33,296 nt of DNA, from the NCBI GenBank assembly GCA_902772435.1, contig CACYAX010000011.1, positions 1-33,296 of the forward strand, given 5' to 3'. The DNA comes from an uncultured Coriobacteriaceae bacterium (GTDB lineage: Bacteria > Actinomycetota > Coriobacteriia > Coriobacteriales > Atopobiaceae). The first letter of the stretch is position 1; the number at the start of each line of letters is the position of its first letter. Both the position numbers and the translations under genes were made by a program. Below the pieces are notes generated by a model. The model was not told the origin of the DNA, did not search any database, and saw only the letters and a program-made list of their open reading frames with translations. Of this stretch, positions 1 to 33,296 are shown piece after piece.

Positions 1-219
1 CGGCCGCTGCTCGTGCACGAGTACGGGCACAGCATCCAGGCACTGATGCTTGGCCCCCTGTACCTGCCGACCATCGTGCTTCCCTCGCTCGTGTGGGCGG
101 GGCTGCCCGCCATGGAGCGCAGGCGGACGCGTCGCCACACCTCGTATTACGCGTTTTTCCCGGAGCGTTGGGCAAACGCGCTCGGCGAGCGCGTGTGCCA
201 CGAGCGTTCGATGCGCTAG
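1..219 (+). CDS. HEYGH metalloprotease-like membrane protein (3' end only)
   Basis: The reading frame is open from the first base and stops with TAG at 217-219, so only the last 72 residues are present. Near the start of the fragment is HEYGH, which fits the HExxH zinc-binding pattern of metallopeptidases. It is followed by a hydrophobic stretch (GPLYLPTIVLPSLVWAG) and then a short Arg-rich loop and an aromatic segment (SYYAFFPERWAN). This order resembles small bacterial membrane proteins of unknown function that keep a HEYGH motif beside a membrane segment. Proteolytic activity is not shown; the motif is only suggestive, and the N-terminus is outside the window. No clear terminator follows the stop codon. 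Confidence 0.55.
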   Translation, partial: RPLLVHEYGHSIQALMLGPLYLPTIVLPSLVWAGLPAMERRRTRRHTSYYAFFPERWANALGERVCHERSMR

Positions 220-642
220 GCGAGTGGTTCGCCTTAGGTAAGGACTCGAAACAGTCTCCTTGCCCCGAGAGGGGCCGGCCAGCCCTTGCAAACCACAGGA
301 CGGGATTGGCAATTGCGTGTGCCATGAGCCCTCGAGATACCAGAATGCACGATTCGCCCGAGTTAAAGCCTCATGTTCGTACTCTATGCTGCGCATCTTG
401 TGGTATTAGATAATTTTTTGATGCATGAACTGGGGTTTTGTGCAGCATGTGGCAATCGTTGGAACTAAAAATACGAATATGCACCCTTAACTCGGGCGAG
501 AAGTTGTCATGAGGACGTTTTAGGGCTAAATGGGCGCATGACAGCGTTCCATGTGTCGCTCGATAGCAAAAGAGTCGATCAGAGCGCCATAGTGCGTGCG
601 GTTTGGTTGATGGCGCGACGTCCCGCCATGCCCATGGTCCGT
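220..642. other. Non-coding stretch with one 148-bp inverted-repeat element
   Basis: This 423-base gap lies between the 3' ends of two convergent genes, so it needs no promoter for either of them. Its main content is the inverted-repeat element at 353-500. The bases between 383 and 470 are clearly richer in A and T than the surrounding coding DNA. A small palindrome (CCCCGAGAGGGG, near 263-274) follows the first gene but has no T-run. I see no convincing coding region: the open frames here have no ribosome binding site and no family resemblance. Confidence 0.6.
353..500. repeat. 148-bp inverted-repeat element, copy 1
   Basis: The left arm (353-382) and right arm (471-500) are inverted copies that match at 23 of 30 positions. 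The outer 13 bases after the first, TCGCCCGAGTTAA, are identical in both arms and in both arms of the second copy at 13600-13747. The left arm is nearly identical to the second copy (28 of 30), while the right arm has drifted around its middle. The core between the arms contains a further 7-bp inverted pair (ATGCTGC at 386-392, GCAGCAT at 442-448), so a transcript would fold into a long branched hairpin. There is no transposase and no clear target-site duplication. Confidence 0.8.
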
Positions 643-1512
643 CTAGCGCAGTTTGCTCAGGATGGTGAGCACCTCGCGGCACCATTGCTGCGCGCGGCTC
701 TTCAGAGGAACCGGCGCGGGGACGAGCGTGACCTCGAGCTCCAGCCGTTTGGCGAGGATGCCCGCGCGGTACAGGTGATAGTTGCTCGAGATGACGCAGA
801 GCTGCCGGTCGCTGAGGCCCTCGCGCTCGACGAGCTGCTTGCTGAGCAGGAAGTTCTGCTCGGTGTTGATGGCTTCGCGCTCCCGGAGGATTGCGCTCTC
901 GCTGACCTGGGCATCGTCAACGAGCCAGGCGGCCATGGTGTCGGCCTCGGTGCTCGTGCGGTCAGTGGTGGGCCCGCCCGTCACCACGATGGTGCGCGTG
1001 GGCGCCTCATGCCAGAGGCGCGCCGCGACCTCGAGCCGTTTGACCAGCGTGAGCACGGGCTTGCCGTTGCGCACGAGTCCGCCGAGGACGACGAGCACGG
1101 CATCCGGCGCGATGTGCGGCTCGGCCTGGTAAGCCTTACGGATGCGCACGAACCAATACAGGAAGACGCACAGCACCGCCGTGCTGAGCGCACACCCCAG
1201 CGCGCAGAGCCACCAGCCGACACTGCCCGGGACAAACGTGAGCAGCCCGCCGATCGTCGCGGGCACAAGCGAGAAGACCGCCAGCGGCATCATGCCGATT
1301 GACGGCCCGTTGGCGTGGTAAAAGCGCAGGTTGAGGGCGACGAGCGCGAGGCAGGGGAGCGCCAGTGCGAGCCAGCCGCCGATGCCCAGCGGCCCCATCG
1401 AGACGGCGAGCAGATAGGCGTCAAGGCTTGAGCACACGATGAACAGCGCCTGGGCCAGCGGCTTCAGGCGCGTCTCGGTGCTTACGGCAGTGTCGGTGTC
1501 AGGCGTTCTCAT
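643..1512 (-). CDS. YdcF/DUF218 family membrane protein
   Basis: The predicted protein has 289 residues from the ATG at 1510-1512. Its first 120 or so residues contain about four hydrophobic membrane segments. The C-terminal half is a DUF218 (YdcF-like) domain: the strand DAVLVVLGG, then TGGPTTDRTSTEADTMAAWL, a stretch with NTEQNFLL, and VISSNYHLYRAGILAKRL. In this family the acidic and asparagine residues in these blocks line a pocket; related proteins such as SanA/ElyC are linked to cell-envelope upkeep, but the reaction is unknown. I chose this start because the domain order begins after it and upstream codons lie inside a hairpin region. There is no good ribosome binding site; TATACT sits only seven bases upstream of the ATG, which could mean a leaderless transcript. 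It follows the glutathione peroxidase gene on the same strand, separated by two hairpins. Confidence 0.85.
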   Translation of the reverse strand: MRTPDTDTAVSTETRLKPLAQALFIVCSSLDAYLLAVSMGPLGIGGWLALALPCLALVALNLRFYHANGPSIGMMPLAVFSLVPATIGGLLTFVPGSVGWWLCALGCALSTAVLCVFLYWFVRIRKAYQAEPHIAPDAVLVVLGGLVRNGKPVLTLVKRLEVAARLWHEAPTRTIVVTGGPTTDRTSTEADTMAAWLVDDAQVSESAILREREAINTEQNFLLSKQLVEREGLSDRQLCVISSNYHLYRAGILAKRLELEVTLVPAPVPLKSRAQQWCREVLTILSKLR

Positions 1513-1541
1513 GTGTCTGAGTATACCCATACCCCAAACGG

Positions 1542-1574
1542 ACGACGGGGTCGTCCCCAGGACGACCCCGTCGT
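1542..1574. other. Perfect 15-bp hairpin upstream of ydcF-like gene
   Basis: A perfect stem runs between 1542-1556 and 1560-1574 with a three-base loop. It has no adjacent T-run on either strand, so it is a weak candidate for a factor-independent terminator. It may block read-through from the peroxidase gene, or be a protein binding site just upstream of the DUF218 gene. Confidence 0.5.
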
Positions 1575-1622
1575 TCGCTATGACACAGGCGCCCGTGACG
1601 CTGCGGCCCGTGCACATGGAGC

Positions 1623-1652
1623 GCGGGTGGAAAGGCAAGCCCTTCCACCCGC
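1623..1652 (-). terminator. Hairpin after the glutathione peroxidase gene
   Basis: Stem 1623-1636 pairs with 1639-1652; the one mismatch read on the plus strand becomes a G-U pair in the minus-strand transcript. It begins 25 bases after the peroxidase stop codon. The lack of a T-run makes efficient intrinsic termination uncertain. Confidence 0.5.
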
Positions 1653-1676
1653 ATCCCTTTCCCACTGCGCGCAGGC

Positions 1677-2219
1677 CTAGAGGAGGCCCTCCACGCAGGC
1701 GCGCAGGTCATCCATGCTGGCGGTCGGCTCGAAGCGCGCGACCACGTTGCCCTCGCGGTCGATGACGAACTTGGTGAAGTTCCACTTGATGTTGGCGTTG
1801 TTCTCGAAGTCGGGGTCGATCTTGGCCAGGTGGGCATTCATGAACTCGGCCTGCTTGCCCTCGCCGAAGCCCTCGAAGCCCTTCTGGCTCTTGAGCCAGG
1901 TGTAGAGCGCGAGCTCGTTCTCGCCGTTGACGTCGGACTTCTTCATCTGCGGGAACTGCGTGTTGTAGTGCAGGGTGCAGAGCTCGTGGATCTCGTCGTC
2001 AGAGCCGGGGGTCTGGCCACCGAACTGGTTGCAGGGGATGTCGAGGATCTCGAGGCCCTTGTCGTGCAGGTCCTCGTGCATCTTCTCAAGCGGCTCGTAG
2101 TGCGGGGTGAAACCGCAGCCGGTGGCGGTATTGACCACGATGACGACCTTGCCCTTGAAGTCGGACATCTTGACCTCGTTGCCGGCGGGATCGAGAACGC
2201 TCAGATTGTAAAAACCCAT
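1677..2219 (-). CDS. Glutathione peroxidase family protein
   Basis: The 180-residue protein is a full-length thioredoxin-fold peroxidase that would reduce hydrogen peroxide or organic hydroperoxides in the cytoplasm. The active-site block NTATGCGFTPHYEPLE carries the peroxidatic cysteine at about residue 35. The second family block, CNQFGGQ, lies at residues 63-69 with the catalytic glutamine, and WNFTKFVIDREG near residue 145 supplies the catalytic Trp and Asn. The active-site residue is cysteine, not selenocysteine. Bacterial members often use thioredoxin instead of glutathione as the electron donor, and an actinobacterium would be expected to do so, but that is inference. The start is supported by an AGAAGGAG ribosome binding site. 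It is divergent from pspA, and a good promoter lies at 2254-2282. Confidence 0.93.
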   Translation of the reverse strand: MGFYNLSVLDPAGNEVKMSDFKGKVVIVVNTATGCGFTPHYEPLEKMHEDLHDKGLEILDIPCNQFGGQTPGSDDEIHELCTLHYNTQFPQMKKSDVNGENELALYTWLKSQKGFEGFGEGKQAEFMNAHLAKIDPDFENNANIKWNFTKFVIDREGNVVARFEPTASMDDLRACVEGLL

Positions 2220-2253
2220 TTTGCACTCCTTCTAATAAATTTTACGTAATTTA

Positions 2254-2282
2254 ATAGTACACAATTAAAATACCCTTGTAAA
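2254..2282 (-). promoter_or_regulatory. Sigma70-type promoter of the peroxidase gene
   Basis: On the minus strand a -35 box TTTACA (2277-2282) is followed after exactly 17 bases by a -10 box TACTAT (2254-2259). The region is much richer in A and T than its surroundings and lies directly upstream of the ribosome binding site. Confidence 0.6.
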
Positions 2283-2439
2283 TACCTTTTCGGACAACCT
2301 GGCAGCAGCTTGCCGAAAACGCCACATATTCAGCAATTTTCATGGTATATGGTTTGTTGGGTGTCACACGTTTGCTGCTTCCGCAAGGTGCGAAACTCAA
2401 GGTATGACCAGTGGTTAAAGCCCAAGGAAAGGGGTAACA

Positions 2440-3105
2440 ATGGCAATTTTCTCTCGTCTGGCTGACATCCTCAAGGCAAACATCAACGACATGATTGACA
2501 AGGCAGAAGACCCCGTCAAGATGGTCAAGCAGCTCATCATCGAGATGGAGGAGCAGGTTGACGATGCCACGCAGGCTCTCGGCCAGGCCATGGGTTCTCA
2601 GAAGGTCGCCGCCAAGGAGCTCGCCGAGGCTGAGGCCAAGGTCGCCGACTGGAACGACAAGGCAAAGCTCGCCCTCAAGAACGGCAAGGAAGACCTCGCT
2701 CGTCGTGCGCTCGACGTCAAGGTCGGCCTCGATCCCCAGGTCGCCCAGCTCCGCGCCTCCTACGACGAGATCACCGCTCAGGTCGACAAGCTGAAGAACC
2801 AGGTCCAGACCCTGCGCATGAAGCTCGACGAGGCCCGCGCTCGCCAGAACGTGCTCATCGCCCGTTCCAAGATGGCCGACGCCTCCCAGAAGGCTGCCCA
2901 GTCCATCAACTCCACGAGCATCGACTCCGCGTTCGCGAAGCTCGACCGCCTCGAGGCCAAGATCATCCAGCAGGAGTCCACGGCCGAGGCCTTTGCCGAG
3001 ATCAACACCGGCGCCAGCAGCGTCGAGGACGACTTCGAGGACATGGCCCACAACGCAGCCATCGACACCGAGCTCGAGCGCCTGAAGGCCGAGCTTGGCA
3101 TGTAG
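2440..3105 (+). CDS. pspA: PspA/IM30 family envelope-stress protein
   Basis: The 221-residue protein is almost entirely predicted helix and coiled coil, with the family start MAIFSRLADILKANINDMID followed by AEDPVKMVKQLIIEMEEQ. PspA/IM30 proteins bind the inner face of the membrane with their N-terminal amphipathic helix and assemble into large rings or rods that limit proton leakage under envelope stress. The length is typical of the family (about 220-230 residues). A GGAAAGGGG ribosome binding site precedes the ATG. The codon use is strongly biased to C-ending codons, suggesting high expression. A terminator follows, and the next gene encodes a membrane-anchored GIDE-like protein, which may act in the same stress response. 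No partner genes such as pspB or pspC are present. Confidence 0.93.
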   Translation: MAIFSRLADILKANINDMIDKAEDPVKMVKQLIIEMEEQVDDATQALGQAMGSQKVAAKELAEAEAKVADWNDKAKLALKNGKEDLARRALDVKVGLDPQVAQLRASYDEITAQVDKLKNQVQTLRMKLDEARARQNVLIARSKMADASQKAAQSINSTSIDSAFAKLDRLEAKIIQQESTAEAFAEINTGASSVEDDFEDMAHNAAIDTELERLKAELGM

Positions 3106-3132
3106 GTTTCCGCTGGTCTAGCGGCTTACTCC

Positions 3133-3200
3133 GCCCGGTGTCTCTGCGCCTCATGCGCGGGCCTGCGCCCGCTGGGCTGCTCGGAGGCACCGGGCTTTTT
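3133..3200 (+). terminator. Terminator after pspA
   Basis: GCCCGGTG (3133-3140) pairs with CACCGGGC (3188-3195), with additional inner stem-loops between them. The stem is followed directly by TTTTT at 3196-3200. Confidence 0.75.
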
Positions 3201-3279
3201 GCGAGGTACCCGTCATTGCCGGCGCCTGACGGCTGGTCAGGACAGGCGGTAGCGGTTGATTGAAACTCGGGAGGACCTG

Positions 3280-4644
3280 ATGGGAGACAGTGCTTTCTAT
3301 ATCGTGGTAATTCTGGCCATCGCGATGATCGCCTACGTCCTGATCAGCATGCGGGCCAAGAGCAGTTCGAGCGCATCCGGCTCGTCCACCAGCTCGAAGC
3401 CGAGCACGGAGCGCGACCAGATGGTCGAGGACATCAAAGTCACGAGGACCTCGCGCGTGGTCGACGAGGTGGACATCCTTAACGAGCTTGAGCAGACGGT
3501 GTCCGACTTCCGCCAGTACTGCGAGCTGACGGGCACTTCGCAGCGCGAGGGTGGCGTCATCGCCCCGTACAGCCGCAAGCAGGTCGCCTACTACGAGATC
3601 CGGTGCTACCGCATCGACAACAAAGGCGCGGGCGACGTGGAGACCCTCATCGCGCACGAGAAGTCCTTCGACCCGTTCTACTTCACGGACGACTCCTGCG
3701 ACACGCCCATCTACATCGATATCGACAGCTTCGGCGAGAACGTGATGCTCATCAACTCCACGAACCACGTCGAGGGGCCCAACTCCGACTTCGCCAAGGC
3801 CGTCGCCAAGGAAGGCGCGAAGGCGACCACGGCTGCCGCGTCGTCATCCAAGACCTCGAACATGGTGGGGGAGCTGGCGTCGGTGGTGGTACACGGCTTT
3901 GGCCGCGCACGCGATGCGGTGAGCAGGCTCTTGAACGGCCTCGCGCCTCAGGGCGCCTATGCGTTCGCCGGCGCCGGCGCTGCCGTTGGCGCAGGCCTCA
4001 GTTCTGACGGCTGGGCGCGCGACCGTATGGTCACAGGCTCCCGTGGTGCCAAGGTCTCGCTCTTTGGCCGCTCCGGTGGATCCGGCGGTCCCGGTGGCTC
4101 CAGCAGCCGCGGCGGCTCGTCTTCCCGTCCGTCCGGCGGCTTCAGCGGTGGCTCCTCGAACAAGCCGAAGAACGAGAAGAAGCCCAGCAGCAAGCCATCA
4201 GGCGGCAATGTCAGCTTCCCCTCGTCGCCGGGGTTTGACATCTTCCTCGGCACGGGCTTCTCGAACGTGGGCGGCTTCAGCAACGTTCCCAGGCCCACCT
4301 ACCAGCAGCCGCGGCCCAATCCCTATCCGCGTCAGACCTATCACCGTCCCTCCGGCTCCGACGTGCTGAGCGAGATGCTCACGGGCATGGTGCTCAGCTC
4401 CATGCTCGATTCGCTCAGCCAAACAAGCCAGACTACCGTAACCACGAGCAAGCCGACCTCGACCCTGCGCGGCTACCGCCTCGTTGAGGACGTCGTGCCC
4501 TTGGGCAGCCCCATCTACTGCATCGGTGAGATCTACCACCAGGGGACCGACGTGTATATGGGCCGCTCCCTTGCTGAGAACTACCCGACGTCGTTCTTCG
4601 CGACGCGTCCCGAGTCCGAGGTCCTGGAGACCCTCGGCGCATAA
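3280..4644 (+). CDS. GIDE/BAM-like membrane protein with Gly/Ser-rich insert
   Basis: The 454-residue protein starts at the ATG at 3280, which has a GGGAGG ribosome binding site; an upstream TTG start would add eight residues without support. Residues 5-25 form one membrane segment. Residues about 60-170 (IAPYSRKQVAYYEIRCYRID, then a block around SFDPFYFTDDSCDTPIYIDID) resemble the first half of the GIDE/BAM domain known from MUL1/MAPL and its bacterial relatives. The second half appears only at residues about 397-454 (GYRLVEDVVPLGSPIYCIGE, then SFFATRPESEVLETLG). Between them lie about 225 residues including a Gly/Ser/Arg and Lys/Pro-rich disordered part and a helical hydrophobic patch. No RING domain is present, so ubiquitin ligase activity is not implied. 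It sits directly after pspA, which suggests a role at a stressed membrane. The family assignment is by pattern, not by search. Confidence 0.6.
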   Translation: MGDSAFYIVVILAIAMIAYVLISMRAKSSSSASGSSTSSKPSTERDQMVEDIKVTRTSRVVDEVDILNELEQTVSDFRQYCELTGTSQREGGVIAPYSRKQVAYYEIRCYRIDNKGAGDVETLIAHEKSFDPFYFTDDSCDTPIYIDIDSFGENVMLINSTNHVEGPNSDFAKAVAKEGAKATTAAASSSKTSNMVGELASVVVHGFGRARDAVSRLLNGLAPQGAYAFAGAGAAVGAGLSSDGWARDRMVTGSRGAKVSLFGRSGGSGGPGGSSSRGGSSSRPSGGFSGGSSNKPKNEKKPSSKPSGGNVSFPSSPGFDIFLGTGFSNVGGFSNVPRPTYQQPRPNPYPRQTYHRPSGSDVLSEMLTGMVLSSMLDSLSQTSQTTVTTSKPTSTLRGYRLVEDVVPLGSPIYCIGEIYHQGTDVYMGRSLAENYPTSFFATRPESEVLETLGA

Positions 4645-4667
4645 CCGGACATCCCAACAGGGAACAT

Positions 4668-4700
4668 GGCCCCAAGGAAGCGTTCCTTGGGGCCTTTTCG
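4668..4700 (+). terminator. Strong intrinsic terminator
   Basis: GGCCCCAAGGAA (4668-4679) pairs perfectly with TTCCTTGGGGCC (4683-4694) across a three-base loop and is followed by TTTTCGTT. It closes the pspA/GIDE-like segment before asnS. Confidence 0.9.
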
Positions 4701-4791
4701 TTAGATGGTGCGCAAAGGTGCGGGCGATTCCGCTCATTAGTGCTATTGTTGAGCGGTTGATGAAATGGCAGCCCATACGAGGAGGCACCAC

Positions 4792-6195
<1,404 letters not shown>

Positions 6196-6230
6196 GAGCG
6201 GCTGCCCCTTTGGGAGCAAAGATGAACGCC

Positions 6231-6268
6231 AGCGAGGGCGCCCTTCCATCAGGTCGGGCGCCCTCGCT
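6231..6268 (+). terminator. Hairpin after asnS
   Basis: AGCGAGGGCGCCC (6231-6243) pairs perfectly with GGGCGCCCTCGCT (6256-6268) across a 12-base loop, starting 35 bases after the stop codon. There is no T-run, so termination strength is uncertain. Downstream, up to 6451, the DNA has a possible -10 region (TATGATATAC near 6380) but no clear -35 box. Confidence 0.55.
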
Positions 6269-6451
6269 CGTGGTTCGGAGCACCATCAGCCCGCCGTCCT
6301 GCGCGAAGCCACGCCGTTACACGCTGCGCCCCGTACCTCGTTCGCAGATGTTCTTATCGTTAGCGCCCCCTTTTGCGCGTATGATATACATCCATGCCTG
6401 TTTAAGGTTTTGTTAGGTTTTGACGGTCGGACTGTTTGGGAGAAGGTCGCC

Positions 6452-9316
6452 ATGAAGCGTGCGCAAAAGCGGCGTATGTTGCTGCGTGCCCTCCTTGCCG
6501 TGCTGCTGGCGGTCCTCATGATCGTCGAACCCCTTTCCATGGCGTTCGCCTCCCCGCGCCCCAGCCTCGCGCTCAAGACGGAAGAGTCCGAGACGGTTGC
6601 CGTGACGGGCGTCACGATCGAGGGCGCCGGTTCCGACCTCTACCTCGAAGTGGGCGATACCTACACCCTGGGCGCCACGGTCAGCCCCGACAACGCGAGC
6701 GACAAGGGCGTCACGTGGTCCAGCGACAACAGCGGCGTGGCATCCGTTGACGGTGGCGGCACGGTGTACGCCAACGCGGCGGGTTCGGCGACCATCTACG
6801 TCACGACCAACGACGGCGGCTTCAGCTCCGGGCGCAGGGTCGTCGTAAGCGAGCCCGCACCCATCACCCACAGCATCGTGTTCTACGGGTGCGACGGAGG
6901 CACGGTGGGCGCAGACCGCGACAGTGCCGTCGCGGGCGACGTCATCACCTGCTGGGCATCGCCCTACGATGATTACGAGCTCATCGAGCTCTACGCCGGG
7001 ACGGGAGGATCGACCCTCCTGAGCACGGGGTCCGCGTCGGGCAGCTTCACGATGCCTGACGCCGACGTCTACATCTCGGCAACCTTCAGCAAGGTCGTCC
7101 GCTACTACACGGTGAGCTTCAGCTCGAACGGCCATGGCTCGGCGCCTGGCTCGCAGACCGTGGAGGAGGGAAGCGCCGCGTACGATCCCGGCTCCCTCTC
7201 GGCAAGCGGATACGTCTTCGGCGGCTGGTACACGGACGCAGGCTGCTCGAGCCCCTACAGCTTCGGCTCCGCCGTTTGGAGCGACATCACCCTCTATGCG
7301 AAGTGGACGGAGGAGTCTAAGCCAGAGCCGACTCCCCCGGCGAAGACCTACACGGTGTCCTTCAGTGCCAACGGCCATGGCTCGGCGCCTGGTTCGCAGA
7401 CGGTCACCGAGGGCGACTACGCATGGCAACCCTCCGACCCCTCTGCAGACGGCTACGTCTTCGGTGGGTGGTACACCAACGCGTCGTGCACCAATGCGTA
7501 CAGCTTCTCGACGCCCGTCACGGGCAACATCACGCTCTACGCGAGGTGGACCAAAGAGAAGGAAGAGTCGAAGGAGACCTATACGGTGACCTTCGATGCC
7601 AACGGTCACGGCTCGGCTCCCGCCTCCCAGAAGGTCAAGGAAGGGGAGACGGCAAGCAAGCCTGCCGACCCCTCCGACGAGGACTACACCTTTGCCGGCT
7701 GGTATACCGACAAGGCCTGCACGAGCGCCTACAGCTTCTCGACCAAAGTCACCAAGAACATCACGCTGTACGCGAAGTGGGATCAGCACACCTACACGAT
7801 CAAGTTCGTGAACTCCGACGGCACGGTCCTCCAGACGCAGAAGCTCAAGAAGGGCGACATGCCGGCGTACAAGGGCAAGAACCCGACCATTGCCAGCAGC
7901 GCCTCGTCAACCTACCGCTACAAGTTCAAGGGCTGGTCACCCACCATCGTGAAGGTCACGGCGGACGCCACCTACACGGCGACCTACGTCAAGGTGGCCA
8001 ACGTGTACTTCGTGCGTTTTAGCGCGAACGGCCATGGCACGCCGCCTGCCGCACAGAAGCACAAGTACGGCGAGCTCGCGACCGAACCCGATCCGCCCAA
8101 GGTCAAGGGCTTCACGTTCGGTGGCTGGTACACCGAGTCCACCTGCAAGAACCTGTACGACTTCTCGCAGCCCCTCACCGATGACGTGGACCTCTTCGCC
8201 AAGTGGTACCAGGAGGGCGAGCTCGACGATGACGAGGACAAGAACACGGCTGTCTATACGGTGAGCTCCGGCTCCGGTGCGCGGTGGAGCATCGGGTCGC
8301 TTTCGGGCCTCAGCTTCACGATCACGCGCAGCGAGCACAACGGCAAGATCTCGGAGTTCTTCAAGTCGGTGAGCATCGACAGCACCGTGCTCGAGCCGGC
8401 GGCCTATACGGTCTCGTCCAACCCCTTCGAGGTGACGATAAACGCAGCTCGTCTCGAGGTCCTCAAGCCAGGTACGCACACCCTGACGGTCAGGTTCTCT
8501 GACGGCGAGGCATCCTGCAGGTTCACCGTGACCGCTGGCGCCGAGAACCCCTATGCCGACGTCTCGATCCTCGTGCCCCTCTTCATGATCATCGTGGGCC
8601 TCGGCGGTGCGGCTGCGTCGCTCACGTCGCTGCTCAAGAACCTGGGCCTTGACATCGGCTATACCAAGGCCGCCGTGCTTCCCGCGGGCGACGAGCTCGT
8701 CACGCGCCACGGATATGCGGCGCGTGAGACGCATACCATCACCTGGCTGCAGGATGACGGCTCCGAGCTCGACACGAGCACGGTCGAGCACGGGATGCGG
8801 CCCTCGTTTGCCTCGGGCATCCCCGCCAAGCCCGCCGAGGGGCCGGACGCCTTCGAGTTCGTGGCATGGGTGCCCGAGCTGGCCGCCGCCACCGAAGACG
8901 CGACCTATACGGCGAGCTACGAGACCGTGCCGCGCACCTGCACCGTCAGCTTCGAGATGGGCGGCCACGGCGTGGCGCCTGAGCCCCAGACGGTTCCCTA
9001 CGAGAGCCCTGCGGCGGAGCCTGCGGTTCCCGAGGCAGAGGGATGGGTCTTCGTCGGCTGGTTCGCCGACAGCGAGAGCGCGGAGGCGTATGACTACGCC
9101 ACGCCCGTCGTGGATGACCTGACGATCTGCGCGCAGTGGGTCGAGCAGCCCCAGAAGACGCGCGAGAAGGTCGAGGCGCGCACGCGGCGCACGGCGCGCG
9201 GAGCGTCTTCGAAACGGGGCACCACGCGGGGCAAGGCCACCTCCTCGAGGCGTCACCCGAAGCCGCGCGGCAGGAAGGGCGGTGGCAGCGGCAACGCCCG
9301 CCGTCGTACGCGCTAG
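6452..9316 (+). CDS. Secreted/membrane protein with Big_2 and Listeria-Bacteroides (InlB B-type) repeats
   Basis: The 954-residue protein begins at the ATG at 6452 with a GGAGAAGG ribosome binding site. Residues 1-33 are a signal peptide: a basic N-terminus (MKRAQKRR), a long hydrophobic core, and a probable cleavage after AFA. Residues about 48-130 form a bacterial Ig-like (Big_2) domain. Repeats of the Flg_new/InlB B type follow at about 217, 299, 376, 446 and 517, each starting with an aromatic-rich strand and carrying GGWYT or GW and ending in LYAKW. Residues 703-725 (VSILVPLFMIIVGLGGAAAS) look like a membrane helix. Two more repeats (about 760 and 828) and a very basic Arg/Lys-rich tail (about 900-954) follow it. 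There is no LPXTG sorting signal. Such repeats are common in surface proteins of gut bacteria; the ligand is unknown. The segment after the membrane helix makes the topology unclear. Confidence 0.85.
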   Translation: MKRAQKRRMLLRALLAVLLAVLMIVEPLSMAFASPRPSLALKTEESETVAVTGVTIEGAGSDLYLEVGDTYTLGATVSPDNASDKGVTWSSDNSGVASVDGGGTVYANAAGSATIYVTTNDGGFSSGRRVVVSEPAPITHSIVFYGCDGGTVGADRDSAVAGDVITCWASPYDDYELIELYAGTGGSTLLSTGSASGSFTMPDADVYISATFSKVVRYYTVSFSSNGHGSAPGSQTVEEGSAAYDPGSLSASGYVFGGWYTDAGCSSPYSFGSAVWSDITLYAKWTEESKPEPTPPAKTYTVSFSANGHGSAPGSQTVTEGDYAWQPSDPSADGYVFGGWYTNASCTNAYSFSTPVTGNITLYARWTKEKEESKETYTVTFDANGHGSAPASQKVKEGETASKPADPSDEDYTFAGWYTDKACTSAYSFSTKVTKNITLYAKWDQHTYTIKFVNSDGTVLQTQKLKKGDMPAYKGKNPTIASSASSTYRYKFKGWSPTIVKVTADATYTATYVKVANVYFVRFSANGHGTPPAAQKHKYGELATEPDPPKVKGFTFGGWYTESTCKNLYDFSQPLTDDVDLFAKWYQEGELDDDEDKNTAVYTVSSGSGARWSIGSLSGLSFTITRSEHNGKISEFFKSVSIDSTVLEPAAYTVSSNPFEVTINAARLEVLKPGTHTLTVRFSDGEASCRFTVTAGAENPYADVSILVPLFMIIVGLGGAAASLTSLLKNLGLDIGYTKAAVLPAGDELVTRHGYAARETHTITWLQDDGSELDTSTVEHGMRPSFASGIPAKPAEGPDAFEFVAWVPELAAATEDATYTASYETVPRTCTVSFEMGGHGVAPEPQTVPYESPAAEPAVPEAEGWVFVGWFADSESAEAYDYATPVVDDLTICAQWVEQPQKTREKVEARTRRTARGASSKRGTTRGKATSSRRHPKPRGRKGGGSGNARRRTR

Positions 9317-9479
9317 GCCGCATCCGTTTCTTTCATACACGATACGAGGCCATTGCGATTGGGTGTGCAGCTTGTGCGCCCGTTCGTTTCGGCTTTGCGA
9401 CTACCGTGTTGCATATGGTTCCGTGCACTATGCCCAGCACGTATCCTCTTCATGGACGATTTTTGGCTAAGGAGGAGCT

Positions 9480-10457
9480 ATGAAGATTGGTATCGCCGGG
9501 TACGGCAATCTCGGACGTGGTGTTGAGGCTGCGGTCACCAACGCGAAGGACATGGAGCTTGTGGGCATTTTCACGAGGCGTGACCCCGCTTCGGTGAAGC
9601 CGGCGACCGACACCCCCGTCTATGGCTTTGCCGCACTCAATGGCATGGAGGACGAGATAGACGTGCTCGTGCTCTGCGGTGGCAGCGCGACTGACCTGCC
9701 CGTGCAGACCCCCGAGTTCGCCGCGCGCTTCAACGTGGTGGACAGCTTCGACACCCATGCCAACATCCCGCAGCACTTCGCCAACGTGGACGCCGCGGCT
9801 AAGGCTGCCGGTACCGTGGGCATCATCTCCTGTGGCTGGGATCCCGGCCTCTTCTCGCTCGCGCGCCTGTACTTCTCGGCCGTGATGCCCGAGGGCGTCG
9901 ACTATACCTTCTGGGGCCGTGGCGTGAGCCAGGGCCACTCCGACGCCATCCGCCGCATCCCCGGTGTCGCCGACGCGCGCCAGTACACCGTGCCCGTTCC
10001 CGAGGCGCTGGCCCGCGTGCGCGCGGGTGAGAATCCCGAGCTCACGACCCGCGACAAGCACACGCGCGAGTGCTACGTGGTGGCCGAGGAGGGTGCCGAC
10101 CTCGCCGCGATCGAGCAGGCCATCGTCACCATGCCCAACTACTTCTCCGACTACGACACCACGGTGACGTTCATCAGCCAGGAGGAGCTGGATGCCGAGC
10201 ACAAGGGCCTGCCCCACGGCGGCAGCGTCATCCGCAGCGGTCGCACGGGTCTTGCCAGCGAGTTCGCCGACACCCTCGAGTTCTCGCTCGACCTCGACTC
10301 CAACCCGTTCTTCACGGGCAGCGTGCTCGCCGCCATCGCGCGTGCCGCCTTCCGCATGTCCGAGGAGGGCAAGGCGGGCGCCTTCACCATCCTCGACATC
10401 GCGCCCGCGCAGCTCTCGCCCCTCTCGAAAGACGAGCTCCTCGCACACATCGTGTAA
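9480..10457 (+). CDS. ddh: meso-Diaminopimelate D-dehydrogenase
   Basis: The 325-residue enzyme catalyses NADPH-dependent reductive amination of tetrahydrodipicolinate to meso-diaminopimelate, a one-step bypass of the succinylase or acetylase branches of lysine synthesis. The N-terminal Rossmann motif is GIAGYGNLGRGVE, followed by VGIFTRRDP. Blocks that match the known Corynebacterium enzyme are SCGWDPGLFS, TFWGRGVSQGHSDAIRRIPG, a run around MPNYFSDYDTTVTFI, LPHGGSVI and GAFTILDIAPAQLSP. Length is close to that enzyme (320). The start has an AAGGAGGAG ribosome binding site. lysA follows after 120 bases, so the two genes make and then use the same metabolite, which also serves peptidoglycan synthesis. 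The spacer has two hairpins that could set relative expression. Confidence 0.95.
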   Translation: MKIGIAGYGNLGRGVEAAVTNAKDMELVGIFTRRDPASVKPATDTPVYGFAALNGMEDEIDVLVLCGGSATDLPVQTPEFAARFNVVDSFDTHANIPQHFANVDAAAKAAGTVGIISCGWDPGLFSLARLYFSAVMPEGVDYTFWGRGVSQGHSDAIRRIPGVADARQYTVPVPEALARVRAGENPELTTRDKHTRECYVVAEEGADLAAIEQAIVTMPNYFSDYDTTVTFISQEELDAEHKGLPHGGSVIRSGRTGLASEFADTLEFSLDLDSNPFFTGSVLAAIARAAFRMSEEGKAGAFTILDIAPAQLSPLSKDELLAHIV

Positions 10458-10475
10458 GGTAGAAGTACTACAACC

Positions 10476-10553
10476 GTGGCGGGCGGGAGCGCCCGAGGCC
10501 ACGCCTGCCTCCCTCAAGGGGCAAGCCTCACCTCGGTGCGGGGCTCGCCCTTT
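10476..10553 (+). other. Two tandem hairpins in the ddh-lysA spacer
   Basis: The first hairpin (10476-10502) has outer stem GTGGC/GCCAC and inner stem GGGCG/CGCCC with a GGAG loop. The second (10516-10553) is a longer imperfect stem ending in CCCTTT. The second resembles a weak terminator or attenuator located 25 bases before lysA. Neither matches what I know of the lysine riboswitch. Confidence 0.5.
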
Positions 10554-10577
10554 GCGTGTGGACAGAAAGGACGCACC

Positions 10578-11873
10578 ATGCTCTACAGCAACCTCTCCGT
10601 GAACGATGCGGGGCACCTTGCCATCGGGGGTATTGACGCCCTTGACCTCGCGGAACGCTTCGGTACGCCGCTCTACGTGCTCGACGAGGACATGGTTCGC
10701 GAGAACTGCCGTACCTATCTCACGGCCATCGGGGAGTGCCTGCCCGAGGGGTCGGGCGCTCTCTACGCGAGCAAGGCCCTCTGCTTCAAGGGGATCTATC
10801 CGGTGGTGGAAAGCGAGGGCATGGGTGTGGACGCCGTCTCGCCCGGTGAGATCTACACCGCGCGTGCGGCGGGCTTCCCGGCCGAGCGCATCTACTTCCA
10901 TGGCACGAACAAGACTGATGACGACATCCGCTATGCGCTCAACGCGGGCGTGGGGTGCTTCGTGGTCGACAACTTCAACGAGCTGGCCGTACTGCAGAGC
11001 GAGGCCGCGAAGCGCGGCGTGATGCAGCGCGTGCTGCTGCGCGTGACGGTCGGCCTCGACCCGCATACGCTCGCCGCCATCAATACCGGGCGCGTCGATT
11101 CGCAGTTCGGCATCCCCATCGAGACGGGCCAGGCCGAAGGGTTCCTCTTCGAGGCGTTGGCCCAGCCCAACCTGCAGGTGGACGGCTTCCACAGCCACAT
11201 CGGCTCGCAGATCTTCGAAGCCGATTCCTTCTGCGATCAGGTCGACATCATGCTGCGCTTTGCCGTGGCGATGCGCGACAAGTTCGGCTACGTGGCGTCG
11301 GTCTTCAACCTCGGCGGAGGCTTCGGCGTGCGCTACGTGGAGAGCGACGACCAGGTGGACATCGCGGGCAACATCCACGCCATTGCGGAGCACCTCTCGG
11401 CAGGCTGCGCCGCCGCAGGCTATCCCGTGCCCCGCGTGCTCTTCGAGCCGGGCCGCTCCATCGTCGCGAACGCGGGCACCACGCTCTACACCACGGGCGG
11501 CATCAAGACCGTGGAGGGCTATCGCGACTACGTGACCGTGGACGGCGGCATGACCGACAACCCGCGCTATGCGCTCTACAAGAGCGCCTACACGGTGCTC
11601 AACGCGAGCCACGCGGATGCCGAGCCCGACTTTACGTGCACCATCGCGGGCCGCTGCTGCGAGAGCGGTGACCGCATCGCCGAGGATATCAGCATGGCGC
11701 GCCCCGAGCGCGGCGACGTCATCGCCGTGCTGGTAACCGGTGCCTACAACTACGCGATGTCCATGAACTACAACCGCATCCCGCGTCCCGCGCTCGTCAT
11801 GGTCTCGGGAGGCGAGGCGCGCCTCGCCGTGCGTCGCCAGACCTTTGACGACCTGATCGCCTGCGAGCTGTAG
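10578..11873 (+). CDS. lysA: Diaminopimelate decarboxylase
   Basis: The 431-residue PLP enzyme decarboxylates meso-diaminopimelate to L-lysine, the last step of the pathway. It is a fold-type III (alanine racemase-like) decarboxylase. The PLP-binding lysine lies in GALYASKALCFKG near residue 60. HSHIGSQIFEAD near residue 200, GGGFGVRY near residue 250 and the phosphate-binding EPGRSIVANAG near residue 292 follow in family order. The C-terminal active-site cysteine block GRCCESGD is present near residue 358. The ATG at 10578 is preceded by AGAAAGGA; an upstream in-frame ATG at 10476 would include the hairpin region and has no homologous sequence. It follows ddh on the same strand and is closed by a terminator at 11897. 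Confidence 0.96.
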   Translation: MLYSNLSVNDAGHLAIGGIDALDLAERFGTPLYVLDEDMVRENCRTYLTAIGECLPEGSGALYASKALCFKGIYPVVESEGMGVDAVSPGEIYTARAAGFPAERIYFHGTNKTDDDIRYALNAGVGCFVVDNFNELAVLQSEAAKRGVMQRVLLRVTVGLDPHTLAAINTGRVDSQFGIPIETGQAEGFLFEALAQPNLQVDGFHSHIGSQIFEADSFCDQVDIMLRFAVAMRDKFGYVASVFNLGGGFGVRYVESDDQVDIAGNIHAIAEHLSAGCAAAGYPVPRVLFEPGRSIVANAGTTLYTTGGIKTVEGYRDYVTVDGGMTDNPRYALYKSAYTVLNASHADAEPDFTCTIAGRCCESGDRIAEDISMARPERGDVIAVLVTGAYNYAMSMNYNRIPRPALVMVSGGEARLAVRRQTFDDLIACEL

Positions 11874-11896
11874 GGCAACGCCTACAAGACGTTTTG

Positions 11897-11931
11897 GCCC
11901 CTCTGCCGCGCTGTCGGCGGAGGGGCATTTT
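11897..11931 (+). terminator. Terminator after lysA
   Basis: GCCCCTCTGCCG (11897-11908) pairs with CGGCGGAGGGGC (11915-11926) with one G-U pair and is followed by ATTTT. Confidence 0.85.
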
Positions 11932-12079
11932 GCGTGCGTGGCCCGTCTGCGGGAAGGGCTTTCAGCGGGTGTCTCGCAAAGTGTCAGAACGCATGAGATT
12001 GCCCAAAGCGACGCCATTGAGGCGGGAAGGGTGATAAGCTTCTTTCTTGGTCGTATTTACACCAGAGAGAGGAAATCTC

Positions 12080-13240
12080 ATGGCCAATCGTTTCGTCCTC
12101 AACAACATCTCGTATCACGGCAAGGGCGCCATCAAGGAGGTCCCCGGCGAGATCTTGCGTCGCGGCTTCAAGAAGGTCTTCGTCGCCACTGACCCCGACC
12201 TCGTGAAGTTCGGCGTGACCTCCAAGGTCACCGACCTCCTCGACGAGGCTGGCATCGCCTGGAGCCTGTACTCCAACATCAAGGCCAACCCCACCATCCA
12301 GAACGTCAAGGACGGCGTCGAGGCCTTCAAGGCCGCCGAGGCTGACTGCATCGTCGCCGTGGGCGGCGGCTCCGCCATGGACACCGCCAAGGGCATCGGC
12401 ATCATCATCTCCAACCCCGAGTTCGCTGACGTCGTCAGCCTCGAGGGCGTCGCCGACACCAAGAACCACGCCGTCTTCACCATCGCCGTGGCCACCACCT
12501 CCGGCACCGCCGCTGAGGTCACCATCAACTACGTCATCACCGACGTGGAGAAGGAGCGCAAGTTCGTGTGCGTCGACGTCAACGACATCCCCGACGTCGC
12601 CGTCGTCGATCCCGACATGATGGCCTCCATGCCCGCCGGCCTCACCGCCGCCACCGGTATGGACGCCCTGACCCACGCCATCGAGGGCTACACCACCCGC
12701 GGTGCCTGGGAGCTCTCCGACATGTTCCACTTCAAGGCCATCCAGCTCATCTCCCAGAACCTCCGCGACTCCTACGCCGAGGCCAAGAGCGGCGAGCCCG
12801 GAAGCGGCCGTGAGGGCATGGCTCTCGGCCAGTATGTGGCCGGCATGGGCTTCTCCAACGTGGGCCTCGGCATCGACCACGCCATGGCGCACACCCTCTC
12901 CGCCCACTATGACACCCCGCACGGTGTCGCCTGCGCCATGCTGCTCCCCATCGCCATGGAGTACAACAAGCCCGTCGTGACCAAGCGTCTCGCTGAGGTC
13001 GCCGTGGCCATGGGCGTCGACACGACCGGCATGACCGAGGATGAGGCCGCCGACGCTGCCATCGCTGCCGTCAAACAGCTCTCCGCTGACGTCAACATCC
13101 CCAAGACCTGCGACGGCTTGGTTGAGGCCGACCTCGACCAGCTTGCGACCGACGCCCTCAACGACGCCTGCTATCCGGGCAACCCGCGTGAGGCCGATCA
13201 CGAGACCGTGAAGGAGCTGTTCCGCAAGATCATGGCCTAG
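12080..13240 (+). CDS. Iron-containing alcohol dehydrogenase, lactaldehyde reductase (FucO) type
   Basis: The 386-residue protein is a group III metal-dependent alcohol dehydrogenase. The start MANRFVLNN and later blocks match E. coli FucO closely by memory: GGGSAMDTAKGIGI (NAD binding, near residue 95), SGTAAEVTINYVITD, KFVCVDVNDIP, AATGMDALTHAIEGY (metal-binding Asp and His, near residue 195), YVAGMGFSNVGLGIDHAMAH, and HYDTPHGVACAMLLP with the last metal histidine. FucO reduces lactaldehyde to 1,2-propanediol during fucose or rhamnose fermentation; related enzymes act on other short aldehydes and diols, so the physiological substrate is uncertain. Codon use is extremely C-biased, which suggests high expression, as expected for a fermentative redox enzyme. 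A GAGAGAGGAAA ribosome binding site precedes the ATG. The last 18 coding bases form part of a large inverted repeat with downstream DNA. Confidence 0.92.
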   Translation: MANRFVLNNISYHGKGAIKEVPGEILRRGFKKVFVATDPDLVKFGVTSKVTDLLDEAGIAWSLYSNIKANPTIQNVKDGVEAFKAAEADCIVAVGGGSAMDTAKGIGIIISNPEFADVVSLEGVADTKNHAVFTIAVATTSGTAAEVTINYVITDVEKERKFVCVDVNDIPDVAVVDPDMMASMPAGLTAATGMDALTHAIEGYTTRGAWELSDMFHFKAIQLISQNLRDSYAEAKSGEPGSGREGMALGQYVAGMGFSNVGLGIDHAMAHTLSAHYDTPHGVACAMLLPIAMEYNKPVVTKRLAEVAVAMGVDTTGMTEDEAADAAIAAVKQLSADVNIPKTCDGLVEADLDQLATDALNDACYPGNPREADHETVKELFRKIMA

Positions 13241-13355
13241 GGGCTCGGGGTTATTGCACAAACGTCCTCGAAAACGGGGGCCGAGCTTTGCTCGGCCCCC
13301 GTTTTCTGCGGAATGTTTGCTCCACAACCCCGAGCCCCTAGGCCATGATCTTGCG
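13223..13355. repeat. 133-bp quasi-palindrome with perfect 30-bp arms
   Basis: Positions 13223-13252 and 13326-13355 are perfect inverted copies over 30 bases. The left arm includes the last five sense codons and the stop codon of the dehydrogenase gene. The DNA between the arms is also imperfectly palindromic and is centred on a 17-bp terminator hairpin. A third copy of the inner 14-mer CTAGGGGCTCGGGG lies in direct orientation at 13390-13403. Confidence 0.9.
13270..13306 (+). terminator. Terminator of the iron alcohol dehydrogenase gene
   Basis: A perfect 17-bp stem runs between 13270-13286 and 13290-13306 with a TTT loop; the descending arm ends in GTTTTC. The A-run on the ascending side means it could act in both directions. 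Confidence 0.85.
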
Positions 13356-13429
13356 CGGGAGGGCCTCCCTTGGGCTTGGCGTTGGGTTGCTAGGGGCTCG
13401 GGGACCGGCATCGCTCGGGGCCCTCCGCT

Positions 13430-13550
13430 GGGCTCGCGCTTCGCGCATCGCCTTCGCTGCGCTGTCCTCGGCCGCTTCGCGGCCCTCGTGGGGGGCTCGC
13501 GCTGCGCGCATCGCCTTCGCTGCGCTGTCCTCGGCCGCCTCGCGGCCCTC
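13430..13550. repeat. Two tandem 58-bp units, 63-bp period
   Basis: Units 13430-13487 and 13493-13550 match at 56 of 58 bases and are separated by five bases. Each unit contains the internal palindromic word GCCGCTTCGCGGC or a one-base variant. There is no sign of a coding role. Confidence 0.85.
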
Positions 13551-13599
13551 ATCTAGCTTGAAGACTCCATTTGCTTGGTCTTTCGGCTACTGAGAGTTA

Positions 13600-13747
13600 T
13601 TCGCCCGAGTTAATGCCTCATGTTCGTATTTCATTTGGCTAATACGTGTTTGTACCCGATGCTTACCTGCGGAAACGCCTGATTAGTCTGCACGATTACG
13701 ATTACGGTTACAAAAAAGTACGAACGTGAGGCATTAACTCGGGCGAA
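13600..13747. repeat. 148-bp inverted-repeat element, copy 2
   Basis: Left arm 13600-13629 and right arm 13718-13747 are inverted copies matching at 28 of 30 bases. The arms are homologous to those at 353-382 and 471-500, and the total length is the same (148 bp). The 88-base core is unrelated to that of copy 1; it contains the short tandem run ACGATTACGATTACGGTT near 13691-13708 and a CTAAT/ATTAG inverted pair. No open frame, transposase or clear target duplication is visible. Confidence 0.85.
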
Positions 13748-13786
13748 CAAACGCAGAACCGTTTTGGAACGGTCAAATGAGCCATG

Positions 13787-13832
13787 ACAAAGCGGCGTTG
13801 ATCCGCAAATTGCCAGATTCACGCCGCTTTGT
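13787..13832 (-). terminator. Hairpin after the yerC-like gene
   Basis: ACAAAGCGGCGT (13787-13798) pairs perfectly with ACGCCGCTTTGT (13821-13832) across a 22-base loop, 40 bases past the stop codon of the minus-strand gene. The T-run is short, so this could also be a bidirectional barrier between convergent units. Confidence 0.5.
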
Positions 13833-13871
13833 TGCCACCACATGGGTTCTTGGGATACAGATCAGGCCAGG

Positions 13872-14174
13872 CTACCGTTCGAGCCTCTCCAGCACGAGGC
13901 GATATCCTCCCGCTTCGCCGTTCAGGCACTTGGAGACGCGGCTCACGGTGGTCGAGGAGGCTCCCGTTGCTTTGGAGACCTCGATGTAGGAGGCGCCCTG
14001 GTGCAGGAGCGTCGCCACCTCGAGGCGCTGGGCGAGGTCCGTTATCTCGCGCGTGCTCAGGAGGTCGGCGAGCAGTGCCTCGGCCTCTTCGGGCGTCTCG
14101 AGGGCACAGAATGCCTCGTGCAGGCGCCGCATGCTGTCTGCGGACGTTGCGGCACTGTCTGCGTTGTGTGTCAT
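13872..14174 (-). CDS. TrpR-related YerC/YecD family DNA-binding protein
   Basis: The 100-residue protein is a small helical regulator. Residues about 40-90 contain the TrpR-like helix-turn-helix: LSTREITDLAQRLEVATLLHQG, then SYIEVSKATGASSTTVSRVSKCL. This is the usual signature of the YerC/YecD family, which has a TrpR fold but lacks known tryptophan regulation. The length is typical. An AAGGAGG ribosome binding site precedes the ATG. It lies 53 bases downstream of the DUF2974 hydrolase gene on the same strand, so the two are probably co-transcribed. The target operator is unknown. Confidence 0.88.
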   Translation of the reverse strand: MTHNADSAATSADSMRRLHEAFCALETPEEAEALLADLLSTREITDLAQRLEVATLLHQGASYIEVSKATGASSTTVSRVSKCLNGEAGGYRLVLERLER

Positions 14175-14227
14175 GCGTATGCCTCCTTGCCGGGCTTAGC
14201 AGCGTCGTGTCTCGTGGTTCGTGTCGC

Positions 14228-15565
14228 TTATCCTTGCTCGTCTTCTGCCGCGGGCAACTCGCGATCGACGGCATCTGAGGGCTCTTCCTGCACGTCAGCA
14301 GGCTCTTCGAGGCGCGACGTGCCGTCAAGCCGGGCAAGGAAGGCGTCGCGCGCGGTGCGCAGGATCGCCGTGGCGCTGTCTATAGCCGTATTCCCGTCGG
14401 TCATCCAACCGCGGTCGCGCGCAGACTCACGGGCGACCTTGAAGGCTTGGGAGAGGCTCTCGCGCACCGAGAGGGTGGTCATGTCGAGCGACGAGGTGAC
14501 CACGGTCTCCACGAGGCTCATGCCGAGCTCCTTGGTGCGCGTGTCCATGTTGTTGAGCGCCGAGAGCACGGTGCTCACGCTTTGCACGGAGGACACGAGG
14601 TCCTCGGTGGTCTTGGCGCCGCCCGATTCGAGCGCGTCGAAGAGCTCGTCCACGAGCGTGCCGCGGTCCTCGAGGGGGACCTCGGAGGTCCAGGTGCTGA
14701 TTGCATTACGGATCGCCTTGCTGGAGGTGGTGAGATCGCCCGCCTCGTCGGCGCCGAAGGGCGTCACTTGCCAGGTGAAGGGGTCATGGGCGCGCATGCT
14801 GCTCGAACTGGTCTTGATGATCGTGCGGGGGTCGTCTTCACGCTCGAAGATCATGCCGATGACGTCGTCTTCGGGGACGATGCGGCTATACCGTTCTCCG
14901 AGCAGCATCTGGGGACTGACGGGCATGAGCTCGGGGGAGATGCCGGGGCCGTCGTTGCTCCAGACGCGGTTGATGACGGGCAGGAGATCGATCGGACACG
15001 AGAGCGCGCCATAGACGGCGAGGTTGCCACCCTTGGAATGGCCGCCCACATAGAGCTTGCGTCCGCGTTTGAGTGCCAGCTTTGCTGCATCTTCGAGGTA
15101 GAGCGCGGCAAGGCGCTGCGACTCGGTCATGGAGAAGGACAGCATGAAGTCCTCGCGCCATCCCACGAGCGTGGAGTCGGTGCCGCGGAACGACACGTAG
15201 GTCTCGGTGTCCGTCAGGTCGATCTGCACGGCCGCGAACTGCAGGGCGCGCGTCTCGTCGAGGACGTCCATGTAGCTGTGCAGGCGCGCGTGACCGAAGC
15301 GACGTGAGTCGGCGAGCCTGGTGAGCAGGGAGGGGTCGAGCTTCGCGAGCGAGCGCACGCGCAGGTCGACGTCGCCGCCCGTGTCTTCAAGCACTGCCTG
15401 GCACGCATGGGCAAAGCTTACCGATCCCGATTTCGGGGGAGGCACGATGCCCGTGAGGTCGAGATAGGAAAAGGTGGCGAGGATGATGTTGTCCACGTCG
15501 TTTATGGGGCGCTCGTCGAAGGTGATGTCTCCGCGCCAGTTGAGGTAGTCGATGATGTTCGCCAT
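14228..15565 (-). CDS. DUF2974 (Mbeg1-like) alpha/beta-hydrolase
   Basis: The 445-residue protein starts MANIIDYLNWRGDITFDERP, the usual beginning of DUF2974 proteins. The lipase-like nucleophile elbow is YVGGHSKGGNLAVYGAL (GxSxG type, serine near residue 190), preceded by TYVSFRGTDSTLVGWREDF, which resembles the lipase class 3 strand before the elbow. VPEDDVIGMIF near residue 245 could supply the acid residue. The C-terminal 170 residues are helical and acidic and unlike the core. No signal peptide is seen, so it is probably cytoplasmic; the substrate is unknown. The start is preceded by TGGGGGA, a modest ribosome binding site. It is divergent from addB and precedes the yerC-like gene. Confidence 0.8.
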   Translation of the reverse strand: MANIIDYLNWRGDITFDERPINDVDNIILATFSYLDLTGIVPPPKSGSVSFAHACQAVLEDTGGDVDLRVRSLAKLDPSLLTRLADSRRFGHARLHSYMDVLDETRALQFAAVQIDLTDTETYVSFRGTDSTLVGWREDFMLSFSMTESQRLAALYLEDAAKLALKRGRKLYVGGHSKGGNLAVYGALSCPIDLLPVINRVWSNDGPGISPELMPVSPQMLLGERYSRIVPEDDVIGMIFEREDDPRTIIKTSSSSMRAHDPFTWQVTPFGADEAGDLTTSSKAIRNAISTWTSEVPLEDRGTLVDELFDALESGGAKTTEDLVSSVQSVSTVLSALNNMDTRTKELGMSLVETVVTSSLDMTTLSVRESLSQAFKVARESARDRGWMTDGNTAIDSATAILRTARDAFLARLDGTSRLEEPADVQEEPSDAVDRELPAAEDEQG

Positions 15566-15761
15566 GAATCCCCCAGGTCGTTGGTCCATGACGCTAGTGT
15601 ACCCAAGTGCCATGGCGAAGTTGCGCCGGATCCCGTTCACCATGAAATCGCACGCTGGGCGACGGGCGTTGGCCCAGACGGGTGAGCGTTCTCTGTGGGC
15701 GTGCCGATTTGTGTCCGCATGACGCGCTACCATGGAATACCTACGACATCGAGGGAGGGCC

Positions 15762-18700
15762 ATGGCGCTTCACATCACATATACCAACGATCAGCATCTC
15801 GTGAGCGCAGCGGCAGCTGACGCGCTGGGCCAGATGCTGGAGAGAACGGGGCACGTGAGCCTGATCGTCCCCAATTTCTCGCAGGCACTCGAGGCCCAGT
15901 CGGTCCTTGCCGACAGGGGAGAGCTCACCTTGGGCGTCACCACCTCCACGCTGAGCGCGTGGGCTGACGAGCGCTGGGGTGCCTGGGGTGACGGGAGCAG
16001 CTTCGTCTCGGGGCCGGAGCGCATCGCGCTCATGCGCGTCGCGCTCGATGCGACGGAGTGCACCCTTGCGAAGACGTCGGGAACGCTCGACGCGCTCATC
16101 AGCCTTGCCCGTGAGGCACTTGTCTACCTGCCCATCGACGGCCTCCTGTCTCCCCTGTGCGCGGAGCCTGGCGCGGGATCGCTCTCCCCGGGCGAGCTCG
16201 ATGCCTGCCGTGTGCTGGGCACCTACCAGAAGCTGCTCGGCGCCCGCGGGCTCATCGAGCCTTGCGAGGCGATGCTCTCCCTGGCGTCACGGCTGCCGTC
16301 GGCCGAGCCCCTCGTGGTCAGCGGCGTGTCGTCACTCTCGCAGGCTGCGTGCGAGCTTCTGGCTGCGCTTGCCCAAACAACTGAGGTGACGCTCTGCCTC
16401 GCTTCTTTCGGTGGCCCCTCGGACGCCCTCGTCGAAAAGCTGGCTGCACGGCTGACCCGTGAGGCGCGGCGTCGCGGGGTAACGGTACGCGACGCGCGTG
16501 TGGACGTCCCCCAAGCTGGCCTAGGCGCTGCGCAGGAACTCGCGGGTCTGCGGGACCGGCTCTTCAGGGACGCGGCCTGCTATGAGCCGCTGCTTCCCGT
16601 GGGCCAGGTCAGGCAGCTTTTACCGCTCGGCCCGCTGGCGGAATGGGAGGCGGTCGCGCAGGAGATATGCGCCCACGAGGTACCGGCAGGCCAGTCTGTC
16701 GTCGTGGCGGTGGCTGACGTCGACGCGGCGTGGCGCTCGCTGGCGCCCAAGCTCGCTGCGCGGGGCGTTGCCGTGCGGGTGAGCCTGCGCGAGCGTGAGG
16801 CGCACAACCAGACCGTGCGCGCCTTCATGGCCTTTGCCGAGACGGTCGCCGAGCTGGCTACTCTCAACGCCACGTGGCCCGAGCCCGTGGACGGCCCAGA
16901 GGGCAAGGTCCCGCAGCTCGGGGACATGTCGTGGTGGCCGCCCCAGAGCCTGACCGACTTCCTGCTGAACGATATCGCGCAGGTGAGCGCCGCACAGGCG
17001 TGGGACCTCGACGCGAAGTGGCGCGGCAACCGCGTCCTCACGCCAGCCAAGGTGCTCGAGCAGCTCCAGAAGGTGAGCCTGACCTCGCGGCCCGTCGCGC
17101 AGGCGACGGCCTCGGTGCTGCGCGGCCGTATCGGCGCGGCAGCAGGCCAGCTCGCCCGGGGGCTGCAGGAGAGCGGGGAGGGCCATGAGGAGGCCATCGC
17201 CGCGCTCGGCATCATCACCGACTGTGCCCGCACGGTGGGCGCGGTTCTCTCTGCTGGTAAGGGGGCGGGCCTGCCCGAAACGGGGAGCTCCGAGGTCGAG
17301 CAGCTCGCCGCGCGCGTGAGCCTGGTCTCGGAGGTCGTGGAGCGCTCCCTGCTCGTCTCGCGCCGCACCCTTGGCCCCGATGACGCAGCGTGCCAGGTCA
17401 GGATCTGCAGCCGTGCTGAGGCAGCGGCGCTCGCCCCGGGTTCGGCAGACGTGCTCATGCTCTGCAACCTGACGGCCAACGAGTGGCCGCTCGCGCCCCG
17501 AGACGACGCCGCGTCGGCGCTGCTCGCGCATGCGGGCCTCGACGCTGCCGATGATCCGCTTGACGTTGCCCGCCTGCAGCTCCATGCGCTGCTCGCGGTT
17601 CCCCGGAGTGCTGTGGTGCTCGAGCGCTGCGCGCACGACGCCGATGCGCACGAGGCCTATCCTGCCGTCATGTTCTCCGAGATCGCCGCGTGCTACGGCA
17701 TGACGTCGGAAGACATGGCGTATGCCGATGGGCCGCTCGCCCCCCAGGTTCTTGCGGAGGCCGAGCTCTCGCGGCTCTCCTCGTCTGCGGGCGTGCTTCC
17801 CACCACGCGGGAGGTGCTCGAGAATGCCCCGACGGGCGTGATCGGCGAGGCCGCGTCAAGCATGATCATCGTGCCGCGGCCGGGCGAGGCCGAGCTGCCC
17901 GGGGGCCTCCCGTCGCTTTCGGCCTCCCAGATCGAGTCGTACCTCGAGTGCCCCTACAAGTGGTTCACCCTGCGCCGCCTCGGCTTGGGCGACGTGGACG
18001 CCACGTTCTCGCCGCTGCAGATGGGCTCCTTCGCGCACCGCGTGCTCGAGGTGGCGCACCGCAGGCTCGCGCAGCAGGCAGCGGTGGACGCCGGGCTCGT
18101 GGCGGAGGGTGAGCTGCTCGACATCGTGGGCGGTCCCGTCTCGTTCATCCCGGGCTCGCACGTGGCGAGCGAGAACCTCGCCTTTGCCCACGTGCTCGTG
18201 AACACGGAGTTCGACTTCCACCTCATGCACCAGCGGCAGCGCGCCACTATGCTCGCGGCCCAGTCACTCGTCCCCCATACGGCGACCGAGGAGTATCGCC
18301 TCGGCCTTCACCGCGCTGAGCTGCTCTCGGTCATGGATTACGAGCTGGGGGTGCTCGAGGGCTTCAACCCGCGATACTTCGAGCTGCGCTTCGGCGGTTC
18401 CAAGCCCGACGCGCGCCACGTCACGTACGCCGGGGCCGATTTCGTGGGCAGCATCGACCGCGTTGACGTGGACGCCCATGGCCGTGCCGTGGTGATCGAC
18501 TACAAGCACAAGCGCATGCAGGGCTTTGCCGCGGAGTACGACGTCTTCTCCGAGGGCGCGCCCGCCGATTGCCAGGGGTTCGTGGTCCCGCGCCGCGTGC
18601 AGTCGCTCATCTACGCGCAGGTGGTGCGCAAGCTCTTCCCCGACCTCAAGGTGGTCGGCGCGGTCTACCTCTCCACCATGGGCGACTCTGCCACAGACCA

Positions 18701-18953
18701 CGAGATCGCGGGCGCCCTCGATGCCAACGCGGTCGACCAGGTGATGGGCAAGGCCGTGGGTAACAAGCGCCTGCCACGGCTCGTGTGCGGCGGACCGGGC
18801 CAGATAGGCTTCGAGGAGCTGCTCGACGAGTGCGAGCGACGCATAGCCGTGAGCATCGAGCATCTGGTGGCGGGCGACATCGAGGCCAATCCCGTGGACG
18901 ATTCGGCGTGCGCGTGGTGCCCGGTCGCGAACTGCGAAAAGAGGCGGTCATAA
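15762..18953 (+). CDS. addB: AddB-type helicase-nuclease subunit (PD-(D/E)XK)
   Basis: The 1063-residue protein is the AddB half of a double-strand-break processing helicase-nuclease that prepares DNA ends for RecA. The C-terminal nuclease domain starts near residue 719 with LSASQIESYLECPYKWF and contains the catalytic block GSIDRVD followed by VVIDYKHKRMQGF near residue 909. Cysteine 730 or so in that first block, together with CAWCPVANC near residue 1049, forms the probable 4Fe-4S staple of AddB nucleases. The N-terminus has no recognisable Walker A motif where Bacillus AddB has one, as in RexB-like versions. The start at 15762 has GAGGGAGG upstream. The stop codon overlaps the addA start by one base (TAATG), indicating translational coupling. 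Confidence 0.88.
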   Translation: MALHITYTNDQHLVSAAAADALGQMLERTGHVSLIVPNFSQALEAQSVLADRGELTLGVTTSTLSAWADERWGAWGDGSSFVSGPERIALMRVALDATECTLAKTSGTLDALISLAREALVYLPIDGLLSPLCAEPGAGSLSPGELDACRVLGTYQKLLGARGLIEPCEAMLSLASRLPSAEPLVVSGVSSLSQAACELLAALAQTTEVTLCLASFGGPSDALVEKLAARLTREARRRGVTVRDARVDVPQAGLGAAQELAGLRDRLFRDAACYEPLLPVGQVRQLLPLGPLAEWEAVAQEICAHEVPAGQSVVVAVADVDAAWRSLAPKLAARGVAVRVSLREREAHNQTVRAFMAFAETVAELATLNATWPEPVDGPEGKVPQLGDMSWWPPQSLTDFLLNDIAQVSAAQAWDLDAKWRGNRVLTPAKVLEQLQKVSLTSRPVAQATASVLRGRIGAAAGQLARGLQESGEGHEEAIAALGIITDCARTVGAVLSAGKGAGLPETGSSEVEQLAARVSLVSEVVERSLLVSRRTLGPDDAACQVRICSRAEAAALAPGSADVLMLCNLTANEWPLAPRDDAASALLAHAGLDAADDPLDVARLQLHALLAVPRSAVVLERCAHDADAHEAYPAVMFSEIAACYGMTSEDMAYADGPLAPQVLAEAELSRLSSSAGVLPTTREVLENAPTGVIGEAASSMIIVPRPGEAELPGGLPSLSASQIESYLECPYKWFTLRRLGLGDVDATFSPLQMGSFAHRVLEVAHRRLAQQAAVDAGLVAEGELLDIVGGPVSFIPGSHVASENLAFAHVLVNTEFDFHLMHQRQRATMLAAQSLVPHTATEEYRLGLHRAELLSVMDYELGVLEGFNPRYFELRFGGSKPDARHVTYAGADFVGSIDRVDVDAHGRAVVIDYKHKRMQGFAAEYDVFSEGAPADCQGFVVPRRVQSLIYAQVVRKLFPDLKVVGAVYLSTMGDSATDHEIAGALDANAVDQVMGKAVGNKRLPRLVCGGPGQIGFEELLDECERRIAVSIEHLVAGDIEANPVDDSACAWCPVANCEKRRS

Positions 18954-21900
18954 TGGCGCGGAAGCTCACCCCCGACCAGCGACGCATCGTCGAGACGCTC
19001 GACCGCCCGCTGTTCGTGGCGGCCGGTGCGGGGTCAGGCAAGTCGTCGACCCTGGCCGAGCGCGTCGCATGGGCGCTCATGCCCGGCTCCGGTGCCGATG
19101 GCGGGCCGTACATCGCGAACCTCGACGAGGTGCTGGTCATCACCTTCACCCATCTGGCGGCCGACGAGATCAAGGAGAAGATTCGCGAGCGCCTGCGCGA
19201 AGGCGGTATGGAGGCCCAGGCCCTTGCCGTGGACAGCGCCTGGATCTCCACCATCCACGGCATGTGCGCGCGCATCCTCAGGCGCCATGCCTTCGACCTG
19301 GGTATCGACCCCGGCTTTTCCGTGCTCGAGGCCCATGACGCGAGCCAGCTCGTGGAGCGCGCCACCAACGAGGTGTTGCGCACGCTCAGGCGCGAGCACA
19401 GCTACCCTGAGCTCTTCAAGGTGTTCCCGCCCCGTTCGCGCAGCGGCGGTGACACCGCAGGCTCCGTCTTCGGCATGGTGGGCGCCCTTCGCGACGCGGC
19501 GGGCAGCGCCCTTGCCGGCTTCGATTCGCTGAGCTTTCCCGGCGTTCCCGTCGATGGCGACGACGTGCTGCAGCGCCTGCTCGTCGAGCACCAGCGCGCC
19601 CTGGCGCTCGGGCTCGACTGCAAGGCGTTCTCCAGCGTGAAGGGTGCTGCCGAGGAGGCGCGCCTGCAGGCTGCCATCGAGGTGCTCGAGGCGCATCTCC
19701 GCTGTGCCCCCGGCGAGCGCAAGGCGCGTGCTGCAGAGACGTTCGCGCAGGTCGGAAAGCCTGGGGACGCCTATCGCAAGGACGCGATGAAGGAGGTCGG
19801 CGCTTCGCTCAAGGCGACCTATGCCGAGGCAGCGTTCGCGATCGCCTTCGCGGGCATCGAAGAGCGCTCGCGCGAGCTGGTGGAGATCGCGCGCATGGTC
19901 GAAGCGCGCTATCGCGAGCTCAAGCTCGAGCGGGGCGCCCTCGACAACGACGACCTGCTCTCGTGGACCTTCGCGGCCTTCCGCGAGCACCAGGAGATCG
20001 CGGAGCAGTATGGCAACAAGTTCCGCCTGGTCATGGTCGACGAGTTCCAGGACACGAACGCCCAGCAGGTCCGCATGATCGAGCTGCTCTCGGGCGTCGA
20101 CGCGTGCCACCTGGCCACCGTCGGCGATGCCCAACAGTCCATCTACCGCTTCAGGGCCGCCGACGTGCAGGTCTTCCGCGACCGCGAGCACGAGGTCGAC
20201 GCCGATGCGCTCGTGCGGCTCGCCATGAACTTCAGGAGCCACGACGACATCCTGAAGTTCGTGGAACGCACGCTGGCGGGTCCGCCGCTGCCCGACTTCA
20301 TGCCGCTCGAGGCCTGCACGACGCGGCCCGACGGCTATCGTGCCCACGGCTTGCCTCGGGTGGACGTCGAGCTGCTCAGCACTCCCGGGCGCAAGGGCGC
20401 CAACGCCGAGGAGCGCAGCATCATGATGGCGGCCCTCATCGCCGACCGCATTGCCGAGCGCGTGGCCGCTGGTGAGCGTCCCCAGGACGTGGCACTCCTC
20501 CTGGGGCGCATGAGCAAGCTCGCGTACTACCTCGACGCGCTGCGCGCCCGCGGGCTTGACTGCGTGGTGACGGGCGGGTCGACCTTCTCGAACGCTCCCG
20601 AGGTGCGGCTGGTGGTCGCCCTCATGCGCACGCTGGCCAATCCCAAAGACACCCAGAGCGGCCTGTTCTCCGTGCTGGTGAGCGAGCTCTTCTCGCTTGA
20701 GGCCGATGACCTCTGCATGCTTGCCACGCGCGACCAGGAGACGGTCGACGCCCTTGCCAAGCGCGGTATCGATGCGGGCTTCCTCGGCTTCGAGCTGCCG
20801 CTCGGATCACAGCCGTCGCCGCGCCTGCGTGCCGCGCATGACGTGCTCACGCGGGCCATGCAGCGTACGGGCAGCTGGCGTCTCGCCGACGTGCTGCTCG
20901 GCGTGCTCGTCGAGTCCGGCTGGGTCGAGCGGATGGAGCATGCGGGCGCGGACGGTCAGGCAAAGCTCGCCAACGCGCTGGCGGCGGTGCGCTATGCGGG
21001 AGACCTCGCGGACGCCGCGGGCCTGGGCATCGCCCGGGCCGCCTCCGAGTTCGCCCGATGGCTTGATCTGAGCAAGATAGCTCCCGCCACGCTTTCCGCG
21101 GGCGAGGGCGGTGCGGTGCGCGTCATGACCGTCCACGCGTCGAAGGGCCTGGAGTTTCCGCTGGTGGCCATCGCGGAGTGCTGGGGAAGCGGCGTCGGGC
21201 CGAGCGTCACGGGCGTCACCTGCGAGAACCGCGCGGGCAACGTGATCGCCACGCTCGTTCCCGTAGGCATGCACGCCGCTGACCTCGCCCTAGGCGAGGA
21301 TGACGAGCTGCGGCCCCCTGCCGCGGGGGCGGACGTCTCGGCGTGGGCACGCTACATCACGGCTGCGGCGCGCGAGGGTGACGAGGCTGAGCGGGCACGC
21401 CTGCTCTACGTCGCCATCACGCGCGCCCGGGAGTCCGTGATCTTGGGCATCACCGCGACCTACGACTCCAAGGGCATCAAGCCGCGCCTCGCGAACGAGG
21501 TGGTGGGCACGCTCTTCGGCGGTGAGCTGCCGCCGGCAGGGGAGGGCGCGCTCGCGTACGGCGGTTCCGAGCCCGCGCGGCTCAGGCATGTGGCAATCAC
21601 CGGGGACGCTGCCGAACGCACAATCGAGCCGGCCACGTTTGCCCCCCTGTTCTCCGCGGAAAACGACAGCGGCCCGTCCGAGGGCTTCGAGCTCATAGAT
21701 GTGCGTGACGACGACGGCCTCGCCGCCGTGCGCGCGACGGCGGGGTGGGAGAGACCCCGTACGGGTGTGTTCAGTTACTCGTCTGCCCACGCGCGCATGG
21801 CGGAAGCAGCCCAGGCCGAGGGTGGCCATGGCTCTGGCCATGCCGTGCGCCCCGTTGAGGCGCCCGCCCCGCGTTCCACGGTTGATGAAGAGGACCTCGC

Positions 21901-22447
21901 GGCCCCGGAGCGCGCGTTTGATCCTGACAAGGCGACCAACCTCGGCTCGGCCTTCCACGTGCTGGCGCAAACCATGATCGAGGGGTCATGCGACCACAGC
22001 GAGGAGCGCCTGGAGGCGCTTGCGCGCCGCTGGACCCTCAGCCCGCGCCAGCGCACCCGCCTTGCCGAGGCAATCGAGCGGTGGGAGTGCTCCGAGCTGC
22101 GCCGCGAGGCGTGCTCCTATGACGTCGTGCGTCCCGAGGTGCCCTTCTTCATACGGGTGGAGTCTGCGTACGGTACCTATGTCGAGGGGGCGATCGACCT
22201 GCTCAGCACCAATGCGGGCAGCAAGGAGGCGCTGGTCGTCGACTACAAGACGGGCGACCTCGACCTCACGCCGGCCGAGGTGCGTGCCCGTCACGAGATG
22301 CAGGCCAACTTCTATGCCTACGTGATGATGCGCCAAGGGTACGAGGCCGTCACCTGCTCGTTCGTGTGCGTCGAGTACGACCGCGGCGACGGCGAGCCGC
22401 TCGTGGTCAGCTATCACTTCGATGCCGCGGAGCCCCCGCGCATCTAG
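18953..22447 (+). CDS. addA: AddA-type UvrD-family helicase-nuclease subunit
   Basis: The 1164-residue protein is the superfamily 1A helicase motor and second nuclease of the AddAB complex. Walker A is FVAAGAGSGKSSTL at residues about 21-34; motif Ia-like VITFTHLAADEIKEKI follows. Motif II is VMVDEFQDTNAQQ near residue 362, motif III GDAQQSIYRFRAADV, motif IV/V MTVHASKGLEFPLV near residue 725 and motif VI YVAITRARESVIL near residue 820. The C-terminal PD-(D/E)XK nuclease shows GAIDLL and LVVDYKTGDLDL near residue 1096. The start overlaps the addB stop by one base and has GAGGCGG in the addB 3' end as a possible ribosome site. It is the last gene of its unit and faces the oxidoreductase gene tail to tail. 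Confidence 0.93.
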   Translation: MARKLTPDQRRIVETLDRPLFVAAGAGSGKSSTLAERVAWALMPGSGADGGPYIANLDEVLVITFTHLAADEIKEKIRERLREGGMEAQALAVDSAWISTIHGMCARILRRHAFDLGIDPGFSVLEAHDASQLVERATNEVLRTLRREHSYPELFKVFPPRSRSGGDTAGSVFGMVGALRDAAGSALAGFDSLSFPGVPVDGDDVLQRLLVEHQRALALGLDCKAFSSVKGAAEEARLQAAIEVLEAHLRCAPGERKARAAETFAQVGKPGDAYRKDAMKEVGASLKATYAEAAFAIAFAGIEERSRELVEIARMVEARYRELKLERGALDNDDLLSWTFAAFREHQEIAEQYGNKFRLVMVDEFQDTNAQQVRMIELLSGVDACHLATVGDAQQSIYRFRAADVQVFRDREHEVDADALVRLAMNFRSHDDILKFVERTLAGPPLPDFMPLEACTTRPDGYRAHGLPRVDVELLSTPGRKGANAEERSIMMAALIADRIAERVAAGERPQDVALLLGRMSKLAYYLDALRARGLDCVVTGGSTFSNAPEVRLVVALMRTLANPKDTQSGLFSVLVSELFSLEADDLCMLATRDQETVDALAKRGIDAGFLGFELPLGSQPSPRLRAAHDVLTRAMQRTGSWRLADVLLGVLVESGWVERMEHAGADGQAKLANALAAVRYAGDLADAAGLGIARAASEFARWLDLSKIAPATLSAGEGGAVRVMTVHASKGLEFPLVAIAECWGSGVGPSVTGVTCENRAGNVIATLVPVGMHAADLALGEDDELRPPAAGADVSAWARYITAAAREGDEAERARLLYVAITRARESVILGITATYDSKGIKPRLANEVVGTLFGGELPPAGEGALAYGGSEPARLRHVAITGDAAERTIEPATFAPLFSAENDSGPSEGFELIDVRDDDGLAAVRATAGWERPRTGVFSYSSAHARMAEAAQAEGGHGSGHAVRPVEAPAPRSTVDEEDLAAPERAFDPDKATNLGSAFHVLAQTMIEGSCDHSEERLEALARRWTLSPRQRTRLAEAIERWECSELRREACSYDVVRPEVPFFIRVESAYGTYVEGAIDLLSTNAGSKEALVVDYKTGDLDLTPAEVRARHEMQANFYAYVMMRQGYEAVTCSFVCVEYDRGDGEPLVVSYHFDAAEPPRI

Positions 22448-22489
22448 GAGCCGCTTCTCGGCCATCCGGTCCGAGCATGGCAATGCAAA

Positions 22490-22520
22490 CGCGGCGCCAG
22501 GCATGTTGCCTGGCGCCGCG
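22490..22520 (-). terminator. Terminator between convergent addA and the oxidoreductase gene
   Basis: CGCGGCGCCAGGCA (22490-22503) pairs perfectly with TGCCTGGCGCCGCG (22507-22520). In the minus direction it is followed by TTTGCATT, so it best serves the oxidoreductase gene that ends at 22550. Confidence 0.75.
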
Positions 22521-22549
22521 CGTCTCGGGCGGATGGCGTTTGCGGCACG

Positions 22550-25500
22550 CTACTTCTTGCCGAACTTCTCGGCCACCTTCTTCTTCACGATCTTGACCTC
22601 GCGCTTCAGGGCATACGGGATGATGCGCTTGAGCTTGTCCTCGTTTCTGTCCATGCGCGCGCATTCGGGCAGGTCACGCGAGAGGTGGATGGCGTCGAAG
22701 TCGCACTTGGTGGTGCAGACGCCGCAGCCGATGCACTTGTGCGGGTCGACCACGCTCGCGCCGCACTTGAGGCAGCGGGCGGTCTCGCGCCGCACCTGCT
22801 CCTCGGTGAGGGTGAGGTGCCAGTCGCGATGCGTGCGGCGGATGTCGACGCCTTCGCGCACGCCCTCGCGCTGGCGGCCGGCGTGGTCGTAGTCCTTGGG
22901 GTTGAGCGCGATGTCGTACTTGTCCATCTCGATGTAGCGGCGCTGGTTGCGGCCGAGCGTGAGCGAGTTGCCCGGCTGCACGAAGCGGTGGATGGAGATG
23001 GCCGCCTCGTGGCCCTGGGCAATGGCGTCGATGACGAAGGCGGGGCCGGTCAGGGCATCGCCGCCCACGAAGACGTCTGCTTGGGCGGTCTGGAAGGTCT
23101 TCGGGTCGGCCTGCGCACGGGCGCCGGCGCCCAGCTCGACGGCCTCGCCCTCGAGCAGGCTGCCCCACTCGATGGACTGGCCCACGGAGAAGACCACGTT
23201 GTCGCAGGGCACGAAGGTGGTCTCCGCCTCATCGTAGAGGGGGGAGAAGCGCCCGTCCTCGCCGTAGACACGCGTGCAGCGCTTGAACGTGACGCCGGTG
23301 ACCTGCCCGTTCTTGCCCCGCACGACCTCGGCGGGACCCCAGCCGTTGCAGATGGCCACGCCGTCGAACTCGGCCTCCGCACGCTCCTCAGGCGTGGCGG
23401 GCATCTCATCGCGCTGTTCGAGGCAGTACATCGCGCACCACGAGGACCCCGCGCGCAGCGCCGCGCGCGCCGCGTCGACGGCCACGTTGCCGCCGCCCAC
23501 GACCACGGTCCTGCCAGGGAGCTGCTTGCTCTCGTCGGCGAGCACCTCACGCAGGAGGTCGACGGCGGTCCAGACGCCCGCGCCGTCCTCGCCGGGAACG
23601 CCCGCCTTGCGGCCGCCCTGGGCGCCGATGGCCAGGTAGAAGGCGAGGTAGCCCTGCTCGCGCAGCTGGGCGAGCGTGATGTCGCGACCGACCTCCACGC
23701 CACAGCGGATGTCCACGCCCAGCTCGCGCAGGACGTCGATCTCGGCGGCCACGACGTCCTTCTCGAGCTTGTAGCTCGGGATGCCGTAGGTCATCATGCC
23801 GCCGGGAAGCAGGCTCTTCTCGAAGACCGTGGGCTTGTAGCCGAGCGTGGCGAGGTAGTACGCGCAGGTGAGGCCTGCGGGACCAGCGCCGACGATGGCG
23901 ACCTTCTCCTCGTAGGGCCCGCGCAGCGACGGTTGCAGGATGGGCGGCACGAAGCGCGTCTCGGCCTCGAGGTCGCGCTCGGCGATGAACTTCTTCACGG
24001 CCTCGATGGCCACCGGGTCGTCGATGAGCCCGCGCGTGCAGGCATCCTCGCAGCGGTGGTTGCAGATGCGGCCGCAGACGGCGGGGAAGGGATTCTCCTT
24101 CTTGATGAGCGCGAGGGCCTCGGTGTAGCGGCCCTGGGCGGCGAGGCGCAGGTAGCCCTCGATGCCGATGTGCGCCGGACAGGCGACCTTGCAGGGCGCG
24201 GTGCCCGTGTCGTAGGTCTCGATGCGGTTGTTGTCGCGGTAGTCGGGGTCCCAGTGCTCGGGGCCCCACTCGGTCTCGTCGGGCAGCTCGTGCTGGGGAT
24301 ACACGACGGGTCCGTGGCTCGTGCAGAGGCGCTGGCCGAGCTTGACTGCGCCGGCGGGGCAGTTCTCCACGCACTGGCCGCAGGCAACGCAGTTGTCAGG
24401 GTTGACGTGGGCGATGTAGGCCGAGCGGCTGAAGTTGGGCGTGTTGAAGAGCTGGCTGGTGCGCAGGCCATAGCAGACGGACTTCTGGCAGTTGCAGATT
24501 GCGAAGATCTTCTCCTCGCCGTCGATGTTGGTGATCTGGTGCACGAAGCCCAGGTCCTCGGCCTTCTGGATGATCTCCATGGCCTCGTCGTAGGTGACGT
24601 AGCGCCCCTTGCCGGTCTGCACCTCGTAGTCTGCCATGTCACCAACGCCGATGCACCAGCCCTCGGGGTCGTCGCCGGTGTTGACGCCGCGCACGGTCTC
24701 GCTCATGCGGCAGGAGCAGATGGCGCTGGAGTAGCGGTCGTACTTCTTGAGCCAGTGCGAGATGTGCTCCACGCTGACGGAGCGCTCCTCCTGCTCGATG
24801 GCCTTCTCGACGGGGATGACGTGCATGCCGAGGCCGCCTCCACCTGGCGGGACCATCGGCGCGACCTCGGCGGGCCCCACGTAGGCGACGCGCTCGAAGT
24901 AGGTGCTCATCTCGGGATGCTGCTCGAGGGCGGCCTCGTTCATGGCGTAGAACTCGCCCATGCCCGGCAGCTGCACGGGCAGCACGAAGCGCTTCTCGTG
25001 GTCGGGGTTCTTGCCGTCGAGGTTCTCCCAGTTGTATTCGAGGTTGCCCACCTGCGCCATGTGGTTGACGAGCGGTTCCACCTTCTCGCGGGGCCATCCG
25101 CTGGCCTCCACGATCTGCTCCATGGTCATGGGGTGGCGCACCCCCATGCAGAGGGCGATGTGGGCAGTCTCCTCGGTGAAGACGGAGAAGAGCCCCCAGT
25201 ACTCGGGATCTGCCGCAGTGAGCTTCTTGATGCCCAGCATCTGCGGGATGCGGTCCACCATCATCTTGGCGAGCTTGGCCGTCTCGGGACGGTCCTCAAG
25301 CGACACCTGGGTGGCGGGCACGTAGGGGCCCATCGGGTCCTTGGGACGGAAGGGGCGTGACGGGCGCCAGACCCAGTTCTGCTCCCACAGCTCGGGATGC
25401 GCGGACTCTTCTTTGGTCTTGGCCGTCTCGGGCCCCTCGAAGACGTGCACGCTCTCGTTACCCTGGTTTCGGACCGTGGGATGCACGGCTTCCTCGCGGG

Positions 25501-25600
25501 GCTCCTCGGTGATCTGTGCCCAGTGCTCGGGCACGGCTCCACCGTCGGCGAGGCGCTGCTGCTCGCGCAGCTCGATGATGTTTCCTGCCACTTCAGACAT
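22550..25600 (-). CDS. Multidomain Fe-S/FAD oxidoreductase, GltD-like
   Basis: The 1016-residue protein combines several redox modules. Residues about 60-290 are a helical domain with a winged-helix-like part (MTMEQIVEASGWPREKVEPL). Cysteine pairs follow (SAICSCRM near 290, FAICNCQKSVCYG near 370), then a ferredoxin motif CVACGQCVENCPAG near 404. From residue 470 the sequence resembles the glutamate synthase small subunit: CKVACPAHIGIEGYLRLA, CGRICNHRCEDAC, the FAD motif VAIVGAGPAGLTCAYYLA near 568 and the NAD(P)H motif VVVGGGNVAVDAARAAL near 703. A second ferredoxin motif, CIGCGVCTTKCDF, ends the protein near 953. It probably passes electrons between NAD(P)H and another carrier; true glutamate synthase activity is not implied because no large subunit is nearby. 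AGGAGAGGAG precedes the start, and TATACT about 30 bases further up may be a -10 box. Confidence 0.85.
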   Translation of the reverse strand: MSEVAGNIIELREQQRLADGGAVPEHWAQITEEPREEAVHPTVRNQGNESVHVFEGPETAKTKEESAHPELWEQNWVWRPSRPFRPKDPMGPYVPATQVSLEDRPETAKLAKMMVDRIPQMLGIKKLTAADPEYWGLFSVFTEETAHIALCMGVRHPMTMEQIVEASGWPREKVEPLVNHMAQVGNLEYNWENLDGKNPDHEKRFVLPVQLPGMGEFYAMNEAALEQHPEMSTYFERVAYVGPAEVAPMVPPGGGGLGMHVIPVEKAIEQEERSVSVEHISHWLKKYDRYSSAICSCRMSETVRGVNTGDDPEGWCIGVGDMADYEVQTGKGRYVTYDEAMEIIQKAEDLGFVHQITNIDGEEKIFAICNCQKSVCYGLRTSQLFNTPNFSRSAYIAHVNPDNCVACGQCVENCPAGAVKLGQRLCTSHGPVVYPQHELPDETEWGPEHWDPDYRDNNRIETYDTGTAPCKVACPAHIGIEGYLRLAAQGRYTEALALIKKENPFPAVCGRICNHRCEDACTRGLIDDPVAIEAVKKFIAERDLEAETRFVPPILQPSLRGPYEEKVAIVGAGPAGLTCAYYLATLGYKPTVFEKSLLPGGMMTYGIPSYKLEKDVVAAEIDVLRELGVDIRCGVEVGRDITLAQLREQGYLAFYLAIGAQGGRKAGVPGEDGAGVWTAVDLLREVLADESKQLPGRTVVVGGGNVAVDAARAALRAGSSWCAMYCLEQRDEMPATPEERAEAEFDGVAICNGWGPAEVVRGKNGQVTGVTFKRCTRVYGEDGRFSPLYDEAETTFVPCDNVVFSVGQSIEWGSLLEGEAVELGAGARAQADPKTFQTAQADVFVGGDALTGPAFVIDAIAQGHEAAISIHRFVQPGNSLTLGRNQRRYIEMDKYDIALNPKDYDHAGRQREGVREGVDIRRTHRDWHLTLTEEQVRRETARCLKCGASVVDPHKCIGCGVCTTKCDFDAIHLSRDLPECARMDRNEDKLKRIIPYALKREVKIVKKKVAEKFGKK

Positions 25601-25727
25601 CGCGTCTCCTCTCCTAGATAGCGATGGCATTAGTATAAAGGCTGATGCTTCTTCAAGGGTAGGGAGCAGCGGCGCCCCCGGTCTGGCGGGGTGCTGGAAG
25701 CTGTGTGGGAGGGCTTGTGCGCGGCTC

Positions 25728-26192
25728 CTAGCGCTGCGAGAGTGCCTGCTCGAGGCGGTGGATGAGCTCCTTCTCCTGGCCCTCCGCCACGCCGTCGCTC
25801 TCGGACACGATGCGTGCGGCCATGAGGATGAGGTCCCTATAGGTGTCCGCCAGTGCGGGGCTGAGGGGGAGCAAGAGCGCGAGGGTGTCCGCCTTCTGGC
25901 CATCGCAGTAGTCCTCGATGATGGGATCGAGGTCGCCGAAGACCTCCTCCAGCTCCTCGGGGGCATACGCGCCGCCGAACATCGTGTTGACCACGTCGGC
26001 CTCTGCCTGCTCGAAGTGGCCGTCGACCGACATGAGCTGCAGCACCACGCCGAGCAGGTCCGCCTGGAGGTAGAGCTCGATGGGGCCGTTGGCCTCCTTG
26101 TCCCAGGCGTCGTTGTCCTCGAGCTCGTTGCAGGTGACCAAGAAGCCGTTGAACTGCTCGATGAATGACGTGAGGGTCGTGTTGTCTGCCAT
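25728..26192 (-). CDS. TerB-like helical protein
   Basis: The 154-residue protein is all helical and acidic. The block LLGVVLQLMSVDGHFEQAEADVV, spread over residues about 46-68, and a second one, LILMAARIVSESDGVAEGQE, near residue 120, show the two internally related helices with VDG and SDG metal-ligand-like turns typical of TerB-fold proteins. TerB proteins are tied to tellurite resistance and membrane-associated stress complexes, but isolated TerB-like proteins are common and of unknown role. An AAGGAAGG ribosome binding site precedes the start. It lies 127 bases upstream of the oxidoreductase gene on the same strand; a separate promoter is likely for that gene, so co-function is only a possibility. 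Confidence 0.65.
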   Translation of the reverse strand: MADNTTLTSFIEQFNGFLVTCNELEDNDAWDKEANGPIELYLQADLLGVVLQLMSVDGHFEQAEADVVNTMFGGAYAPEELEEVFGDLDPIIEDYCDGQKADTLALLLPLSPALADTYRDLILMAARIVSESDGVAEGQEKELIHRLEQALSQR

Positions 26193-26260
26193 GGTGAATC
26201 CTTCCTTGGATGGTTTGGTATGGGGCCAGCGTAACGGTTGCGCCCCGGCGTGCCCCCCGG

Positions 26261-26524
26261 TCAGCGCTGTTGCATGAGTGCCTGGGCTGCGAGCGTGGAG
26301 CCGTCATCGGTCCTGTTCTCGGCGATCCAGGACCGCAGCTCCTCCGGGGACAGGGAAACGACTCCGACTATGCCCTCGTAGTCGACCTTGCGCTCGAATG
26401 CGTCAACGTTGCAGCTCATGACCTCGATCGGCTCGCCGGAGATGCCGCTGTTCGCGACGACCGTTCCCACGTGCTTGAGATAGTCATGCCACGCACGACC
26501 GAGAGCGGCGGGCTGCTGTGTCAT
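26261..26524 (-). CDS. Small protein of unknown function
   Basis: This 87-residue open frame has a strong AGGAGGAG ribosome binding site and a codon pattern like its neighbours, so I treat it as real. It lacks a signal peptide and membrane segments. It seems to form a small alpha/beta domain: a first helix (ALGRAWHDYLKHVGTVV), then strands around EPIEVMSCNVDAFER and IVGVVSLSPEELRSWI, ending in a helix. I do not recognise a family. It lies 68 bases upstream of the TerB-like gene on the same strand and may share its transcript. Confidence 0.65.
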   Translation of the reverse strand: MTQQPAALGRAWHDYLKHVGTVVANSGISGEPIEVMSCNVDAFERKVDYEGIVGVVSLSPEELRSWIAENRTDDGSTLAAQALMQQR

Positions 26525-26742
26525 GGGCGCTCCTCCTGATGCGTTCGACCGGCACGCTGCGCGCGATCGGACCCCTTTGCGCGCGACGGATCGGCGCGCC
26601 TTGGGTTAGACTCTGAGACGCTATCAAGTATAGCGGTCGGTCGTCAGGGGTTGATTGCCTCGTCCGAGCTCCTCGCGTGCGCGTGCGGGCGCCTCGCCCA
26701 CTACGGTCACAGGCAGCACCGGTAAGGAGCCGCGCCCGTGGC

Positions 26743-27015
26743 TCACGAGCGCCGGGAATCATACTCGACGGCGCCGTCTGCGCCATCGGCCGTCCAAGTG
26801 AAGTCGAAGAGGTCGCGCATCGGGACGTCCAGGGCCTCCGCGATGTCGAGCAGCAGGTCAAGGCTGGGGGTCCGCTTACCCTGCTCGACATAGCCGACGT
26901 GCACGCGGCTCGCGCCGATTATCTCAGCGAGCCGTTCCTGCGAGACCTTCCGCCCCTTGCGGAGCTTCCTGATGTTCGCGCCCAGTGCCTGTCTGTAAAC
27001 CATGATGTCAGCCAT
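26743..27015 (-). CDS. XRE-family helix-turn-helix regulator
   Basis: The 90-residue protein is mostly one Cro/C1-type domain: LGANIRKLRKGRKVSQERLA, then EIIGASRVHVGYVEQGKRTP, then SLDLLLDIAEALDVPMRDLF, covering residues about 10-70. The tail of about 20 residues is acidic and probably disordered. The start is uncertain: neither the ATG at 27013-27015 nor the in-frame ATG four codons later has a clear ribosome binding site, so the transcript may be leaderless. A short palindrome, AACTCAGAGTT (27054-27064), lies about 40 bases upstream and could be an operator. Its target genes are unknown; it is followed on the same strand by the small protein gene at 26524 after about 220 bases in which I see no other feature. 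Confidence 0.8.
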   Translation of the reverse strand: MADIMVYRQALGANIRKLRKGRKVSQERLAEIIGASRVHVGYVEQGKRTPSLDLLLDIAEALDVPMRDLFDFTWTADGADGAVEYDSRRS

Positions 27016-27339
27016 GGCCGAACGATAGCCGTCGGAGTGCGTTGCGTTCAACAAACTCAGAGTTAGCAAAACGGGTGACACGCCGCGGTAGGGCACATCC
27101 ACGTAGCGCCAAAGCTCGCGACGGGTTCGCGCGGCAGGCGTACCGCAGACCCTGCGCTACGCACCGATGGCGGACCAGTCGGTCTGCTATCCCCTCGGCT
27201 CAGAAGCGTTTGATTCTGTGAGACGGTAAAATGACGTTGATGCGAAAACATTTGTTGAGCTGGGCGTTTACCTTGTCAACGGCTTATGGAAGCGCGTTGT
27301 TTTGATGCGCGTTACGGCTCGCAAGAGGGAAGGAGGCCT
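27016..27339. other. Divergent intergenic region
   Basis: This 324-base gap separates the divergent XRE and methionine sulfoxide reductase genes, so both promoters should lie here. It contains the AACTCAGAGTT palindrome (27054-27064), an 8-bp inverted pair CGTAGCGC/GCGCTACG (27102-27109 and 27154-27161) and a possible -10 box TAAAAT (27227-27232) towards the right. I could not find a convincing -35 partner for it, and I see no small gene. Confidence 0.5.
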
Positions 27340-27828
27340 ATGGGTATCCCCGACTACCAGCTGCTTTGTGCGCAGCTCCGCTCGCTTGCTGAGGAGGAGC
27401 CCGATTGGCTCCCCGTGCTCGCCAACGCCTCGGCGCTCGTCATGGATGCGCTGGACGACCTCAACTGGGCGGGCTTCTACCTGGTGGACCAGAAGGACCC
27501 CGCGGGGAGGAGTCTCGTTCTGGGACCTTTCCAAGGCAAGGTCGCCTGTGTGCGCATCGCCTTTGGCCGCGGTGTCTGTGGGACGGCGGCAGCGCTCGAT
27601 AAGACCCAGCTCGTCCCCAACGTGCACGAGTTCGCGGGCCACATCGCCTGCGACAGCGCCTCCCAGTCAGAGATCGTGGTGCCGCTGCACACGCCCGGCA
27701 CGGTCATCGGCGTGCTCGACATCGACAGCCCCCTGCTCGCGCGCTTCTCGGAGGCGGACAAGGAGGGGCTCGAGGCGTTCGTGCGAACCATAGAGGAGGT
27801 GGCCGACTTCTCGTCACGCAGGGGGTGA
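27340..27828 (+). CDS. Free methionine-R-sulfoxide reductase (GAF domain)
   Basis: The 162-residue protein is a single GAF domain of the fRMsr (YebR/MsrC) type, which reduces free L-methionine-R-sulfoxide in the cytoplasm with thioredoxin. The family shows LNWAGFYLV near residue 48, followed by three conserved cysteines: GKVACVRIAFGRGVCGTAA carries the first two (near 70 and 80) and HIACDSASQSEIVVPL the third (near 104). LGVLDIDSP-like sequence (VIGVLDIDSPLLARFSE) closes the domain. Length is typical. The start at 27340 has AAGGAGG seven bases upstream; an upstream in-frame start at 27286 would add 18 residues without support. It is a single gene facing the esterase gene in the same direction. 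Confidence 0.92.
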   Translation: MGIPDYQLLCAQLRSLAEEEPDWLPVLANASALVMDALDDLNWAGFYLVDQKDPAGRSLVLGPFQGKVACVRIAFGRGVCGTAAALDKTQLVPNVHEFAGHIACDSASQSEIVVPLHTPGTVIGVLDIDSPLLARFSEADKEGLEAFVRTIEEVADFSSRRG

Positions 27829-28020
27829 TAGCGGTGTTTGGCCAGCTAGACGCATGAGCTTGGCATCTGCGCGGCCAAGAGGATGTCTGCAGATGACAAT
27901 ACCCCTGTTTACCTGCGCTTTTCACGGCATCAACACACCTCACCTGCGAATACGCTAGAATACCAGCAGCTTTCCGCACGCAACGAATATTCATCCGTTT
28001 GAGGATTTGGAGATTGACAA

Positions 28021-29286
28021 ATGAAACGCGAGTACATCACCTACTACAGCAATGTCCTTGGTGAGGACATGCACATGCTCGTCTACGGCGAGAAGGGCTA
28101 TCCCGTCATCGTCTTCCAGGCACAGGATGCCAAGTGCAACAACTACGAAGACTTCGGCATGATCGACACGATCGCCGACTACATCGAGAACGGCACGCTG
28201 CAGGTCTTCTCCGTCGACAACCTCGACGAGGAGAGCTGGTCTGCCCAGGGTGACCCGGCTGCCCGCGCCGAGCGCCAGGAGGACTACTTCCGCTTCGTGA
28301 CCGACGAGCTCGTGCCGTACGTGCACGAGATCAACGGCTCCGACCGTCGTCCGCTCACCACGGGCTGCTCCATGGGCGCCACCCATGCCGCCATCGCCGC
28401 GTTCCGCCGCCCGGACCTCTTCCAGGGCTGCATCGCGCTCTCGGGCGTCTATGACACGCACTTCTTCTTCGGCGACTACATGGACGGCACGCTCTACGAG
28501 AACTCGATCCCGACCTTCCTGCCCAACATGCCGGAGGGTCACCCCTACATCGCCATCTATGCCAAGCGCCAGCTCGTGCTCTGCGTGGGCCAGGGTGCCT
28601 GGGAGGACAAGGGCATCGCCGACCTGCGCGTGATCCGCGACGCCGCCCGTGCCAAGGGCATCGACGTGTGGTGCGACTTCTGGGGCAACGACGTCTACCA
28701 TGACTGGCCCTGGTGGAAGAAGCAGATCCGTTACTTCCTGCCGATCGTGCTCGAGGACATGGACAAGACCCTTGCCGCCGAGGCCGAGGAGGAGGCCGCT
28801 GCTGCCGCCGCCAAGAAGGCCGCCCGCAAGCCGGCTGCCAAGAAGACCACGACCCGCAAGCCTGCCGCCAAGAAGGCCGCCGAGGAGCCGAAGGCTGCCG
28901 AGGCAGAGGCTCCCGCTGAGGAGGCTCCCGCCAAGAAGGCGCCCGCGCGCCGCACGACCCGCAAGACGGCTGCCCAGAAGGCTGCCGAGGCTGCTGCTGC
29001 CGCCGAGGCCCCCGCTGAGGAGGCTCCGGCCAAGAAGGCGCCTGCCCGTCGCACGACCCGCAAGACGGCCGCCCAGAAGGCTGCCGAGGCTGCCGCTGAG
29101 GCTCCGAAGGCTGAGGAGGCTCCGGCCAAGAAGGCCCCTGCCCGTCGCACGACCCGCAAGACGGCCGCCCAGAAGGCTGCCGAGGCTGCCGCTGCCGCCG
29201 AGACCCCCGCTGAGGAGGCTCCCGCCGAGAAGAAGCCTGCCACCAAGCGCACGACGCGCCGCACCACCAAGAAGACCGCTGAGTAG
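28021..29286 (+). CDS. Esterase-family alpha/beta-hydrolase with histone-H1-like tail
   Basis: The 421-residue protein has two parts. Residues 1 to about 248 are a putative esterase domain (esterase D/PHB depolymerase-like): VIVFQAQDAKC, then the nucleophile elbow TTGCSMGATHAAIAAFRRP (GxSxG, serine near residue 120), SGVYDTHFFFGDYM, and DFWGNDVYHDWPWWKKQI near residue 230 with the likely catalytic histidine. Residues about 250-421 are low complexity, rich in Ala, Lys, Arg, Pro and Glu, with three repeats containing EEAPAKKAPARRTTRKTAAQ; this resembles the tails of histone H1-like and mycobacterial HU proteins. The esterase part has no signal peptide. The tail could bind nucleic acid or an acidic surface polymer. 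A GGAG ribosome site precedes the ATG; TAGAAT (27956-27961) may be a -10 box. A strong terminator follows. Confidence 0.85.
   Translation: MKREYITYYSNVLGEDMHMLVYGEKGYPVIVFQAQDAKCNNYEDFGMIDTIADYIENGTLQVFSVDNLDEESWSAQGDPAARAERQEDYFRFVTDELVPYVHEINGSDRRPLTTGCSMGATHAAIAAFRRPDLFQGCIALSGVYDTHFFFGDYMDGTLYENSIPTFLPNMPEGHPYIAIYAKRQLVLCVGQGAWEDKGIADLRVIRDAARAKGIDVWCDFWGNDVYHDWPWWKKQIRYFLPIVLEDMDKTLAAEAEEEAAAAAAKKAARKPAAKKTTTRKPAAKKAAEEPKAAEAEAPAEEAPAKKAPARRTTRKTAAQKAAEAAAAAEAPAEEAPAKKAPARRTTRKTAAQKAAEAAAEAPKAEEAPAKKAPARRTTRKTAAQKAAEAAAAAETPAEEAPAEKKPATKRTTRRTTKKTAE
28921..29188 (+). repeat. Three in-frame 73-bp repeats in the esterase tail
   Basis: Copies at 28921-28993, 29020-29092 and 29116-29188 are near identical, differing mostly at third codon positions. 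They encode the Ala/Lys/Arg-rich repeats. The spacings differ (99 and 96 bases), consistent with gain or loss of codons in the alanine-rich linkers. Confidence 0.85.
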
Positions 29287-29308
29287 GTCCTTCTCATAGT
29301 CTGCCTGT

Positions 29309-29339
29309 AAGGAGGCGCTCTTCGGGGCGCCTCCTTTTT
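29309..29339 (+). terminator. Terminator after the esterase gene
   Basis: AAGGAGGCGC (29309-29318) pairs perfectly with GCGCCTCCTT (29327-29336) across an eight-base loop, and a T-run ends at 29339. Confidence 0.9.
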
Positions 29340-29457
29340 CATGCCGCCCTTCGGCGCACGTCCCCTCTCCGAGAAACGTGAACGATGGTCGATTGCTGGC
29401 GGTGCCCCTGCGCCCGTATGGCTACCGTAGGGATAGTCCGAAACGAAGGGGGGCACT

Positions 29458-30447
29458 ATGTGTGATAAGCAGGCTGTCGAGCGCGAGGAGATCTGGTTCG
29501 ACTCTTCCGACGGCACGTCGCGCATCCATGGGTACATCTGGTGGCCTGAGGGCATGGGCCCGGACGCCGCGGCCGATGACCCGTGGGGCAAGGTGGAGCG
29601 TCCGCGGGGAACGGTGCAGCTCGTGCACGGCATGGCCGAGCACATCGGGCGCTACGACGATTTCGCGCGCTTCCTCGCCTCCCAGAACTTCGTGGTGGCC
29701 GGTCATGACCACATCTGCCACGGTGACAGCTCCAAGCCCGACCGCTGGGGCAAGCTCCCGCTGAAGACGGGCAAGAACATCCTGATCGGCGACGTGGCGC
29801 GCCTGCGTGGGATCGTGCGCGACAAGCTGCCTGAGAACGCGCCGTTCTTCGTCTTCGGCCACTCCATGGGCAGCTTCGTGACGCGTGCCTACATCGCGCG
29901 CGAGGGGAAGGGGCTCGCCGGCGCCATCATCTGCGGCACGGGCCACATGCCTCCCGCCACCTCGTCCATGGGCAACCTGGTCTGCAAGATCATCGCCACG
30001 TTCAAGGGCGAGGACACCATCAGCGGGCTGGTCGAGGGCATGGGCGTTGGTGGCTACGCCAAGGCCATCAAGGACGCGCGCACCCCGCTCGACTGGCTTT
30101 CCTACAACGAGGACAACGTCAACGCCTACATCGATGACCCTGCCTGCGGATTCTCGTTCTCCGTGGGTGGCTACGGCACCGTGACGGCGCTCACGCGCGA
30201 AGTCTGCGACCCGGCCTGCTGCGTGCTCGTGCCGCCCGAGCTGCCGCTGCTCTACATCGCGGGTGACGGTGACCCCGTGGGCTCCCTGGGCGAGGGCGTG
30301 CGCACGGCGGCCAAGATGGCCGAGGACGCGGGCTCCAAGGACGTGACTTGCACCGTCTATGAGAACATGCGCCACGAGATCCTGAACGAGAAGGAGCACC
30401 AGCGCGTCTACGACGACGTGCTCGCATGGATCGAGGCGCACATCTAG
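29458..30447 (+). CDS. Alpha/beta-hydrolase, monoacylglycerol lipase-like (Hydrolase_4)
   Basis: The 329-residue protein matches the serine aminopeptidase S33/lysophospholipase group. [19 protein letters not shown] near residue 57 is the oxyanion strand, followed by [14 protein letters not shown]. The nucleophile is serine 136 in [10 protein letters not shown], the acid is probably Asp in [10 protein letters not shown] near residue 267, and the histidine lies in [11 protein letters not shown] near residue 305, in the order and spacing of monoglyceride lipases. It lacks a signal peptide and is probably cytoplasmic. AAGGGGGG precedes the ATG. glpK follows 116 bases later on the same strand, so glycerol released from acylglycerols could feed the kinase; this pathway link is inference. 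The gap contains a 26-bp direct repeat. Confidence 0.9.
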
Positions 30448-30460
30448 CCGCAAAAGCGTG

Positions 30461-30518
30461 TGGACAAAAGGGAGTATCCCCAATGTCCACGCTGGACAAA
30501 AGGGAGTATCCCCAACGT
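30461..30518 (+). repeat. 26-bp direct repeat upstream of glpK
   Basis: TGGACAAAAGGGAGTATCCC and the next six bases occur at 30461-30486 and again at 30493-30518, with one difference in 26 and a period of 32. Each copy contains the imperfect palindrome GGGAGTATCCC. The pair lies between the hydrolase stop and the glpK start. Confidence 0.9.
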
Positions 30519-30563
30519 ACCAAGGCGGGGACCATTCCTCCAACCACGAGAGGGGAGAGCAAC

Positions 30564-31997
30564 ATGAGCGAGCGGTACGTGATCGCGCTTGACCAGGGCA
30601 CGACGTCATCGAGGGCGGTGCTGATCAACGCCAAAGGCGAGATGGTCGGCGTCGCGCAGCGTGAGTTCCCGCAGATCTATCCCAAGCCTGGTTGGGTCGA
30701 GCACAACCCCCAGGACATCCTGTTCTCGCAGGTGGGCTCCCTCACCGAGCTCATCGCGCGCAACAACCTCAGCGCCGACGACATAGCCGCCATCGGCATC
30801 GACAACCAGCGCGAGACGACCATCATCTGGGACCCCTCGACGGGGCAGCCCATCGCCAACGCCATCGTCTGGCAGTGCCGCCGCACCGCCCCCATCATCG
30901 AGGAGCTCTGCGGGGACCCCGAGGTCGCGCGCACCATCCAGCAGAAGACGGGCCTTTTGCCCGACGCGTACTTCTCGGCGAGCAAGATCAAGTGGCTGCT
31001 CGACAACGTGCCTGGTGCCCGCGCGCGGGCCGAGGCGGGCGAGCTGCTCTTCGGCACGGTGGACACCTACCTCATCTGGGTGCTCACGGGCGGCCTTGTG
31101 CATGCCACCGACGTCACCAACGCGAGCCGCACCATGCTCTTCAACATCCACGAGGGCGCGTGGGACCCGTGGCTGCTCGACCTCTTCGGCGTGCCGGCAT
31201 CCATGATGCCCGAGGTCAGGCCCTCGTCGGGTTCGTTCGGTGAGACCAGCTACCCGGGCATCCCGGCGGGCGTGCCCATCACGGGCGTGGCGGGCGACCA
31301 GCAGGCGGCCCTCTTCGGGCAGTGCTGCTTCGCCGCGGGCGAGGCCAAGAACACCTACGGCACGGGCTGCTTCCTGCTCATGCACACCGGCGCAGAGGCC
31401 TGCGACTCCAAGAACAACCTGGTCACGACCATCGCCGCGTCGGCCCCTGGCACAGGCCACCTCGAGTATGCGCTCGAGGGCTCGGTCTTCATGGCGGGCG
31501 CCACGATGCAGTGGCTGCGCGACGAGATGGGCCTGCTCGTGAAGGCCTCCGACTCTGAGTACATGGCTCGCTCGGTGCCTGACACGGGCGGCGTCTACAT
31601 CGTGCCGGCGTTCACGGGCCTCGGCGCGCCGTACTGGAAGCCCGACGCGCGCGGCACGGTGGTGGGCCTCACGCGCGGCACCAACCGCAACCACTTCGTG
31701 CGCGCGGCGCTCGAGTCCATGGCCTACCAGATCGCCGACCTCACGACGGCCATGCAGGCCGACTCGGGCGCGCCGCTCGCGGTGCTCAACGTGGATGGCG
31801 GTGCCTCGCGCAACGACTTCCTCATGCAGTTCCAGGCCGACCTGCTCGACTGCGAGATCCGCCGTCCGCAGAACACCGAGACCACCTCGCTCGGGGCTGC
31901 CTATCTCGCGGGCCTCGGCGTGGGTTTCTGGAAGGACACCGACGAGCTCAGGTCGCTGCGCTCCACCGACGACGTCTTCACGCCGCATGCGATATGA
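30564..31997 (+). CDS. glpK: Glycerol kinase (C-terminus apparently shortened)
   Basis: The enzyme phosphorylates glycerol to sn-glycerol-3-phosphate in the cytoplasm. It begins [15 protein letters not shown] (ATP phosphate loop 1) and shows [31 protein letters not shown] and [16 protein letters not shown] in family order. [42 protein letters not shown] and [18 protein letters not shown] follow. The start at 30564 has GAGGGGAGAG upstream; in-frame ATGs at 30426 and 30483 run through the direct repeats. The protein stops after VFTPHAI at 477 residues, whereas relatives have about 500 and end in a helix with a GW pair. Shifting by one base near 31990 would extend the frame to 32061, giving about 498 residues and passing AGW. 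The gene is therefore either truncated or carries a late frameshift; most catalytic parts are intact. Confidence 0.93.
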
Positions 31998-32078
31998 CGT
32001 TCGCGGGGCAAAACGCGCCGCAGGTGGTGCGGGCTGGATAGGCCGCTTGCCTGTTGGGTAGGACATAAGAGTGACTCG

Positions 32079-32104
32079 CGGCGGCTGCCTTCGGGTGGCC
32101 GCCG
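32079..32104 (+). terminator. UUCG-loop hairpin after glpK
   Basis: An 11-bp stem with two G-U pairs (32079-32089 with 32094-32104) closes on a TTCG tetraloop. There is no T-run after it; instead TATCAT follows directly, which could be a -10 box for the next gene. Confidence 0.5.
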
Positions 32105-32152
32105 TATCATGAACACAGGGAACGCACCCGATGCGAAGGGAGTACGTGCATT

Positions 32153-32764
32153 ATGGCTTTCAACACCGAGGATCTGTCCAAGAAGGCTGGCGAGGTCGCG
32201 ACCAAGGTCGGCGATGCTGCCGGCGCGTTTGCCGAGAAGGCCAAGCCCGTCTTTGACGAAGTCGTTGACACTGCCGCTGATCTTGGCGCTGCCGCCAAGC
32301 CCCATCTCGACAAGGCCGTCGAGGCCGCCAAGCCCCATTTCGACAAGGTCGCCGAGGTCGCCAAGCCTGCCATCGATGCTGTAAGCGACATCGCAGAGGC
32401 TGCGAAGCCGCATGTCGAGAAGGCTGCCGCCGCCGCTCAGGACGTGTTCGGCAAGATGGTTGATTTCGTCGAGGAGAAGACGGGCGTCGACCTCGATGGC
32501 GATGGGGTTGCGGGCGACGAGGTAGCTGCCGAGCCCGAGCCGGTCGAGGCTGAGGCCGTTGCCGTCGAGACCGTCGAGGTCGAGGGCGAGGCTGCCGAGG
32601 AGCCGGTCGTCGAGGAGCCCGCCGAGGAGCCCGCTGCCGAGGAGCCTGTTGCCGAGGAGCCGGTTGCCGAGGCTGCCGAGGAGCCCGCTGAGGAGCCTGT
32701 TGCCGAGGAGTCTGTTGCCGAGGCTGCCGAGGAGGTCGTCGAGGAGGCGCCTGCCGAGGAGTAA
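32153..32764 (+). CDS. Amphipathic-repeat protein with DxDGDG motif and acidic tail
   Basis: The 203-residue protein has no recognised family. Residues about 25-100 consist of amphipathic helices with 11-residue repeats (AKPHLDKAVEA, AKPHFDKVAEV, then a variant), a pattern seen in LEA-like and apolipoprotein-like surface-binding proteins. Residues 105-125 read FVEEKTGVDLDGDGVAGDE; the DLDGDG loop resembles a calcium-binding EF-hand or dockerin loop. The last 75 residues are almost only Glu, Ala, Pro and Val (EEP and VAEE repeats) and must be very acidic. No signal peptide or membrane segment is seen. A GAAGGGAG ribosome site lies ten bases from the ATG. A possible partner is the basic-tailed esterase upstream, but this rests on charge alone. 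Confidence 0.8.
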   Translation: MAFNTEDLSKKAGEVATKVGDAAGAFAEKAKPVFDEVVDTAADLGAAAKPHLDKAVEAAKPHFDKVAEVAKPAIDAVSDIAEAAKPHVEKAAAAAQDVFGKMVDFVEEKTGVDLDGDGVAGDEVAAEPEPVEAEAVAVETVEVEGEAAEEPVVEEPAEEPAAEEPVAEEPVAEAAEEPAEEPVAEESVAEAAEEVVEEAPAEE

Positions 32765-32781
32765 ACCCCTCTTGAGAAGGC

Positions 32782-32820
32782 GAGGCCCCCATCGTCTGGT
32801 GACGGTGGGGGCCTCTTTGT
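32782..32820 (+). terminator. Terminator between convergent genes at the right end
   Basis: A 15-bp stem (32782-32796 with 32801-32815, one G-U pair) has a four-base loop and is followed by TTTGT. It lies between two convergent genes and may serve both. Confidence 0.85.
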
Positions 32821-32835
32821 CTCCCTGGGTGCGCG

Positions 32836-33296
32836 TTACTCGTCGGAGCCGTTCCTGTTGAACTTGCGCTCCTGGGGTCCGTGGCCACCACGGCCACCGT
32901 ACCCACCGCGCTCGTCGCGTCCGCCGCGGAACCCGCGGTCATCGCGACCGCCGCGGAAGCCGCCGCGGTCATCATGGCTGTCCCTGCCGCCGCGTCCGCC
33001 GAAGCCGCCGCGCTCGTCGCGTCCGCCGCGGAACCCACGCTCGTCGCGGGCACCACGTCCCGGGCGCGGGCCACGGTCGTCATGGTCACCACGATAGCCG
33101 CGGTCATCGCGCGGGCCACGCGGGCCACGGTCGTCACGAGGTCCACGCGGGCCACGATCATCGCGTCCGCCGCGCGGGCCGCGCGGGCCATCGGAGCCGC
33201 GGGGAGGCCTCGGGGGCATGTTGGGGTCGATGCCCATGGCCGTCAGCTTCTCCTCGAGCGAGGCGGTGATCTTCTCGACCGTCTTCTCGAACTGGG
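32836..33296 (-). CDS. RGG/RDDRG-rich protein, C-terminal part (runs off the window)
   Basis: The frame is open through the right edge of the window, so only the last 152 residues or so are visible. The first visible part is helical (FEKTVEKITASLEEKLTAMG), then PNMPPRPP. From there the protein is low complexity: tandem GPRGPRDDRG units, then GFRGGRDERG and GYGGRGG units, ending NRNGSDE. Arg/Gly-rich tails of this type occur on RNA-binding proteins and DEAD-box helicases, but no such domain is visible here, so the assignment stays open. The short helical part directly before the tail would be the end of the folded domain. Repeats are visible at DNA level as well. Confidence 0.75.
   Translation of the reverse strand, partial: QFEKTVEKITASLEEKLTAMGIDPNMPPRPPRGSDGPRGPRGGRDDRGPRGPRDDRGPRGPRDDRGYRGDHDDRGPRPGRGARDERGFRGGRDERGGFGGRGGRDSHDDRGGFRGGRDDRGFRGGRDERGGYGGRGGHGPQERKFNRNGSDE

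Follow-up and report, generated by a model that had tools for sequence, protein, structure and literature searches.

An inverted-arm element of near-fixed length with phased AT/GC composition in Coriobacteriia, possibly REPIN-like and wrapped by protein

Two copies in the window and their family in the genome

The window, by which we mean the whole stretch of 33,296 nucleotides that was analyzed, contains two 148-bp elements, at 353-500 and 13600-13747, both present where the first-pass annotation had located them. An iron-containing alcohol dehydrogenase gene lies upstream of the second element; its nearest named match among plasmid-collection records comes from Collinsella aerofaciens (82%), which fits a Coriobacteriia origin. 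Within window 13240-15763, an Mbeg1-like gene adjoining the same element is oriented, relative to the alcohol dehydrogenase gene, the other way round from most sister species, which marks the neighborhood of the element as rearranged. The gene order adjoining the window element also differs in a comparison with G000, the genome that contains the window, and the sites are therefore not comparable. The features of the two copies are as follows.

353-500, no strand: element copy 1, family A (match to model R1 at 352-501)
354-381, plus strand: left arm of copy 1
429-440, plus strand: weak variant of the central motif in copy 1, ACTGGGGTTTTG, about 11 bp off the dyad, which may be due to chance
472-499, minus strand: right arm of copy 1, differing from its left arm at 5 of 27 positions
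13557-13600, no strand: left flank of copy 2 within the phase-carrying stretch (evidence at the level of the family)
13600-13747, no strand: element copy 2, family A, consisting of left arm, core and right arm (match to model R1 at 13599-13748 on both strands, 116.1 and 100.4 bits)
13601-13628, plus strand: left arm of copy 2, TCGCCCGAGTTAATGCCTCATGTTCGTA
13666-13677, plus strand: central motif of copy 2, CCTGCGGAAACG, a variant of the order-wide CCTGCGGTTTTG, with its AT run at most 1 bp from the dyad (13673.5)
13719-13746, minus strand: right arm of copy 2, inverted, differing from the left arm at one position (CATG/CACG)
13747-13790, no strand: right flank of copy 2 within the phase-carrying stretch (evidence at the level of the family)

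Each of the four arms in the window contains the arm core TCGCCCGAGTTAA (354, 487 on the minus strand, 13601, and 13734 on the minus strand), which has no other exact occurrence there, and tolerance of up to two mismatches yields just the same four matches, compared with 0.64 expected by chance; 1 of 100 shuffled windows reaches four. A whole-genome search of the G000 draft assembly (2.54 Mb in 312 contigs) found 18 paired copies, hereafter family A, and the reversed control of the paired pattern gave no match anywhere in that genome, so that the family is clearly not a product of chance at this scale. The multicopy family proposed in the first-pass annotation, which had allowed that the two copies in the window might be the only ones, is borne out by these 18.

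The arms of family A are 27 to 28 bp long, inverted and 115 to 117 bp apart. Measured between the outermost bases of CGCCCG and CGGGCG, the inner length was 142 bp in one copy, 143 bp in 7 and 144 bp in 10, consistent with the length constraint suspected earlier. In about 300 kb of fetched sequence, the arm profile found inverted pairs 115 to 117 bp apart and just three other matches, namely, one lone arm (contig C49) and two weaker direct-repeat arms beside the element on contig C170. At the latter locus (L057, 3368-3591), the two extra A-type arms are in direct orientation, 114 bp apart, and adjoin a full element.

As had been pointed out, the cores are AT-richer than their surroundings: the two in the window have a GC content of 42% and 40% compared with 66% for the window, and the mean for family A cores is 49% compared with 65% for the contigs. 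The copies are intergenic according to a simple home-made gene caller, from which position and gene orientation are to be taken as hints only. The description of the cores as unrelated holds for most pairs, which are no more alike than shuffled sequences (median, 52% versus 50%), but one pair reaches 85%, a few reach 60 to 66%, most of the cores carry a related motif at the dyad, and together they share a phase.

Mobility, cousin families and paired arms

The elements are mobile or duplicative, as evidenced by a duplication confined to the element on contig C29 and by three sister species that lack a copy at an orthologous site; here too the annotation is supported. On C29, a distance of 1.5 kb separates two inversely oriented copies, with arms 93% and cores 85% identical and flanks at 22 to 40%, the random level. 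On one side the homology ends at the arm, and on the other it continues for about 5 bp more. The 410-amino-acid frame between these copies gave no Pfam match. The second line of evidence comes from a cousin family in G005, in which cores are up to 78% identical and flanks align, with gaps, at the level of unrelated DNA. The genes on either side of the G005 element on contig C125 are conserved in G013, G015 and G002, and the gap between them measures 327 bp with the element in G005 and 127 bp without it in the other three. The excess over the element is about 70 bp, and the exact insertion event is therefore not pinned down by the gap lengths. In G003, the orthologous gap is occupied by a different long palindrome.

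Cousin families were detected with a covariance model built from 15 family A copies. A second family in G000 has arms TGGACGCAAGTGCTTCTTATGCGTC and likewise a near-constant spacing, and more families were found in the same genus, in G005 (TGGACAAAGTTGGGGCTATGCGTG), G003, G008/G012/G014 and G011. The strict family A pattern was absent from 59 other genomes of the order, and the family A arm gave nothing more than single low-scoring matches in the genome_contigs and viral_contigs collections. The G005 cousin comprises eight arm pairs exactly 104 bp apart, plus one unpaired match at the 3-mismatch limit. All 8 copies are 129 bp long, and their motif-oriented cores differ by 37% on average, an upper figure given that one of the eight is probably misoriented; in other words, the length is kept while the sequence drifts. 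One cousin element in G000 lies within a block on contig C94 (L106, 1080-5317; L105, L078-L080) that is 98 to 99% identical across four species, ends about 130 bp past the element and marks a recent horizontal transfer. The block was also considered as a source of transposase and rejected on its gene content (aldolase, mannose-6-phosphate isomerase and RmlD-like genes).

The two arms of one element resemble each other more than they resemble the arms of other elements. In family A, they differ at 1.5 of 27 positions within an element and at 3.2 between elements of one subfamily (0 of 10,000 permutations), and in the G005 cousin the corresponding values are 0.38 and 1.86 (p 0.0006). This likeness results either from copying of one arm into the other, which a fold-back stage would permit, or from joint selection.

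AT/GC phase and the central motif

Averaging over 36 half-elements revealed AT-rich positions spaced about 10 bp apart throughout the cores and across about 45 to 50 bp of each flank, locked to the arms. Phase power was 0.435 in the cores and 0.345 in the flanks, compared with 0.074 and 0.076, respectively, at the 99% level of phase-rotated controls, and in both cases none of 2,000 rotations reached the observed value. The rotation keeps the periodicity of each sequence and breaks the common phase alone. Left cores, right cores, left flanks and right flanks each pass this test by themselves, the copies being nonindependent samples whose kinship is handled by the separate tests alone. The flanks of the cousin families are phased as well (power, 0.373 versus 0.105 at the 95% level; 0 of 2,000 rotations) and are in register with those of family A at an offset of 1 to 2 bp (r, 0.57 to 0.59).

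The period in family A cores and flanks is 9.6 to 9.8. At the peaks of the rhythm, A and T interchange (TTTT, AAAA and TTAT at the dyad), which looks like a bending constraint more than residual homology. Core identity is nonetheless slightly higher than in AT/GC-preserving shuffles (0.33 to 0.34 versus 0.29 to 0.30), and part of the common core phase may be residual homology, although the flanks are not homologous. The phase suggests a signature of wrapped DNA, which would also explain the fixed length of the element. The phase of the flanks could instead stem from insertion into bent DNA and not from function.

At the center of the element, 13 of the 18 family A copies have CCTGCGG-WWWW-G or a close variant, located no more than about 1 bp from the dyad; two copies lack a clear central motif, and in a few it is displaced. 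Among 100 genomes of the order, 77 have the 12-mer CCTGCGGTTTTG, with up to 16 sites per genome, and the reversed control of this 12-mer, which is not matched for codon usage in a set of sites that are partly coding, is mostly absent. Of 86 distinct sites examined, 30 sit in strong inverted repeats, the arms of which are specific to the genome concerned. Over all 86, AT/GC phase extends from about -75 to +70 of the motif, with a period of 10.4 to 10.8, and is gone outside these limits. At the level of single genera, with nine sites each, periodicity was not significant in G022, G074 and G066, and G019 had other periods, probably from its own repeats. A search of the literature on the central motif and on Coriobacteriia repeats found nothing relevant.

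The motif also occurs upstream of an IS1182-type transposase gene (L121), where it is bordered by a conserved GC-rich hairpin on one side and a TATAAT box on the other, and a near-identical sequence recurs in several species (L135, L152, L159 and L160). Given this location, several kinds of mobile DNA may use the central motif as a host-factor site. The arms around it are sometimes palindromes themselves, e.g., TTGCGGGGAAACGTTTCCCCGCAA and AAACTGTGCCTACCTACAGGTATACAGAGTTT (L180-L188 in G019; L190-L207 and L144 in G074/G066). The idea that the motif forms an apical hairpin loop with covarying closing pairs was dropped, as neighboring positions were not complementary above background in the 30 strong inverted repeats and the 56 other sites.

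A proposed wrapped complex and its alternatives

On balance, and with modest confidence, we favor the reading that this is a REPIN-like, nonautonomous element whose function, movement or both are mediated by a wrapped nucleoprotein complex. A family-specific site of about 27 bp, present in two inverted copies, brackets a core of near-fixed length, and core and flanks seem to be constrained in their AT/GC phase and not in their sequence. A protein complex would have some 230 bp of duplex bent around it, and its dyad would coincide with the central motif. A protein encoded elsewhere would duplicate the unit upon recognizing the two inverted sites in a fixed helical setting, while the arms would stay alike through mutual copying or joint selection, both of which a hairpin or cruciform stage could provide. 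Possibly, the same complex moves the element, and a role for the host is conceivable. Gyrase is considered as one candidate for the wrapping, not for the mover. The first-pass annotation is partly supported by these data; the AT/GC rhythm of about 10 bp, the order-wide central motif, the covariation of the arms and the cousin families with other arms go beyond it.

REPINs, which are REP doublets that form hairpins, are associated with RAYTs (Bertels and Rainey 2011, PMC3116915) and have conserved inverted ends around a spacer that is poorly conserved but important in its length, together with compensatory changes and an extragenic location (PMC3116915). Likewise, the present element has two conserved inverted ends around a spacer, in 18 pairs in G000, with a constrained spacer length and compensatory changes on both sides; it is extragenic and multicopy and replicates as a unit. 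In contrast to REPINs, it has longer arms (27 bp) and a greater total length, shares a central motif and carries AT/GC phase through core and flanks. With the BIME and REP sequences of enterobacteria it has in common that they are intergenic palindromic units of alternating orientation and proposed nucleoprotein sites, but its sequence is unrelated, it is strictly paired at one spacing and its length is more regular, whereas BIMEs are mosaic arrays.

A more far-reaching proposal, which we regard as possible but doubtful, is that these elements form an undescribed mobile class that is widespread in the order, with family-specific arms whose helical spacing is fixed, a dyad motif in common, about 230 bp of core and flanks that are fixed in phase and free in sequence, and an enzyme that moves them. 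Their heritable information would then be largely a DNA-wrapping code. If the phase is functional, the elements would record, naturally and in replicate, a bacterial DNA-wrapping complex whose dyad, arm positions and period are precise, and the identity of a site-specific DNA wrapper in Coriobacteriia chromosomes would become directly testable. Under the same condition, the elements would show that a linked RAYT is dispensable for the existence of REPIN-like doublets, and a bending pattern would be kept while the copies look unrelated, so that ordinary similarity searches would miss them.

Alternatively, the element might be a strong site for DNA gyrase (type II topoisomerase) that has spread, like BIME-2 or the phage Mu site, with the phased DNA wrapping the enzyme and the element controlling local supercoiling. 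REP and BIME repeats are reported targets of gyrase. BIMEs are reported to bind several proteins (PMC2817692), and the gyrase motif of E. coli covers 130 bp, with a 10.75-bp GC periodicity on both sides of a center of about 36 bp (PMC6379681). The elements resemble this motif and the strong Mu site (PMC6379681) in their symmetric AT/GC periodicity of about 10 to 11 bp over 130 bp or more; the symmetric phased pattern over about 130 bp that characterizes gyrase sites is present in them, and the phase around the order-wide motif spans about 145 bp. The conserved 27-bp arms, however, are not a known need of gyrase, the family A period is 9.6 to 9.8, and the family A phase, at about 230 bp, exceeds one gyrase footprint. 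Furthermore, templates derived from the element do not clearly single out the annotated cut site in phage Mu, where dyad-centered templates score below average and an arm-centered template gives a z of about 2, far from the top rank. We therefore find this alternative unlikely.

An ordinary MITE of a DDE transposase, with drifted cores, an inherited fixed length and a flank phase that reflects a preference for bent target DNA, seems quite unlikely. Bacterial MITEs such as ERIC and Correia elements are short, noncoding and multicopy and have inverted ends, and the present elements share these features, together with mobility and the occurrence of several families per genome. MITEs, however, keep similar cores and usually have target duplications. 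Here, the cores have mostly diverged at fixed length, and no target-site duplication was seen in the 18 copies at any boundary 0 to 40 bp out for lengths of 2 to 9 (best z, 3.4 among 280 tests). The element also has no transposase inside, and the earlier supposition that it depends on something elsewhere stands. Neither a long copy bounded by A or C arms nor an autonomous transposon with such arms was found in these incomplete draft assemblies. Moreover, the arms are kept and covary while the cores are saturated, and core phase agrees with flank phase.

The shared architecture and the presence of Y1 transposases in all eight genomes searched would suit a genuine REPIN mobilized by a Y1 transposase (RAYT) whose gene lies elsewhere in the genome, yet we consider this unlikely. 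None of 19 Y1 loci in these genomes has the arms or the exact central 12-mer in the surrounding sequence, within about 1.5 kb on each side (less at contig ends; a distant RAYT acting in trans lies outside this range), no RAYT is near any copy, and several Y1 loci, including the one in G000, are flanked by other repeats. By inspection, family A arms begin with neither of the REP tags GTAG and CGTC, one of which adjoins a small palindrome in each REPIN end. Several of the RAYT-like Y1 transposases (L169 on G000:C166; L278-L294) have flanking repeats of their own, e.g., CAAAGGACCGACGG in G000. Finally, a structured RNA with a long stem and a variable loop, as entertained in the first-pass annotation, is highly improbable: the stems are long and nearly perfect, with changes on both sides, but no Rfam family matches the window at gathering scores or the element region at E up to 5, arm mismatches have no strand preference (A.C plus C.A, 8; G.T plus T.G, 9), nothing pairs next to the central motif in other genomes, and the AT/GC phase runs on into the flanks.

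Apart from the proposed wrapped element, the window holds a second, different long inverted repeat at 13223-13355, at the 3' end of the alcohol dehydrogenase gene, with 41-bp arms and a 51-base loop. Its right arm duplicates the end of this gene in inverted orientation, and its loop is a terminator-like hairpin with the borders GTCCTCGAA and TTCTGCG. In sister species, the end of the alcohol dehydrogenase gene carries the same type of loop between different, locus-specific and mostly perfect arms (L215, 1372-1497; L219, 1385-1488; L221, 402-514). A further element type in G005 (L108, 1512-1623; L111, 3583-3691) has a similar loop of 55 to 56 bases (GACCTCTGTAGC...GCGGCGAAAGCG), flanked by unrelated, near-perfect inverted arms of 27 to 28 bp.
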